Origin: Psychrobacter sp. LV10R520-6
GTDB lineage: Bacteria > Pseudomonadota > Gammaproteobacteria > Pseudomonadales > Moraxellaceae
Assembly: GCF_900182925.1 (NCBI RefSeq)
Contig: NZ_LT900024.1
Span: 2,976,001 to 3,040,000 of the forward strand
Reading direction: 5' to 3'
DNA length: 64,000 bases
A program made the translations under genes and the position numbers. The first letter of the stretch is position 1. Each line of letters starts with the position of its first letter. The notes under the pieces were generated by a model. The model made no database searches. It had not been told where the DNA came from and worked only from the letters and a program-made list of their open reading frames with translations. Of this stretch, positions 1 through 64,000 are shown piece by piece.

Positions 1-57
1 GCTATTCTAGCAAATTAATGACACTAAGCCTACCGTTGTTAATGATTTATATTTATA

Positions 58-1164
58 TTACCCTCGTAAATTATTTACCAAATAAGCGGGGCAAGGTGCA
101 CCAGCTATCCAGCTTGTTAACATTTGAATATCGTCAGTAACTCCAGGATCTAATGGCAAAAATACCGCGCTACCTGAGCCGGTCATCCGTGCGATTCCTA
201 ACGCTTGCGGCTCTAATTCTCGTAAATACTGTAATGCTCGGCTCACTGCTGGCGCCAGACTCTCGACCACTGGGGTAAAAACGTTATGATAAGGGGCATT
301 AAGCGCTTGAATATAACACGCTGATTGCTCACTGATAGTCGTAGCGGTAAGCGTCTTAATATCTCGGCGCAGCTTGGGATGGGCGAATAGCTGCGCGGTA
401 TTGACATGAGCGTTTGGGGTCAGTAATAAATACTGCTGATTGGGCAATTCTATCGGCGTGAGCTGCTCACCAATGCCCATTGCAATGGCATCTTGTCCAA
501 AGATAAATATCGGCACATCAGCACCCAGCGTTGCTCCAATATCACACAGTTGCTTGTTAGTAAATTCTAGTTGCCAAAGCTCATTAAGCACTAGTAAAGT
601 AATGGCCGCATTAGAGGAACCACCGCCTAGTCCTGCGCCCATCGGCAGGTGTTTATCTAAGGTGATGCTGACGTGCGGTAGCTGAATGGGTAGTCGCCCC
701 AATTGTAGGGCGTAAGCTAATAATGCGCGTGCTGCCTTTATAATTAAGTTATCCGCTAAGCTATCAGTAATGGTCTCAGCACCAGTGAGTGACACCAGTT
801 GATTGCATAGCTTATTTGGCAGCTTATTTGGCAGCTTATTCGACAGTGCGGCTGCTTGCTGATAGGCAGCAGTGCTTAGGTCAGGTACATTTCGTTCGGG
901 TAAATTGGAGTCTTCTGATAGATGCGTCACGCTGGCATTAAAGTCGGTATCAACGTCTTTATCAATATTAATGTCAGTCGTCGATAATGACAGCAAATCC
1001 GCTGGCAAAAAGTGTAGATAATCACCCCAGTCAAGCAGGCGAAAAACGGTTTGCAAGTTATGATAACCATCGGCGCGCCTGCCTGTAATATGCAAAAACA
1101 GATTGATCTTCGCAGGCGATAGTCGTGTAACTGGGGCGTGAGAGATAGCCATGTTTTTAATCAT
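58..1164 (-). CDS. ispE: 4-diphosphocytidyl-2-C-methyl-D-erythritol kinase
   Basis: Phosphorylates CDP-methylerythritol in the cytosolic non-mevalonate isoprenoid pathway. Visible are the N-terminal PAKINLFLHI motif, the GHMP-kinase ATP loop LPMGAGLGGGSSNAA and the C-terminal MTGSGSAVF glycine-rich motif. At about 368 residues it is some 70-80 longer than usual; the excess lies between the first strand and the GHMP loop (about residues 55-135) and is low complexity, including a 12-bp tandem DNA repeat. The start chosen (1164) has a GAGAA sequence 8 nt upstream; an ATG at 1152 and one at 1173 are alternatives. It follows lolB on the same strand, the usual lolB-ispE order of gammaproteobacteria. 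Confidence 0.95.
   Translation of the reverse strand: MIKNMAISHAPVTRLSPAKINLFLHITGRRADGYHNLQTVFRLLDWGDYLHFLPADLLSLSTTDINIDKDVDTDFNASVTHLSEDSNLPERNVPDLSTAAYQQAAALSNKLPNKLPNKLCNQLVSLTGAETITDSLADNLIIKAARALLAYALQLGRLPIQLPHVSITLDKHLPMGAGLGGGSSNAAITLLVLNELWQLEFTNKQLCDIGATLGADVPIFIFGQDAIAMGIGEQLTPIELPNQQYLLLTPNAHVNTAQLFAHPKLRRDIKTLTATTISEQSACYIQALNAPYHNVFTPVVESLAPAVSRALQYLRELEPQALGIARMTGSGSAVFLPLDPGVTDDIQMLTSWIAGAPCPAYLVNNLRG
809..844. repeat. 12-bp tandem repeat inside ispE
   Basis: Three consecutive 12-bp units (agcttatttggc twice, then agcttattcgac) lie inside ispE and encode a repeating NKLP-type peptide on the minus strand. The unit is a multiple of three, so copy-number change would keep the reading frame. 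It sits in the non-conserved insertion of the kinase. Confidence 0.8.
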
Positions 1165-1224
1165 AAACAGCATTCTCAGTCATAAACAGCGGTCTTTATA
1201 AGTGATAATAAAATTTACTGTAGA

Positions 1225-1854
1225 TTATTTATTTTGGTGGTCGATAGTCATAACGACTTTATGACCTTGCTGCTGTAAAGCGCTAATCTTATTCGGCAGC
1301 TTATCGTTGCCTTTATAAGTAAAGCTTGCTGTCCAGGGGCCGTTGACTGAGCTGATAAGTCGACCTTGAGCATCAGTTTGCGGTGTGATGTCTGAAGGTG
1401 CGGGACGCCCAGAAATCCAATAGGGCATTTGCGAGATCGGCGCTTGCCAGCCAGTGGCTTTTTGTAGCAAGGTTTCAGGATTGTCTGCCGTCAAGGTGCC
1501 GGTCTTTTCGCTCACTAAAGTGGCCGTCCGACCGTCATACTCGATATTGGTCTTGCCAATCCCTAACGCGCCAATCAGCTCAATAGCGAGGCGGTCATTT
1601 TGCTGACCCCATGCATAAAAGGCACTGCCACCTTGGGTACCTGTATTCGCTGCGTTATTAGGCATAGTCACGCCGATTTTACCGGTGATGTTAAAATTAG
1701 CTAATTTTTGTGGTTGTACGATAGGAGCGGATTTAGTAGTGGCATTCGCGCCTTGTAAAGACTGACAGCCTGAGGTGATTGCCAGCGCTGCTGTTAGGGC
1801 AGTAAATGTAGCTAACTTAGCGGATTTATGACGGGTTGTTTGTAGAGACGACAT
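1225..1854 (-). CDS. lolB: Outer-membrane lipoprotein receptor LolB
   Basis: Probable LolB, the outer-membrane acceptor that takes lipoproteins from periplasmic LolA. The 209-residue product has a signal peptide ending in a lipobox with Cys at about residue 30 (ITSGC), then a LolB-like body: NITGKIGV, a short FYAW strand, LIGALGIG, and the WISGRPAPSD segment. An SD GAGGAA precedes the ATG. Gene order TPR protein-lolB-ispE, divergent from hemA, matches the arrangement known from Pseudomonas and Acinetobacter and supports the call. Confidence 0.88.
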   Translation of the reverse strand: MSSLQTTRHKSAKLATFTALTAALAITSGCQSLQGANATTKSAPIVQPQKLANFNITGKIGVTMPNNAANTGTQGGSAFYAWGQQNDRLAIELIGALGIGKTNIEYDGRTATLVSEKTGTLTADNPETLLQKATGWQAPISQMPYWISGRPAPSDITPQTDAQGRLISSVNGPWTASFTYKGNDKLPNKISALQQQGHKVVMTIDHQNK

Positions 1855-2127
1855 GGTGTTTCCTCAAAATTTACAAGCTTAAAAATATTTAATTTTAAGC
1901 GGTTAGCTTAAACCTTGTTTGTTACTCTGTTATGAACTTTTGTTTTCTTATTACAAGTACCCTGTACAGTCGGCTCATTTTAATGGGTCAATCCAAAATA
2001 AAAACAGCCCACAACTTTTATAGTGATTTTTTACAGCATAATTAACGCTGTTATCCGCGAGCAGTCATGATGGCTGGTTTATCTTTAATCAATCACACCT
2101 GAGGTCCTCTTAAACCGTAGTTAATTA

Positions 2128-4080
2128 TTAATAAAGTTGTGTGTGGTCATTGATATTGTGCTGCCCGAATGAGAAGCGCTGCTGAAGATCCGCTAACAAG
2201 GCGTCGACCTTATCATTATTCCCTAAGCCTTGATAAGCACGCAATAACAACACACCCGAGCGCAAGCTGGGAAACACATCGTAAGGCGTTTGCAAATAGT
2301 TAATAACTTGAGCGTAATTGTCATTGGCTAAAGCATTACTAGCAAGCACATTTAACGCTTGCAGATGCAAGTCATTGTCGTAACGCGGGTCGTCGTAGCG
2401 AATCTGAATGATAGCGGTTGCCAGCGCTAAACCTTGCTCAGAGCTGCCATCATTCGAGAGCAGCAGTTGCGCGTAGCTGAGCTGATAGGATAAGTTGCTG
2501 GGCGCTAACGCTTGTAAATGATTGAGTAAGGTACGCTTGATTACATAGTCATTACGATCGTCAAGCAGTTGGGCGCGGGCAAAAAGTAAAGCTTCATCGT
2601 CAGGATATTTACGGCTGGCGCGAGTTAATAATTGTAGCGCCTCATCGGTCTCCTCTTGCTGCCATAAGATATCAGCTTCTAAAACATAAGTTTCAGGGGC
2701 AAATACTTCAAATTGTTGGCGCAGTTTTTGTAGGGTGGCGATTGCGGCATCGACGTTATTATTAAGTAGCTCAAAGGCAACAACTTTTTTACGCGCCGCC
2801 AGCACTAAGTCCTCTTGCATGACGCCGTTTAAGTAGTATTTGGCCTGCTCAAAGCGCTGCTGACGCTCAGCACTGATGCCAAGATAATAATAGGCTTGGT
2901 CAAGGTAAGCTGAATTTTTTGCTAACATATTAAGCAGTTGATCAGCGCTATGATATTCTTCAACATCCAGGCTGACCAGCGCTGCTAATAAAGTAATCTC
3001 AGCATCATCAGTAAAGCGATTATGTGCATCAAGTAACAGCTGCCACGCTTTTTGACTTTGCTTCAAATCAAGCAGGTAGCGTATCTCGTACAGGTATAGG
3101 CTTTTGCTGTCAGGATTACGCAGCCTTGATTGGTTGACATAATTAATCACCGTTGCGTCTGGTTCTATTTTGCGTAAAATGTCAGATTTTAGGGTGATAA
3201 ACGGTACATAATCAGGCTGGCGCGCTAAAGCACGATTAATATGAATAAGCGCCAACTGTGGTTCATTAAACTGGTAGAGCAACCCTGCTTTTAATACTGA
3301 CAATGAGGCATTTTGCTCACTATCAAGGGGTTGTAAAGCGGCAAGCAGTTCGCGTTTGTCATTGTCAGTATTGGGATAGATGCCGATAAGAATTTCGCTC
3401 AAATCTGCACGGGGATCGTAGCGTAAAATACGGTTTAAGGTCTCACTAGCTAACGTATAGTCGTGCGCTCTTAGGGCTAAATGGGCCACATAAAACCAAG
3501 CGGGTACGTGATCGGGGTTTTGGTCTTGCCAGGTTTTGGCAAACTGGAGCGAAGAGCCAATATTCTCGCTACGCAAAGATAAGCTGAGCCCTCGCTCAAA
3601 AACCGCTGTGGCGTCTTCTTTAAAGGACTGCTGTTTATAAATGGCTAGGGCGCGGCGGGTATTACCGCGATCCGCTGCAAACTCGGCATCCAAAATACTA
3701 TATAGACTGGGCTCGGTAAGCTCTGGCTGCAACACGGTTGCCGATGGTAAGCTATTAACGTTAGCCACCCTGTCTACTATCTGCGTTCTATCACTACTAT
3801 TGTTAGTACTACTACTGCTATTATTATTCCTACTATCTTGCTCACTATCGGCAGTAGCTATTGAACGCTTCACTACGGAAGTATTAGATATGATGTCATT
3901 CGATGGTAAACTAAGGAGGCTTGCTTCGGCAGGGGTAGTTAAGCACAGGCAAGCGGCCAACAGTAAGGTTAGCTTATGGCGCTGACACAATCGATCAATG
4001 ACGACACGCAATAAAGCTTGAAGGCTAGATTGGTCGTTATGCGCAAGTTGTGATTGAAACGATAACCCAAAAAAAATCAT
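2128..4080 (-). CDS. Exported TPR-repeat protein of the lolB-hemA neighbourhood
   Basis: A 650-residue protein made largely of helical TPR-like repeats, for example around AEFAADRGNTRRALAIYKQ, YYLGISAERQQRFEQAKYYL and ADILWQQEETDEALQLL. A hydrophobic segment (LTLLLAACLCLTTPAEAS, about residues 37-54) looks like a signal peptide, so the true start may lie inside the first 30 codons; no good ribosome site precedes the first ATG. A Ser/Asn-rich linker follows the signal. The family occurs between lolB and hemA in many gammaproteobacteria; its biochemical role is not established, and a scaffold or envelope function is only inferred. Confidence 0.8.
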   Translation of the reverse strand: MIFFGLSFQSQLAHNDQSSLQALLRVVIDRLCQRHKLTLLLAACLCLTTPAEASLLSLPSNDIISNTSVVKRSIATADSEQDSRNNNSSSSTNNSSDRTQIVDRVANVNSLPSATVLQPELTEPSLYSILDAEFAADRGNTRRALAIYKQQSFKEDATAVFERGLSLSLRSENIGSSLQFAKTWQDQNPDHVPAWFYVAHLALRAHDYTLASETLNRILRYDPRADLSEILIGIYPNTDNDKRELLAALQPLDSEQNASLSVLKAGLLYQFNEPQLALIHINRALARQPDYVPFITLKSDILRKIEPDATVINYVNQSRLRNPDSKSLYLYEIRYLLDLKQSQKAWQLLLDAHNRFTDDAEITLLAALVSLDVEEYHSADQLLNMLAKNSAYLDQAYYYLGISAERQQRFEQAKYYLNGVMQEDLVLAARKKVVAFELLNNNVDAAIATLQKLRQQFEVFAPETYVLEADILWQQEETDEALQLLTRASRKYPDDEALLFARAQLLDDRNDYVIKRTLLNHLQALAPSNLSYQLSYAQLLLSNDGSSEQGLALATAIIQIRYDDPRYDNDLHLQALNVLASNALANDNYAQVINYLQTPYDVFPSLRSGVLLLRAYQGLGNNDKVDALLADLQQRFSFGQHNINDHTQLY

Positions 4081-4762
4081 AACTAGCAGTATTCACTCAT
4101 TAATTACTAATAACGTCACTTTATTTCAGGTCGCTCTATGTAAAGCCACTTTATTCATTATTTACTTACCAATATGCTTTATCTACAAAGCCAATTTAAT
4201 GTATTGATTTTATGAGTTTATGGTAGACACATACTGAGAGTATTATAGAGGCGAACGAGTGCTATAAACAATAGTACTCATGTTACTCCAGTATTTATAA
4301 TACTGGCCGTACGCAAGAGATTTTTATAGATAGTAAACTTATGACAGTGTATTAAGACCTGAAATGGGTAGGTAAGTTGACAGCTAAAAGTCATTAAGAC
4401 CGTTGATTTATCGTTAAGTTACTCAAATACAAGTAAATAGTGGTGAGGTAGCAGGGCGAGTATTAAACAAAACGGGTAACAATGGTACAATGAGCAGTTT
4501 TATACTTATCGTAACTGATTTTAACCTGTTTTTGAACTTAGTTTTTATCCTATTCAAATCAATAACGCCGCCTGATTATGCAACTACTTGCGTCTGACCG
4601 TAGTATGTTTTAGCCTGCGGTTCAAAACAAATTTTATCCGCTTTTAACCCTAGCTTTTAGATAACACTAGTCTTTAGATGATACTGGCTTTTAGAATCTG
4701 CTTTTAAAAATAGAGCGGTGGTTTAGCAAGTAAATGAGCGTTATGTTTATGGTCTATCAATA
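4081..4762. other. Divergent intergenic region upstream of hemA
   Basis: 682 bp without a convincing gene, shared by the divergent TPR gene and hemA. It holds a small perfect hairpin (ccagtatt-tat-aatactgg, 4288-4306, no T tract) and a degenerate tandem repeat at 4653-4711. Promoters for both genes must lie here, but no hexamer pair was convincing. Confidence 0.6.
4653..4711. repeat. Degenerate ~17-bp tandem repeat upstream of hemA
   Basis: Units beginning gcttttaga/gtctttaga start at about 4653, 4670, 4687 and 4700, with spacings of 17, 17 and 13 bp. The repeat ends roughly 50 bp before the hemA start codon. Confidence 0.5.
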
Positions 4763-6151
4763 ATGAGATTAGTGGTCATTGGGCTCAATCACAAAACTGC
4801 ACCAGTCGCTTTACGTGAGCGCTTGGCGCTTGTGGGTGACGAGGTAACTGTTGCGCTTGACCAGCTCAAAGGCTTTACTGATGGTAGCGTGATTGTCTCG
4901 ACTTGTAACCGTACTGAGATATATGCGCTGGTGCCGCAAGCTAATGCTACTAGTGCTACCAACAATATCACTCCTACACGCTCACCTACAGCATCTTCTA
5001 CATCACCCCCTAATAGTAGCGCCAGCTTCGGAGTCACCTCAGAAGCCATGAGCGCTCATATTATTCAGATTAAAACCTGGCTTGCTAACTTTAAGCAGTT
5101 TTCTGTGGCTGATATTGAGCCATATCTATATGTGCATCGTGATACCCACGCGCTCACCCACTGGTTGCGAGTCGCGGCGGGTCTGGACTCGATGATATTA
5201 GGCGAGCCGCAAATACTCGGCCAAATTAAGCAAGCCGTCCATCTCGCGCAAAGCGAGCAAGCACTAAGCAATCAGCTAGGCTGGATTATTGATCAAGTGT
5301 TTGCTGCCTCTAAACGTGTGCGTAATGAGACCAATGTGGGGGCGCATGCGGTATCGCTTGGGTTTGCAGCCGCTAAGCTAGTCACCCAGATTTTTGATAA
5401 TATGCCCAGTCGTACCCTATTAGTGGTGGCCGCTGGTGAGATGAACCGTTTAGTCGCTACTCATATCGCAGGACTTGGGGTTGGACGGGTCATCATTTGT
5501 AACCGTAGCCCTGAGCGTGCCGAAGCTTTAGCTGCTGAATTACGCCAACCTAACCGTAGCGTGGAGGTTAGATCGCTACAAGAGCTATCGCAAGTGCTGG
5601 CGGATGCAGATATCGTCAGTAGCTGTAGCGGTAGTATGGATTTGTTAATTGATAAAACGATGACCACGCAAGCGCTGAAGCGCCGCCGTTATCAGCCGAT
5701 GTTGATGATAGATTTGGCCGTACCGCGTGATATTGACTCGACCATCAGCCGGATAGATGATGTCTATCTCTATTCTGTTGATGACTTGCAGCACGTCATC
5801 GCTGGTAATCTTGAACAGCGCCGGCAAGCTGCCGTTGATGCTGAGCTGCTCGTTAGCCAATTGGTCGTTGAGATGGAGCGGCGCTTTCAAGTGCGGCAAG
5901 TGGGCAAAGATATTCAGCAGTATCGGGTGCGCACTAATGAGCAAGTAGATAAGCTACTCCATGAATCACTCGTCAAGCTTGAGCACGGTGATGTCAGCGC
6001 TGAGGACGTGATTACTGAGCTATCACGGCGCCTGACTCAGACCTTGACCCATGCCCCATCGAAGCTTATGCGTAAGGCGGCGCGCGAAGGCGATAGTGAG
6101 CTGCTAGACTTTGTGGTTTCAGGGTTACACGACGCTTATCGTCATCGCTGA
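4763..6151 (+). CDS. hemA: Glutamyl-tRNA reductase
   Basis: Reduces glutamyl-tRNA(Glu) to glutamate-1-semialdehyde, the first committed step of tetrapyrrole synthesis by the C5 route. Seen: N-terminal GLNHKTAPVALRE, the catalytic-cysteine motif STCNRTEIYA (Cys48), GLDSMILGEPQILGQIK, the nucleotide-binding segment LVVAAGEMNRLVATH, and the dimerisation helix region near the C terminus. At 462 residues it is longer than typical (about 420); the excess is a Thr/Ser/Pro/Asn-rich insertion at about residues 60-97, just after the catalytic region. The stop codon abuts a MITE-like repeat, so the 3' end of the mRNA is provided by repeat sequence. Confidence 0.97.
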   Translation: MRLVVIGLNHKTAPVALRERLALVGDEVTVALDQLKGFTDGSVIVSTCNRTEIYALVPQANATSATNNITPTRSPTASSTSPPNSSASFGVTSEAMSAHIIQIKTWLANFKQFSVADIEPYLYVHRDTHALTHWLRVAAGLDSMILGEPQILGQIKQAVHLAQSEQALSNQLGWIIDQVFAASKRVRNETNVGAHAVSLGFAAAKLVTQIFDNMPSRTLLVVAAGEMNRLVATHIAGLGVGRVIICNRSPERAEALAAELRQPNRSVEVRSLQELSQVLADADIVSSCSGSMDLLIDKTMTTQALKRRRYQPMLMIDLAVPRDIDSTISRIDDVYLYSVDDLQHVIAGNLEQRRQAAVDAELLVSQLVVEMERRFQVRQVGKDIQQYRVRTNEQVDKLLHESLVKLEHGDVSAEDVITELSRRLTQTLTHAPSKLMRKAAREGDSELLDFVVSGLHDAYRHR

Positions 6152-6299
6152 TATAGTCGATTCAAAATAAAAGAGAGTCATTTGTAGCAACGTGCCACTG
6201 GTATAAATTTTTCTTGCGTGCGGTTCGCAAGCGTGACAGAGGCTGCAAAAGATTCATACTAGTGGCACTGTGCCGTTTCTAAATTAGACTAACTACAGT
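6152..6299 (-). repeat. MITE-like palindromic repeat, copy 1
   Basis: About 148 bp beginning tatagtcgattcaa directly after the hemA stop. The two halves are imperfect inverted repeats (gccactggtataaattttt near the left, catactagtggcac near the right), with a short internal hairpin around cttgcg...cgcaag. Related copies lie at 23450, 25851 and 63447, with a fragment at 59107. This copy and the 63447 copy are in one orientation, the other two in the opposite one. Confidence 0.8.
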
Positions 6300-6484
6300 T
6301 AGTAGATTATTTTTTGCTAATAACTGGTTAATAAATCACCAATAGCTTTACTGATAAAAAGAAACTTACGGTAGATATATTGTTGAGCTAACAAACCGTT
6401 GTCAACCACCATTATCAGTGCTAGTATCAAGCTGTCATGATTGCATTGAGTCATGGAACTGTCATGGTCATCGCTATCGGCGTT

Positions 6485-6539
6485 GGCAGACAGATTTTAA
6501 TCTAATAAGATTACCAGTGACTATTATCATCTGTCTGCC
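6485..6539. repeat. 10-bp perfect inverted repeat with 35-nt spacer
   Basis: Arms ggcagacaga (6485-6494) and tctgtctgcc (6530-6539) are perfectly complementary. The spacer carries a smaller palindrome, aatct...agatt. No T tract follows, so it is more likely an operator or a structured leader than a terminator. Confidence 0.55.
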
Positions 6540-6673
6540 GCTGTGCAGCAACTATAATGGCCCTAATGTCATAAGCAGTCTTGCATAAGGCATTACTTAC
6601 CAACGGCAATAGCGCTAGGATAAAGTGCTATATTGTCAAGCCCACGTTGTACTCTCTAGTAAGACCCTTAATG

Positions 6674-6745
6674 GTACCTATAATCAGTAGCATCTATAAT
6701 TAATCGTACCTATAATTAGTCGTATATATAACTCGCAGTACCTAT
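6674..6745. repeat. 16-bp tandem repeat, about 4.5 units, with TATAAT motifs
   Basis: Exact 16-bp period: units start at 6674, 6690, 6706, 6722 and 6738 with gtacctataatcagta as the first unit. Units 1-3 contain the hexamer TATAAT, so the array could present several -10-like elements. It ends about 110 bp before the aminotransferase start. Confidence 0.75.
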
Positions 6746-6853
6746 CGCCATATTCAGTATTTTTATGTCACTCAATATGGCTATACTCAAGCTTTATCTG
6801 TGCTCAACTTTTAGTCACATCTAAATAATTTAACAACAAACAAGGAATGTCCT

Positions 6854-7990
6854 ATGTCTGCATTACGTCAAGATATCGATCCAGAAGGCTTATTAGAATA
6901 TTCAGTGGTTTATACTGACCGCGCCCTTAATCATATGTCAAAAGCTTTTCAGCAAGTGATGAATGATTTATCTGCGGATCTAAAGTCAGTTTATAACGCT
7001 GATGCCGTGGCCATTGTTCCAGGTGCTGGTACTTATGGCATGGAAGCGGTTGCCGCTCAACTTGCTCGTGACCAAGACAGCCTCATCATCCGTAATGGTT
7101 GGTTTAGTTATCGTTGGACGCAAATTTTAGAAAAGAACAATATCGGTAAAACAACCACCGTATTGGCCGCTGACCGTACTGAAGATACCGATGCCCCAAA
7201 ACCATTTGCGCCTGTTGACATCGAAACCGCTGTTGCCAAAATCAAAGAACACAAACCTGGTATCGTTTTTGCTCCGCACGTTGAAACATCTGCTGGTATA
7301 ATTTTACCAAAGGAATATATCAAAGCCTTAGCTGATGCGACTCATAGCGTCGGTGGTCTATTGGTTATCGACTGTATCGCTTCAGGTTGTGTCTGGCTTG
7401 ATATGAAAGATCTTGGCATTGACGTACTTATTAGTGCGCCGCAAAAAGGCTGGAGCAGCACCCCTTGTGCCGGTCTAGTTATGCTTAGCGAAGCAGCTGT
7501 GAAAAAAGTAGACAGCACTGAATCAAATAGCTTTAGCCTAGATTTAAAACAATGGTTAAACATCATGCGTGCTTATGAGAATGGCGGTCATGCTTACCAT
7601 GCGACTATGCCTACTGATAGCTTACGTCAGTTCCGCGATACTATTAATGAAGCCAAAGAAATCGGCTTTGATAAGCTATGTGACGCACAGTGGGAACTGG
7701 GCAAGCGTATTCGCAAGGTACTTGCAGACAAAGGTATTGAGAGCGTTGCTGCTGAAGGCTTTAAAGCGCCAGGCGTAGTGGTTTCTTATACCAATCGTGA
7801 TGATATGCATAAAGGCAGCGCGTTCGCTGAGCTTGGTATGCAAATTGCAGCTGGTGTTCCGCTTAAATGTGGCGAACCTGAAAGCTTTAAAACTTTCCGC
7901 TTAGGTCTATTTGGTTTTGACAAATTGACTAACGTTGATGGCGCTGTTGAGCGTTTTGAATCAGTCCTTGAGAAAGTATTGGCTAAATAG
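6854..7990 (+). CDS. Class V aminotransferase (alanine-glyoxylate / serine-pyruvate type)
   Basis: A 378-residue PLP-dependent enzyme of fold type I, class V. The PLP-binding Lys is expected at about residue 198 in SAPQKGWSSTP; the cofactor-contacting Asp is in LVIDCIAS (about 173), and the N-terminal IVPGAGTYGMEA loop fits phosphate binding. The family transfers amino groups between alanine, serine or related donors and glyoxylate or pyruvate; the exact substrate cannot be read from sequence. The gene is alone, with SD aagga, a repeat-rich upstream region and a strong terminator at 8026-8057, so it is probably monocistronic. Confidence 0.88.
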   Translation: MSALRQDIDPEGLLEYSVVYTDRALNHMSKAFQQVMNDLSADLKSVYNADAVAIVPGAGTYGMEAVAAQLARDQDSLIIRNGWFSYRWTQILEKNNIGKTTTVLAADRTEDTDAPKPFAPVDIETAVAKIKEHKPGIVFAPHVETSAGIILPKEYIKALADATHSVGGLLVIDCIASGCVWLDMKDLGIDVLISAPQKGWSSTPCAGLVMLSEAAVKKVDSTESNSFSLDLKQWLNIMRAYENGGHAYHATMPTDSLRQFRDTINEAKEIGFDKLCDAQWELGKRIRKVLADKGIESVAAEGFKAPGVVVSYTNRDDMHKGSAFAELGMQIAAGVPLKCGEPESFKTFRLGLFGFDKLTNVDGAVERFESVLEKVLAK

Positions 7991-8025
7991 TTTGTATAAT
8001 TAGGGTCTGTTAAACAGATTAAATA

Positions 8026-8057
8026 AAAATACTGAGCCCAGCGTTCAGTATTTTTTT
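8026..8057 (+). terminator. Rho-independent terminator of the aminotransferase gene
   Basis: Perfect 10-bp stem aaaatactga/tcagtatttt with a 9-nt loop, running into a T tract, about 35 nt after the stop codon at 7990. Confidence 0.8.
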
Positions 8058-8160
8058 ACCTTTTTGTTATACTTTATTATATAATGTATTTTTATAAATA
8101 GAATTTTAAATTTAGTATTGATAATTAACAGTCGACAAAAATTAAGTTAGGTAAATAGTT

Positions 8161-8598
8161 ATGAGTATACAAGTAGACTGGCAAGCATTCACTCCAATAT
8201 CCTTGATAGGTGGTTTGATGTTGGGTGTGGCGACTGTGATTTTGCTATTAGGTATTGGACGTATCGCGGGTATCAGTGGCATTAGTGCCAGCTTGCTGAA
8301 GCCTAAGCGAGTGGAGCTGTGGCAAATATTATTTGTATTGGGGTTGGTTGTATCGCCCCTGTTTTATCAGCTGGTATCACCGCTACCTATCATGCAAATG
8401 ACTAGCTCTTTACCTTTATTGATTGGTGCAGGTTTGCTAGTAGGTTTTGGTACCCGGTTGGGTTCGGGATGCACTAGTGGTCATGGTATTTGTGGTAACG
8501 CGCGTCTGTCGCCACGGTCGATGGTAGCGACGGTCACTTTTATGTTATTTGGCATTATCACCGTTTATGTTGGTCGGCAGGTGCTAGGGCTGATTTAG
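8161..8598 (+). CDS. YeeE/YedE-family membrane protein, first half
   Basis: A 145-residue integral membrane protein with about four hydrophobic helices. The family signature is the Gly/Cys loop GFGTRLGSGCTSGHGICG (about residues 97-114). YeeE/YedE proteins carry sulfur species such as thiosulfate across the inner membrane; many bacteria split the protein into two short subunits, as here with the next gene 68 bp downstream. Conserved cysteines in the loop are present. The specific transported sulfur compound is not known from sequence. Confidence 0.85.
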   Translation: MSIQVDWQAFTPISLIGGLMLGVATVILLLGIGRIAGISGISASLLKPKRVELWQILFVLGLVVSPLFYQLVSPLPIMQMTSSLPLLIGAGLLVGFGTRLGSGCTSGHGICGNARLSPRSMVATVTFMLFGIITVYVGRQVLGLI

Positions 8599-8666
8599 TA
8601 GCTGTGTAGACTAACGCTAGAGTGTTTTACAAGATAAAATTTTATAAGACAATATAAGAGACGACA

Positions 8667-9086
8667 ATGCTAAAAAATATAATTGGGCTAGTAGCAGGGT
8701 TATTATTCGGGTTTGGTTTGCTGATATCAGGCATGACTGATCCTGTAAAAGTACAGGGCTTCTTGGACGTGTTTGGCGCGTGGGATATCTCATTAGCACT
8801 GGTGATGGGCGGTGGCTTAGCGGTGGCAATCGTTGGTGTGCAACTGGCAAAACGCCAGCATAATAGCTGGATTGGTACGCTGATTGAGATGCCCACCCGC
8901 ACCACTATTAATAAAAAATTATTAATCGGTGCGATGCTATTTGGTATTGGTTGGGGCTTGGTCGGTATTTGCCCAGGACCGGGGATTGTATTGCTCGGAA
9001 CAGGACAGTGGCAGGCTTACGTATTCATGCCAGCGATGATAATCGGTATGCTGATATATCAATGGTTTGAGCCCAAACTGACGTAA
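8667..9086 (+). CDS. YeeE/YedE-family membrane protein, second half (DUF6691-like)
   Basis: A 139-residue partner of the preceding gene, with about four membrane helices and the related pore-loop motif GWGLVGICPGPGIVLLG (about residues 93-109), which keeps one cysteine. The short intergenic gap and same strand imply co-transcription and a two-subunit sulfur transporter or permease. An SD (gagacgac) precedes the ATG. No sulfur dioxygenase, rhodanese or ArsR-type repressor gene, which often accompany this pair elsewhere, is adjacent here. Confidence 0.85.
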   Translation: MLKNIIGLVAGLLFGFGLLISGMTDPVKVQGFLDVFGAWDISLALVMGGGLAVAIVGVQLAKRQHNSWIGTLIEMPTRTTINKKLLIGAMLFGIGWGLVGICPGPGIVLLGTGQWQAYVFMPAMIIGMLIYQWFEPKLT

Positions 9087-9117
9087 GATGTTTAATGTAG
9101 TTTGTTTGCTTGATTTA

Positions 9118-10335
9118 TTAACTTAACGCTGAAGTTATGACTTTTACCGTCTCTGCTGCCATGTGATAACAACTTTCGATATTACCTTGTCCGCACCAGT
9201 CGCCACTGACAATCCATTGATGATTGTTATCAACTAAGATACCAAGCTCTTTATTGGTTTTAGTACTGTTAACCGTCGCAGCATAACGCCAGCGGTGACA
9301 GTCACTTTGGCTAGGTGCCGTATCTTTGTCCCAGTCCAGTGCTTGCTGCGCAGCTTGCATTAATTGCGCTTTTATTGTTTCGATATCATCATCGACATGT
9401 GCCTGCGACCAGTCGTTACGGGCATGAATAGTGACGCTAGGTAGGAGATTGTTATGCATAGGCTTATGATGCTCTATGAATATTCTATCGAGTATAGAGT
9501 CAGTCATATAGGCCACATCCCATACTGGTGTTGCATTGCGATTTAGCGTCTTAGGTAGCTGTTCTACGTCATTCCAACCTAGCATCAGCGTATAGCACGC
9601 TTGCATTTGTGGTTCAGTAATTTTTGCTTGCTTATTAAAGCCACTATCCGCCATTAATTCTACCGCCTGACCATTTGGCGCGGTACAAATAACCCAGTCG
9701 AACCAGCCCAAGCTGTTACCGTTCTCGTCAAACAATTCAGTTTTTTTATCGGGAGAGTCGTTCTGTGAGTTATTGCTTTGCCGTTCTAGAGGGGCAACCC
9801 GAGTTTTAAACTCTAATGTTGTCAACTGTAGATCGTCAGCCAATGCTCTTCCCCAACTGGTCATTTTAGGGGTGCTGATATAGCGGGCGTGGATAGTATC
9901 CCATTGCTCTTTCTTAGTTACTATAGACGACTGATGGTTATCGTTGGCTGGCACTAAATCAACCACTTGGGCACACCAAGGTTGTAGCATACCTGTAGCT
10001 AACCACGGCTTGATAAACTGTGAAAATTCAGTCGATTTTGCGGTAAAAAACTGCGCCCCGAATGCCCATTGCCAGTTTTTGGCGGTGCTCTCATCCGTAC
10101 GATAGCGGGTTGCCAAACGACCAACGCTACGTGATTTTTCAAAAACAGTTATCTGTGGCAAGCTTGCACGAGCAGCAGGTTTATCGCCTTGCTGATTAAA
10201 CGCCCGCTCTAATAACGTGGCGGTCAACAACCCAGTAAGCCCGCCACCAATGATGGCTATTGTTGGGACGGTGTGGTCAGTATCAGAGGTGTGGGTTTTG
10301 GTGTTATTAGCATCATTTAGAGAATGGTCAGTCAT
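9118..10335 (-). CDS. FAD/NAD(P)-dependent oxidoreductase, renalase-like
   Basis: A 405-residue flavoprotein. The FAD dinucleotide-binding fold is at the N terminus (IAIIGGGLTGLLTATLLERA), preceded by about 25 polar residues. A renalase/amine-oxidase-like body follows (KSRSVGRLATRYR, then FGAQFFTA), and the C-terminal FAD contact is WIVSGDWCGQGNIESCY. Substrate is unknown; in this family oxidation of nicotinamide-like dinucleotides has been described for some members, but that cannot be assigned here. It converges on the YeeE pair and is separated from acs by about 170 bp. Confidence 0.78.
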   Translation of the reverse strand: MTDHSLNDANNTKTHTSDTDHTVPTIAIIGGGLTGLLTATLLERAFNQQGDKPAARASLPQITVFEKSRSVGRLATRYRTDESTAKNWQWAFGAQFFTAKSTEFSQFIKPWLATGMLQPWCAQVVDLVPANDNHQSSIVTKKEQWDTIHARYISTPKMTSWGRALADDLQLTTLEFKTRVAPLERQSNNSQNDSPDKKTELFDENGNSLGWFDWVICTAPNGQAVELMADSGFNKQAKITEPQMQACYTLMLGWNDVEQLPKTLNRNATPVWDVAYMTDSILDRIFIEHHKPMHNNLLPSVTIHARNDWSQAHVDDDIETIKAQLMQAAQQALDWDKDTAPSQSDCHRWRYAATVNSTKTNKELGILVDNNHQWIVSGDWCGQGNIESCYHMAAETVKVITSALS

Positions 10336-10431
10336 AATGACAATAGGCCTTATAGGATATTTGGTAATAAGTAAAAAGGAAGTTCAAATCGTTTAAAGCG
10401 TATCGCTTTATCCTATTTTGAGGATAGCCAT

Positions 10432-10468
10432 ATTAAAAAGCCATGCTATGCTATCTTGAATAGCATGA
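10432..10468 (-). terminator. Probable terminator of acs
   Basis: On the minus strand an 8-bp stem catgctat/atagcatg with a 10-nt loop is followed by gctttttaat. It lies about 40 nt downstream of the acs stop codon. Confidence 0.6.
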
Positions 10469-10506
10469 CTTATTCTAGGCTCTTAACAGCCATTATTTAT
10501 TAAACA

Positions 10507-12474
10507 TTAATGACACGCCTTACGTTCAGCTTTGACCACTTCAACCAGCTTATTGATCACCGAGCTATCAGCAAGGGTGGATAAATCCCCCAGCCCTACA
10601 TATTGCCCAGCGGCTAGGCTACGCAAGATACGGCGCATGATTTTGCCAGAGCGGGTTTTGGGAAGGACATCTACGAGATAGATGGCATCTAAGTTGGCAA
10701 TCGGTCCAATCGCGGTGCGCACGTGGCGATTTAGCTCGGTTTTTAGACGTTCACTGGCGGCCTCGCCAGATTTGAGAATAACAAAGGCACAAACGCCTGT
10801 ACCTCGAATGTCGTGTGGCATGCCAACCACAGCCGCTTCCGCAGTAGAAGGGTGGGCGACGATTGCGCTTTCAATTTCGGCTGTGCCCAGTCTATGTCCT
10901 GAGACGTTGAGCACATCATCAACGCGGCCAGTAATCCAGTAGTGACCATCTTCATCGCGCTGCACGCCATCACCAGTAAAGTAATGACCTAAATAAGTGC
11001 TAAAGTAAGTCTCTAAAAAGCGTTCATGATCGTTATAGATAGTGCGCATCTGTCCAGGCCAGCTGTTACTGATGACCAAATTACCCTCAGCGGGACCGTC
11101 AAGCACGGTGCTATCGGTATCCATGATATTTGGTATGATGCCGTATAACGGGTTCATTGCGGCACCTGGCTTGAGTGCCACCGTACCCGGAATCGGCGCG
11201 AGCAAAATACCACCGGTTTCTGTCTGCCACCAAGTATCGACAATTGGACAGCGACTGCCACCAACGACATGGTAGTACCAATCCCATGCTTCAGGATTGA
11301 TAGGCTCGCCGACCGTACCGAGCAAACGTAGACTTGAGCGTTCAGACTCCCGAACAAAAGCGTCGCCTTCTTTCATCATTGCTCGAATGGCGGTAGGGGC
11401 GGTATATAAGATACTAATATTATGCTTATCGATGATATGGCCGACCCGTGCCCATGTCGGATATTCTGGCACACCCTCGAACATGACTGTCGTGGTCCCA
11501 TTGGCAAGGGGCGCATAGGTGGCATAGGTATGACCTGTTACCCAGCCCACATCAGCGGTACACCAGTAGATGTCATCATCTTTGATGTCGAAGACATCAC
11601 GGAACGTTGATAGCGCATAAGTAATATAACCACCAGTGGTGTGCAGCACGCCTTTGGGCTTACCAGTTGATCCGGATGTGTACAATAAAAACAGTGGGTC
11701 TTCGGCATTCATCACTTCTGGTTCGCACTGCTTTTTTTCGCCACTGACCAAAGTATGATACCAAACATCGCGGCGACCACTCATTGGAATGGAATTACCA
11801 GTACGATGCACCACAATCACTTTTTCAACGCTTTCTGTACCATCGATATCTAAGGCGCGGTCGACATTTACTTTTAATGGTGTGATCTTATTACCACGCA
11901 AACCTTCATCAGCGGTAATGACCAGCTTAGACTGACTGTCAATGATACGGTTACCGAGACTTTCAGCTGAAAAACCGCCAAACACCACTGAATGCACCGC
12001 ACCGATACGCGTACATGCCAGCATGGCTACCATGGATTCCGGTATCATCGGCATATATAGAGTTACGCGGTCGCCTTTTTTGACCCCAAGTTTACGCATG
12101 GCATTACCTAAACGGCAAACCTCAGCATGCAATTCTTTAAATGAGATGATTTTATGCAAGGAGGGGTGATCCCCTTCCCAAATAATGGCAGGCTTGTAAG
12201 GGTTGGTTTTTAGGTGACGATCGAGACAGTTGACCGAAATATTCAGCTCACCATCTTCGAACCACTTGATGCGGAAGTCCTCTAAATCATAGCTGACGTT
12301 GCTGATCTTGGTGGGCTTTTTTATCCAGTCGATTTGTTCAGCCCGCTCAGCCCAAAAAGCATCAAGCGCATCAGATGAATCAGTAGAATGCTTATAGGTC
12401 TGCACATACTGTTCAGGGGTAATGTTGGCGGTGGCGACAAATTCAGCCGTAATAGGAAACGATTTCTGAGTCAT
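10507..12474 (-). CDS. acs: Acetyl-CoA synthetase
   Basis: Activates acetate to acetyl-CoA through acetyl-AMP. The open frame extends further upstream, but the ATG at 12474 ([12 protein letters not shown]) has the SD aaggaag at good spacing and gives the usual 655 residues. Motifs: the AMP-binding loop [10 protein letters not shown], the WWQTETGG motif, [16 protein letters not shown] with the hinge Asp region, and the C-terminal catalytic-lysine motif [11 protein letters not shown] that is controlled by acetylation in other species. Together with ackA-pta further on, the cell has both the high-affinity and the reversible acetate routes. Confidence 0.97.
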
Positions 12475-12846
12475 GATAACTTCCTTTTTAATTATTATTA
12501 CCTGTATAGGCTTGGGTTGATAATAGCGGTAACTTATCAACGACAATCGATACAGGCGATGCGGCGTCATCTTCCATAATGTGCGACACCTTAGTTCTAG
12601 TTTGACAAATAAGGGGGGCTGTTGCAAGACATCAACGGCTAATTGCAACAATATCACTGTACGTATGTACACCTAGCATCTACTGTTACTTATTATTAAG
12701 TATTTACTTTTAATTGAAGGTTTATTTTTAGAGCAGTTGATATTTAGCCCTTGTAACGTTGACTTAAATATGGACAATAGCCACTCTAAAAACATCTTTT
12801 TAAACTTATCGCTTTATGAACTTAACCGCAATGGACAATTACCGCT
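12475..12846. other. Divergent promoter region acs / HI0933-family gene
   Basis: 372 bp between divergent genes. It contains an 8-bp perfect inverted repeat (12620-12650) likely to be a regulator site or hairpin. The acs frame stays open through part of it, but that stretch (for example [16 protein letters not shown]) has no family similarity and is treated as leader. Confidence 0.55.
12620..12650. promoter_or_regulatory. Operator-like inverted repeat tgttgcaa-N15-ttgcaaca
   Basis: Perfect 8-bp arms (12620-12627 and 12643-12650) with 15-bp spacing, about 146 bp upstream of the acs start and about 200 bp upstream of the divergent flavoprotein gene. The centre-to-centre spacing is about two helical turns, which suits a dimeric regulator. 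No regulator can be named. Confidence 0.4.
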
Positions 12847-14157
12847 ATGAACAATAGTCATAATGGAAAAAACCTCAGCTATTATGATGTCATTATCATT
12901 GGTGCGGGTGCGTCAGGACTATACTGCGCGCTCACTGCTGGCCGCCGTGGCCGTCGCGTACTGGTGCTCGATCATGCCAACAAAGCGGGCAAAAAAATCT
13001 TAATGTCAGGCGGCGGTCGTTGTAACTTTACTAATTATTTCGTGGAGCCTGAGCACTTTATCGGGGCCAATCAACATTTCTGTAAATCAGCGCTGAGCCG
13101 TTATCCCAGCTGGGAATTTATTGGGCTGGTTGAGCAACATAAGATTGCCTATCACGAACGCGAACATGGACAGCTATTCTGCGACGATTCCGCACAAGAT
13201 ATCTTGTCAATGCTGCTGGACGAATGCGCGGCGACCGGTGTGCAAGTACGTCTCAATACTCAGGTTGAACAGGTTTGGGTCCCTGAGAATGGTGACCGTA
13301 ATGCAAACAATGATAGCGCGCGCTTTCAGCTGTTAACGAGTAAGAAACTCAGTAAGAAGGATAAAAAAGACTCGGCAGACGAGATGAAGCCAGCTCAAAC
13401 GACCTATAGCTGTGAATCGCTGGTGGTCGCCACTGGTGGGCTTTCTATTCCAACGATGGGCGCCAGTGGTCTAGGATATGAGTTGGCACAGCAGTTTGGA
13501 CATCACTTAAATCCTATAGATGCTAGCCTCGTACCGTTTACTTTTACCGATAAAACAGGTGAGTTGATTCGCGCGTTGGCGGGTATCAGCTTACCAGTCA
13601 TTGCTAGTAACGCTCGTATCTCGTTCCGACTGTCAATGCTATTTACTCATCGAGGACTGTCTGGTCCTGCGATGCTGCAGCTGTCTAACTATTGGCAAAC
13701 GGGCGAATATATTAGCATTAACTTACTCCCCGATATCGATATAACTGAGTTGCTACTTGCTCATAAAAAGTCGCATCCGAAGCAGCTCATCCGTACAGTA
13801 CTGACTGATTATACTAATAATAGCTTACCTAAAAAGCTACTGACCGCACTACAAACTACGCTGTGGGACGATATCAAAAACACTGAGCTTGCTAATATTA
13901 AAGATGAACGTCTAGCAGAGCTTGGGGCGACCATTAATGGTTGGCAACTCAAACCCTCTGGCACCGAAGGCTATCGTACCGCTGAGGTTACTCGCGGTGG
14001 TGTGAGGACTGATGAAGTCTCGTCCAAAACCATGCAAAGCAACTATCAAGAGGGACTATATTTCATTGGTGAAGTGCTGGATGTGACGGGTTGGCTTGGC
14101 GGCTACAACTTCCAATGGGCATGGGCAAGTGGTTTTGTTTGCGGTGAGGTTATTTGA
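12847..14157 (+). CDS. HI0933-family NAD(P)/FAD-dependent oxidoreductase
   Basis: A 436-residue flavoprotein of the HI0933/BaiN type. N-terminal FAD fold DVIIIGAGASGLYCALTAGR; the family signature KILMSGGGRCNFTN (about residues 50-63); GGLSIPTMGASGLGYE in the middle; and the C-terminal TGWLGGYNFQWAWASG. Members are cytosolic; their physiological substrate in proteobacteria is generally unknown. A lysine-rich stretch around residue 165-175 (SKKLSKKDKKDS) is an insertion unlike the conserved core. The gene stands alone, divergent from acs. Confidence 0.88.
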   Translation: MNNSHNGKNLSYYDVIIIGAGASGLYCALTAGRRGRRVLVLDHANKAGKKILMSGGGRCNFTNYFVEPEHFIGANQHFCKSALSRYPSWEFIGLVEQHKIAYHEREHGQLFCDDSAQDILSMLLDECAATGVQVRLNTQVEQVWVPENGDRNANNDSARFQLLTSKKLSKKDKKDSADEMKPAQTTYSCESLVVATGGLSIPTMGASGLGYELAQQFGHHLNPIDASLVPFTFTDKTGELIRALAGISLPVIASNARISFRLSMLFTHRGLSGPAMLQLSNYWQTGEYISINLLPDIDITELLLAHKKSHPKQLIRTVLTDYTNNSLPKKLLTALQTTLWDDIKNTELANIKDERLAELGATINGWQLKPSGTEGYRTAEVTRGGVRTDEVSSKTMQSNYQEGLYFIGEVLDVTGWLGGYNFQWAWASGFVCGEVI

Positions 14158-14385
14158 TTGCAAGTTTATATGTCATCTCTATTTTATTTAGGATTCATTA
14201 TATATAGCAAGCAGGCAAGCGATTTAAATAATGTTTAATCTTGTGGTTTAGCCGCTTTTTATTTATAGTTAGCATTCTAGCTATTGTGAATTTTTAATAA
14301 CCATTAATGGCTGAAATATTTAGCATAACTTAACAGTTATTTATTGTCATATTTTTAAAATCGAGCTTATTTTAGGAGGTGATAA

Positions 14386-15357
14386 ATGCGTGCAATCAAA
14401 CATCTTCATGGCGATAAAGCGCCTCATTGGGTAGGGGATGGCTTTTATGTGAAAACCTTAATTAATCATCTTGAGGCCAATCCTGACTTTAATTATACCC
14501 ATACGGACCCTTTTTTATTGTTTGACTATGGTGAGCCGACGACATTTGCGCCCAACCCTAATTATGAGTCGCAGCCACATGGTGTCGGGCAGCATCCACA
14601 CAAAGGCTTTGAAACCGTAACCTTGGCCTATTCAGGTGAAATCAGTCATGCCGACTCAGCAGGCGGACACGGCGTTATCTTGGAAGGTGATGTGCAATGG
14701 ATGACCGCAGGACGCGGTATCATGCACGAGGAGTTTCACTCAACAGCATTTGGACAGCGCGGCGGTGTCTTTAGCATGGTACAGATGTGGATCAATCTAC
14801 CCCGCGCACACAAACTAGCCGATCCTAAGTATCAAACAATCAAACGTGCTGATATGCCTACCGTCGAGTTAACCGCCCATAACAACATCGGCGAGCAAGT
14901 GTCCATTGGTAAAGCCGTTATTATCGCTGGTGACTGGCAAGGAACGTCAGGCGCTGCCAGTACGTTTACCTCAGTCAATTTATGGGATATCGAATTACGC
15001 TTAGCAGGGTCGACGACCCTACAGATTCCGAATACTCATAACGTGATGCTACTGGTGCAAGAAGGTGAACTACTTATTAATGATAGGTTGGTCACTGCAG
15101 GACAACTTATCCAGTTTGAGGCGCCTATTGGGGGTAATGAGCAAAACTCACCAGCGCAAAATGATGTTACTGATACTATCAAACTTACTTATCCTGCAAC
15201 GTCTAATGCTCAGCCAACCTCAACATCGGTCAAGTTATTACTACTAAGTGGTGAACCTATTGGAGAACCGGTTGTGGGTTACGGACCATTCGTGATGACC
15301 ACGCAAGAAGAATTAAAGCAGACCTTCCGTGACTATCAAAATGGTAATTTTGGTTAA
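14386..15357 (+). CDS. Pirin family protein
   Basis: A 323-residue two-cupin protein. The N-terminal cupin has the metal-ligand pattern HPHKGFETVTLAYSGE with the later HEEF histidine/glutamate (MTAGRGIMHEEF), as in bacterial pirins and quercetinase-like YhhW. The C-terminal cupin ends with the conserved GEPIGEPVVGYGPFVM segment. Pirins bind Fe or other metals; functions reported range from quercetin 2,3-dioxygenase to regulation of metabolism. A strong SD (taggaggtgat) precedes the ATG. It converges on the OYE gene with a shared terminator. Confidence 0.9.
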   Translation: MRAIKHLHGDKAPHWVGDGFYVKTLINHLEANPDFNYTHTDPFLLFDYGEPTTFAPNPNYESQPHGVGQHPHKGFETVTLAYSGEISHADSAGGHGVILEGDVQWMTAGRGIMHEEFHSTAFGQRGGVFSMVQMWINLPRAHKLADPKYQTIKRADMPTVELTAHNNIGEQVSIGKAVIIAGDWQGTSGAASTFTSVNLWDIELRLAGSTTLQIPNTHNVMLLVQEGELLINDRLVTAGQLIQFEAPIGGNEQNSPAQNDVTDTIKLTYPATSNAQPTSTSVKLLLLSGEPIGEPVVGYGPFVMTTQEELKQTFRDYQNGNFG

Positions 15358-15400
15358 AGGTGCTTTTGGTTAAACGATAAAACCGTACCCAATAGGCAAT

Positions 15401-15442
15401 AAAAAAAGTCGCCTTACTATAAACAGTAAGGCGACTTTTTAT
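15401..15442. terminator. Bidirectional terminator between pirin and OYE genes
   Basis: Perfect 15-bp stem aaaagtcgccttact/agtaaggcgactttt with a short loop, flanked by an A tract and a T tract, so it can stop transcription from both convergent genes. Confidence 0.88.
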
Positions 15443-15483
15443 TTAGCAGTGGTAACTGCTATGTTTTTCAAACAATAGGCTGA

Positions 15484-16587
15484 TTAGGCTTCGTTCATGA
15501 AAGGGTAATCAGTATAGCCTACTGTCGTACCACCATAGAAGCTTTCTGGATGCTGCTCATTAAGTGGGGCATCTTCGCGAATACGCTCAGCCAAATCAGG
15601 ATTGGCAATATAGTCACGACCAAAAGCCACAGCATCAATAAAGCCTGCACGGATATTCTTTTCAGCTTTTTCGGCCGTGTAACCACCAGCAGCGATAATC
15701 AAGTTATCAAAGGCGTTACGGATATTCTGACGGAAGCCATCATTGTATGGCGTGCCACCGGCCCAATCAGGCTCAGACAGATGCAGATACATGATACCGC
15801 GTTTATTAATTTGCTCAATCATCCAGATATTTTCATCTTCGTGATAACCAGCTTCAACATTATTGAACGTGCCTAGTGGCGAAATTCGAATACCCACATG
15901 ATCACTATCCCAGGCATCAACGCAAGCATCGATAACATCAAGCGTTAAACGGGCACGGTTCTCACGACTGCCGCCGTACATATCTTCACGCTTGTTGGTA
16001 TGCTCTGCCCAAAACTGATGTAATAAATAACCATGAGCGCCATGAACTTCTACGCCATCAAAGCCAGCTTCTTGTGCGCATTTGGTCGCATGAACGAAGT
16101 CTGCAATCACTTGCTTAATCTCATCAAGCGTGGCTGGACGCGGCGGCGTAGCATCCACGCGAATGGCTAGGTTGTCACTGTCACGCAACGAGGTACGGAC
16201 GCCAACGTCGACATCGGAGGCAGAGATGGGCGCTTGTCCATCAGGCTGTACGCTTTTGTGTGCGACCAGACCAGTGTGCCACAACTGTACAACGATTTTA
16301 CCGCCTTTGGCATGCACATTGTCCACAATCGTTTTCCAAGCAGTGGTTTGATCTTGAGTATGGATACCCGGTGCGCCCGCATAGCCTTTCGCTTGAAATG
16401 AGACTTGCGTCGCCTCAGTAATAATTAAGCCTGCGCCAGTACGTTGCGAGTAATACTCTCCTGCCAATGCTGTCGGTACATCGCTTGGCTCAACCGCGCG
16501 CAAGCGGGTTAATGGTGCCATGATAATGCGGTTTTTTAAGTTCTGTGTGCCCATTTCGACGGATTCAAATAAGTTATCGTGTGCCAT
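15484..16587 (-). CDS. Old Yellow Enzyme family alkene reductase (NemA-like)
   Basis: A 367-residue FMN TIM-barrel enzyme reducing activated C=C bonds (enones, maleimides, nitro esters) with NAD(P)H. Seen: N-terminal KNRIIMAPLTRLRA, the YYSQRTGAGLIITEAT strand, LWHTGLVAH, the active-site motif VEVHGAHGYLLHQF with its His pair region, GGSRENRARL, and the C-terminal FMN-phosphate motif DAVAFGRDYIANPDL. SD aggg precedes the start. NemA in E. coli is under NemR with gloA; here no nemR is adjacent, although a glyoxalase-type gene lies 2 kb away. Confidence 0.92.
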   Translation of the reverse strand: MAHDNLFESVEMGTQNLKNRIIMAPLTRLRAVEPSDVPTALAGEYYSQRTGAGLIITEATQVSFQAKGYAGAPGIHTQDQTTAWKTIVDNVHAKGGKIVVQLWHTGLVAHKSVQPDGQAPISASDVDVGVRTSLRDSDNLAIRVDATPPRPATLDEIKQVIADFVHATKCAQEAGFDGVEVHGAHGYLLHQFWAEHTNKREDMYGGSRENRARLTLDVIDACVDAWDSDHVGIRISPLGTFNNVEAGYHEDENIWMIEQINKRGIMYLHLSEPDWAGGTPYNDGFRQNIRNAFDNLIIAAGGYTAEKAEKNIRAGFIDAVAFGRDYIANPDLAERIREDAPLNEQHPESFYGGTTVGYTDYPFMNEA

Positions 16588-16836
16588 AATCTGCCCTGTT
16601 CATTACTATTATAAAAAGATTAGTTGGTAATAAATCTTGCCTAAAAAATTATAAAAACACAAAAAAACATGTTTTTATCGATTTCCTTTATAGGGGGCAG
16701 GGCGGGTTATTCAAGCGAAATTTACAAACAGAAACACCGATATAGCATGACATCGATATTGATAAAACTCATCATTCACGTGCTCTTATCAGTGTATTAA
16801 GAAAGTAAATTTAATAAAAACGATGAAGGATGGATA

Positions 16837-17013
16837 ATGCTAATAATTGAAAAACAACAGCAAGAATTGGCTAAGCGATAAAGTGATTCAAATGACCTAG
16901 CAGATTACTTAGCAGCGCTTGCCAAGACACAATCCGTGTACGTAAATATTTCCAATTTTCTTAAGGTTTGGTATAGCTTGTTAGAAAGCAGTCGTTATAT
17001 TCATAATGGCTAA
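16837..17013 (+). pseudogene. Short ORF interrupted by one in-frame TAA
   Basis: From an ATG with an upstream gaagga SD, a 58-codon frame runs to TAA at 17011-17013 with a single in-frame TAA at codon 15 (16879-16881). The conceptual product reads MLIIEKQQQELAKR, stop, SDSNDLADYLAALAKT and onwards. The composition looks protein-like (helical, charged), so it may be the remnant of a small gene, but no family is recognised and chance cannot be excluded. Confidence 0.3.
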
Positions 17014-17145
17014 TTCATACTAAATAAAATAGATAGGAGTTATAAAAATCGTAAGGCTGGCAATGACGGTATGAAAATAAGTGGAAGGACTTAATGTTAG
17101 ATATTATCGGTATCGCAAGTGAGGTGATATGGATAACAAAATATA

Positions 17146-17186
17146 GGCAATAAAAAGCTGGAAATTTTGCCCAGCTTTTTATTGCC
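17146..17186. terminator. Strong orphan palindrome, terminator-like
   Basis: Arms ggcaataaaaagctgg (17146-17161) and ccagctttttattgcc (17171-17186) are perfectly complementary with a 9-nt loop. It contains A and T tracts on both sides and so would work as a terminator on either strand, but no intact gene ends nearby, consistent with loss of an upstream gene. Confidence 0.65.
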
Positions 17187-17308
17187 TTAAAGTTTTCTGG
17201 GTTAAAACCTATCGCATATTACCAATCGCAATAACCAAAAGCTCCAAACCAAACTGCTCACTAGATAGCAATTGAGTTTTAATCGCGCATCGGTAAGAAT
17301 GACTGCAT

Positions 17309-17350
17309 CTAATTTATAAAAGCTAACTTATAAAAGCCAATCTATAAAAC
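17309..17350. repeat. 14-bp tandem repeat, three units, in the lplA leader
   Basis: Units ctaatttataaaag, ctaacttataaaag and ccaatctataaaac follow each other without gaps and end next to the lplA Shine-Dalgarno sequence. Confidence 0.75.
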
Positions 17351-17373
17351 TCATTCTAAAGAGGAACAAATAA

Positions 17374-18378
17374 ATGAAACTACGTATCTTGAAATCTGCA
17401 GTAACCAACCCTTGGTTTAATCTGGCGACAGAAGATTGGATATTCCAAGCGCTTGACCCTGATTCGCATACGCTATTCTTATGGCGTAATGATGAAACTG
17501 TGGTGGTTGGGCGCTCGCAAAATCCTTGGGTAGAATGTAAAACCGATAAAATGGAAGAAGACAATGTCTTTCTGGCTCGTCGTCAAAGTGGTGGTGGGGC
17601 CGTTTTTCATGATTTAGGCAATACCAACTTTACCTTTTTATCGCCCAAAAACGAGTACGATCAGGCAACTAACTTTACTATCATCGTAAATGCTCTGAAA
17701 AAACTGGGTATAGATGCCGAGCTGTCTGGCCGTAACGACATGCAAGTGGGCGATCGAAAAATATCAGGCAGCGCCTTCAAACATGCTGTTGATAGAAGCT
17801 TTCATCATGGTACTTTACTGGTAAACGCCGACATGAAAAAGCTTGGCGATTACCTCAATCCGCATCCGCTAAAATTGCAAGCAAAAGGTATCAAGTCCGT
17901 GCGCTCGCGTGTCGCTAACTTAGTTGAATTCAATGAAGATATTAATCACGAGATGCTGTCTGAAGCGATTATCGAGGCATTTTGTGAATATTATGGACAA
18001 AGAGTTGAAGTAGAAGCGTTAGATGAAGCCAGTCTCGCAAAGCAGCCTAATCTGAATAAATACTATCAGCAAATGTCAGACTGGGATTGGCGCTTCGGTA
18101 AAACTCCGGAGTTCTCGCATCGTATCGAAACTCGGTTTGATTGGGGAATGATCGATTTACATATGGATGTGAAGCAAGCGGTAATTGAAGAGGTGGTCAT
18201 ATTTTCTGATGCACTAAATGTTGAGTTGATTGACACTTTAAAAGACACGCTGACCGGAATTAAATACAACAAGAATGACGTTAGAGCCACGCTTGATGAA
18301 TTAAAGAAAGCGCAACCTGATTTAGCAGCGCAAGTTGACGATTTTTGCGGGTGGTTGATTGGTGAGATGGAAGGTTAG
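17374..18378 (+). CDS. lplA: Lipoate-protein ligase A
   Basis: Attaches free lipoate, through lipoyl-AMP, to lysines of lipoyl domains of 2-oxoacid dehydrogenases and GcvH. Motifs: FNLATEDWIF, LFLWRNDETVVVGRSQNPW, ARRQSGGGAVFHDLGNTNF (lipoate/ATP loop), GDRKISGSAFK with the catalytic Lys, HHGTLLVNAD. The C-terminal accessory domain is present (334 residues, the two-domain E. coli-like form). A clear SD (aaagagg) precedes the ATG. A degenerate second copy of its last about 40 codons follows the next gene (18933-19058). Confidence 0.93.
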   Translation: MKLRILKSAVTNPWFNLATEDWIFQALDPDSHTLFLWRNDETVVVGRSQNPWVECKTDKMEEDNVFLARRQSGGGAVFHDLGNTNFTFLSPKNEYDQATNFTIIVNALKKLGIDAELSGRNDMQVGDRKISGSAFKHAVDRSFHHGTLLVNADMKKLGDYLNPHPLKLQAKGIKSVRSRVANLVEFNEDINHEMLSEAIIEAFCEYYGQRVEVEALDEASLAKQPNLNKYYQQMSDWDWRFGKTPEFSHRIETRFDWGMIDLHMDVKQAVIEEVVIFSDALNVELIDTLKDTLTGIKYNKNDVRATLDELKKAQPDLAAQVDDFCGWLIGEMEG

Positions 18379-18471
18379 ATTTTGGGCTTTGTGTGTTATA
18401 AGAATGAAACATAATCCACAGTATCTGCAATTACTAAATTTTCCAAGAATTATAAATTATAAGGAGTTGTT

Positions 18472-18888
18472 ATGAAATACTTACATGCAATGATTAGAAC
18501 GAACAAACTAGAGGACACCTTAAACTTCTATTGTGAGCTTATGGGATTGAAACTTCTTAGGAAGAAGGACTCTGAATCAGGTAGATTTAGCTTATACTTT
18601 TTAGCGACCCATGAAGGTGCTCCAGAGATTGAGGTTACTCATAACTGGGACGAAGAAGAATATGCCAACGGAAACAACTTTGGGCACTTTGCCTTTAAAG
18701 TCGACAACATCTATGAGCAATGCGAAACATTTATGGAAGCTGGTGTCGATATATTAAGACCGCCTAGAGACGGGTATATGGCTTTCGTTAAAGACCCTAA
18801 CAATATCTCAATCGAACTGCTTCAAGATGGTGAGCGATTAGAGCCCATTGAACCTTGGATTTCGATGGAAAATATTGGTACATGGTAA
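18472..18888 (+). CDS. gloA: VOC-family glyoxalase I-like protein
   Basis: A 138-residue single-module vicinal-oxygen-chelate protein resembling lactoylglutathione lyase, which converts the methylglyoxal-glutathione hemithioacetal to S-lactoylglutathione. Metal ligands expected: His5 (LHAMIRT), Glu near IEVTHNW, His near NFGHFAFKV and Glu in NISIELLQDG, all present. The C-terminal tail (LEPIEPWISMENIGTW) is a little longer than in the minimal enzyme. SD aaggag. It lies between lplA and a decayed copy of the lplA 3' end, which suggests it entered or was rearranged with that segment. Another VOC function is possible. Confidence 0.85.
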   Translation: MKYLHAMIRTNKLEDTLNFYCELMGLKLLRKKDSESGRFSLYFLATHEGAPEIEVTHNWDEEEYANGNNFGHFAFKVDNIYEQCETFMEAGVDILRPPRDGYMAFVKDPNNISIELLQDGERLEPIEPWISMENIGTW

Positions 18889-18932
18889 ATAAAAAAGGTT
18901 AGATTAGCCTTATTAGACTCTCGCAGATAATG

Positions 18933-19058
18933 AAGACTAAATATAATCTACCGTTATATATCAAAGATAAGCTTGATGGTTTGGAGCAAGCGCAGCCTAA
19001 CTGAGCGTATCAAGTTGATAATTTTTGCGTGTGGATGATTGAAGAGATGGAGAGCTAG
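18933..19058 (+). pseudogene. Decayed copy of the lplA 3' end
   Basis: Read from aagctt at 18969 to TAG at 19056-19058 the frame gives KLDGLEQAQPN, stop, then AYQVDNFCVWMIEEMES, stop. The intact lplA ends with TLDELKKAQPDLAAQVDDFC and then GWLIGEMEG, stop. Spacing is nearly codon-for-codon; upstream similarity (TKYN versus IKYN) extends weakly to about 18933. One internal TGA and missing 5' part show it is a remnant of a duplication or of a second ligase gene. Confidence 0.75.
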
Positions 19059-19087
19059 CGGTTTTTATTTTTTCTCCGGAATAAAGT

Positions 19088-19132
19088 TTAGCGTAGGATG
19101 GAGTAAGTATAAAGTAAACCACCCTACACTAA
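19088..19132. repeat. Imperfect inverted repeat, gtaggatgg/ccaccctac type
   Basis: The arms around gcgtaggatgg and accaccctacact can pair over about 15 positions with mismatches. Related half-elements appear at 36093-36133 and 38526-38566, so it may be a decayed copy of a dispersed repeat. Confidence 0.4.
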
Positions 19133-19196
19133 CTTGTAGTTTCTAAAATTAGTGGAGAATTAAACGCAATAAAATTTTAAATAACTACACTCTGCT

Positions 19197-19826
19197 TTAT
19201 TTAACAAGTTCGTAAATAGCAGTTCCACACTCCAATAAGAACTGTACAGTGTCATCACAATCACTCTTAAATATAGGAATTTTCTCTAGAGTCTGTGGGT
19301 CTATGTCCGCTTCATGCACAATAGAGTTCCTTCTACTCACTATAAGTTTAAGCTTTGTTTTGGTATCTCTTTCACTACTAGAAAAACTTTGTGAAATAAT
19401 TTTCCATTTTTGACTTTCGAGACAAATATAGCTTAATCCATCAGATATCTTTGAAGGGTCTTGATACGAAATATACTTAAGCTTTTCAGATATAGCTTTC
19501 TCGAAAATATTAGCTTTAGTCATTACACCTGTATCGAACAGGTCATCACTTGCACTCAGTAGGTCGTGATAAAGCTCCATCTTCAAAGGCTCAGATGAGT
19601 ACTTTGGGGTAGAAGGACGTGAACCATTAAATATCTGTATAATTCCAATTTTGACTAAGTCATGGATTAGTTTATCAAGCGCACTTAAGGAGTAGACAAG
19701 TTGAGACCTAAGAATATCATCAAAGCATATAGGCACATTAATATTACTTTCTAAATACTCATAAACAGCTGATAGATTCTTAACTTCATCCAAATTCTTT
19801 TCGAAGTTCTTATAAGACCTATACAT
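19197..19826 (-). CDS. HEPN-domain protein, probable RNase (RiboL-PSP-like)
   Basis: A 209-residue, helix-rich protein. The motif SRRNSIVHEADIDP (RN-x3-H; Arg166, Asn167, His171) is the Rx4-6H catalytic signature of HEPN ribonucleases, and the surroundings look like the RiboL-PSP HEPN family. The start is the ATG at 19826, which overlaps the upstream ParA-like stop by 8 bp and has AAGG about 10 nt upstream; a TTG at 19865 gives a longer frame but without signal. Translational coupling to the ATPase is therefore likely. HEPN RNases typically act as toxins or abortive-infection effectors; function here is inferred, no antitoxin of MNT type is adjacent. Confidence 0.75.
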   Translation of the reverse strand: MYRSYKNFEKNLDEVKNLSAVYEYLESNINVPICFDDILRSQLVYSLSALDKLIHDLVKIGIIQIFNGSRPSTPKYSSEPLKMELYHDLLSASDDLFDTGVMTKANIFEKAISEKLKYISYQDPSKISDGLSYICLESQKWKIISQSFSSSERDTKTKLKLIVSRRNSIVHEADIDPQTLEKIPIFKSDCDDTVQFLLECGTAIYELVK

Positions 19827-20847
19827 GATCCAATAACCTTGTAAGATTTGTCTCAAGTCCTTCAAAAATAGTAAGTAAATGATCTCGTTTAGTAAGCATG
19901 GTCTCTAGTACTTTTCCACTATATTCTATTTCTTCATCTAATAAAGCAAAAACTGGTACCTGAGCTTTATTAGACTTGGGTAACAAGCCTTGAAAATCGG
20001 GAATTTCAGCTAAACAATATCCTTCGCTAATAAGATTTTCACTATAAAACCCATCTAATGTCATACCAGCATTAGATATAGAATCATAAAACTCATTAGA
20101 TATTTTTTGCTTAATCTCTGAAATGTTATCTCTATAAGGACGTGCTGCAAGACCGTTCCGAACATTAAACCTCTGAATTAAGCTACCTAGAAACTTGGGG
20201 TGAGATTCTGGCATAGGATAAGCTGAATCTTTAAACATATCCATAGAGGCTTGCTTCCACTGTACCCACTTTGGTAACACTCTAGTTAAGGTATCAATTG
20301 CCATGAGAGAAAATGGATCAGGGTTAGTAGGTACAATAAAAGAATCTGAGGATAAGAAAAGATTCTGATTAATTGCACTCAAACTTGGGTTTAAATCTAT
20401 TATGGTAATGTCTATAGAGTATTTTTCTTCGGTCAAGCGTAATAGTTCGGAAAAAGCGCCTGGTAGATTTTGTAAAGTAGCAATGGCATTATTAGAAGTT
20501 TGTGCAAATGTAAGAGCTGCGTCATACTCTGATAAATTAGCATGCCCAGCAAGCAAAAATAAGTTATCAGCTCTTTCAGGTGAGTAACAAGTTACAGCTT
20601 CTATAGGATGCGGTCTTCCTAAAAAAGCTGCACTTACGCCATCTTTAATGTTCTGAAGCTTAGTTTCATCCTTAATATAATACTTTTCGAATCCTTCACC
20701 TAATATTAGGCTTGTTAAATTACATTGTGGGTCAGCATCAACCACTAAAACATTAAGATTTTTACTTAGCAACCATCCTATGTTATACACAGAAGTGGTT
20801 TTACTAACACCTCCTTTATGATTAAATACAGCAATTCTTTTAGACAT
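19819..20847 (-). CDS. ParA/MinD-family ATPase, partner of a HEPN protein
   Basis: A 342-residue P-loop ATPase of the SIMIBI ParA type. It has the deviant Walker A NHKGGVSKTT (Lys11 and Lys16), Walker A' VVDADPQCNLT (Asp37) and Walker B-like ITIIDLNPSLS (Asp151). ParA proteins dimerise on ATP and often bind DNA or membranes. There is no parB or centromere-like iteron, so plasmid partition is unlikely; the gene is instead coupled to the HEPN gene. SD gagg 8 nt before the ATG. Low GC and position beside decayed DNA suggest acquisition. The C-terminal 100 residues are helical and of unknown role. Confidence 0.85.
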   Translation of the reverse strand: MSKRIAVFNHKGGVSKTTSVYNIGWLLSKNLNVLVVDADPQCNLTSLILGEGFEKYYIKDETKLQNIKDGVSAAFLGRPHPIEAVTCYSPERADNLFLLAGHANLSEYDAALTFAQTSNNAIATLQNLPGAFSELLRLTEEKYSIDITIIDLNPSLSAINQNLFLSSDSFIVPTNPDPFSLMAIDTLTRVLPKWVQWKQASMDMFKDSAYPMPESHPKFLGSLIQRFNVRNGLAARPYRDNISEIKQKISNEFYDSISNAGMTLDGFYSENLISEGYCLAEIPDFQGLLPKSNKAQVPVFALLDEEIEYSGKVLETMLTKRDHLLTIFEGLETNLTRLLDHV

Positions 20848-20858
20848 TATTTTTCCTC

Positions 20859-20919
20859 GTTAAGTTATTTTAATATTTATAATTATCTACTTTTAGTGAA
20901 TATAGCATATTAACTTAAC
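20859..20919 (-). promoter_or_regulatory. Inverted repeat bracketing the ParA/HEPN promoter region
   Basis: Perfect 9-bp arms gttaagtta (20859-20867) and taacttaac (20911-20919) are 43 bp apart in the AT-rich leader. The inner arm touches the Shine-Dalgarno sequence of the ParA-like gene. The arrangement fits an autoregulatory operator pair; promoter hexamers between the arms are AT-rich and not distinct. Confidence 0.45.
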
Positions 20920-20993
20920 CATAATATTTGTACTTTTATTTATGCGCTTTTCTAATGCAAACTACAAAACTATCATAAGGCTAATCTGCAGTA

Positions 20994-23779
<2,786 letters not shown>

Positions 23780-25444
23780 ATGACTGACTTTCATACGGGT
23801 CTCAATAAAAACCCTGCCAACTATCAACCGCTTACCCCTATTGATTTTATTATTCGTAGTGCGCAGGTTTATCCCGATAAAACCGCCATTGTTTATGATG
23901 ACCTCAATGTTAATAATCTGACTCAAACCTGGCAGCAAACCTTTATTCGTTGCCGACAACTGGCTGATGGTCTGCGTAAACTGGGTATTGATAAAAACGA
24001 TACGGTCGCAGTCATGTTGCCCAATATCCCAGCAATGATAGAATGCGCATTTGGCGCACCGATGTCGGGCGGGGTTCTTTGCACCTTAAATACCCGTTTG
24101 GATATCAATGTGCTGACCTTTTGTCTGCAACATGCCGAAGCCAAAGTTCTAATCTTAGACAGTGAGTTTGCTGAGCACGCCGAAATTATCACTGAGACCT
24201 TTCCCGATTTAATGATCATTCATGTCACCGATGACGCGATAGAGGTGGAACGTTTCGGGCAAATGACCTATGAAGAATTAATTGCTAGCTCAGACCGTTT
24301 AGATAATTGGGAGCGACCAGCAGACGAGTGGGATGCGATTGCGCTCAATTATACCTCTGGCACCACCGGTACTCCAAAAGGCGTGGTTTACCATCATCGC
24401 GGCGCCGCATTAAACGCGGTTTCAAATATATTAGACTGGGATATGCCCAAGCATCCAATATATCTGTGGACGCTGCCATTATTTCACTGCAATGGCTGGT
24501 GCTTTCCGTGGTCTATCGCTGAGCGCGCTGGGGTCAATGTCTGCCTACGTAAGATTGATGCCGATTTGATTTTGCAAATGATTGCTAAATATCAAGTGAC
24601 TCATTATTGCGCTGCGCCTGTGGTACATAATATGATAGCTGGCGGTAAGCCAGAATATAAAGAGGCGATTAGCCATAAAGTCAAAGGTTGGGTTGCAGGC
24701 GCACCGCCATCTGAAACTATGCTCGCACAAATGGAAGAGATGGACTTCGCTATCACCCACACTTACGGCCTTACCGAAGTATATGGACCGGTGACGATTT
24801 GCGCGGAACAAGAGGAGTGGGGCCAGCTTACCATTGCCGAACGTGCGCAAAAGAAATCGCGCCAAGGCGTAACCTCGCATTTAATGACCGGTTTTGAGGT
24901 CTTTAAACAAGGGACCACTGAACCGGTAAAAGACGATGGTGAAGAGATGGGTGAGCTGGCCCTGCGCGGTAATATGGTAATGAAAGGTTACCTAAAAAGC
25001 CGCAAAGCCACTGAAGCCGCCTTTGCTAATGGTTGGTTCCGTACTGGAGATTTAGGGGTCAAATATCCCGATGGTTATATCAAAATCATGGATCGGCTTA
25101 AAGATATCATCATCTCCGGTGGTGAAAATATCTCCAGTATTGAAGTCGAAAACGTCTTATATAAAATGGCGGCTATTCAAAGTTGCGCGGTCGTTGCCGC
25201 ACCGCACGATAAATGGGGTGAAGTACCGATTGCGTTTATCGAAATTCATGAGGGCAGTACCTTACAGCGTGATACGGTGATTGAGCATTGCCGCCAACAC
25301 CTGCCAAGATTTAAAGTGCCCAAGCATATTATCTTTGCTGAAATTCCAAAAACCAGTACCGGTAAAGTGCAAAAGTTTGAATTGCGCCAAGCAGCAAAAT
25401 CGTTAGCGCACGAAACCTCTAAAGTGACGCAAAAATCGAACTAA
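23780..25444 (+). CDS. AMP-forming acyl-CoA synthetase (AlkK/medium-chain type)
   Basis: A 554-residue adenylate-forming enzyme that activates a fatty or aromatic acid as its CoA thioester. Motifs: the P-loop NYTSGTTGTPKGVVYHHRG (about residues 191-209), ITHTYGLTEVYGP, the hinge WFRTGDLGVKYPDGYIKIMD and the C-terminal catalytic lysine segment PKTSTGKVQKFELR. The similarity pattern (LNTRLD, LPLFHCNGW) is that of the AlkK-like medium-chain group rather than FadD. SD aaagga. Chain length cannot be read from sequence. Confidence 0.9.
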   Translation: MTDFHTGLNKNPANYQPLTPIDFIIRSAQVYPDKTAIVYDDLNVNNLTQTWQQTFIRCRQLADGLRKLGIDKNDTVAVMLPNIPAMIECAFGAPMSGGVLCTLNTRLDINVLTFCLQHAEAKVLILDSEFAEHAEIITETFPDLMIIHVTDDAIEVERFGQMTYEELIASSDRLDNWERPADEWDAIALNYTSGTTGTPKGVVYHHRGAALNAVSNILDWDMPKHPIYLWTLPLFHCNGWCFPWSIAERAGVNVCLRKIDADLILQMIAKYQVTHYCAAPVVHNMIAGGKPEYKEAISHKVKGWVAGAPPSETMLAQMEEMDFAITHTYGLTEVYGPVTICAEQEEWGQLTIAERAQKKSRQGVTSHLMTGFEVFKQGTTEPVKDDGEEMGELALRGNMVMKGYLKSRKATEAAFANGWFRTGDLGVKYPDGYIKIMDRLKDIIISGGENISSIEVENVLYKMAAIQSCAVVAAPHDKWGEVPIAFIEIHEGSTLQRDTVIEHCRQHLPRFKVPKHIIFAEIPKTSTGKVQKFELRQAAKSLAHETSKVTQKSN

Positions 25445-25459
25445 GCAGGATTTAAAGAC

Positions 25460-25490
25460 AAAAAAAGACCCACAAAGGAGATACTGTGGG
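25460..25490 (-). terminator. Terminator-like hairpin, minus orientation
   Basis: On the minus strand cccaca-N10-tgtggg is followed by tcttttttt. No minus-strand gene lies upstream of it within the next 740 bp, so it may act only against read-through, or be a relic. On the plus strand, where the acyl-CoA synthetase ends, the hairpin lacks a T tract. Confidence 0.4.
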
Positions 25491-25569
25491 CTGAGGAAAG
25501 CTGATTATGTAGCTGACTACCAATGCAGTGGTTGTTGATTGTTATTATTAGTTTTTCTTTACTAACATC

Positions 25570-25617
25570 TATAAAACTAAGTGGTTATAAAATCAATTAC
25601 TTATAAAACTAAGGGTA
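25570..25617. repeat. 16-bp tandem repeat, three units
   Basis: Gap-free units tataaaactaagtggt, tataaaatcaattact and tataaaactaagggta. Confidence 0.75.
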
Positions 25618-25850
25618 ACAATTGATAATTTAACTGTTCCTGATCTCTACTTACGAATTTCAGTGTACAAGTGTGTTGTTCATATGTCTATCATAGCCGA
25701 AGTCATACTGGTTGCGCTATTTTGGTTACATGACATTACGATTATGTGGGTTGTACTACATTGTCACATTTTTAAAGTTTAGTGCAGAGGTTCTTGAAAT
25801 AGGCTGATTTTTTCTTCTAAATACTGATTTAGATAGCTAGTAGATTTTTA

Positions 25851-25999
25851 TATAGTCGATTCAATTTAAAAACGATATAGTGCTGCTGGTATGAATTTTT
25901 TGCAGGCTCGAAGCACGCTTGTGAACAGCACGCAAGAAAAATTTATACCAGTAGCACGTTGATATGAACGACTCTCTTTTATTTTGAACTGACTCTATA
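25851..25999 (+). repeat. MITE-like palindromic repeat, copy 3 (best preserved)
   Basis: 149 bp from tatagtcgattcaat to gaactgactctata. Terminal inverted repeats are imperfect (tatagtcgattcaa against tatagagtcagttcaa). The inner arms gctgctggtatgaatttttt and aaatttataccagtagcac also pair. No coding capacity. Confidence 0.85.
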
Positions 26000-26229
26000 G
26001 CTTATAAAATAAGGATTGAAATAAATATTATTTTTAATAATATGGTTTGAAATGACTGGCACATTTTTGAAAGCAACCATGGTTTTGAAGGGCTGGCATG
26101 GTTCCAAAAGGGATAGGTATTTTATAACATTTCTTTGCTATCAATGAGCATACATAGAACGCATGACGAGAGACGTGAAAAATGCTAAGCTAGCGGCCAT
26201 TCTTACGTTTACACTAAACTAGGTTTGCC

Positions 26230-26892
26230 ATGACCGAAAGCACGCACTTGCAAGCACAGAATACGAAAAGTATTTTTAATTTGCCTAATAACTTAACCAT
26301 CGCGCGCATCTTAATGATTCCGCTGTTTGTCGCGATTGCTTATTGGCCACCGGCAATGGGTATTGGGATGCCTGCGATTTCAGATAACGTCATCGCACGA
26401 GTAGGGATGAGCGAATTTAGCGATAGTTTACTGCGACATTTATTGTTGACTGCCGTATTTATTATTGCGGCGATTACCGATTGGCTTGATGGTTATTTTG
26501 CCCGTAAGCTTAATGTCGTGTCAGCCTTTGGGCGATTTTTGGATCCAGTCGCTGATAAGCTGATGGTAGCAGCGGCACTTATTATTTTGGTCCAGTGGCA
26601 TCCCAATATTATTATGGCAATTGCTGCGATTGTCATTATCTCGCGTGAAATTGCAGTCTCCGCTCTACGTGAATGGATGGCAGAGCTGGGCAAAAGCACT
26701 AGTGTGGCGGTCTCTTATGTCGGTAAACTTAAGACCACCTTTCAGATGATTGCCATCACCGTGCTACTGCTGAACTGGGAGTCGCTTGAGATGATCGGCT
26801 ATATCTTAATGGTAGCAGCAGTCATCTTAACCTTATGGTCGATGTTCATCTACCTCAGAGCAGCATGGCCTTATTTAAAGCAAAGTGGCTAG
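26230..26892 (+). CDS. pgsA: CDP-diacylglycerol-glycerol-3-phosphate 3-phosphatidyltransferase
   Basis: Inner-membrane enzyme making phosphatidylglycerophosphate, the first step to phosphatidylglycerol and cardiolipin. The CDP-alcohol phosphotransferase signature D-x2-DG-x2-AR-x8-G-x3-D-x3-D is complete (TDWLDGYFARKLNVVSAFG, then RFLDPVADK, about residues 84-112). N-terminal NLPNNLTIARILMIPLFV and four to five hydrophobic segments fit. 220 residues, with an insertion of about 20 residues between the first helix and the motif. The spacing of AGG to the ATG is acceptable. Confidence 0.94.
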   Translation: MTESTHLQAQNTKSIFNLPNNLTIARILMIPLFVAIAYWPPAMGIGMPAISDNVIARVGMSEFSDSLLRHLLLTAVFIIAAITDWLDGYFARKLNVVSAFGRFLDPVADKLMVAAALIILVQWHPNIIMAIAAIVIISREIAVSALREWMAELGKSTSVAVSYVGKLKTTFQMIAITVLLLNWESLEMIGYILMVAAVILTLWSMFIYLRAAWPYLKQSG

Positions 26893-27048
26893 CTTTAGAA
26901 GGTTAAGAGTAGAATTTTATGGAACTTTAATTTATAGTTAAGATATTATTCTGTCTATTATCAAATACTATTATTGCGCATTTCTATCAAATTCTATCAG
27001 AATTTTTACTACGAAACTCTATTCTAAAACGCTATTTCCAAATTGAAG

Positions 27049-27327
27049 TTATAGCGTTATCAAAAAGTTCTCACCTAAGCTTTTCTCAATAGCACTGTCT
27101 GTTACCGCAGCGGCAGTAATTTTGAACACATTAGCAAACGAATTACCGTTGGCCCAATACTCTGCGCCATGTGGCACTACTTTTATCAACTGAACTTTTG
27201 GATCTTCTTTACCCTGTTCAAAATAAGCGTTATACATCACTGACCATAGCTCATCCAGCTTTTCTTTGTCTTCGACCAGTTCTGCTTTGCCAGTTATAGA
27301 CAAGTAGTCTTTATCATCTTGAGTGGT
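27049..27327 (-). pseudogene. 5'-truncated tandem copy of the PNPOx-like gene
   Basis: The frame TTQDDKDYLSITGKAELVED and onward aligns with the C-terminal half of the intact neighbour at 27597-28091 (ATQDAKNYVSVSGNAELSDD...), including LDELW, HG-type and VQLIKVVPHG segments. A stop (TAG, 27328-27330) lies directly upstream of the start of similarity, and the N-terminal half is missing. A short ORF beginning at the internal ATG (27303) could still make 84 residues, but lacks the flavin-binding first half. Confidence 0.7.
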
Positions 27328-27525
27328 CTAAAGTATTTATGGTTTGAGAATAACTGGTTTATTGACTATAAACTGACTTTATAATGAACAAGTTTTATTG
27401 TATGCTCAATCATAATCAGCTATTAATATAGCGAGATAGGTCGATCTAACAATAGAGGCAGTCTGTAATACGCTGTGAAAGTTTGTAAGCTCACTTCTAT
27501 CGAGCTTATACCTAAAATCTAGCTC

Positions 27526-27563
27526 ATAAAAAGCGCCAATAAGAAATACTCTTACTGACGCTT
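27526..27563 (-). terminator. Terminator of the PNPOx-like gene
   Basis: On the minus strand a 13-bp stem (aagcgtcagtaag / cttattggcgctt, two G-U pairs) is followed by ttttt. It lies about 35 nt after the stop codon of the gene ending at 27597. Confidence 0.7.
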
Positions 27564-27596
27564 CAGATTAATATCTTATAATGTCACTTTATAATA

Positions 27597-28091
27597 CTAT
27601 AGAGAGATATTGAACTGCTCGCCTACATCTTCAGCCGTCTTACCGTCTTGTACCGCTGCTGCTGCCATCTTAAACATATTTACAGTAGAGCTACCGCTAA
27701 TCCAGCACTCAACTCCATGAGGTACGACTTTAATTAATTGAACATTTTCATCTTCTTTACCGTGTTCAAAAAAAGCACTAGCAATGGGTGACCACAGCTC
27801 ATCTAGTTTGTCTTTGTCATCTGACAACTCTGCATTACCACTCACAGAAACATAATTCTTCGCATCTTGGGTTGCATAAGACAGACCTACTCTTGGGTTA
27901 TCTTGAATATCTTTAACGACGTCTGAGGTTTTGTCACCAATAAACCAGATTTCTTTAGCACCGATGCTAGTTTCAGTAGTAGTCATTGGCCAAGCATGTA
28001 GATCACCTTTCTTATTTATAGTGGTCATCATGGCAAAATTAACGTCTTTGATAACTTCTTGGATTTTGTCAATTTTTTCTTGGTTGCTCAT
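27597..28091 (-). CDS. Pyridoxamine 5'-phosphate oxidase-like (general stress protein 26 family) protein
   Basis: A 164-residue split-barrel flavin-binding-fold protein. N-terminal NFAMMTTINKKGDLHAWPMT and EIWFIGDKTSDVVKDIQDNP and YVSVSGNAEL match the GSP26/PNPOx-like group, which binds FMN, FAD or F420-type cofactors and is linked to stress responses rather than vitamin B6 synthesis. The actual substrate is unknown. SD (aggttcctatt region: aatagg) is weak. A decayed tandem copy follows downstream. Confidence 0.82.
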   Translation of the reverse strand: MSNQEKIDKIQEVIKDVNFAMMTTINKKGDLHAWPMTTTETSIGAKEIWFIGDKTSDVVKDIQDNPRVGLSYATQDAKNYVSVSGNAELSDDKDKLDELWSPIASAFFEHGKEDENVQLIKVVPHGVECWISGSSTVNMFKMAAAAVQDGKTAEDVGEQFNISL

Positions 28092-28489
28092 AATAGGTTC
28101 CTATTGGATTAAATTAGCGGATTAAATTAATTTTAGTATGCGTTTTTTAGTAATGGTTTCTTTTATTAGCGTTTTATAGAATAACGACAGATACCCATGC
28201 AGTTATATAGGCTGCCAGTAATAGGATGTGAGCGTTTGTAAGGATTACAACAGTTGAGTAAAAAGCGTATTCATTGATATATGAGCTGCTTTAATAAAAT
28301 CAAAATTTAAGAAAAATAGAATACGAAAGTATTGATTTAACCTCTTCGCTCTATCTGACTACTACTAACTAAGATGAATTTATCGCGCTTTGACCCTGCT
28401 TATTTCAGGTCTTCTTGTTATAATACCTCGACCTTTTACTTTGTATGGCAGTGATGCCTATCTTTGCCCATCCTATGGAATATGCCTTT
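28092..28489. other. Divergent region PNPOx-like gene / purL
   Basis: About 400 bp. It carries an extended -10 element at 28416-28424 for purL. The AT-rich remainder shows no gene. Confidence 0.5.
28416..28424 (+). promoter_or_regulatory. Extended -10 promoter element of purL
   Basis: tgttataat is a consensus TGnTATAAT extended -10; no good -35 at 17 bp (ttgacc lies 23 bp upstream). Predicted transcription start about 28431. Confidence 0.4.
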
Positions 28490-31400
28490 ATGATGACCAT
28501 CGCCGGACAACCGTTCTTAACCGACTTTCAGACGCAGCAACTCATCAGTCAGTTTCAGCAAAAAACCAATCTAAGCATCACCCAAATCAGCACTCAACAA
28601 GTCTATGTGCTATCACGGGAATTAGACGGTGATGAGCATAAAAAGGCGTTGGATTTGCTTGGTGTTAATAAAAGAGCTGATGGCAATATTGAAATTACTG
28701 CGCCACAAGATAACCAGTTACAAGTGATAGTCAGTCCGCGCTTCGGTACGATATCGCCATGGGCAAGCAAAGCGACCGATATTTTTAATAATTGTGAAAT
28801 TAAGATCAATCGTGTTGAGCGAGTTATCGTCTATACGCTCACGCTTGCAGACAATACATCTGATAAGACCTTACCGAAAGTGGCCGAGCAGTTATTATTT
28901 GACCGTATGACCCAAAGCTTGGTTTATGATTTAAGCGACACCAGCAAATTATTTGATGATCAGCAGCCCGCATCATTGAATCATATCGACGTGATGGGGG
29001 AAGGGCGCGAAGCATTAGAATCAGCCAATACAGAATTTGGTTTTGCATTATCTAGCGAAGATATCGACTATTTAATGAATGCCTACGTCAATGAGCTCAA
29101 GCGCAATCCGACGGACGTTGAACTGATGATGTTCGCGCAAGCCAACTCTGAGCATTGCCGTCATAAGATATTTAATTCTGAATGGACGATTGATGGCGAA
29201 GTCCAAGCTAAGTCATTATTCCAAATGATTAAGAATACTTATAAAGCCAATCCACAAGGTATTTTGTCTGCTTATAAAGACAATGCGGCAGTGATGGCAG
29301 GCTCTGAAGGCTGGCGTTTTTATCCGGTTCCTGAAAATGCAACTGACGGTACTGTTAATAATAACCCCGCTCATCCATATAGCTTCCATCAAGAAAACAT
29401 CGATATCTTAATGAAAGTTGAAACTCACAATCACCCAACGGCGATTGCTCCTTATGCTGGCGCGGCGACTGGTGTGGGTGGCGAGATTCGTGATGAAGGT
29501 GCAACCGGTCGTGGCGGTAAGCCAAAAGCTGGCTTGACTGGCTTTCATGTGTCACATCTTCATATTCCTGAGCTAGCAGAAAAATGGGAACAGTCCGGTC
29601 AAGTGAGCACGCAAGATTATGGTACGCCAGATCGTATGGCCACCAGCCTTGAGATTATGACCGAGGCTCCTTTAGGCAGTGCCAACTTCTCTAATGAGTT
29701 TGGGCGTCCGAACTTGTGCGGTTATTTCCGTAGCTTCCAACTTGACATGTCAGCCGCCAAAGATGGCAGCCAAATGCGCGGTTATCACAAGCCAATCATG
29801 CTGGCAGGGGGTTACGGTAATATCAAACGCAACTTAATCGAAAAAAACAGCATTCAGCAAGGTGATCTATTAATCGTCCTTGGTGGCCCTGCCATGCAAA
29901 TTGGTTTGGGTGGCGGCGCAGCATCATCCGTTGATAGTGGCTCACTAGATGAAGGCTTGGACTTTGCCTCGGTGCAACGTGATAACGCTGAGATGGAACG
30001 TCGCTGCCAAGAAGTAATGGATCGCTGCTGGGCCTTAGCTGGTAATGAAGAGCTGGGTAATGAAGAGCCGGGTAATGATGTCGATGTTAGTAACAATGTT
30101 AATAAGAAGGGCAAAGATGGCAACCCAATCGTTTCTCTGCATGATGTAGGCGCAGGCGGCTTATCCAATGCTATGCCGGAATTGGTCAATGACCATGAAA
30201 TGGGTGCGCATCTCAATCTACGTCGCATTCCATCGTTAGAAGCTGGCATGTCGCCAATGGCGATTTGGTCGAATGAAGCGCAAGAGCGTTATGTGTTGGC
30301 GATTCACCCAGAAAGTGAAGCGCAGTTCGATGCTATTTGCGCCCGTGAGCGCTGCCCGTATGCCATCTTAGGTACGGCGACTGATGTGCGTCAGCTTATC
30401 GTTGATGATGAATTATTAGCGGAACAACCCGTCGATATGCCCATGCAAGTCTTGCTTGGCGGCACGCCGCAGATGAAGCGTCACTTTAGCCGTCAAGAAA
30501 GCGTCTTGCCAGCATTAGAGCTGGACGATGTTAATATAGCCGAATCTATCACTGATGTATTACGCCATCCTACCGTTGCTAGTAAGTCATTCTTAATTAG
30601 CATTGGTGACCGTTCTATCTCTGGTATGGTAGTGCGTGATCAGTATGTCGGTCGCTATCAAGTGCCGGTTGCTGACTGTGCAATAACCGCTTCTGGTTTG
30701 CTTAATCTTGATGGGCAACCGATGAGCGGTGAAGCGATGAGTGTCGGTGAACGTACGCCGGTCGCCTTGATTAGTCCAACCGCCTCTGCGCGATTGGCAG
30801 TGGGTGAAGCGATTACCAACATCGCTGGTGCTCGCATTGACCAGTTGTCTGATATCACTATGTCGGCAAACTGGATGGCTGCTTGTGGTGACGATGCAGA
30901 AGATGCCGCCTTATTTGATGCGGTTCATGCGATTGGTGAAGAGCTATGCCCTGCGTTAGGTATTGCTATTCCAGTCGGTAAAGACTCGCTATCTATGCGT
31001 GCCAACTGGACGGATAGCGATGCCAACAATTCTGAGCATGGTAGTCAGGATAAATCAGTAGTCTCACCAATGAGCCTCGTTATTACTGCTTTTGCGCCAG
31101 TGATTGATGTCGCACAAACCCTAACGCCTGAACTCATTAATGGCGATAGCGCGTTTTATCGTATTGATTTATCTAAAGGAAAATTGCGTTTAGGCGGCTC
31201 TATCTTGGCGCAAACGCTTAGCCAATTGGGTAATGAATGCCCAGATTTAGCCCAACCTAGCGACTTGGTCGATTTCTTTAACTTTATCCAAGCGGGTAAC
31301 GCGCAAGACATTATCAGTGCTTATCACGATATCGGTGATGGTGGCTTATTAGCAACTATTGCTGAGATGCAATTTACCAGTCGTCAAGGTATCAAGCTGT

Positions 31401-32569
31401 CATTGACCGATGATAATCTGCTTGGTCAGTTATTCAGTGAAGAACTAGGCGCGGTCATTCAAGTCATGCCGGAAGACGTGCCAGCATTGATGCAATTGGC
31501 AGAAGAATTTAACGTCAGTGATATGCTGAGCTTAGTCGGTCAAAGCTCTGAAGAAGAAAGTTTGCTTATCCAAACCCCGACGCTCATGGGCGATAAGACT
31601 CTAAGCTTTAGCCGTGGTAAGTTACAACAAGAATGGAGTCAGGTTAGCTATCAAATCGCCCGCCGCCGTGATAACCCTGCTTGCGTGCAACAAGAATATG
31701 ACTTGATTACCGATAGCAGCTATCAAGGTCTGATTGCCACGCCAAACTTTGATTTGAGCCAAGCGATTGAAGCACCTTACCTTAATAGCCGTGCCAATAA
31801 ACCAAAAGTCGCTATCTTACGGGAACAAGGCGTCAATGGTCAGTTAGAAATGGCAGCAGGCTTTACCCAAGCCGGCTTTGAAGCAGTAGACGTCCATATG
31901 AGCGACTTGCTAAAAGGCCGTATTAATCTACGCGACTTCGAAGGGTTAGTGACTTGTGGCGGCTTTAGCTACGGTGACGTATTGGGTGCAGGCTCAGGCT
32001 GGGCGAACTCTATCTTATTCCATGACGACTTACGCATGCAGTTTGTCCGCTTCTTTGCCCGTCCGGAAACCTTTACCTTGGGTGTCTGTAACGGTTGCCA
32101 GATGATGGCGCAGTTGAAAGACTTGATCCCTGGTGCAGAAAACTTCCCACGCTTTATCGCGAATAAATCGGCTCGCTTTGAAGCGCGTACGGTCAACGTC
32201 AAAGTTGAGCGCACTAAGTCGGTATTATTCAAAGGTATGCAAGACAGTATCTTACCGATCGCGGTTGCTCACGGTGAAGGCTTTGCCACCCTCAATGCCA
32301 CAGAAATTGACGGTATGGCCAAACATGGTCAACTCGCCATGCGTTATGTAGACAGTCAAGGTCAGCCAACCGAGACTTATCCGCTCAATCCAAACGGTTC
32401 GGTCGGCGGGGTCACGGGTCTATGTAGCACCGATGGTCGGGTCACAATTATGATGCCGCACCCTGAGCGTACGCTACGCGCGTACAATCACAGCTGGAAA
32501 CCAGCTGTTTGGGACGAAGATGGCGCGTGGATGCGAATGTTCCGTAATGCGCGGGCTTGGGTTCGTTAA
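28490..32569 (+). CDS. purL: Phosphoribosylformylglycinamidine synthase
   Basis: Converts FGAR, ATP and glutamine to FGAM in purine synthesis; the large single-chain form of gammaproteobacteria (about 1360 residues). Seen: the linker and FGAM domain ANSEHCRHKIFN, the KVETHNHPTAIAPYAGAATG loop, VGDRSISG-like segment, and a C-terminal glutaminase with GGFSYGDVLGAG, catalytic Cys in LGVCNGCQMM and the final MMPHPERT His-Glu. A repeated GNEELGNEEPGN insertion sits in the middle. The start MMTIAGQPFLT (28490) fits the family; an in-frame ATG at 28445 lies close to the predicted transcription start and is less likely. Confidence 0.97.
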   Translation: MMTIAGQPFLTDFQTQQLISQFQQKTNLSITQISTQQVYVLSRELDGDEHKKALDLLGVNKRADGNIEITAPQDNQLQVIVSPRFGTISPWASKATDIFNNCEIKINRVERVIVYTLTLADNTSDKTLPKVAEQLLFDRMTQSLVYDLSDTSKLFDDQQPASLNHIDVMGEGREALESANTEFGFALSSEDIDYLMNAYVNELKRNPTDVELMMFAQANSEHCRHKIFNSEWTIDGEVQAKSLFQMIKNTYKANPQGILSAYKDNAAVMAGSEGWRFYPVPENATDGTVNNNPAHPYSFHQENIDILMKVETHNHPTAIAPYAGAATGVGGEIRDEGATGRGGKPKAGLTGFHVSHLHIPELAEKWEQSGQVSTQDYGTPDRMATSLEIMTEAPLGSANFSNEFGRPNLCGYFRSFQLDMSAAKDGSQMRGYHKPIMLAGGYGNIKRNLIEKNSIQQGDLLIVLGGPAMQIGLGGGAASSVDSGSLDEGLDFASVQRDNAEMERRCQEVMDRCWALAGNEELGNEEPGNDVDVSNNVNKKGKDGNPIVSLHDVGAGGLSNAMPELVNDHEMGAHLNLRRIPSLEAGMSPMAIWSNEAQERYVLAIHPESEAQFDAICARERCPYAILGTATDVRQLIVDDELLAEQPVDMPMQVLLGGTPQMKRHFSRQESVLPALELDDVNIAESITDVLRHPTVASKSFLISIGDRSISGMVVRDQYVGRYQVPVADCAITASGLLNLDGQPMSGEAMSVGERTPVALISPTASARLAVGEAITNIAGARIDQLSDITMSANWMAACGDDAEDAALFDAVHAIGEELCPALGIAIPVGKDSLSMRANWTDSDANNSEHGSQDKSVVSPMSLVITAFAPVIDVAQTLTPELINGDSAFYRIDLSKGKLRLGGSILAQTLSQLGNECPDLAQPSDLVDFFNFIQAGNAQDIISAYHDIGDGGLLATIAEMQFTSRQGIKLSLTDDNLLGQLFSEELGAVIQVMPEDVPALMQLAEEFNVSDMLSLVGQSSEEESLLIQTPTLMGDKTLSFSRGKLQQEWSQVSYQIARRRDNPACVQQEYDLITDSSYQGLIATPNFDLSQAIEAPYLNSRANKPKVAILREQGVNGQLEMAAGFTQAGFEAVDVHMSDLLKGRINLRDFEGLVTCGGFSYGDVLGAGSGWANSILFHDDLRMQFVRFFARPETFTLGVCNGCQMMAQLKDLIPGAENFPRFIANKSARFEARTVNVKVERTKSVLFKGMQDSILPIAVAHGEGFATLNATEIDGMAKHGQLAMRYVDSQGQPTETYPLNPNGSVGGVTGLCSTDGRVTIMMPHPERTLRAYNHSWKPAVWDEDGAWMRMFRNARAWVR

Positions 32570-32590
32570 AAAATAATTGTTTTAGATAAT

Positions 32591-32622
32591 AAAAAAGGTG
32601 GGCTTCGGCTCACCTTTTTTTG
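32591..32622 (+). terminator. Terminator of purL
   Basis: Stem aaaaaaggtgggc/gctcacctttttt with a ttcg tetraloop, about 20 nt after the purL stop, ending in a T tract. Confidence 0.9.
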
Positions 32623-32670
32623 TTTGAAGTTTGGGTGTTTTTTAAAAGTAGGGGAGCTAGTCCTGCTTTT

Positions 32671-32797
32671 CGCTACTATCCTGATTGCTCGCTAGAACGG
32701 TGACTATTAGCTAGTAGCGTTCCTGTTATCTCGATAACACTTCTAGCTAAGTCACCGCAATCTAGTGATCAACCAAGTATATCCGCTTCAATCAGGG
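32671..32797. ncRNA. Highly structured non-coding element (possible ncRNA or mobile hairpin)
   Basis: The segment folds as one long imperfect hairpin: outer arms cctgattg (32680-32687) with caatcagg (32789-32796); ctaga (32692) with tctag (32761); a 13-bp arm cggtgact-a-ttagct (32698-32712) with agctaagtcaccg (32745-32757); and an apical tgttat-ctcg-ataaca (32724-32739). A competing pairing cgctact (32671) with agtagcg (32713) exists. It lies between the purL terminator and the 3' end of the helicase gene. Whether it is transcribed is unknown; a MITE or recombination site are alternatives. Confidence 0.45.
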
Positions 32798-32834
32798 CTA
32801 AACTGCGCCTCCGAATAACTGCTGTGGTTAAAAA

Positions 32835-35800
32835 TTAATGAGATACAAACATTTTTAAGTCTACATCATGACTCGATAGAGTGCTCAACCACGTCTCAAC
32901 GAGCTGATAAGCTTGCTTGCTTTCGTCTTCAGCATTAGAGATGTTTTTCATTTGTTTAGTGAAATGACTATTTGAGAATGCATTTCCAATGACAAGCCAA
33001 ACTTCTTTTTTTACCAATACATCTTTACGTCGTTTGTTTATTTCCTCAAAAACCTTATTTAGTGTATCGGGTTGTTGAAATAAGTTTAAATCATATTTTC
33101 CATTGTACAATCTAATGCGGCTATCTAGTTCTACTTGATTAGATTTATTAGACGATACCTTCCAGTTGTTTCTTAAATTAGTATCGTTAGCATAACGCTC
33201 AAATTTTTGACTAACTAGAGTATGCAGGTTTTTAACAGCTTGGCTGCCAACTTCATATATTGCTCCAGCTGATGATTTTGGGCTTTGCGAAGCTTTTCCA
33301 CATTTCACATGAACCATAATCAACCTATCTTCTGATGATAAGATAAAATCTGCCGGCTCTGTACCCATGTCTGTACACAAGATAAGGTCTACATTTGGTA
33401 AATAACGATAAAAATCACCTAAGCTTTCTAGTGATGGGTTGTTATTCTTGATATTTGATAATTTATCTATTTGATAGAATATTGAGTCTGCTCCAAAATT
33501 GCTTGGAGCTGTATTTCTCTCATCTTTTTCTGATAACCCGACTTCTAAAAGGCAATCTAATGAGATAATTTTCGAAATGAGATTCCTATTGAGTACTCCA
33601 CTATCAGTAGGCATTTGCAGCTCAAAAAACTCTCCTCCTAAGAAAGTTATACCGTTGTTATATAAGAGTTTAATAGTATCTTTATTAAAAGCTTGCTCAG
33701 GTTCTAACGACTTATTATTGATATAAAATTTTAACTTATCACTAGTATCTATACAGAGTTTGTTCTCATCATCAAAAGAAAGCCGAACTTTAGTACGTTC
33801 AGTATGGGACTTATCTACACAAAGAGTAAAGGTTGATGAAGGAAGAAATTTAGGTGAATATTTACGCACGAAACTTAAGTCACAAATATCTAAAAGACAA
33901 AAACCTTGGTCATAAATTTTATAAATGTAATCATTAGCGAGAGGATGTTCTATATTATTATAATAAAAAGATAAATCCTCAAAAATTGTGAAATCTAACA
34001 TACATGCTGAAGGTTCTTCTTCTGGAGCAGAGTCAGCAGACTTAGCAAACGAGCGTACAAAATTACTTTGTAATGTATTATCTGTCTTAAATTTATTAGA
34101 TATGTCATCTAGCCAAGCCATAAATTCATGATAGCTAAATCTACGTTTTTTTTGATCAGAAACTCTTCCGGAACCCACACCTAAATAAAATGAATTATCA
34201 ATCGTATTTTTTACGGTATTAATACTATTAAATACTCCAGTTCTAATCGCATAATTTGAATTAGTTGCCGGATGATTGATAGCCTCTAAATTGCCTATGT
34301 ACGAAATGCCTTCAGGTCGATGATCACTTTTCTGTAAGGCTCTAGTATTTGCTTGCTTCGTATGAGTTGTATTGTTAGCTTCGGAAATCACCTTAAATAG
34401 TGTATCCATGTCTACTGCTCTTCCAATTCCTAGATCCTTATTATCACTAAACTTTCTTCCTTGGCTGTCGAAAATAGCTATATATTCTTGACCTAGCTCT
34501 TTTACTACCATTATTTCTAACGATGGTTCAAAAAATAGACTATCTTTTAGAAATCTTGAATTACTAAAAACTATTGAAGTTACTACACCAAATTCAGCGT
34601 CATATTTTGATAGAGCACCTTGACGGTTAAATTCCCAATATAATTTATCCAAACAATCGGCTAAATCAAACTCTGGATTTTTCTTGTAAAAGCAAACTGA
34701 TGCCAATGGGATTTCAAGAGATTCAACAGGGTCAAATCCTTTGAAATCAAATTTTTTCTTAAAGCCAGAGTTATAATAACTATGTTCAGGAAACTCATCG
34801 ATATAGCTCTCAATTAAAACAGCCGTATCTAGCGTTTTAATAAACTTCTTAGCAGTTTTTTCATTAGATAGATATTCGTCAAACTCTTTAAAATTACTCC
34901 ATAAATCCAAATTGTTATTATTATCCAGTCCTATAACATAAGGTTGATATTGTTTGTATGTTCTTACCACTCTGCCCACTGTTTGAACTAATTCTCTACC
35001 ACTACCTACAGGATAAGTGAGGATAAGTATTTTAGCCTGAGGCAAATCAACGCCTTCATCTAATTTCCTTTGATGAATTATTACTTCGTAGTCTTTTTCA
35101 TGGATATTTGCAGGAACACTCTGTAATGTATTTTCATCATCTGATTTTGCATAACTATCATGGATTGCTACAGTATTGAATTCAGTTTTTAACCATTCGA
35201 AATACTGTTGGACATCTGAAAACTTTTTACACTTTACTATGCATACTGATTCAGGTTGTGAGCCTTTTATCTCTCTAATTCTCTCAATTAACCTATCTTC
35301 ATTAACTACTTCAAAATTCGGCTCTACAATATCGTGCTTCTCAACCGCCTTTTTAAACGTATATATATAATGATGTTTCACATCAATATCGAAACTAAAC
35401 AAATCGTTTCTATAGGGTGTAGCTGTAATGATTAACTTCTTACATTCAAATTTTCTAACAGCTTTACTCCATTTCGAAGCTGGCTCAGCATGACCTTCAT
35501 CAAATATTACTAAATCAACCTTATCTTTTATAGAGTCTAATTCAGATTCAGAAAGCTTTGTAATCATTTGGACTGTAGTACAATAAATGCCTTCTTTTTC
35601 AAAGTTATCAATATCTTTGAATAATGGCTTAAGGTTTGATATATCAGCTTCGTCACCTAGGATTTTTTTGTAAAAGTCACCTTTTAGTTGTTTTGCAAGC
35701 TGGTCGCAGACAGGTCTTCTATGGGTGAGAATTAATACTCGTTTAGATTTAGAGCTATGACTAGCTATACAAATAACGCCACTTTTACCAGCGCCAGTTG

Positions 35801-35915
35801 GCAAGCTTATTAGACAAGACTTCTTACTTCGTGAACTAAGATATGTAGATACAGTTTTTATGCTTTCCTTTTGACAGTCTCTTAACCTTTCAATAACTTC
35901 TTCACTTATATTCAT
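32835..35915 (-). CDS. SF2 DEAD/DEAH-type helicase with probable C-terminal PD-(D/E)xK nuclease
   Basis: A 1026-residue protein. Helicase core: Walker A LPTGAGKSG (38-46), Ia VLILTHRRP, II DEGH (139-142), III TATPYR (164-169), V LDEGVDLP and VI QTVGRVVR (311-318), the layout of type III restriction/UvrB-like SF2 enzymes. Near the C terminus, EPADFILSSEDRLIMVHVK (D856, H869-V-K871) looks like a PD-(D/E)xK nuclease core. The middle 500 residues are not recognised. The SD aaggg precedes the ATG. There is no methylase beside it. Low GC and the neighbouring IS and broken genes suggest an acquired gene, likely genome defence or DNA repair; this is inference. Confidence 0.85.
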   Translation of the reverse strand: MNISEEVIERLRDCQKESIKTVSTYLSSRSKKSCLISLPTGAGKSGVICIASHSSKSKRVLILTHRRPVCDQLAKQLKGDFYKKILGDEADISNLKPLFKDIDNFEKEGIYCTTVQMITKLSESELDSIKDKVDLVIFDEGHAEPASKWSKAVRKFECKKLIITATPYRNDLFSFDIDVKHHYIYTFKKAVEKHDIVEPNFEVVNEDRLIERIREIKGSQPESVCIVKCKKFSDVQQYFEWLKTEFNTVAIHDSYAKSDDENTLQSVPANIHEKDYEVIIHQRKLDEGVDLPQAKILILTYPVGSGRELVQTVGRVVRTYKQYQPYVIGLDNNNNLDLWSNFKEFDEYLSNEKTAKKFIKTLDTAVLIESYIDEFPEHSYYNSGFKKKFDFKGFDPVESLEIPLASVCFYKKNPEFDLADCLDKLYWEFNRQGALSKYDAEFGVVTSIVFSNSRFLKDSLFFEPSLEIMVVKELGQEYIAIFDSQGRKFSDNKDLGIGRAVDMDTLFKVISEANNTTHTKQANTRALQKSDHRPEGISYIGNLEAINHPATNSNYAIRTGVFNSINTVKNTIDNSFYLGVGSGRVSDQKKRRFSYHEFMAWLDDISNKFKTDNTLQSNFVRSFAKSADSAPEEEPSACMLDFTIFEDLSFYYNNIEHPLANDYIYKIYDQGFCLLDICDLSFVRKYSPKFLPSSTFTLCVDKSHTERTKVRLSFDDENKLCIDTSDKLKFYINNKSLEPEQAFNKDTIKLLYNNGITFLGGEFFELQMPTDSGVLNRNLISKIISLDCLLEVGLSEKDERNTAPSNFGADSIFYQIDKLSNIKNNNPSLESLGDFYRYLPNVDLILCTDMGTEPADFILSSEDRLIMVHVKCGKASQSPKSSAGAIYEVGSQAVKNLHTLVSQKFERYANDTNLRNNWKVSSNKSNQVELDSRIRLYNGKYDLNLFQQPDTLNKVFEEINKRRKDVLVKKEVWLVIGNAFSNSHFTKQMKNISNAEDESKQAYQLVETWLSTLSSHDVDLKMFVSH

Positions 35916-35966
35916 AATAGCCCTTTTAAACTAATGCAATTACATACATTATTCGAATATTTTATT

Positions 35967-36143
35967 ATGAGTAAGTTTACTATAAAAAAAGAGTTAATCT
36001 ACAAGAAGACTGACTCTTTTGAATGGCTAGGAAAAGTAACTCACTATGTAAGTATAAAATTATCAGATAAATGGCGGGTTACGTCATGCTTTCATTCTCT
36101 ACGAGAATTTGATAAAGCTAACCCATCCAATGCAACTTGTTGA
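35967..36143 (+). CDS. Small hypothetical ORF divergent from the helicase
   Basis: A 58-codon frame from MSKFTIKKELIYKK; an in-frame ATG at 35934 gives 69 codons. The composition is protein-like, but there is no ribosome site, and the last dozen codons (REFDKANPSNATC) are written by a dispersed DNA repeat (36093-36133), so it is either truncated by that repeat or spurious. No family is recognised. Confidence 0.25.
   Translation: MSKFTIKKELIYKKTDSFEWLGKVTHYVSIKLSDKWRVTSCFHSLREFDKANPSNATC
36093..36133. repeat. 41-bp dispersed repeat, copy A
   Basis: On the minus strand this reads gcattggatgggttagcttt and then atcaaattctcgtagagaatg. About 32 of 41 bases match the copy at 38526-38566, same orientation. 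The two copies flank the small ORF, the split amidotransferase gene and the IS. Confidence 0.6.
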
Positions 36144-36216
36144 TAAGCCGTGGGGCAGTTGCTCAACTTAAAGAAAATTGATGCGGAACCCTTGTTTCAT
36201 GTATGTTTTTATACAA

Positions 36217-36408
36217 CTATTCATCTTCTAACGAACGTTCTTTAGCCTCTCTTTGCGATTCAGCTATTAACTCATGTATCTTAGCACTTTCAGCTAAAAT
36301 ACACGTTTCATACGCAGATTTTGGTTTAGGTTGCTGCTCGCTCTCTTGAGCTTGTTTGGCCTTTTCGCTCAAATAGTTTTCAAGATTTTCTTTTTGAGAG
36401 TTACTCAT
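36217..36408 (-). CDS. Small hypothetical protein, charged and helical
   Basis: 63 residues (MSNSQKENLENYLSEKAKQA onward), rich in Glu, Lys, Gln and Ala, probably coiled. A good SD (gagg) is 8 nt before the ATG. It starts 25 bp after the end of the split amidotransferase gene and so was probably in its operon. No family recognised; one Cys. The function is unknown. Confidence 0.5.
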   Translation of the reverse strand: MSNSQKENLENYLSEKAKQAQESEQQPKPKSAYETCILAESAKIHELIAESQREAKERSLEDE

Positions 36409-36710
36409 AGTTGATTCCTCTTACTATTTAGTTTTAGCTGTCTTTTGCTATGCGATTTAGCATGGCTGCTAACCTTGCGTTGTTGTCTTCAATATACTTA
36501 TTACCAGCCTCTATTATCTCATCAGCTGATTGTACGGTTTTGGGATAGTTGATAAGTCCACTCTGTATAGCATCATGTCCATTCGCTACCATCTTGACGA
36601 TACTTTCTTTGGTCACTTCAAAGTGACACTGCCAGCACATAACCCAAGTTCCAAGCTCTTTATGTAGCGGTGTTTGATAAATGAATCCTTGATTGACCTG
36701 TAATGGTCAA

Positions 36711-37601
36711 CTAATTTAGGACAGCTGATAAGAGGTTTTTGTTGAAGTAGCGTTTTTCTTTCTCTAGCGGTGTTAAATAATCATTGAAGCTGTGCGGTCT
36801 GACGGATTGATAATAGCCCCAGATATAATCACAAATGGCTTGTTTGGCATCAGCGATATCCTCGTAACCACCCTTTGGCATCCATTCGGTTTTAAAACTT
36901 CTAAAGAATCTTTCAGTAGGAGCGTTATCCCAACAATTACCTTTTCGGCTCATGCTTTGTATCATACCGTCACAACTCGCCACGGATTCAGCGAATTTCT
37001 TACTGGTGTAATGCGTGCCTTGATCTGAATGAAACAGTACGCCGATTGGTTTAAGTCTCGTGTGATACGCCATCTGTAGCGCTTTACTGGTAAGCACGCT
37101 ATCAGGAGAGTCTGAGACGCTAAAGCCCACCACACGACGGGCATATAGGTCTAAAACAACCGCTAAATAGCACCAACCGCCTTTGATGCGAATATAGGTC
37201 ACGTCCCCTGTCCAGACTTGATTAGGCGTGCTTGGGCTAAAGTTGCGATCTAAAAGGTTGTCATGCGTTTTATGTTCTTGATCAGCGTACTTATACTTGT
37301 GTGTCTTAAACTGACAGCTTTTAAGTCCCATGCTCTTCATAAGCTTACCTGCTTTGTAGCGGGTAAGCCTAACGCCATGCTCATTCATTAGTATGGCAAC
37401 TATGCTGCGAGCGCCAGCCGATTGCTTTGAGTCATTGAATATTTGGCGTATCAAGGCTTTGAGTTTGACGCGCTTAACATCAATAGATTTAGTTTGTATG
37501 CCATAGTAATAACTGCTTCTCACCACGCCAAATAGGTCACATAACTTACGCTTGCTCAATTGTTTGTCCTGCTCTGCAAGCTTGCTTATCAGTAATAGCC
37601 T
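36711..37601 (-). CDS. IS3-family transposase OrfB (DDE integrase domain)
   Basis: The catalytic part of the transposase, made as an OrfAB fusion by -1 frameshifting at ctaaaagg (37599-37604): after the AAA codon the reading continues RLLLISKLAEQDKQ, then LSKRKLCDLFGVVRSSYYYG. It has the HTH_21 region (SAGARSIVAILMNEHGVRLT) and the rve/DDE domain: first Asp in VWTGDVTYI, second in LFHSDQGTHYTS, Glu in NAPTERFFRSFKTEW. 296 residues from the shift site to the TAA inside the left inverted repeat. Intact and probably active. Confidence 0.93.
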   Translation of the reverse strand, partial: RLLLISKLAEQDKQLSKRKLCDLFGVVRSSYYYGIQTKSIDVKRVKLKALIRQIFNDSKQSAGARSIVAILMNEHGVRLTRYKAGKLMKSMGLKSCQFKTHKYKYADQEHKTHDNLLDRNFSPSTPNQVWTGDVTYIRIKGGWCYLAVVLDLYARRVVGFSVSDSPDSVLTSKALQMAYHTRLKPIGVLFHSDQGTHYTSKKFAESVASCDGMIQSMSRKGNCWDNAPTERFFRSFKTEWMPKGGYEDIADAKQAICDYIWGYYQSVRPHSFNDYLTPLEKEKRYFNKNLLSAVLN

Positions 37602-37900
37602 TTTAGACTGTCTGATGCCAACAGAGCTGAAGCCTTTTTTAAGATGTCGCGCTCCATTCTTAGACGCTTATTCTCTTTGCGTAGTTGTTGCAGCTCTCGC
37701 TGCTCATCAGTTAAAGCCAAGCCTTGGGTTGGGGAAACGCCTTGTTGCTCTAGTCGATACTTGCGTACCCAGTTGTCTAAGGTCGATGCACCAATCCCTA
37801 GCGACTCTGCCACTTCTGCAACCTTGCGCTTATGATCAACGACTAAGCTGATGGCCTCTAGCTTGAATTCTCGGGTGTATTCTCTGCGTTTGTTAGTCAT
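37589..37900 (-). CDS. IS3-family transposase OrfA (HTH protein)
   Basis: 103 residues: an HTH_8/Tnp_1-type helix-turn-helix (REYTREFKLEAISLVVDH, then VAEVAESLGIGASTLDNWVR) followed by a leucine-zipper-like coiled coil (LTDEQRELQQLRKENKRLRM). It binds the IS ends and, by frameshifting near its 3' end, supplies the N terminus of OrfAB. The start has an SD (gagga) upstream. Confidence 0.92.
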   Translation of the reverse strand: MTNKRREYTREFKLEAISLVVDHKRKVAEVAESLGIGASTLDNWVRKYRLEQQGVSPTQGLALTDEQRELQQLRKENKRLRMERDILKKASALLASDSLKGYY

Positions 37901-38525
37901 ACTAATGTCCTCTTTGAGTTAGTATAACCTCTTATGTACTGTCCAATTTTATTATGCCACTACAACCCATGCTTCCGAAGTGGCAATAGCGGTTGCTCCT
38001 TGTGGACAGTCAAAACCATCACCGTGCCAATGGAATACGGTAAAAGCTTGCTTTGGCAAATCTTGTAATAAAGGATGTGACTGACCTTCTTCCATCAACC
38101 GAATGGGCAACCAACCGATCTCTTTTACGCTAGACGGCTGGACGGTAGCACCCAAACAATGCGCGATAAGTTGGGCACCCAAACAAACGCCGATAACTGT
38201 TTTTCCATTATCAATACTTTGCTTGATCAGACGTTTTTCATCTACCAACCAAGGATATTTTTCATCATCATGGACACTCATTGGCCCACCCATCACTATT
38301 AGCCAATCAAAACTGTCATGCTCTGGCAATAGATCATTATTATAAGACCGCGTGCAACTCATTCTATGATTGTGGTTATTCGCCCACTGTTTGATGAAAC
38401 TAAGGTCTTCATAATCCGTATGGAATAGGGCGTAAATGCGTAGAGTCATAGGATACCTTTGCTTAGAAACCGCTTATGATTAGAAATCGCTTATTAATAG
38501 CGTAGAGTAGTTTAGGTCTTGTCTG

Positions 38526-38566
38526 CATTCTCTACTAGAATTTGGTAAAACTAACACACCTTACGC
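38526..38566. repeat. 41-bp dispersed repeat, copy B
   Basis: Minus-strand reading ggcgtaaggtgtgttagttt then taccaaattctagtagagaatg; matches copy A at 36093-36133 at about 32 of 41 positions. Lies between the amidotransferase start and the AmpD-like gene. Confidence 0.6.
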
Positions 38567-38569
38567 CAC

Positions 38570-39454
38570 TCAATAAAAATCATCGGTACCAGCATACTTC
38601 TTATTCAATGCCTTTAAAACAGCATAGGTTTCTAAATCCATGGTCGCGGTCAAATGCTGCGGACTGAAATGTAGTTGAAACGCATAAATAACATCGTGAC
38701 TGGCTTTATCCCACTCATCGCTATCATTGATTTGATAACCGTACTCTCTAAATGCTTGTTTTATCTCGGGAATCGTTGCCGCTTCAAACTTATCCTGATT
38801 CATAAACAGTTGCTTATCCTGCTGGTTATACCACGCACCAATACCATATTGCTCATACAGCCGTTGCCAAGGGAACTTAGCCCCTGGATCGATTTTTCGA
38901 GAGGGCGCCATATCAGCATGACCAATGATATTTTTTGGTGAAATGTCATATCTCAATGCCAAATCTTGTACTAGCTGGGCGACTTTCTTAATCTGTATCT
39001 CTTCAAATTCTACATAGTGCTTGTAAGGATGATAGCCTTGGACTTCTGCTTTAAGAGCAGCATTTTTGAGAGCGTTTCTATATTTTGGATCAATCCCGTT
39101 ATTGACAATTTCTATGCCTATAGAAGTGTCATTTAGGATGGTTCTACCCGCAAACCCGCCATCACCGGCATGCCAAGCGCGTTCACTTTCCGGTACCAAA
39201 TTATAAATTTTATCGTCGTCTTCATTTAGGATAAGGTAATGGGAGCTTACGTTACCAGTAGTTAATTGCTTTAGTGACCTAGCATTATCTCCGACCGTAT
39301 AGTGCAAGATGATGGTTTTAATCCGCTCACTTTTACCAGTAGCTTGATAGGTTTGGCTATCAATAATGTAACGCGGCTCTGTGGTTGATACGCAGCCAAT
39401 CAGTGGTAACGTTAAGCACATTGCTAGTGCAATTGAGGTGATGTTTTTTGCCAT
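38570..39454 (-). CDS. N-acetylmuramoyl-L-alanine amidase, AmiD/AmpD-like lipoprotein
   Basis: A 294-residue zinc amidase that cleaves the muramyl-L-alanine bond of peptidoglycan or its fragments. Lipobox LPLIGC (Cys21) indicates a lipoprotein, as for outer-membrane AmiD rather than cytosolic AmpD. Amidase_2 domain: ILHYTVGDNARS (first zinc His), YNLVPESERAWHAGD, GIEIVNNG, and IIGHADMAPSRKIDPG (second His and Asp ligands). A C-terminal peptidoglycan-binding-like helix set (IKQAFREYGYQI ... LKALNKKYAG) follows. Single gene. Confidence 0.9.
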   Translation of the reverse strand: MAKNITSIALAMCLTLPLIGCVSTTEPRYIIDSQTYQATGKSERIKTIILHYTVGDNARSLKQLTTGNVSSHYLILNEDDDKIYNLVPESERAWHAGDGGFAGRTILNDTSIGIEIVNNGIDPKYRNALKNAALKAEVQGYHPYKHYVEFEEIQIKKVAQLVQDLALRYDISPKNIIGHADMAPSRKIDPGAKFPWQRLYEQYGIGAWYNQQDKQLFMNQDKFEAATIPEIKQAFREYGYQINDSDEWDKASHDVIYAFQLHFSPQHLTATMDLETYAVLKALNKKYAGTDDFY

Positions 39455-39514
39455 AGAACGCTCTATATAAAATAAATAATATAAAATCCGAGATAAGTTT
39501 TTAGAGTTCTATAC

Positions 39515-40285
39515 TCAAACCTTACGAATCTTCTTCTTAAGCACCGTCTTCCAACTATCTTCTAAACAACCAATCGCTAACCAAGGCTCGATAAATTCAG
39601 AATTAAATTTCTCTTTTGAATTAGAAAGCTGCCAAAGTTTCTCAAGAGTAGCGAACGGATAAGGGCGTTCTATCAAATACACGGGCAAATTAGCAGCAAT
39701 CATCCCATCACGAACGACTTCGAAATACCAGCCTGCGATACCTTGCGAGGTAATCCATGAAGCTATGTTAGGCACTTTGGTAAATTGGCCGATTTGGTCA
39801 TTAATTTTGTAGCACGGTCGACGCGGTTGGACAATACGTAATTGCACGCTGTCATCTTTGACAATATCATCTCCATACTGCCCACCATATTGAAAAACGT
39901 CTCCAATACAAACCGTGGCCTCAGTCATATCAGGCAGACCAGTAACGGCTTCGGTGGTGAGGTTTTCTCCCAACGTACCGATACGGACATTAAGGTTAAA
40001 ATCTGAATTAATCTGCTCATAAGTAGCCGTAGGCATTTGATGCACCGCTTTTAGCGGGCCGCCATGATGCTTGCGATCGGCTTGCTCATCTGTCGTTAGC
40101 CCCATAAAATCGACGGCAACGGCTGCCTTAATCGGTGCTTTATCAATCGCGCTCATTTGTTCACGAGTGAACGGCATTGCCTTGCCTGCACGGACGTCAA
40201 TTAAGTTCGCGATATGCAAAGGTAAGGCTTGATTGAAGTCAGCTTTAACCTTTTGGGTGAGTGGTTTTATCGTTTCTGCGCTCAT
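39515..40285 (-). CDS. MOSC-domain protein, YiiM-like
   Basis: A 256-residue MOSC (molybdenum cofactor sulfurase C-terminal) protein. Seen: DFMGLTTDEQADRKHHGGPLKAVH, GTLGENLTTEAV, CIGDVFQYGG, and the likely molybdenum-thiolate region PRRPCYKINDQ with a conserved Cys, followed by the C-terminal three-helix motif of YiiM types. YiiM reduces N-hydroxylated compounds such as 6-hydroxylaminopurine in E. coli; the same role here is plausible. N-terminal 25 residues are an extension. SD is not obvious. Confidence 0.85.
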   Translation of the reverse strand: MSAETIKPLTQKVKADFNQALPLHIANLIDVRAGKAMPFTREQMSAIDKAPIKAAVAVDFMGLTTDEQADRKHHGGPLKAVHQMPTATYEQINSDFNLNVRIGTLGENLTTEAVTGLPDMTEATVCIGDVFQYGGQYGDDIVKDDSVQLRIVQPRRPCYKINDQIGQFTKVPNIASWITSQGIAGWYFEVVRDGMIAANLPVYLIERPYPFATLEKLWQLSNSKEKFNSEFIEPWLAIGCLEDSWKTVLKKKIRKV

Positions 40286-40540
40286 GGGGTGTCCTATAAA
40301 GGGTAGCTCTGAAGAATAGCTTTAATGAACAAAGATTATTTAATTAGTGCCGTTATCTTAGCGCAAACATTGGCATTTTTCAGCTTATTTGCCCTATTTA
40401 AATTGTCCAACCTATTTATTAAAACGCCAGCACGCTACTATTTAATGTTTCAAAATGCAGGCATAAAAAAAGACCAGATGATTAATCCAGCCTTTTTTGA
40501 TTTTACATTACTGTCTTAATAAGCTGTTTTAAGAACAGTC

Positions 40541-40954
40541 TTATTTGTTTTTATTACGGCGACCGGCAGTTTTCTTTTCACGTGGGACCGCAACCAGCTC
40601 AGCCAGCTGTTCAGGTGATGACCATAGACCTTCTAGGTCATAGAATTCGCGCGCTTGTGGGGTCATCATATGGACGACTACTGCGCCCAAATCAATCAAA
40701 GTCCAGTCAGAATCAACCCCGCCTTCGCGGCCAAGCGGCATAAATTCAGCTTCTTTGGCTTCAGCGCCAACACTATCAGCCATTGCACGTACATGGCGTT
40801 TAGAGGTACCGTCAGCGATAACGATACGCTCCATTACGTCAGTTAAGTCTTCTACATTAAGGACGGTGATGTTCTTGGCTTTCATATCTTCTAGGGCAGT
40901 TTTGACAACGGCTAAGCATTCTTCTAAGCGTTCGTCAGTCATAGTAGTAATCAT
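40541..40954 (-). CDS. rsfS: Ribosomal silencing factor RsfS
   Basis: A 137-residue Iojap/RsfS protein that binds L14 of the large subunit and blocks subunit joining under nutrient limitation. Conserved blocks: ITVLNVEDLTDVMERIVIADGTS, RHVRAMADSV, GREGGVDSDWTLIDLGAVVVH, ARE(F)YDLEGLW. The C-terminal tail (PREKKTAGRRNKNK) is basic. It lies 88 bp downstream of nadD on the same strand, the standard nadD-rsfS pairing. Confidence 0.95.
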   Translation of the reverse strand: MITTMTDERLEECLAVVKTALEDMKAKNITVLNVEDLTDVMERIVIADGTSKRHVRAMADSVGAEAKEAEFMPLGREGGVDSDWTLIDLGAVVVHMMTPQAREFYDLEGLWSSPEQLAELVAVPREKKTAGRRNKNK

Positions 40955-41042
40955 AAATACAGGTCTCTTGAATCGTAATTAATAATAAAATGATAAATGG
41001 TCATTTAACACGCTAAATGAAAATGACAACAATAAGGCAATT

Positions 41043-41975
41043 TTAACGGAATTGGGCAGCAGAATATAGCTGATGGGCGATAATATATCGATAAACCGCA
41101 GGATTTAGTAAATGAGTGAGATTATTGGGCTTATTACTAACAGTGAGGTCATCTGTTGGGAGTTGCTTAGGTCGTTGTTGACGAAGCTGTTTGCGTGTGT
41201 CGGTACTCGATATGGCGAGTACGCAGCGCGAGTCTATATAAGTGCGTCCTTGAGCATTGCTTTTCAAGGGTTTATTGCCTTGGTGAGTAATGTTTTTGGA
41301 CGAGCTATTTAATGGCTGCATTAAATCTAGCCGTGTTTGGGTGATTTGTGCTTGTAGTTGAATAGGCAGCTCAGTGGATAAAGCATTAAGATGTTGGGCA
41401 GAGAGATTTTGTTGGTTTTTGTCTTTATCAGTGAACGCGATTTTTTGTGAGACATCAGAGTTATTAATAAGGTCAGTAGTAAAGTCGCTAGCAAGGTTAT
41501 TAGTACGGTCATCGCTACGATCAAATATCCATAAGTGCACATAATCGGTCAGCTGTAAACCGTCCTTCCATTTCTCCAAACCACGCGCGCTGTCCATTCC
41601 CATAATAAATATCAGACTGTCATCGGGATAGCGTTGGCGTAGCGTACGGACGCTATCGATACTATAAACGGGCGGCGTTTGCCATAGCTCAAGCTCACTG
41701 ATTTGTAGCGGTGTGTTTTGAATCGCAAGTGTCAGCATAGCAAGGCGATGCGCAGGATCTGTACTTTGCGTTTTAAACGGCGAGCGTGCATTGGGTAATA
41801 AAGAAACATGAAGCAGGCGTTGCTGCTGCTTAGCGATAGGGAACAGACTATGATAGACGTACATCGCCATCTGAATATGACCGTTATGGACCGGATCAAA
41901 TGAGCCGCCCAAATAAGCGCGGATAGCCGGTGCTGTTTTAGAGGTGCTTTTTTTATTAGAATTAGTGTCTGGCAT
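41043..41975 (-). CDS. nadD: Nicotinate-nucleotide adenylyltransferase
   Basis: Adenylates nicotinate mononucleotide to deamido-NAD. The nucleotidyltransferase motif YLGGSFDPVHNGHIQMA, RSPFK, MGMDSARGLEKW, and the C-terminal ISSTDTRKQLR are present. It has about 310 residues against about 215 usually; the excess is a polar, Asn/Thr/Gln-rich insertion between about residues 155 and 250. The ATG start (MPDTNSNKK) is preferred over an upstream TTG at 42032; neither has a clear SD. Upstream of rsfS on the same strand. Confidence 0.92.
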   Translation of the reverse strand: MPDTNSNKKSTSKTAPAIRAYLGGSFDPVHNGHIQMAMYVYHSLFPIAKQQQRLLHVSLLPNARSPFKTQSTDPAHRLAMLTLAIQNTPLQISELELWQTPPVYSIDSVRTLRQRYPDDSLIFIMGMDSARGLEKWKDGLQLTDYVHLWIFDRSDDRTNNLASDFTTDLINNSDVSQKIAFTDKDKNQQNLSAQHLNALSTELPIQLQAQITQTRLDLMQPLNSSSKNITHQGNKPLKSNAQGRTYIDSRCVLAISSTDTRKQLRQQRPKQLPTDDLTVSNKPNNLTHLLNPAVYRYIIAHQLYSAAQFR

Positions 41976-42095
41976 AGGTAAGTGAGCTAAATAAGTCAGA
42001 GGATAAAATTGTTGAGTAACGGTTTTAGACAACCATTGTAGAGGGCAGGCATGTGCTTGTCATTAACTGATGGCGGTTTATTAAGCAAACACCCA

Positions 42096-42132
42096 TTAAA
42101 AAGCCGACCCTCATAATCATATGAGGGTCGGC
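42096..42132 (-). terminator. Terminator of the ackA-pta operon
   Basis: On the minus strand the 12-bp perfect stem gccgaccctcat/atgagggtcggc is followed by tttttaat; it lies about 90 nt after the pta stop. Confidence 0.88.
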
Positions 42133-42219
42133 CAGCGGTAAGATAAGGTTTCAAGTTAAGCACTTGATAATAAATACGCTTAACGCTTAGGTTTAGTAAC
42201 CAACTTAATAAATGATGCC

Positions 42220-44367
42220 CTAAATCTCATCACTGTGCGCCTGGATAGCGGTCAGTGCGATGGTATAAATAATATCATCGACTAGTGCGCCGCGTGATAA
42301 ATCGTTCACTGGCTTATTCAAACCTTGTAGCATAGGGCCGACACTGATGACGTTGGCGCTACGTTGAACGGCTTTATACGTGGTATTACCCGTATTGAGG
42401 TCAGGGAAAATAAACACGTTGGCTTGACCAGCAACTGGCGAGTCTGGTGCTTTTTGTTTGCCCACGCTCATCACTGAGGCGGCGTCATATTGCAATGGAC
42501 CGTCAACCGCGAGGTTTGGTGCGCGTTCACGAACGATTTCGGTGGCACGGGTAACTTTTTCGACATCCGCGCCCATACCTGACGAGCCCGTTGAATAGCT
42601 AATCATGGCAACTTTTGGATCGATACCAAAGGCGGCGGCAGACTGAGCCGACTGAATAGCAATCTCAGCCAATTCTTCAGCGGTCGGGTCAGGATTGATC
42701 GCGCAGTCACCATAGACCACCACTTGCTCTGGGAGCAGCATAAAGAAGACAGAAGACACCAAGGAATATTGCGGCGCGGTTTTAATCAACTGAAATGCTG
42801 GTCGGACGGTGTTTGCCGTGGTATGTATCGCACCTGAGACTAGTCCATCGACTTCGCCCATCTGTAGCATGATAGTGCCCAAGAAGACGGTATCTTTGAG
42901 CTGTTCAGCGGCGACTAGTTCTGTGGTTTTGCCTTTACGGCGATCAACTACAGCCGCGCTGTATTTATTCATATCGAGGGTATCAGGATCAAGAATCTCA
43001 AGACCTTCGGGTAAGGTTAAATCGCGATTTTTGGCGACTTGTTCGACGTCAGAACGCTTAGCGAGTAGCACACAATCGGCGATACCACGGCTCTGGCAAA
43101 TACAGGCAGCTTCTACCGTACGTGGCTCAGAACCTTCTGGTAAAACGATGCGTTTATTGGCATTTTGAGCTCTTTTGACTACTTGATGACGGAATGCCGC
43201 TGGCGATAAGCGCGGTTTATGATCGGCGCTGAAGTAGTCTTTAATCCAGCTTAAGTTTAAATGCGCTGCCACATAACGGGTGACTTCTTGCGCCCGCTCA
43301 ATATCGTCGCTTGGAATTTCAGCACTCATATGCATCAGGCTCTGGACGGTTTCAAAGCTATCCGTCTCAACGCTCATTACTGGAATGCCTGTTTTGAGCG
43401 CCGTTTGCCATAATTCTGCCACAGTGGCATTAGGGGACACGCCGCCAGTTAAGACCAGACCAGCTAGTGGAACACCGTTAATACAAGCCAGCGCTGCGGC
43501 TAATAATAAATCATCACGGTCACCGGGTACTACGATAAGCGTACCGCGCTTGAACACTTCGTCTACGCGTGCTACCGAACGAGCCGTTAGGCTGATATGA
43601 TTGATACGGCGCGATTTTGCTTCCCCAACGTTCAGCCATGTGGCATCAAGCTCGGCGGCGATATCCCAGGTACGCGGTACTGATAGCGACTCGCTAAAAG
43701 GCACCACGCCAATCAAGCAGAATTGTTCTGTATTAAAATACGGCGACAGACGTTGAACCTCTTGCATAAAGCCTTGGTCTAAGCTAATCACCGCTTCACC
43801 TGGAGCAACCGGCTGAGTCTCAAAGGTATTCGGCACATCGTGTACACGCATCAAGATGCACCCTAAGGTGCGATCACTGGCCATGCCACCAAATTCACGA
43901 GCGTGCACATCGAGCTTATCTGCTAAGTGCGCCGGATTTTTGGTATCAACAGTGCTAACAAAGATAATTTTGGCATCTAAAGCATGAGCAATGGCGCGGT
44001 TAACTTGTGAGGCATAAGACGCTTCTGTGGTGGGTACTAAGCCCTCACAGATGACGATATCGTGGTCGTCACCGATAGTATGGTAGTTGACGACCACTTC
44101 TTCCATCAAGTCATCAAGGTTGCCATCACCAATCATGCGCTCAACGCGCTGACGATTGATAGATTTGGGCGGCGTGAGGCCAAAAGCTTGCATGGTGAGC
44201 GCGCTTGAGCTGTCTAAGCTGTTCTGCTTATCAAGGGTGTCATCTTGCAAAAATGGCTTCATAAAGCCAGCTTTAATACCGTTATAATCGAACGCCCGAA
44301 TCAGACCGAGCGCTGCTGAGGTCACACCGATACCGCGACTGATGGGAACAAGTAAAATGGTTTGCAT
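42220..44367 (-). CDS. pta: Phosphate acetyltransferase
   Basis: Reversibly converts acetyl-CoA and phosphate to acetyl phosphate. A 715-residue long-type Pta with an N-terminal P-loop-like domain (ILLVPISRGIGVTSAALGLI), a central DRTGG domain (FKRGTLIVVPGDRDD) and a C-terminal PTA_PTB catalytic domain (RIVLPEGSEPRTVEAA; MISYSTGSSGMGADVEKV; FIFPDLNTGNTTYKAVQR). SD agga before the ATG. Second gene of the ackA-pta operon. Confidence 0.96.
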   Translation of the reverse strand: MQTILLVPISRGIGVTSAALGLIRAFDYNGIKAGFMKPFLQDDTLDKQNSLDSSSALTMQAFGLTPPKSINRQRVERMIGDGNLDDLMEEVVVNYHTIGDDHDIVICEGLVPTTEASYASQVNRAIAHALDAKIIFVSTVDTKNPAHLADKLDVHAREFGGMASDRTLGCILMRVHDVPNTFETQPVAPGEAVISLDQGFMQEVQRLSPYFNTEQFCLIGVVPFSESLSVPRTWDIAAELDATWLNVGEAKSRRINHISLTARSVARVDEVFKRGTLIVVPGDRDDLLLAAALACINGVPLAGLVLTGGVSPNATVAELWQTALKTGIPVMSVETDSFETVQSLMHMSAEIPSDDIERAQEVTRYVAAHLNLSWIKDYFSADHKPRLSPAAFRHQVVKRAQNANKRIVLPEGSEPRTVEAACICQSRGIADCVLLAKRSDVEQVAKNRDLTLPEGLEILDPDTLDMNKYSAAVVDRRKGKTTELVAAEQLKDTVFLGTIMLQMGEVDGLVSGAIHTTANTVRPAFQLIKTAPQYSLVSSVFFMLLPEQVVVYGDCAINPDPTAEELAEIAIQSAQSAAAFGIDPKVAMISYSTGSSGMGADVEKVTRATEIVRERAPNLAVDGPLQYDAASVMSVGKQKAPDSPVAGQANVFIFPDLNTGNTTYKAVQRSANVISVGPMLQGLNKPVNDLSRGALVDDIIYTIALTAIQAHSDEI

Positions 44368-44446
44368 AGCGTATCCTATAATTTATTATAGTTTTAAAGG
44401 GCTTTTATTATATCCTTAAAGGACGACCATCTACATAAAGGGTAGC

Positions 44447-45682
44447 TTATGACAGGCCCAATGCTTGGCGAGTCTCTTTGGCAATTTGGCACTCTTCATC
44501 CGTTGGAATAACCCACAGCTCAATGCTGCTGTCTTGATCTTGGAAGCTGCCTTCTGCGCCACCGACCAGCTCATTGTTCTTGTCTACATCAAAATTAATG
44601 CCGAAATGACGCATCACATCTAAGATACGTGCACGCGTGGTTGCTGAGTTTTCACCAATACCACCAGTAAAGACAATACCTGTAAACTCAGGTAATGCAC
44701 AGCTCAGGCTAGCGAGGTATTTGCCCGCACGATAACAGAACATCTCTATAGCAAGCTGCGCGTCTTTATGATCCTCATCCGCTGCTTGCTCGATAGTACG
44801 CAAATCATTCGATAGTCCTGAGATACCTAGTAGGCCACTTTCACTATTAAGCATCGTATCAACTTCTTCTAAGCTCATGCCAAGCTTACGCTTTAGATGA
44901 ATATGCAGGCTAGGATCAACGTCACCACTACGGGTACCCATCATCAAGCCTTCAAGCGGGGTTAGACCCATGCTGGTATCTAAGCTTTTACCATCATAGA
45001 CGGCAGTCGCTGAACAACCATTACCTAAGTGAGCCGTTAGCCAACCGTGTGGGCCTTTCGCTTCTGTAATCTCACTGGCACGCTCAGATACATAGGCATG
45101 AGATGTACCATGGAAACCATAACGACGGATTTTTTCTTCTTCGTATAGCGCTTTTGGAATCGGATAGCGGTAGGCCACTGGAGGCATGGTTTGGTGAAAT
45201 GCAGTGTCAAAAACCACCACTTGTGGGATATCAGGATAGATGGCTTCGACAGCTTCAATACCTAGTGCGTTGGCAGGATTGTGTAGCGGTGCCAATATTT
45301 TTAGGCGCTTCACTTCTTCTAGTACATGCTGATTAACGCGTACGGCTGCTGAATATTCACGGCCCCCATGTACCACACGGTGTCCAACAGCGATAAAGTG
45401 ATATTGTTCAAGTAGCGCTAATATTTTTTGTAGTGCCAACTCATGACGACCACCAGGGATGGTGATTTCAAGCTTTTCGCCGTTTAAGGTGGTGTGTTTG
45501 ATACGAGCGGTATCTAGACCTAAGTTTTCAGCCAGTCCAGTGATACGAGTGGATTCATCTTCGCTGATCAGCGCGTATTTGATGGAGGAAGAACCGCAGT
45601 TAAGAACCAAAGTAGGATTGATTAGCTTTGATTTACCAGTATTACGGTCGTTAAAGGTGGAATTGCTTACGCTGTCGCTCAT
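44447..45682 (-). CDS. ackA: Acetate kinase
   Basis: Interconverts acetyl phosphate and ADP with acetate and ATP. 411 residues with the family signatures LVLNCGSSSIKYAL, HRVVHGGREYS, VFDTAFHQTMP, RYGFHGTSHAYVSE, LGNGCSATAV, GTRSGDVDPS and FTGGIGENS. SD aaggа-type (aagga) 6 nt before the ATG; the SD is attached to a 15-bp tandem repeat making up the leader. Transcribed ahead of pta with a gap of 79 bp. Confidence 0.96.
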   Translation of the reverse strand: MSDSVSNSTFNDRNTGKSKLINPTLVLNCGSSSIKYALISEDESTRITGLAENLGLDTARIKHTTLNGEKLEITIPGGRHELALQKILALLEQYHFIAVGHRVVHGGREYSAAVRVNQHVLEEVKRLKILAPLHNPANALGIEAVEAIYPDIPQVVVFDTAFHQTMPPVAYRYPIPKALYEEEKIRRYGFHGTSHAYVSERASEITEAKGPHGWLTAHLGNGCSATAVYDGKSLDTSMGLTPLEGLMMGTRSGDVDPSLHIHLKRKLGMSLEEVDTMLNSESGLLGISGLSNDLRTIEQAADEDHKDAQLAIEMFCYRAGKYLASLSCALPEFTGIVFTGGIGENSATTRARILDVMRHFGINFDVDKNNELVGGAEGSFQDQDSSIELWVIPTDEECQIAKETRQALGLS

Positions 45683-45691
45683 GCTCTATCC

Positions 45692-45751
45692 TTAGATTAT
45701 TTGTCATTAGACTGTGTGTTATTAGATTGTGCGTTATTAGACTGGGTTTAA
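45692..45751. repeat. 15-bp tandem repeat, four units, in the ackA leader
   Basis: Gap-free units ttagattatttgtca, ttagactgtgtgtta, ttagattgtgcgtta and ttagactgggtttaa, directly beside the ackA Shine-Dalgarno sequence. Confidence 0.8.
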
Positions 45752-46048
45752 TACGTGGTGAAGCATAGCGGATTAATACCCGCTGAACAAACGAAAACCA
45801 GCAGATATGCGACTAGAATGACCCAAGCGATACCGAGCCTAAAAGCCTACTGATGGCTGATCATTTGTCATTTTGATTGTGTGAATTCTAGTACTCTATC
45901 AAAGCAATAGGTTCCCAGTATAATGTAACATGTTTACGACTTTATACTACAATAACTATAAGGTTTAAGATTAGCGCGAATCAAGTGGTTGCTACAACTG
46001 TTCACCGAAGGTGGCTACTGATTGTTAGCCATTATGAGCGCAAGGTTT

Positions 46049-46195
46049 TCAGCAATAAGAATTGTAAGGAAGTTTGTCAAAATATTTTAAATCGCTCTTT
46101 GTCCAATCAATCTGCAATCGATTCGCATTAATCAAATGACAATCAACACAAAAAGTGACACCAGCTACCGTAGCTATCTTCTTATCTTCAAACAA
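46049..46195 (-). pseudogene. Orphan ORF fragment with a CxxCH motif
   Basis: A 48-codon minus-strand frame (from TTG at 46195) reading LFEDKKIATVAGVTFCVDCH, LINANRLQIDWTKSDLKYFD, KLPYNSYC, stop. The CVDCH cysteines and well-mixed composition look protein-derived, possibly a fragment of a zinc-binding or HNH-like protein. No start signal, no family recognised; it may be chance. Confidence 0.2.
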
Positions 46196-46372
46196 TAATT
46201 ATGACATGCAATTTGAGTAAAATTATCGACCAAACAAACTCAAGGCGCGCACAGCTTTACTGAATAATGCTATGATTAAATAAATTGTAATACTCTCAAT
46301 ATTTTAGTCGTAAACTTTTCATTGTTAATAATTCTTTTATCATTTTCACACCCTTGTAAGGTTATCTGCCCT

Positions 46373-46684
46373 ATGTTTACTATACACTGCGCTGCAAATA
46401 TTGTGGGTAAGAATAACTTATCTGCTAAAACCAGTCGCCAAGCTTTTTACGCACTGATTATTGGTGGCGCTGTTATGCTTGGGATAACTGGCTGTGGGCA
46501 AAAAGGCGCGTTATATCTGGCAGATACGAGCAGTCAGACCGTCAAAAATAGCTCAGAGGTGCTTGACAGCACCAGCAATCCGCAAGATGCGGCTTTTGCT
46601 GGTATCGATGATGACGATTATGAAAAAACCCGCTACCTTGATCAAGTGCTAGCAGACGTTAATGCGGATCCTAATGATTATTGA
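46373..46684 (+). CDS. lptM: LPS-assembly lipoprotein LptM (YifL-like)
   Basis: A short lipoprotein (103 residues) with the LptM signature at its mature N terminus: lipobox ITGCGQKGALYL. LptM mimics LPS at the LptDE translocon and helps its oxidative maturation in E. coli. The C-terminal part is acidic (IDDDDYEKTRYLDQ). The start at 46373 (MFTIHCAA) gives a signal peptide of about 40 residues; an upstream ATG at 46322 is possible. It precedes lysA-dapF-xerC, the conserved neighbourhood. Confidence 0.85.
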   Translation: MFTIHCAANIVGKNNLSAKTSRQAFYALIIGGAVMLGITGCGQKGALYLADTSSQTVKNSSEVLDSTSNPQDAAFAGIDDDDYEKTRYLDQVLADVNADPNDY

Positions 46685-46794
46685 TTTTTATTAACCTTGA
46701 GTTCTCTTAAAGCATCCGCTTTAAATGAGCTACGATATTTGCCCTAAGATTTAATTTTTAACCTTGATAACCTGTTTAAATTAGAGATATAACT

Positions 46795-48144
46795 ATGAGT
46801 GATTCTGCAACTGGCCAACACGTAACTACCCAAACTGAGCAAGGATTGTATATCGATCCTGAAGCCTTAACTGCCCATCTATTATCAGCGCTGCATTATA
46901 GCGACGATGCGTTATGTATGGAGCAGGTTAGCATTACAGAGTTGGTAAAGTGCTACGATACGCCATGTTACGTCTATTCAAAACAAGCGATATTGGATGT
47001 TTATCAAGCCTATAGTGATAGCTTTGCCGCTGTTGATCATCAGATCTGTTACGCGGTCAAAGCGAACTCTAACCTTGCAGTATTGGGTGTGCTTGCGCAA
47101 GCGGGGGCGGGTTTTGATATTGTCTCTCGTGGTGAGCTGATGCGAGTCATCGCTGCCGGTGGTGATGTCTCTCGCGTGGTATTTTCAGGCGTGGGTAAAA
47201 CTCGTGACGATATCGATTATGCGCTAACTCAAGGTATAGGTTGCTTTAATGTTGAGTCGATTAGTGAGCTGACACTGATTAATGAGGTGGCAGTGCAGTT
47301 GGATAAGCCCGCACCCATATCACTACGGGTCAATCCAGATGTCGATGCCAATACCCATCCTTATATTTCAACAGGACTGAAAGACAATAAGTTTGGTATC
47401 GCACACGAAGATGCGGTAGCTGTCTATGAGCAGGCAGCCGATTTATCACATATTAATATCGTTGGTATTGATTGTCATATTGGCTCGCAGTTAACGGAGG
47501 TTGAGCCTTTTATTGCAGCTTTAGATAAGATAGTTGAACTGATTCATAAATTACGCGATAAGGGAATTACTCTACAACATGTTGATTTGGGTGGTGGTTT
47601 AGGTGTGCGCTATATTGATGAGACTCCAGTTTCTATAGATGAGTTTGCCGCTGCACTGTTACCGAAACTTAGCGAGCTGGGCTTGACTGTATTCTTTGAG
47701 CCAGGTCGTAGTATTGTTGCCAATGCTGGTGTGCTATTAACTCGCGTCGATGTACTAAAACCTACTGAGCATAAGAACTTCGCTATTGTCGATGCGGCGA
47801 TGAACGATTTAATTCGTCCAGCCCTTTATCAAGCTGAAATGGCAGTAATTCCTAATGTATTGCCTAGTAGTGGTATCGAGACTAACGGTATGCAGCCTTG
47901 GGATATTGTTGGCGCGGTCTGTGAGACCGGTGATTTTTTGGCAAAAGATCGCTTATTGTCCTTAGCGACAGGCGATATCTTAGCGATAACGGGTGCTGGC
48001 GCTTACGGCTTTACTATGAGTAGTAATTATAATTCGCGTCCACGTGCCAGCGAGGTGATGGTTGCCGATGATCGCCATCAGCTGATTCGTAAACGCGAAA
48101 CCGTTGAAGCGCTATATGCGGATGAAACCTTGTGGCAGAGCTAA
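46795..48144 (+). CDS. lysA: Diaminopimelate decarboxylase
   Basis: PLP enzyme of alanine-racemase fold III making L-lysine from meso-diaminopimelate. The PLP Lys is in CYAVKANSNLAVL; also GAGFDIVSRGELMRV, VDCHIGSQLTEVEPF, VDLGGGLGVRY, FEPGRSIVANAG, CETGDFLAKDR and the C-terminal GAYGFTMSSNYNSRPR. 449 residues, with an N-terminal extension of about 30. Followed by a terminator and then dapF, the preceding enzyme of the pathway. Confidence 0.96.
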   Translation: MSDSATGQHVTTQTEQGLYIDPEALTAHLLSALHYSDDALCMEQVSITELVKCYDTPCYVYSKQAILDVYQAYSDSFAAVDHQICYAVKANSNLAVLGVLAQAGAGFDIVSRGELMRVIAAGGDVSRVVFSGVGKTRDDIDYALTQGIGCFNVESISELTLINEVAVQLDKPAPISLRVNPDVDANTHPYISTGLKDNKFGIAHEDAVAVYEQAADLSHINIVGIDCHIGSQLTEVEPFIAALDKIVELIHKLRDKGITLQHVDLGGGLGVRYIDETPVSIDEFAAALLPKLSELGLTVFFEPGRSIVANAGVLLTRVDVLKPTEHKNFAIVDAAMNDLIRPALYQAEMAVIPNVLPSSGIETNGMQPWDIVGAVCETGDFLAKDRLLSLATGDILAITGAGAYGFTMSSNYNSRPRASEVMVADDRHQLIRKRETVEALYADETLWQS

Positions 48145-48194
48145 AAGCAGAATAAAAAAACTTGCACAATCACTGATTTTAACGGTTTAGACAT

Positions 48195-48225
48195 AACCCA
48201 TTGTTATAATGATAATGGGTTTTTT
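48195..48225 (+). terminator. Terminator of lysA
   Basis: Perfect 8-bp stem aacccatt/aatgggtt with an 11-nt loop followed by ttttt, about 50 nt after the lysA stop. Confidence 0.75.
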
Positions 48226-48337
48226 ATGGTCGATTTTATCGAAGATAAGTTGACCTTTGGGCATGCTGATAAATATCAATGTGCCAGACAGCGTGCTACT
48301 ATAACGGGTATATAAAAATAGGATAGGACACAAGGAT

Positions 48338-49225
48338 ATGCTAATAGAATTTACTAAAATGCATGGTCTGGGCAATGATTTTATGGTCATCGATTTGGTG
48401 ACCCAGCGCTTAGACTTGACCAAGGATTTGGTGCAATTATTAGGCGATCGTCATTTGGGGATTGGTTTTGATCAATTGCTGGTGGTTGAACCCCCGATGC
48501 GCCCTGATGTGGATTTTAGTTATCGCATTTTTAATACGGATGGTACAGAGGTTGAACAGTGTGGTAATGGTGCGCGTTGTTTCGCCCGTTTTGTACAGGC
48601 GCGTAAGCTGTCATTTAAGCAGCGTCTACGAGTTGAAACCGCGAGCGGTATTATTTCCTTGACCACCGATCGCTACGGTTGGGTTGAGGTCGATATGGGC
48701 AAACCTAAGTTTGAGCCCAATGAGATTCCATTTACCCCCAAAGCGACTACCAAAATTCAAAATGCCTATCATCTCGACGTTGCCGGCACGCCAGTACAGT
48801 TATATGTGGCCAATATGGGCAACCCACACGCCGTGATTAAAGTTGATGATGTCCTTGATGCTAATGTCGAGAAACTGGGCAAAGCTATCGAATCGCATCC
48901 GGCATTTCCTAATAAGGTAAACGTTGGTTTTATGCAAGTGATGAACCAGCGTCACATCCGTCTGCGAGTCTACGAGCGTGGTGTCGGCGAGACTCAAGCT
49001 TGTGGTACTGGCGCGTGTGCAGCAGTAGCAGTAGGCGTGCGCGAAGGCTGGCTCGATGAAGGGGAAGATGTGCGCGCGCAGTTATATGGCGGCAGCATGG
49101 TTGTCCGTTGGCAGCCCGGTTATTCGGTGACGATGACGGGACCAACCGCTTTTGTCTATGAAGGGGTATTTAGTCCGGATGGTCTAATGGCGCAAGCCGG
49201 TATCAAGCCCAGTCCAGACAGCTAA
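48338..49225 (+). CDS. dapF: Diaminopimelate epimerase
   Basis: Cofactor-independent racemisation of LL- to meso-diaminopimelate for lysine and peptidoglycan. The two catalytic cysteines are in VEQCGNGARCFARF (first) and TQACGTGACAAVAVG (second). N-terminal FTKMHGLGNDFMVID and RVYERGVGET also match. 295 residues, a little over the usual 275 because of a C-terminal tail. SD (agga) about 10 nt before the ATG. Followed by xerC as in many gammaproteobacteria. Confidence 0.97.
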   Translation: MLIEFTKMHGLGNDFMVIDLVTQRLDLTKDLVQLLGDRHLGIGFDQLLVVEPPMRPDVDFSYRIFNTDGTEVEQCGNGARCFARFVQARKLSFKQRLRVETASGIISLTTDRYGWVEVDMGKPKFEPNEIPFTPKATTKIQNAYHLDVAGTPVQLYVANMGNPHAVIKVDDVLDANVEKLGKAIESHPAFPNKVNVGFMQVMNQRHIRLRVYERGVGETQACGTGACAAVAVGVREGWLDEGEDVRAQLYGGSMVVRWQPGYSVTMTGPTAFVYEGVFSPDGLMAQAGIKPSPDS

Positions 49226-49310
49226 TAATTCGATAATGATTTGATAATAAGTGGCGAGAGTTTAATGCTAGGTGACTCGTATGTTTGCTCCTGATAAAGA
49301 GGCTGAATCA

Positions 49311-50321
49311 ATGTCTGAATTTAAGCCACAAACTAAGCCTCAGGTGTCATGGATATCGGCAGAATTAGCGGCAGTAGTAGAGTTGGATGAGGCACTACGA
49401 GAGCTGTTGTTACCCGTACACCGCTGGCTTCACATTTTGGCAGTACGCAATCATTCGGCGCATACTCTAACGGCTTATTTTGCTGGGGTTAATCAGCTGG
49501 CGCTATTTTTGCGCGGCAAAAGGTTGATCTGGACACGTTGTGATAAACGTCAATTAGCGCAGCATATCAGTCAGCGTCTTGATGAGGATAAGCTTGCTCT
49601 TTCTAGCGTACAGCAAGAATTGTCAGCTATCCGCCATTTTTATGGTTGGCTAATCGAAGAGGATCTTGCGCGTATCAATCCAACCACCGGTTATCAGCTC
49701 AAACGCAGTCCCAGACCGTTGCCCTCGATTGCTGATATTGATTTACTCACTCAGCTGCTTGATCAGGCTATCCCTGATACACCGGAGCAGGCACGGTTGT
49801 GGTTACGGGATAAAGCAATGTTTGAGCTGCTCTATAGCAGTGGTCTACGTGTCGGCGAGCTGGTAGCGCTGGATATGGTAGATGTCGATCTATCTGACTT
49901 ACGGGTACGCGTTACCGGTAAAGGCAATAAGACGCGCTTAGTGCCGCTAGGGATGAAGGCTGCTGCGGCTATTACCCGCTATTTACCGCATCGCAATCTA
50001 TGGGTAGAGCAGCAAGACAGCGCGTTATTTATCAGTGAAAAACTAGGCACACGGCTATCCACGCGCGCGGTTCAGCAACGCTTAAAAGTCGCCGCAACTC
50101 GAGCCGGTATTGCTCAGAATATGTATCCGCATTTATTACGCCACTGTTTTGCCTCGCACATGTTGTCTGGCAGCGGTGATCTGCGTGCTGTGCAAGAAAT
50201 GCTTGGTCATAGTGATATCAGTACCACGCAAATTTATACCCATGTCGATTTTGCTAAACTAACTCAAGTCTACGACCGCGCCCATCCACGAGCGACGCAT
50301 GCTCAGAACGACAAAGATTAA
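49311..50321 (+). CDS. xerC: Tyrosine recombinase XerC
   Basis: Resolves chromosome dimers with XerD at dif. 336 residues from the ATG at 49311, which has agagg 8 nt upstream; GTG 49272 and ATG 49281 are alternatives. Catalytic set: Arg in YSSGLRVGELVALD, Lys in TGKGNKTRLVPLG, H-x2-R in PHLLRHCFASHM, His in LGHSDISTTQ, and Tyr in QIYTHVDF. An N-terminal SAM-like core-binding domain (HRWLHILAVRNHSAHTLTAY) is present. The dapF-xerC order supports xerC rather than a phage integrase. Confidence 0.94.
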   Translation: MSEFKPQTKPQVSWISAELAAVVELDEALRELLLPVHRWLHILAVRNHSAHTLTAYFAGVNQLALFLRGKRLIWTRCDKRQLAQHISQRLDEDKLALSSVQQELSAIRHFYGWLIEEDLARINPTTGYQLKRSPRPLPSIADIDLLTQLLDQAIPDTPEQARLWLRDKAMFELLYSSGLRVGELVALDMVDVDLSDLRVRVTGKGNKTRLVPLGMKAAAAITRYLPHRNLWVEQQDSALFISEKLGTRLSTRAVQQRLKVAATRAGIAQNMYPHLLRHCFASHMLSGSGDLRAVQEMLGHSDISTTQIYTHVDFAKLTQVYDRAHPRATHAQNDKD

Positions 50322-50373
50322 TCGCAAAATTCATTCAGTCCAAACTCAAATACATCTTATTTTAAATTCGATC

Positions 50374-51264
50374 CTAAGCCAAACGGTGACATTGGAATAT
50401 AGGCAGTTTTTGCCGCCCTTGCTCTTGTGCTGGTTTATCTAAGGTTGCCATTACTATCGCGTAATTTTTAGTCGCCGCTTGACCTTTAAGCTCACTATCT
50501 TCATAGCTATCAACAACAGTCCCATCATAAGCCGTAATTGCCGAATGCCCCCATGTCTGGCGGATATTACCACTTTTATAATTATGGTCGCCGCCTTGAG
50601 CTGCCCCAATCACCATACATTGACTGTCTAAAGCACGCGCCTGTAGCAATAGCGACCAATGCGCCTGACCCGTTAGATAAGTAAAAGCAGATGGGGCGCT
50701 GAGAATATCAGCTCCGGCTTGCCGTAGACGCTGGGCAAGCGCTGGGAAACGCAAATCAAAGCAGACCATCATACCCAGTTGATACACTGTGTTGTTCGCT
50801 TCAAGTGGGGTAACCACGGTTTGTGTGCCTGGCTCAAAGGTCGCCGCTTCGTTATAGCTGCCTTGTTTATCAGCGACCGTGGCAGTAAATAGATGGATTT
50901 TGTCGTAGCGTGCTACTCGTTTACCGTCAGGGGCAAATAGCTGGCTGACTTGGCGTAAGCGTCCATCAGGTATTATGACACCATCAGGACGATACGGGCA
51001 CGGCAGTGAGCCGACAAGAACATAAACACCGTATGTGCTGGCATAATCAGCTAAGGTGGCAGATAACGCCGCAAAGCGCTCTGCTGTCGCAAACTGCTCG
51101 CCCATACTACAGCAGTTCTCAGGCAACACGACAAGCTGTGCTCCTTGCACACAGGCGTCGCTAATGGCGGCTTTGATATCAGCAAGGTTAGCCTCAATAT
51201 CTTGCTGGCTATCGAGCTGTACGGCAGCTACGGTCAGTTGATTGTCGCTGGTGTTGTTAGCCAT
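50374..51264 (-). CDS. Carbon-nitrogen hydrolase (nitrilase superfamily; Nit1/deaminated-glutathione amidase-like)
   Basis: 296 residues with the Glu-Lys-Cys triad: Glu in VVLPENCCSMG, Lys in RYDKIHLFTATV, Cys in GMMVCFDLRFPALAQ. The pattern, with DKIHLF and SAFTYLTGQAHW, resembles the Nit1/YbeM branch, which hydrolyses deaminated glutathione or similar omega-amides. Substrate not certain. Convergent with xerC. Confidence 0.9.
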   Translation of the reverse strand: MANNTSDNQLTVAAVQLDSQQDIEANLADIKAAISDACVQGAQLVVLPENCCSMGEQFATAERFAALSATLADYASTYGVYVLVGSLPCPYRPDGVIIPDGRLRQVSQLFAPDGKRVARYDKIHLFTATVADKQGSYNEAATFEPGTQTVVTPLEANNTVYQLGMMVCFDLRFPALAQRLRQAGADILSAPSAFTYLTGQAHWSLLLQARALDSQCMVIGAAQGGDHNYKSGNIRQTWGHSAITAYDGTVVDSYEDSELKGQAATKNYAIVMATLDKPAQEQGRQKLPIFQCHRLA

Positions 51265-51608
51265 AATGTTATTCTCAGTTTATTTAGGGATTGACGTTAT
51301 TTATTATGATACTCATACAAAGTTATTAGCAAACGTTCTGGATGGTCATGACGAGTTTTATTGAGTGTTTGGTCAGAGCTGAACCGTTAAATTAAAACTT
51401 AATAAGGACATCGCGTCGCGCAAGATATAAATTATCATAGCAAAAATGCTGTGAAAAATGCTATCGTCATGACCTAATGTATCCAAGCCCATAATTTAGG
51501 TGGACTAAACTGATGACGACAACACGGTCTTGACCAAAACTCTTAACCAAAATCGTCAGCAGACCCCTTGCTAAAATAAAAATAATACCGGAGTGCAATA
51601 AACTACCC
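51265..51608. other. Intergenic region upstream of rpoN
   Basis: 344 bp without a supported gene. The usual lptA-lptB genes upstream of rpoN are not present here, so rpoN must have its own promoter, which I cannot place. Confidence 0.5.
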
Positions 51609-53345
51609 ATGAGTATGTCGTTCGGATTGGCGACCACGCTAAGCAACTCGCAAAAGCTTACCCCGCAAATGCAACAAGCTATCAAGCTATTGCAACTCTC
51701 TAGTCTTGAGCTCGCGCAGGAGGTTCAGGCCAAGCTGGATAGTAATCCGCTGCTCGAACGAGTCGAGGAGGAGGATGAGCACGCGCATGAGAACAGCAGT
51801 GATGGGTCAGGAGACGCGCTAAGCGAATCGTTAACGCTTGAGATGTGGAATAACAATGCGGTAAGTTCATCTACTGATTCATCCAATAACGATGACGATC
51901 GTACTAAGGCTACCGATGCTACTGCTGAATATGACGATGCTTTTAGCGATAGCTTGGATAAATTACAGCAAGCAAGTATTGATAGCGATGCTGTAGACAA
52001 CAGTACCATGGATAACGACTATCAAAACCTGCATGACAGTAACGACTACAACAGCTTCGATACTAGTAATTTTAGTACGGGCAGCGCGTCTACAGCACCT
52101 ACACGCACAGATTATGATGAACTTGATAGCTATCAGGGCGCTACCTGCGCCACTATTCAAGATCATGTGCGCTGGCAGCTTAATTTCAAACGCCTCTCAG
52201 AGACGGATACCTTGATAGCAGGATATTTAATGGACTCTATGGATGATATGGGGTTTGTTCGGCTTGATATTGATGAATTATTACAAAGCTTGGATACCAT
52301 GGCAAGTTTTTATCAGTGGGAAGCGCCGGTTGAATATGGTGAGATAGCGGTAGTACTGCGAGTCATTCAATCTTGTGATCCGCTCGGCGTCGGCGCACGT
52401 AATCTTAGCGAGTGCCTTGCCATTCAATTATCCAAGCTCGACCCTGATACTGAGCATTTAGCGTATGCTCAAGCGCTATTATCCGCAAGTGAGCATCTGG
52501 TGAGTAACAATATTAAAGCCTTAACTGAGCTAACTGGACTAGCGCCTGAGCACATCACACCGGCGATAAGCCTACTGCGCACCTTAAACCCTGCACCGGG
52601 ATTATCCTTTCAAAGCAGCCAGCCTGACTATACTCAACCTCCTGCTAGTTACGATATCCCTGATGTGCTAGTCACGCCAATACGTCGCAATCATGGCACT
52701 AAAAAAGCTATGGATAAAAAAGCCGCTGACAACAATGCTGTGGATAATATGGCACAAAAGGAAGGCTGGCACGTTCGGCTTAATCCCGAAACCCTACCGA
52801 AATTGCGCGTCAATCAGGAATACGCTAGCTTGGTCAAGCGTGGTGATGACAGTCCGGACAACCAATATCTGCGCGAAAACCTTACTGATGCGCGACTATT
52901 CATTCGCAGTATTGAAGAGCGCAATCAAAACTTACTAAAAGTTGCCAGTAGTATTGTACGGCGTCAGCAGGAATTTTTGCTGCACGGTGCCACTGCCATG
53001 CAGCCGCTCATTTTAAAGGACGTCGCAGAAGAAGTTGATTTGCACGAGTCTACGGTCTCACGCCTGACCACCAGCAAAGCTATTTTAACTCCGCAAGGCC
53101 TGTTTTCGCTAAAATATTTCTTTTCCTCACACGTTAGCAGTAGTGACGGCGACGTCTCCTCAACTGCTATCAGCGCCATGATTAAACAACTCATAAGCAA
53201 TGAAGATCCTAAAAAACCACTTTCTGATAGCCGTATTCAAGCAACCTTACTTACTGATGGTATTGATATCGCAAGGCGCACCATTGCCAAATACCGTGAA
53301 GCCATGAATATTGGCTCATCCACCCAGCGCAAACAAAAATATTAA
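51609..53345 (+). CDS. rpoN: RNA polymerase sigma-54 factor
   Basis: Sigma-N, which recognises -24/-12 promoters and needs enhancer-binding ATPases. Region I (SNSQKLTPQMQQAIKLLQLS, then SNPLLER) is intact; region II is an unusually long acidic, Ser/Asp/Asn-rich linker (about residues 50-180); the core-binding domain follows; the HTH (VDLHESTVSRLTTSKAI) and the C-terminal RpoN box ARRTIAKYREAMNI are complete. 578 residues against about 480-500 usual. Another polar insertion lies near residue 365. Downstream hpf. Confidence 0.96.
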   Translation: MSMSFGLATTLSNSQKLTPQMQQAIKLLQLSSLELAQEVQAKLDSNPLLERVEEEDEHAHENSSDGSGDALSESLTLEMWNNNAVSSSTDSSNNDDDRTKATDATAEYDDAFSDSLDKLQQASIDSDAVDNSTMDNDYQNLHDSNDYNSFDTSNFSTGSASTAPTRTDYDELDSYQGATCATIQDHVRWQLNFKRLSETDTLIAGYLMDSMDDMGFVRLDIDELLQSLDTMASFYQWEAPVEYGEIAVVLRVIQSCDPLGVGARNLSECLAIQLSKLDPDTEHLAYAQALLSASEHLVSNNIKALTELTGLAPEHITPAISLLRTLNPAPGLSFQSSQPDYTQPPASYDIPDVLVTPIRRNHGTKKAMDKKAADNNAVDNMAQKEGWHVRLNPETLPKLRVNQEYASLVKRGDDSPDNQYLRENLTDARLFIRSIEERNQNLLKVASSIVRRQQEFLLHGATAMQPLILKDVAEEVDLHESTVSRLTTSKAILTPQGLFSLKYFFSSHVSSSDGDVSSTAISAMIKQLISNEDPKKPLSDSRIQATLLTDGIDIARRTIAKYREAMNIGSSTQRKQKY

Positions 53346-53717
53346 CCCTTAAAAACCGCAATTAAGAATGACACTAATATTTTTAGCATCGCATAGGTAT
53401 CTTAAGCACTCTACATAGATAAAATAATTTAAAAAATAAAAATTTCTGATTATATAGAAAGAAGAAAGAAACATCAGTTTTTATTACATTTAATTACAAT
53501 ATACCATCTTGCTACTATTTAATTTTCATGACAAATTAGAGGTATATCAATAGCAAAATCAAGCGGCTTATTTATATTAGTAAATGGCAGTAATAAGTGA
53601 AAAAGATACGCTACCAATGCTCAATAAGCCCATGACAGTTATTGATAAGGCAAGGTGGTAGAGGCAGGATTGCCGAGTCACCTGTTGGTTATGAGTTATA
53701 AATACAAGGACAATACT
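53346..53717. other. AT-rich spacer between rpoN and hpf
   Basis: 372 bp without clear signals. The distance suggests hpf has a separate promoter. The reading frame of hpf stays open upstream to 53655, but the SD and homology start at 53718. Confidence 0.5.
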
Positions 53718-54098
53718 ATGAATGTTTCTATCAGTGGTCACCATATCAGCATTACCGATGCCATGAATACCGCGGTACATGAAAAACTTACCAAAGTAGA
53801 GCGTCACTTCGATCAGATACAGAGTATTCAAGTCATACTATCGCTAGACAATAGCGGCGCAAGTGACGGCGGTAAAAAGAGCCATAAAGCCGAAGCAATT
53901 TTGCGAGTCTCGGGTCAAGAAATGTTTGTTCAAGCTTTTGATGATGATATGTATAAAGCCATTAATGAGATGGCGGACAAACTTGATAGACAAGTGCGCA
54001 AATATAAAACTCGTCAAGAGCGCAAAAAAGTTCGTGGTCCCGGACGTGACGCACGCTATGAAGAAACTATGGTCGCTGATGCTGCTCCAATCATCTAG
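53718..54098 (+). CDS. hpf: Ribosome hibernation promoting factor (HPF/RaiA family)
   Basis: Binds the 30S subunit in stationary phase and promotes 100S ribosome dimers or inactive 70S. 126 residues beginning MNVSISGHHISITDAM with SD aagga 7 nt upstream. The family fold beta-alpha-beta-beta-beta-alpha fits: VERHFDQIQSIQVILSLDN, EAILRVSGQEMFVQAFDDDM, YKAINEMADKLDRQVRKYKT. The C-terminal tail is basic then acidic and longer than in E. coli HPF (95 residues), but too short for the long dimerising form. rpoN-hpf order is conserved. Confidence 0.92.
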   Translation: MNVSISGHHISITDAMNTAVHEKLTKVERHFDQIQSIQVILSLDNSGASDGGKKSHKAEAILRVSGQEMFVQAFDDDMYKAINEMADKLDRQVRKYKTRQERKKVRGPGRDARYEETMVADAAPII

Positions 54099-54381
54099 CG
54101 TCATGATTGAAGCTAAGTAGTAATAGAGACAAAGCAGTGAGCAGCTAAGAACTAAAGAGTTCGACCCCTTAATTGGTCTGATAGCGATAATAATTAATGA
54201 CAATTATAATGATAAAACGCAATTATTGTCCTCTCAGATCAATCATTTCGGTTTGGTTTATTGATTTTAATCTGCTGACTGATACGGGCTGTAATGACTA
54301 TTAGTAGGTGGTTTTAGATATATGATATTCTCCGTATCTAACATCAATCATTCTTTTATTACTCTATAGTAAAGTAATAAA

Positions 54382-54431
54382 CCATAAAAAAAGACCTCAA
54401 CGTGCTGTACGTTTGAGGTCTTTTTTTATGG
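54382..54431. terminator. Bidirectional terminator between hpf and thiS
   Basis: Long stem ccataaaaaaagacctcaa / ttgaggtctttttttatgg extended by cgt/acg, short loop. A and T tracts on both sides serve the two convergent genes. Confidence 0.88.
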
Positions 54432-54481
54432 TCATGTTTTTCAGTAATAAAATCAAAGCCAGCTAACCCTACACCTAAACA

Positions 54482-54682
54482 TCAGCCACCACCTACTGCT
54501 TGCACCACTTCGATGGTCATGCCTTCAACGATTCTTAGCTGAATAAGCTCGCTCTTAGGAACAAGCTCACCATCAACTTCAACCGCATAGCGACCTTTAC
54601 TGAGACTGAGCTCATTCACCAGTAGCTGAACGGTTTGATGGGTAGTCTGTAATACTCTGCCATTAATACTGACGGTGCTCAT
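54482..54682 (-). CDS. thiS: Sulfur carrier protein ThiS
   Basis: A 66-residue ubiquitin-fold protein; its C-terminal Gly-Gly (AVGGG) is thiocarboxylated and gives sulfur for the thiazole ring of thiamine. Seen: SINGRVLQT, GRYAVEVDGELVPKSE and the final EVVQAVGGG. SD (agg gagcaagc) before the ATG. The expected thiG partner is not downstream; the gene is followed directly by the terminator, so thiG must lie elsewhere or be missing. Confidence 0.9.
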   Translation of the reverse strand: MSTVSINGRVLQTTHQTVQLLVNELSLSKGRYAVEVDGELVPKSELIQLRIVEGMTIEVVQAVGGG

Positions 54683-54761
54683 AATGCTTGCTCCCTAATT
54701 ATTTAAAATGTCCTTTACCAATCGCTTTGGAGTTGTTACTTTTGTTTTTCTTTAGAAGATA

Positions 54762-54820
54762 TTCGTATTTAAAACTTTTGTATTTACAAAAGGCTGTATT
54801 TAGAAAATCTTTGTATTTGG
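54762..54820. repeat. 15-17-bp degenerate tandem repeat between the DUF423 gene and thiS
   Basis: gtattt recurs at 54765, 54780, 54796 and 54813, in units such as ttcgtatttaaaact and tttgtatttacaaaagg. It lies between two minus-strand genes. Confidence 0.6.
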
Positions 54821-54833
54821 CAAAAAATAATAT

Positions 54834-55211
54834 TTAGATCGTAGAATTACCAATTCGAAATGCGGTAACGGCTAGCCACAGCCAACCTGCAATCATTATA
54901 ACCCCGCCAATGGGCGTAATCGCTCCGAACCAACGTGGTGCACCAAGTGTCATTGCATATAAGCTACCGGCGAAAATAATAACGCCAATCTGTAGCAGCC
55001 ACGCAGTGGTTTGGGTGGCGTAGTTCAGGCGAATCAATATTCCAACCATCAATAATCCGAGTGCATGAACCAAAAGATAGAGTGTTGCAGTATGCCACCA
55101 ATCAAGTTGCTGAGTGCTGACCATGTTTTTGAGACCATGCGCGCCGAATGCTCCTAGAGCAACGGCAATAGCGAGATTAATCGCTGCAATAGCTATCCAA
55201 TTTACCATCAT
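54834..55211 (-). CDS. DUF423 small membrane protein
   Basis: A 125-residue inner-membrane protein with four hydrophobic helices; the family motif AIAVALGAFGAHGLK (about residues 13-27) and the segment FAGSLYAMTLGAPRW, then TPIGGVIMIAGWLWLA are clear. DUF423 (YgdD-like) has no known function. It lies upstream of thiS on the same strand. Confidence 0.9.
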   Translation of the reverse strand: MMVNWIAIAAINLAIAVALGAFGAHGLKNMVSTQQLDWWHTATLYLLVHALGLLMVGILIRLNYATQTTAWLLQIGVIIFAGSLYAMTLGAPRWFGAITPIGGVIMIAGWLWLAVTAFRIGNSTI

Positions 55212-55243
55212 AAAACTCTTAATATTTATTGATTATCTACTGT

Positions 55244-56323
55244 CTACTGAATGTCATCCGGCAAAATCACACTCTCAATTGTCATGGCATCGCGGATTTT
55301 ATCCATAGCATTTTTTTCGATTTGGCGTACCCGTTCTGCGGATATCGAATAGACAGCTGCCAACTCGTGCAAGGTAGATTTTTGCTCAGTAAGCCAGCGC
55401 TGCTCGACGATATCGCGTGAACGATCATCTAAGGTATCCATAGCGGCAATTAGGGCTGAAGAATTATTCTCCTCCCAATCAGAATCTTCAACCATCTCAG
55501 CAGGGTCGATACCGTCTTCTAAAAACAACTGCGGTGCATAACGCCCATCGTCATCATCACTAGATTGGGTCTCAAATGAGGCGTCATAAGAGGTCAGACG
55601 CGACTCCATCTCTAGGACTTGCTTACGGGTAACATTAAGATCTTGAGCAATGGCATCTGCTTCTTCTAAAGTTAGCTGATTGTTGGTCTTCTTTAGACTG
55701 CGCAGATTAAAAAATAATTTACGATGGGCTTTAGTGGTCGCAACTTTGACAATACGCCAGTTACGAATCACAAACTCATGAATTTCAGCCTTAATCCAAT
55801 GCACTGCAAAGGATACCAAGCGTACGCCTTTATTGGGATCGAAGCGTTTGACCGCTTTCATTAAGCCCAAATTACCCTCTTGAATCAAATCGGCTTGCGG
55901 TAAACCATAGCCTGAATAGCTGCGGGCAATATGGATTACAAAACGCAAATGCGACATGACTAGCAGACGCGCGGCCTCAACGTCGCCTTCGTCATAATAA
56001 CGATGGGCCAGCTCTTGCTCTTGGGTTGGGGTCAAAATTGGGATTTGATGGACGGTATTAATATAAGCGCCCACATTTACCCCAGGCGCAGACAAATGCG
56101 TGGGCATGGCAGGTACTAAATCGCGTGTACTGGTATCTTCGAGCGCGCTGGCATCATAAGGAGGACGCTGTGCTGCTGCTTTCAGCGCTGCTTCACGGGC
56201 TGGATTTACTTCAGGAGCTGTCGCTTCAGTAACAGGACTGTTGTCAGCAAGAATCTTGTCATTTTGCAGGTTCTTGTCTTGACTGTCATTATTTTGCGTT
56301 GTTATCGCCGAGTCAGTAGCCAT
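55244..56323 (-). CDS. rpoH: RNA polymerase sigma-32 (heat-shock) factor
   Basis: 359 residues from the ATG at 56323 (AAGG 8 nt upstream; a further 12 codons are open). Regions: 1.2 (VNVGAYINTVHQIPILT), 2 (LVMSHLRFVIHIARSYSGYG, QADLIQEGNLGLMKAVKRFD, VRLVSFAVHWIKAEI), the sigma-32-specific RpoH box (HRKLFFNLRSLKK), 4.2 HTH (TLHELAAVYSISAERVRQIE). About 75 extra N-terminal residues, rich in Asn/Ala/Glu, precede region 1.2, unlike E. coli RpoH. Stress-induced chaperone transcription is its role. Confidence 0.95.
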   Translation of the reverse strand: MATDSAITTQNNDSQDKNLQNDKILADNSPVTEATAPEVNPAREAALKAAAQRPPYDASALEDTSTRDLVPAMPTHLSAPGVNVGAYINTVHQIPILTPTQEQELAHRYYDEGDVEAARLLVMSHLRFVIHIARSYSGYGLPQADLIQEGNLGLMKAVKRFDPNKGVRLVSFAVHWIKAEIHEFVIRNWRIVKVATTKAHRKLFFNLRSLKKTNNQLTLEEADAIAQDLNVTRKQVLEMESRLTSYDASFETQSSDDDDGRYAPQLFLEDGIDPAEMVEDSDWEENNSSALIAAMDTLDDRSRDIVEQRWLTEQKSTLHELAAVYSISAERVRQIEKNAMDKIRDAMTIESVILPDDIQ

Positions 56324-56408
56324 ATTCTTGACCTTGATTAAAATAGTATAAGTAAGCAAAGTTAAAGATAGAAAATCTTATTACCCTAATTGTAAAGGAT
56401 AGCGCCGC

Positions 56409-56903
56409 TTAGTTGCTATCGGTTTTGGTAATGATGAAGTGATATATTGTATCGAACGGCATTTTTGGTGCTGTGTCAGCAAATGCTTGGTCAGAGTTTT
56501 TATAAGTGTCCTGATGAGTCGTTTGATTTACCACTAATGACAATCCGTTATCGGCATCCGCTTGCTGAGCTTGGCGACAAAAAGCAGTAATATCAGCTTG
56601 AGAGTTAGGATCGGTCGCGACCACATACAAAGAGTCACCGATGGCCACATTGCGTAGAGCCACTTTGGTTTTTAATAATGGCATAGGGCAAGCAAGACCG
56701 CGACCGTCCACTATGCCTTTGATATGAATAAAAGATGTTTCTAACACATCATCATCGTTTAGCTGAACATTAGCGACACAAGCTGCTGGCAGTAAGCATA
56801 GTAAAGAAGCGCTAGTCTGTTGCTCAGGCTCAGATAATGTCTGCGCCAAACAAACTCGATAAGGAGCATGTAGCATATTGGATGAGCGACAATCAGCGGA
56901 CAT
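56409..56903 (-). CDS. TusA/SirA-family sulfur-relay-like protein with N-terminal extension
   Basis: 164 residues. The C-terminal part is a TusA/SirA domain with the signature DGRGLACPMPLLKTKVAL and the sulfur-carrying Cys in CPMP, followed by GDSLYVVATDPNSQADITAF. Such proteins pass persulfide sulfur for tRNA thiolation or other uses. The first 65 residues, with several Cys (CRSSN; CLLPAACV), are an unusual extension. ATG at 56903 has AAAGG upstream. 85 bp upstream of rpoH on the same strand. Confidence 0.85.
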   Translation of the reverse strand: MSADCRSSNMLHAPYRVCLAQTLSEPEQQTSASLLCLLPAACVANVQLNDDDVLETSFIHIKGIVDGRGLACPMPLLKTKVALRNVAIGDSLYVVATDPNSQADITAFCRQAQQADADNGLSLVVNQTTHQDTYKNSDQAFADTAPKMPFDTIYHFIITKTDSN

Positions 56904-57233
56904 AAACAAAACCTTTAACTTTTGATTCTGAGATTTTAGTATTTGGTCATTTGAGGTAGTAGCGCTATAGGCTGCCTATTATAGCAAATCAGCGCTTAGC
57001 AATTGCAGCTGTTTGCAGTCATCACTGGTATGACTGTGTAAGCTAAAACAACAAGTAAGCCAAACAAGGATCAGCAAAACGTCAATACAAGCGAGGAGCA
57101 TTGCATGGTAATGTTGCACAAAAGTGACGCACCCCTTAGATATTGGTAGTTAAACTCAAAGCAAAATTGACCTCATAGGAACAAGCTCGTATAGTCGAAA
57201 TCGACGTTATAATTAATCGTATAGGATGCGCCA
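56904..57233. other. Divergent region TusA-like / BepA-like genes
   Basis: 330 bp. A TATAAT lies at 57208-57213, about 21 bp before the BepA-like start, without a clear -35. Nothing else supported. Confidence 0.45.
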
Positions 57234-58994
57234 TTGTACTATTTTAATAGTCAGTCCACAAAGAACACCCACTCAAATAGTAAGTGTTTAAGCAATAAGG
57301 TATCGCCTTTATATCAACCAGATAATAGGCGGCTATTCGCGTTGCCATTAATTAGACTGCCAGTTAATCTATTAATAACAGGATTGCCAGCAGTGTTATT
57401 AGCGGCTGCAGTGTTAACGAGCAATCATAGCCAAGCGGCGCCTTTCCTATCGCAACCGATGTTGTCGAAGCCGATGTCATCGCAACCTTTAACCTTAAAA
57501 TCGATGCCATCAGCAGTCACACCAACGTATGGCTCATGGCAATCATCAGATTCAGAGGATTTAGCGTTACCTAGTTTGCGCGGGCAGGGGCTGAGCTTCG
57601 ATGAGCAGTATCAAAACAAGCTAATCGGCGAATGGTCACTACAAAATATCAATGGTCGCGTAAAGATGGAGCATGATCCTTGGATTCAAGAAACGATAAA
57701 AGAAATGACTTGGCGACTCAATGCCCAAGTACGGCAGCAAGCACCACTAGCAGTAGTCATTATTGATAATCCTAGCATTAATGCGTTTGCGGCACCGGGC
57801 GGAGTCATTGGTATCAACACGGGGACGATATTGGCTGCAAGCAGTATGGATGAGCTGTCAAGCGTAGTGGCGCATGAGGTCGCGCATATCAGCCAACGGC
57901 ATTATGAAAGTAGTGCCGATGAACGTCGACAGGCCTTATTACTGCAAATAGGCGGCATGCTAGCAGCGATTGCTGCATCAGCAGTTGATGGAGATGCAGC
58001 AGCGGCAGTCATGATGGGTAGCCAAACGGCAGCTATGAATAGCAGCATGGCCTTTAGCCGTAATAATGAGCGCGAGGCTGATCGGGTAGGTATGCAAATT
58101 ATGACCCAAGCTGGCTATGATCCACGGGCGATGCCACGTTTCTTTGCCACGATGAATCAACGGAGTCAGCTTAACCAAGTTGAAAATCGGTTTTTGCCAA
58201 GCTTTGTGCGCTCTCATCCCTTGAGTAATGAGCGCTTAAGTGAAGCGCAAAGTCGTGCCCAGCGCTATCCATCGTTGTCATTGAGCGAGCAGCAGCGGTA
58301 TCAATCGCTTTTTGACTTGCTCTACTGGCGGGTACAAAGTACCGGTAAATATGTCTCGCAAACGGCACTGACCACCGCAGCGAACAATAGCTTAGGTGCC
58401 AAAGTGGCGCTAATGCATTGGTATGGCGAGCAACAACGCTTTGACGATGCTAATGATATTATGACCGAGCTCACTGGTTTGCCAAACGCGCAGCGACAGG
58501 CGTTAGAGCCGTTATTATCCATCACTCATAGCCAGATACTTAGTGAGCAAGGTAAATGGAAGCAAGCTGCTGAGGTACTAGAGGGACAGCAACGTCTCTA
58601 TCCTGAACGCCGCGATTTGCGCTTGTATTTAGCAGAGGCGCTAACCAACAGCAATCAGCCGACCCAAGCGCAAGTATTGCTAAAACCATTAACCGAGCAG
58701 CAGTCAAGCGACCGTTATGCCTGGCAAAGCTTACAATTAGCCAATGAAAAATTGGCCAAAACGACAACCTCACCGCAACTAGCGAATATCGCCACTATTA
58801 ATGCGCTACGCTATCGCAGCCATGACCAACTATGGAGTGGGCATTACGATGCTGCGCTCACATCACTTACCCAAGCAAAACAGCTGACTGAACAGATGAA
58901 AACTACGGCACAAGCCAATAGCGCTCGTCCGTTGTTAGCAAATATTACCGCAGAAATTAAAGCGGTAAAAACCGCCAAAGATTATAAGCCTTAG
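57234..58994 (+). CDS. BepA-like M48 metalloprotease with TPR repeats
   Basis: A 586-residue periplasmic zinc protease of the BepA (YfgC) type that assists or degrades outer-membrane proteins such as LptD. A signal peptide (LLITGLPAVLLAAAVL, about residues 46-61, then Ala) follows an N-terminal extension. M48 core: HEVAHISQRHYE (HExxH) and the third ligand in NNEREADRVGMQIM, plus the active-site LAAS and SMAFSR loops. A C-terminal half of TPR-like repeats (WKQAAEVLEGQQRLYPERRD). A TTG start with AGGA 7 nt upstream is used; no suitable ATG exists before the signal peptide. Confidence 0.9.
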   Translation: MYYFNSQSTKNTHSNSKCLSNKVSPLYQPDNRRLFALPLIRLPVNLLITGLPAVLLAAAVLTSNHSQAAPFLSQPMLSKPMSSQPLTLKSMPSAVTPTYGSWQSSDSEDLALPSLRGQGLSFDEQYQNKLIGEWSLQNINGRVKMEHDPWIQETIKEMTWRLNAQVRQQAPLAVVIIDNPSINAFAAPGGVIGINTGTILAASSMDELSSVVAHEVAHISQRHYESSADERRQALLLQIGGMLAAIAASAVDGDAAAAVMMGSQTAAMNSSMAFSRNNEREADRVGMQIMTQAGYDPRAMPRFFATMNQRSQLNQVENRFLPSFVRSHPLSNERLSEAQSRAQRYPSLSLSEQQRYQSLFDLLYWRVQSTGKYVSQTALTTAANNSLGAKVALMHWYGEQQRFDDANDIMTELTGLPNAQRQALEPLLSITHSQILSEQGKWKQAAEVLEGQQRLYPERRDLRLYLAEALTNSNQPTQAQVLLKPLTEQQSSDRYAWQSLQLANEKLAKTTTSPQLANIATINALRYRSHDQLWSGHYDAALTSLTQAKQLTEQMKTTAQANSARPLLANITAEIKAVKTAKDYKP

Positions 58995-59006
58995 GCGGTT
59001 ATTTTT
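58969..59006 (+). terminator. Terminator overlapping the BepA-like stop codon
   Basis: Stem aaccgcc (58970-58976) / ggcggtt (58994-59000) with a 17-nt loop containing the stop codon, followed by attttta. Moderately strong. Confidence 0.5.
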
Positions 59007-59008
59007 AT

Positions 59009-59072
59009 ATTCTAAGGACTTTTAATTCTAAGAACTTCTATATTCTAAGGACTTTTACATTTCAAGGACTTA
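59009..59072. repeat. 16-17-bp degenerate tandem repeat after the protease gene
   Basis: Four units: attctaaggactttta, attctaagaacttctat, attctaaggacttttac, atttcaaggactta. Confidence 0.8.
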
Positions 59073-59106
59073 AGTTTTCGAGCTATTGAAATTCTACAAT
59101 TAGATT

Positions 59107-59143
59107 CCAGTAGCACTGTGTGGTTTTTAATGACTAACTATAG
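59107..59143 (-). repeat. MITE-like repeat, terminal fragment
   Basis: ccagtagcactgtg and tggtttttaatgactaacta followed by tag match the right-hand end of the copies at 6152 and 63447. The rest of the element is missing. Confidence 0.6.
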
Positions 59144-59159
59144 TAAGTCACTAAAATAC

Positions 59160-59609
59160 TTAACCTTGTAGTGCTTGCTTGACCAGCGTGGAGATCAGCG
59201 CGGGATCAGCCCGACCAGCGGTTTTGTTTTTTAGCACGCCCATGACACTACCCATATCACGCATTGAGGTTGCCCCTTGTTCTGCAATCTCAGCATTAAC
59301 CAATGCCGAAAGCTCAGCATCATCCATTTGCTTGGGCATAAACTCATTGATAATATCAATCTCAAACTGCTCTTTTGCAGCCAAATCATCACGGCTATTT
59401 TCAGTAAAGATAGTCAATGACTCCTGACGCTGTTTCAACTGTTTTTGTAGTACTTCTAAGACATCAGCATCATCAAGTTCTATGCGACGGTCAATCTCAA
59501 TCTGTTTGATCACCGCTTGCACGTTACGCAATACTTTAACTCGCTCAAGCTTGCGAGCTTTCATAGACGCTATAATATTGTCTGTTAAGTTTTGTTTGAG
59601 TTGGCTCAT
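59160..59609 (-). CDS. GatB/YqeY-domain protein
   Basis: 149 residues: SQLKQNLTDNIIASMKAR, LQKQLKQRQESLTIF, EFEIDIINEFMPKQM-type segment and the terminal MGSVMGVLKNKTAGRADPAL, all as in YqeY. The family shares the tRNA-binding tail domain of GatB, and the exact role in bacteria is unknown. It is conserved next to rpsU in many gammaproteobacteria (rpsU-yqeY-dnaG order), and here it follows rpsU by 230 bp on the same strand with a terminator between; dnaG is not in the expected place. Confidence 0.92.
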   Translation of the reverse strand: MSQLKQNLTDNIIASMKARKLERVKVLRNVQAVIKQIEIDRRIELDDADVLEVLQKQLKQRQESLTIFTENSRDDLAAKEQFEIDIINEFMPKQMDDAELSALVNAEIAEQGATSMRDMGSVMGVLKNKTAGRADPALISTLVKQALQG

Positions 59610-59770
59610 GATCGTTATTATTCCTTATACAGTGAAATGATTATAATAAAAAAACGGTTGTCTGATAAATTAGCTGATCCAGCGATATATAGTGTAATAG
59701 TAGCATTTAACCACGCAAAACTTACTCAAATAAAGCATTAAAATGAAGAGTAATGATAAAAATTGTAGCA

Positions 59771-59807
59771 TAAAAAACGCCACTGATATCAATAGATAGC
59801 AGTGGCG
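59771..59807 (-). terminator. Terminator of rpsU
   Basis: Minus-strand stem cgccactg/cagtggcg with a 14-nt loop, followed by a tttttta tract, about 30 nt after the rpsU stop. Confidence 0.82.
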
Positions 59808-59835
59808 CTGGTATATCAGTACAACAAATAACTTA

Positions 59836-60051
59836 TTAGTACATACGAGTTGTACGGATCGTTTCGCGTTGTAATTTCTTTTTATAACGCTTCACGGCAG
59901 CGGCTTTTTTACGCTTACGCACTTGCGTTGGTTTTTCATAAAACTCACGCTTACGCACGTCTGATAGGACGCCGGCTTTTTCACAAGCACGCTTAAAACG
60001 GCGAATAGCGATATCAACTGGTTCGTTTTCTTTAACCTTAACTGCAGGCAT
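59836..60051 (-). CDS. rpsU: 30S ribosomal protein S21
   Basis: 71 residues, full length: [60 protein letters not shown] and the final [12 protein letters not shown] small basic protein on the 30S head near the anti-SD, needed for initiation. SD aagga (7 nt spacing). Followed by a terminator and yqeY. Confidence 0.98.
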
Positions 60052-60453
60052 GAAGACTCCTTATGAGGATGAGATACAAAGGCATTAGTTTGGCTGTGTA
60101 TTAGTATTTAGCCGTAATATCTCAAGATTACAGACATCAGCTCAAACTAGGATGATCTTGCGCTATAGCACAAGGGCGAGTATTTTAATCAAAAATGTGA
60201 GTAAAGTCAAAGCCTTTAGGGTATCTATGTAGAATTGTAATGAGTAGAGGTAATGCCTTCCCACTGCTTATTCATTTGTTTCTCTGGCTAGTATTTCTAT
60301 TTTCTCCAATAACATTCTTAATAAATAGACAATACATGCAGACAAAAAACCCTTACCGGCTATAACGTTTTAGACTGAGTTTGTGCTATGATAATTTCAG
60401 CCTCGTAGGAAGCAGTAACACGCTTTTACGTCAATTTTATTGAGGAAATTAGG
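60052..60453. other. Divergent region rpsU / cytochrome c5
   Basis: 402 bp AT-rich sequence without a supported gene. An SD (gagga) for the downstream gene is at about 60443. No promoter hexamers could be placed with confidence. Confidence 0.45.
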
Positions 60454-61017
60454 ATGAAGAAAACGGTACTAAACACGTCATTAAAGTCAGCATTAAGTAT
60501 GGCGCTAATCGTCACTTTGGGCGTCAGTGTTAGCGCCTGCAGCAGTCATGACGAAGAGGAAGTCTATGCAATCGATCGGGTTGAGGATGCCGCTCAGCTT
60601 GCCCGTAAAAATGGTCCTGAAGCCTTGAATATCAAATTGCCAGAAACTGCTCCGATGGTAACCGCTGCTGCTGAAGAGGCTACTATCACCGCTGCTGCGG
60701 ATATGCCAGCTGCAACCGATACTACAGGGGCTGCGACCACAGAGACTGCCGTTGCTGCTACGCCTGAAAATCTTGCTGTTAATGTCGGCGCTCAACTTTA
60801 CAACAAGCAGTGTACGGCTTGTCATTCTATCGGTCTATTAGGATCACCGAAATACGGTGATGCAGCAGCTTGGGCACCACGCATTGCAAAGGGTAAAGAA
60901 ACCTTATATACGCATGCAGTAAACGGCTTTAATCAGATGAACGCGCAGGTAAATGCAGAAGTCACTGAAGAGCAAGTTCACGCTGCGGTCGACTATATGG
61001 TAGCTGCTGCGAGCTGA
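60454..61017 (+). CDS. Cytochrome c5-like lipoprotein, paralogue 1
   Basis: 187 residues. A signal with lipobox VSAC (Cys29) is followed by an Ala/Thr/Pro-rich linker (about residues 65-105) and a c5-type domain: heme motif CTACH, then SIGLLGSPKYGDAAAWAPRI and the distal methionine region GFNQMNAQVN. The redox module is anchored to an envelope membrane, probably as an electron carrier to an oxidase or nitrite reductase partner. Tandem copy follows 113 bp downstream; linkers differ but c domains are alike. Confidence 0.9.
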   Translation: MKKTVLNTSLKSALSMALIVTLGVSVSACSSHDEEEVYAIDRVEDAAQLARKNGPEALNIKLPETAPMVTAAAEEATITAAADMPAATDTTGAATTETAVAATPENLAVNVGAQLYNKQCTACHSIGLLGSPKYGDAAAWAPRIAKGKETLYTHAVNGFNQMNAQVNAEVTEEQVHAAVDYMVAAAS

Positions 61018-61130
61018 TACGATTGCAGTCGAGCCTACTATAAGCTGATAAATTATGGTCAAACCCATACAAATCCTTTGTAGCATCAACAAGCAGTCAC
61101 TAACATAAATTATTAGGTAGAGGTGTGAGC

Positions 61131-61673
61131 ATGACTATCAAGCAATCAGTTACGCATAAAAAGTCAGTAGGTAGCTTATTATTATCTGCCTTAGGTGTTA
61201 GTGCCTTACTAACCATTAGCGGCTGTAGTGGTGGTGACAATACGGCCGCTACTGATGAGGCTGTCGATAGCACTGCTCCTGTTACTGAAGTTGAGACTGC
61301 AGTCGTCGAAGAAGGAATGCCTGAAGCCGACCCAGTTGAAGAAATGGAACCTGTCGATGAGACTTCCGTACCTACCGAAACACCTGCTGATACTGTAGAA
61401 GTAGTTAGTGCTGCTGAACCTGAAATATTAGCTGCCGATACGGGTGTCAAACTGTATGAAGCTCAGTGTAAAGTCTGCCATCAAAATGGACTGCTTAATG
61501 CGCCAAAATACGGTGACACGGCCGCGTGGAGTACACGTATTACCAAAGACAGAGAGACGCTATATGTGCACTCTGCCCAAGGTTTTAACAAAATGCCGGC
61601 ACAAGTCAATGATAATGTTAGCGAAGCCCAAGTTCATGCGGCCGTTGATTATATGCTAGCAGCGGTAAGCTGA
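61131..61673 (+). CDS. Cytochrome c5-like lipoprotein, paralogue 2
   Basis: 180 residues from the ATG at 61131 (gagg 7 nt upstream). Lipobox ISGC (about Cys34), then an acidic linker (VETAVVEEGMPEADPVEEME) and a c5 domain with heme motif CKVCH, NGLLNAPKYGDTAAWSTRI, GFNKMPAQVN as the axial Met loop. The c-domains of the two neighbours align almost without gaps, so they arose by tandem duplication; only the linker charge differs, which may tune partners. Confidence 0.9.
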   Translation: MTIKQSVTHKKSVGSLLLSALGVSALLTISGCSGGDNTAATDEAVDSTAPVTEVETAVVEEGMPEADPVEEMEPVDETSVPTETPADTVEVVSAAEPEILAADTGVKLYEAQCKVCHQNGLLNAPKYGDTAAWSTRITKDRETLYVHSAQGFNKMPAQVNDNVSEAQVHAAVDYMLAAVS

Positions 61674-61802
61674 TAACCGCCAGCTAATATTAGGTATTGA
61701 AATTTGTTAAACTAATCGTCATTGTGGTTCATAATGGCGGTTTTTTTATGCGCAAAAACAACTCTGCAAACAATGATAGTAATAACGGTTAAAGGCAATA
61801 GC

Positions 61803-62888
61803 ATGAAAGTATTGGGTTTAGAGACCTCCTGTGATGAGACCGGTCTGGCAATTTTTGATAGTGAGCTGATAGATAGCGACAGTGATAATGGGCAGCAAGG
61901 TTTACTTGGACAAGTGCTGTATTCACAAATTGAGCTGCACGCTGTTTATGGCGGGGTAGTGCCAGAGCTTGCCAGCCGTGATCATATTCGGAAGCTGGTG
62001 CCGTTACTTAATGAACTATTAGATCAATGCGGTATCAGTAAAAACGACATTGACGCTATCGCCTATACCAAAGGCCCGGGGTTGATTGGGGCATTGATGA
62101 CCGGTGCATTATTCGGGCGTAGTTTAGCGTATGGTTTAGAGGTTCCGGCCATTGGTATTCATCATATGGAAGGGCATTTATTAGCACCACTGATGGGCGC
62201 CAATCCGCCAGCTTTTCCCTTCGTGTCCTTGTTAGTTTCAGGCGGCCATACCTTACTTATTGCCGCGCACGGGATTGGACAATACGAAATACTGGGTGAG
62301 TCCATCGATGATGCGGCAGGGGAGTGCTTTGATAAAGCAGCTAAAATGTTAGGTTTAGAGTACCCAGGCGGCCCTAATATCGCCAAGCTTGCTGAAACCG
62401 GTAACCCAAACGTTTACTCGCTGCCGCGCCCGATGCTGCACCGCGGTTTAGACTTTTCATTTAGTGGTATGAAAACCGCCGTCCATAATCTCATTAAAGA
62501 CACCCCTGGTTCAGGTATAGGTTCAGGTACGAGCTCAAGTACGGGTTCCGATAGCGACCCACAAGTTCGAGCCGATATAGCGGCAAGTTTTCAGCATGCG
62601 ATGGTCGATACCTTGGTCAAGAAATGCGTCAAAGCGCTTAAGCAAGTTAATATGAGCCGACTGGTCATTGCTGGCGGTGTCAGTGCCAATAGCCATTTAC
62701 GTACGACTCTTGAAACTGAGCTGGCGAAAATAAATGCGACCGTGCATTATGCGCCGCCAGCCTTATGTACGGACAACGGTGCAATGATTGCGTATGCAGG
62801 TTATCAACGCTTGCAAGCAGGGCAAAGTGACGATTTGGCTGTCAGCTGTGTACCGCGTTGGCCGATGACCGAATTGCCAGCGCTGTAA
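61803..62888 (+). CDS. tsaD: tRNA N6-adenosine threonylcarbamoyltransferase TsaD
   Basis: Catalytic subunit of the t6A37 machinery; transfers the threonylcarbamoyl group to tRNAs reading ANN codons. 361 residues from the ATG at 61803 with AAAGG upstream (the frame is open to 61722). Motifs: [18 protein letters not shown], the metal histidines [29 protein letters not shown], and [14 protein letters not shown] Gly/Ser-rich insert ([20 protein letters not shown]) of about 20 residues is in the second domain. Confidence 0.96.
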
Positions 62889-62937
62889 ATGTATCATTAG
62901 TTTTGACTGTCAAATTCGTGTTAATTAAGGATAGTTT

Positions 62938-63309
62938 ATGCATTGGCTTGCCATCGGTTTAGGAGCAGCAATCGGCGCTTGCTTGCGGGCATGGCTAGCA
63001 CGCTTTAATCCGCTGCATAACTGGATACCGCTTGGGACTCTGAGTGCTAATATTTTAGGCGGATTGCTAATAGGGCTAGCGCTAGTATGGTTTGAGCGGG
63101 TGGGTAGCGAACTGTCTCCCAACGTCAGATTGTTTGTTATCACCGGTTTTTTGGGTGGGTTGACCACTTTTAGTACCTTTAGCGCTGAGGTTTTTACCCT
63201 TATTCATGATGGACGGTTGCTGGCAGGTCTGGGGTTAGTGGGGCTTCATGTGGGACTAACATTATTAGCGACCGCGCTTGGATTTTACTTTTTTAAACTG
63301 GTTCTATAA
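62938..63309 (+). CDS. crcB: Fluoride ion channel CrcB/Fluc
   Basis: 123 residues, four membrane helices, dual-topology fluoride exporter. Family residues: [16 protein letters not shown] at the N terminus, [14 protein letters not shown] with the pore Asn, and [17 protein letters not shown] with the phenylalanine/threonine track and sodium site. SD (aagga) precedes the ATG. No fluoride riboswitch was seen in the 50-bp gap after tsaD, so it is probably co-transcribed with tsaD. Confidence 0.94.
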
Positions 63310-63649
63310 TTCAATTTTCTTAAAAATAGAGACAAATCTAAGTAAGGATAGGACTGCAACTACCGATACTGGCGAAAGTTTACTGACTTGTTGTGTCGTT
63401 CCAGAGGCTACGTAAATTTCCTCCAACTGCTACGAAAGCCGTATGATATAGTTAGTTCAAAGTAAAAGAGAGTCGTTCGTATCAACGTGCTACTGGTATA
63501 AATTTTTCTTGCGTGCTGTTCGCAAGCGGGACAGAGGCTGCAAAAAACTCATACCAGTAGCACTGTATCGTTTTTAAATTGGAACAACTGTAGCTTTGCT
63601 TTAAACGAAAACCGTTATAAATTTGAAATAAAAGTTTCAACATTATCGG
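63310..63649. other. Intergenic region crcB / metR
   Basis: 340 bp between convergent genes, almost half taken by MITE copy 4 (63447-63593). No other feature. Confidence 0.6.
63447..63593 (-). repeat. MITE-like palindromic repeat, copy 4
   Basis: 147 bp, tatagttagttcaaagtaaa to ggaacaactgtag, colinear with copy 1 at 6152 (same orientation) with about 85% identity by eye. Core arms gctactggtataaatttttc and actcataccagtagcac pair. Confidence 0.85.
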
Positions 63650-64000
63650 CTATAACGGCTTAACTATCCCTTCCAATAAACTCGCAAACCCTTGCATATA
63701 AGCGGTATCTTGACTAGAGCTACGCGTTGCTGCATAAAGCTGACAATAGACACCATCCCCTAATGGTCGCGAGACCACCCAGCCTTTTTTCTCATATTCT
63801 GCAATGACCCAATCGGGTAGTGCTGCCACGCCGCGTTCACTGGCGACCAACTGGATAAGCATCGCCGTCAGCTCAGTGGTACGGATGTTCTTAAAACTCA
63901 CCTGGGCGGGTGTCATAAAATTAGCGATGATATCAAGACGTTTTGCTTCTACTGGGTAAGCAATTAGGGTTTCATCACATAAGTCATCTGGGCAAATGAA
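63650..64000 (-). CDS. metR: LysR-type regulator, MetR-like (C-terminal part, cut by window end)
   Basis: 117 codons of the effector-binding domain, open to the window edge: FICPDDLCDETLIAYPVEAK, RLDIIANFMTPAQVSFKNIR, LTAMLIQLVASERGVAALPD, WVIAEYEKKGWVVSRPLGDG. The segments ETLIAYPVEAKRLDI and GVAALPDWVI, with LYAATR, match MetR, the homocysteine-responsive activator of metE/metH/metF. It ends sooner than E. coli MetR. The N-terminal HTH is outside the window. Confidence 0.75.
   Translation of the reverse strand, partial: FICPDDLCDETLIAYPVEAKRLDIIANFMTPAQVSFKNIRTTELTAMLIQLVASERGVAALPDWVIAEYEKKGWVVSRPLGDGVYCQLYAATRSSSQDTAYMQGFASLLEGIVKPL

Follow-up and report, generated by a model that had tools for sequence, protein, structure and literature searches.

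A ParA-type ATPase and HEPN gene pair of Psychrobacter sp. LV10R520-6 as a candidate mobile conflict module

Background

HEPN toxins that have a nucleotidyltransferase antitoxin are known from solved structures and a demonstrated mechanism. In the type VII system HepT-MntA (HEPN-MNT), the partner of HEPN is an MNT protein, whereas the locus described here has a P-loop ATPase gene instead, and this gene is placed first. Pairs of GmrSD_N (DUF262) and HEPN_MAE_28990 resemble it in layout, a HEPN gene standing behind a gene of approximately 350 codons. The corresponding profile, PF18737, gave nine matches in eight of 369 class genomes (L310-L318), and every match is preceded by an open frame of 341-388 codons, but this upstream partner is GmrSD_N, not ParA, in the two that were checked.

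A pairing of HEPN with a ParA-type ATPase has been predicted before. Passages of Anantharaman et al. 2013 (PMC3710099) describe a dyad of ParA/Soj with a HEPN protein of the MAE_18760 family as a predicted toxin-antitoxin system, in which the ATPase is the antitoxin and the HEPN RNase the toxin. The same passages list Ribo L-PSP-HEPN as a fusion to endoRNase L-PSP or in an operon with ParB (PMC3710099). Our locus shares the combination of a ParA/Soj gene with a HEPN gene, but its HEPN protein matches PF18735 where the 2013 dyad has MAE_18760, and the two sets may overlap. An initial annotation of this DNA could name no system of exactly this composition, and it has to yield to those passages of the 2013 survey in which the dyad is already predicted (PMC3710099). 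No PADLOC 2.0.0 (2023) model, and hence no known anti-phage system in that library, matches both proteins.

No experimental study of a ParA-HEPN pair was found among the papers listed in the literature searches (subscription journals and most preprints lay outside their scope); together with the 2013 prediction, this leads us to regard the kind as known as a prediction. Among the papers listed in searches of the same scope, with few preprints and no subscription journals, none linked ParA with RelA/SpoT or SIR2 effectors. The main text of the DefensePredictor study (PMC13092281) contains HEPN systems, and ParA was not found in it. The parA gene in PMC12111858 is of the ordinary plasmid type, a ParA close to Abi genes is read as a sign of a plasmid in PMC5379612, and the portions consulted of PMC7159879 and PMC5512222 do not describe a ParA-HEPN pair. 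New here are the linkage of this HEPN subfamily to ParA, its carriage by inoviruses of the Pf1 type, and the swapping of effectors.

We analyzed a 64,000-nucleotide stretch of the Psychrobacter sp. LV10R520-6 genome, hereafter the window. Judged by its sequence, the pair is probably a mobile two-gene conflict module, in which a HEPN toxin would be placed under the control of ParA as a toxin-antitoxin or abortive infection system. If ParA does gate HEPN, a switch familiar from the partition of plasmids would have found a second use in the control of cell suicide.

Results and discussion

The gene pair in the window

Both genes lie on the minus strand. The first encodes a ParA/Soj-type ATPase of 342 aa (19819..20847) and the second a HEPN-domain protein of 209 aa, a probable RNase effector (19197..19826). 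The ATG at 19826 was taken as the HEPN start rather than the upstream TTG at 19865, because 69 of 72 homologues have an ATG at the position aligned with it. From this ATG, the two frames share the 8 nt at 19819..19826 (minus strand), in agreement with the overlap and translational coupling noted earlier.

The ATPase matched AAA_31 in Pfam (E 1.4e-27) and its fold is closest to Soj and plasmid ParA; with the sequence FNHKGGVSKTT also present, the ParA-family assignment made initially from the KGGVSKTT loop was upheld. The codons of this loop, residues 11-18, occupy 20794..20817 (minus strand). Residues K11-T17, D37, D39 and D151, which we take to be the deviant Walker A, Walker A' and Walker B motifs, are invariant in all 42 aligned ParAs. 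KGGVSKT occurs in 76 of 85 HEPN-paired ParAs, and 74 of the 81 HEPN-labelled rows of the ParA tree have serine in place of the glycine that precedes the P-loop lysine. Against PADLOC 2.0.0 (2023), the protein gave a 37-residue P-loop match (E 8.1e-4).

The second protein matched the Pfam profile PF18735 (HEPN_RiboL-PSP) with 40 bits (curated cut-off 28.4; E 5.2e-10), and its predicted all-helical HEPN fold agrees with this identity, as first proposed. The motif R166-N-S-I-V-H171 is encoded at 19314..19331 (minus strand), within RRNSIVHEAD at 19334-19305. R166, N167, E172 and D174 occur in 61 of 61 aligned HEPNs and H171 in 60 (P0118 has R), and 84 of 85 dyad HEPNs contain a looser R-x4-H motif, the lone exception ending at a contig end; this conservation was partly selected for, since the patterns used in the locus searches of genomes and viral contigs included the motif stretch. 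No match to PF18737 (MAE_28990/MAE_18760-like) was obtained in Pfam at E <= 1, so that an MAE_18760 identity is unsupported by profile comparison, the original MAE_18760 sequence standing outside that comparison. A sequence search of the PDB with HEPN returned SspE alone, at E 2, which we took as chance, and none of the PADLOC 2.0.0 (2023) families was matched.

Neither a ParB nor an MNT gene is present among the adjacent ORFs by Pfam, as the initial annotation had it: parA is flanked by the HEPN gene and an FMN oxidoreductase gene, and the partner of HEPN is the AAA_31/ParA gene, not a nucleotidyltransferase. The ATPase has the fold and Walker motifs of the ParA/Soj partition ATPases but differs from them in its partner, HEPN with no adjoining ParB. 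A partition function, in which ParA would position or segregate DNA and HEPN would replace ParB as a non-catalytic adaptor, accords with this fold and with carriage of the pair by plasmids and by phage Pf1. We consider it very improbable, given the HEPN-type motif in all dyads except the one cut by a contig end, a chromosomal location of the window dyad away from any ParB among its adjacent ORFs (in the window only), and the SIR2 and RelA/SpoT enzymes with which distant ParAs are paired.

The upstream region (20848..20993, minus strand) was examined by a promoter scan and by simulation of inverted repeats, and no regulatory signal was shown. The single promoter-like match upstream of ParA scores 9 of 12, and the scanned stretch contains six such matches as against 8.1 in shuffled sequences. 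An inverted repeat as good as the one at 20859-20876/20902-20919 arose in 34 of 200 Markov-simulated sequences, and the dyad copy of Psychrobacter sp. Ps6 has no comparable repeat upstream (best 12 of 18). The bracketed promoter, or operator, that had been assigned to the pair does no better than chance on both counts and was rejected.

Linkage of the two genes across bacteria

A genome search in which 41 aligned HEPN sequences served as the query gave 112 loci, and ParA lies directly upstream in 78 of the best 80, which were kept. In the two others (L029 and L076), the match starts 169 and 73 bases from a contig end. Hosts of the dyad, many of them metagenome-assembled genomes, include Pseudomonadota, Cyanobacteriota, Bacteroidota, Bacillota, Spirochaetota, Campylobacterota, Acidobacteriota, Actinomycetota and Poribacteria, so the two genes do co-occur across unrelated genomes of several phyla. 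Two findings had been named beforehand as counting against the pair, a lack of profile matches and a lack of co-occurrence elsewhere, and neither was obtained.

The HEPN start could be placed in 72 of 85 dyads. The overlap is exactly 8 nt in 32 of these, and in 71 the junction falls between a 26 nt overlap and a 6 nt gap, the remaining one being at +195. Protein distances of ParA and HEPN correlate over the 85 pairs (r = 0.88), in part because of the shared ancestry of the pairs, and none of 1000 Mantel permutations gave a value as high. ParA is the slower partner, with a mean identity of 52% as against 41% for HEPN (85 pairs).

The pairing marks one clade of HEPN proteins. PF18735 gave 28 matches in 23 of the 369 class genomes, and a ParA of the dyad family stands beside four of them (stretches of ~1.5 kb on each side, shorter at contig ends, were fetched). 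The dyad HEPN profile picks out the same four at E < 1e-40; its weaker fifth match, L299 (3.9e-15), has no ParA in the fetched stretch.

With defence islands in mind, genes around the dyad were compared with more distant ones in 37 loci (148 near and 148 far neighbours, called by longest open frame only; L079, L080, L081, L083, L085 and L086 were left out of both sets, as were two long near proteins). At E <= 1e-15, 122 near neighbours match 95 PADLOC families and 124 far ones match 13, these being counts of families, many with overlapping models, rather than of proteins; no listed family was matched by more than two members.

The identities of HEPN and ParA, the RN-x3-H motif, the linkage, the distribution of overlaps and the correlated distances all support a conflict module. 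The intact HEPN motif, the intact P-loop ATPase, the coupling and the interchange of partners described below speak for ParA as the controlling component and for the downstream gene as the effector. HEPN would act as a dimeric RNase whose unchecked activity halts translation and growth. The ParA/Soj ATPase, translated from the same mRNA in a coupled manner, would be dedicated to the control of HEPN; as long as the cell is free of infection, it may hold HEPN inactive or sequestered, depending on its own nucleotide-bound and DNA-bound state. A change brought about by a phage or other invading element, perhaps sensed by ParA, or loss of the module, would then free HEPN, and the cell would stop growing or die; the pair would thereby serve as a toxin or in defence.

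Control might also be positive. HEPN would then be inactive alone, and ParA would sense phage DNA or protein and assemble the active RNase, making the pair a defence system and not a toxin-antitoxin. Among the best 80 of the 112 genome loci, HEPN stands without ParA at contig ends only, and the sole ParA of the HEPN branch that has no HEPN (L119) is truncated, both of which fit mutual dependence. Some SIR2 effectors are likewise switched on by a partner. We regard positive control as unlikely, although none of the evidence separates activation from inhibition; the relevant passages of the 2013 prediction favour an antitoxin (PMC3710099). Inhibition by ParA is the likelier direction, though sequence cannot tell the two apart.

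Related ATPases and their other partners

In the 369 class genomes, seven have a ParA at E <= 1e-30. Four of these adjoin a dyad HEPN (one with an in-frame stop); of the rest, one has a RelA/SpoT-like neighbour, one an unassigned gene and one no recognized partner. At the level of the phylum, 29 of 299 genomes have a ParA at this threshold (31 matches), and 30 loci were fetched. Their neighbours comprise three HEPN, three RelA/SpoT-like and three SIR2_2 genes and one unassigned gene; one broken ParA stands beside a RelA/SpoT match (G480, L352, in-frame stop). The partner was not recognized by three query sequences or by eye in 19 of the 30 ParA-first loci, two of which end soon after ParA.

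A ParA gene is followed by a SIR2_2 gene in L344, L348 and L350 (Pfam E 1.2e-27, 5.7e-27 and 6.1e-19; gaps of -4, +1 and -4), and these pairs are possibly a module of their own. Five ParA-RelA/SpoT pairs are intact (L099, L183, L330, L349 and L351), with RelA_SpoT identified by Pfam in L183, L349 and L351 and by sequence match in the other two; we presume these partners to be of the toxSAS kind, Pfam itself showing RelA_SpoT only. Conversely, a RelA/SpoT query matched five of the 299 genomes, and ParA, in one case broken, adjoins four of the five matches. SIR2 and toxSAS enzymes are known elsewhere as growth-stopping effectors. Here, proteins of the kind of SIR2 (ThsA, Dsr) and RelA/SpoT toxSAS effectors occupy the same coupled place downstream of distant ParAs that HEPN occupies in the window; they are absent from the window dyad, and their ParAs are 25-30% identical to its ParA, an identity at which kinship means a broad family, most members of which have no recognized effector. 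These pairs make gating by ParA testable by effector swapping.

A tree was drawn for 116 of 167 ParAs by a quick method with no bootstrap, near-copies and short sequences such as L154 being omitted. One of its branches (SH-aLRT 99) has 83 rows, of which 82 are HEPN-paired ParAs and the other is the truncated L119; this branch was sampled mostly via HEPN, which favours such a result. A second tree, of 67 ParAs, places the SIR2-paired ones on a single branch (98) and the RelA/SpoT-paired ones on two. The weak rows are L119 and L154 (truncated ParAs without HEPN), L022 (ParA match in two pieces), and L097 and L352 (in-frame stop).

Viral contigs contain 97 ParA relatives. Among the 80 that were kept, 20 stand beside a dyad HEPN, one beside RelA/SpoT, two beside a different protein that has no Pfam match (310 aa in L120 and 171 aa in L122), and 57 beside nothing recognized. 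Of the 57, several of which are near-copies of each other, 53 are less than 37% identical to the window ParA. Partnerless ParAs from phages, viral contigs and a plasmid mostly form a branch of their own (25 of 30), and in 8 of 27 partnerless loci the ParA has a common upstream neighbour, annotated as a CI-like repressor in phage ST160. It is possible, though on balance doubtful, that bacterial suicide systems have a general control unit in the ParA-type ATPases: a single family derived from partition would gate exchangeable effectors (HEPN RNases, SIR2-like NADases and RelA/SpoT-type synthetases), and the partnerless copies of temperate phages, some of them beside a repressor, would be antidotes or decoys.

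Several observations concern individual members of the wider family. Partnerless ParAs occur in temperate phages such as the Salmonella phages ST160 (L101) and SE1 (L105), where they could be antidotes. In L098/L328 (G471), the gene 3 nt downstream of a distant ParA encodes a 244-aa protein with no match in Pfam or PADLOC, which was left uncounted; by eye, it looks cyclase-like (FLDVLGFS). By our own reading, the partner in L120 has the motif RNDAIH. In the viral contig L163, a 169-aa protein lies 203 nt beyond a partnerless ParA and resembles by eye what we take to be the Panacea/DUF4065 antitoxin domain.

Mobile carriers and the insertion site

The dyad was matched twice in the phage collection, in Pseudomonas phage WX-TY and in Pf1. 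WX-TY (10.3 kb) has zot-like and ssDNA-binding genes and is by our reading probably an inovirus; its dyad genes overlap by 8 nt and are annotated as hypothetical. In the inovirus Pf1, ParA is Orf317, recorded as a 'putative regulatory protein' similar to Soj. Beside Orf317 lies an unannotated HEPN ORF of 175 aa (L004, 9741-10268) in which RRNSIVHEAD is present; its C-terminus is shorter than those of its relatives. A 2020 survey of Pf accessory genes covers parDE, and neither 'partition' nor 'Soj' was found in the portion consulted (PMC7549136). The HEPN alignment found seven viral contigs, two of which appear to duplicate the two phage records, and six have ParA (the exception, L093, is a 22% match); a viral scan with a single HEPN sequence had confirmed nothing. 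The plasmid collection gave 13 records, 12 from B. glumae and one from B. arboris, nine of them typed as conjugative. All 13 match ParA as well, and two of these loci were opened; ParA stands beside HEPN in all four phage or plasmid loci opened. The single branch of HEPN-paired ParAs and carriage by WX-TY, Pf1 and plasmids thus add to the case for a mobile conflict module.

In the window, the dyad lies in an inserted segment of about 2.03 kb (18966..20995), where G092, the nearest relative by lplA (90%), has 128 bp (L215), and both flanks align. On the left are lplA (17374..18378, plus strand; LplA-B_cat 3.8e-62, Lip_prot_lig_C 6.2e-21) and a glyoxalase-family gene (18472..18888, plus strand; PF00903 7.1e-20), and on the right an FMN/FAD oxidoreductase gene (20994..23237, minus strand; PF00724 4.1e-80). 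The decayed lplA fragment noted initially is present as a second copy of the 3' end (18958..19058, plus strand), but lplA proper is intact with both of its Pfam domains. The copy shares 75.2% identity with the G092 lplA tail (101 bp) and 76.5% with the intact lplA of the window (81 bp); from its place at the start of the insert and its 75% identity to G092, another lplA tail probably arrived with the insert. GC content falls to 31-36% over 19000-21000, so that the described low-GC pocket is real, but the contrast is strong only with the right flank (43-49% over 21000-23250), the left having 38-44% (17500-19000).

Only 2 of 105 genomes of the genus, including that of the window, have a ParA at E <= 1e-30, and the two copies are at different places: in the second (G080, taken as Ps6; L007), ParA is some 310 kb from lplA. 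An lplA match was present in 95 genomes, the region was fetched from 66, and 57 loci contained both lplA and the FMN oxidoreductase gene; the content of the slot between them is highly variable. Of 10 representative slot proteins, PADLOC matches three, Pfam five and neither library four. One slot has a Septu-type PtuA (PADLOC 1.8e-194) with a PDC-M01B neighbour and another a DUF2971/PDC-S31 protein (PADLOC). The other Pfam matches are a PAAR protein, which represents a 23-ORF cluster, an Ntox44 protein and one resembling a transglutaminase. The slot gathers conflict-type genes among others, which fits a defence role without proving one.

Plain addiction would account for much of this distribution. 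ParA would neutralize HEPN, and loss of the element would kill or stall the cell with no phage-specific trigger, so that the module stabilizes plasmids, filamentous phages and islands; this overlaps with our main proposal, in which the benefit is left open. Carriage by plasmids and filamentous phages is in line with addiction, and occurrence in so few genomes of the genus, at different places, is what is expected of a mobile selfish module. We nevertheless consider it rather unlikely as the whole account, since the three PADLOC matches among the 10 slot proteins lean towards defence, as do the scores of the SIR2 partners on ThsA, Dsr and LmuA models. The conflict module under ParA control that we favour is further supported by the short intergene of G092, by PtuA in the same slot, and by distant ParAs with SIR2-like and RelA/SpoT-like partners. 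Separately, the slot of L216 contains a 456-aa protein with the motif RSNFVHG that matches neither Pfam nor PADLOC.
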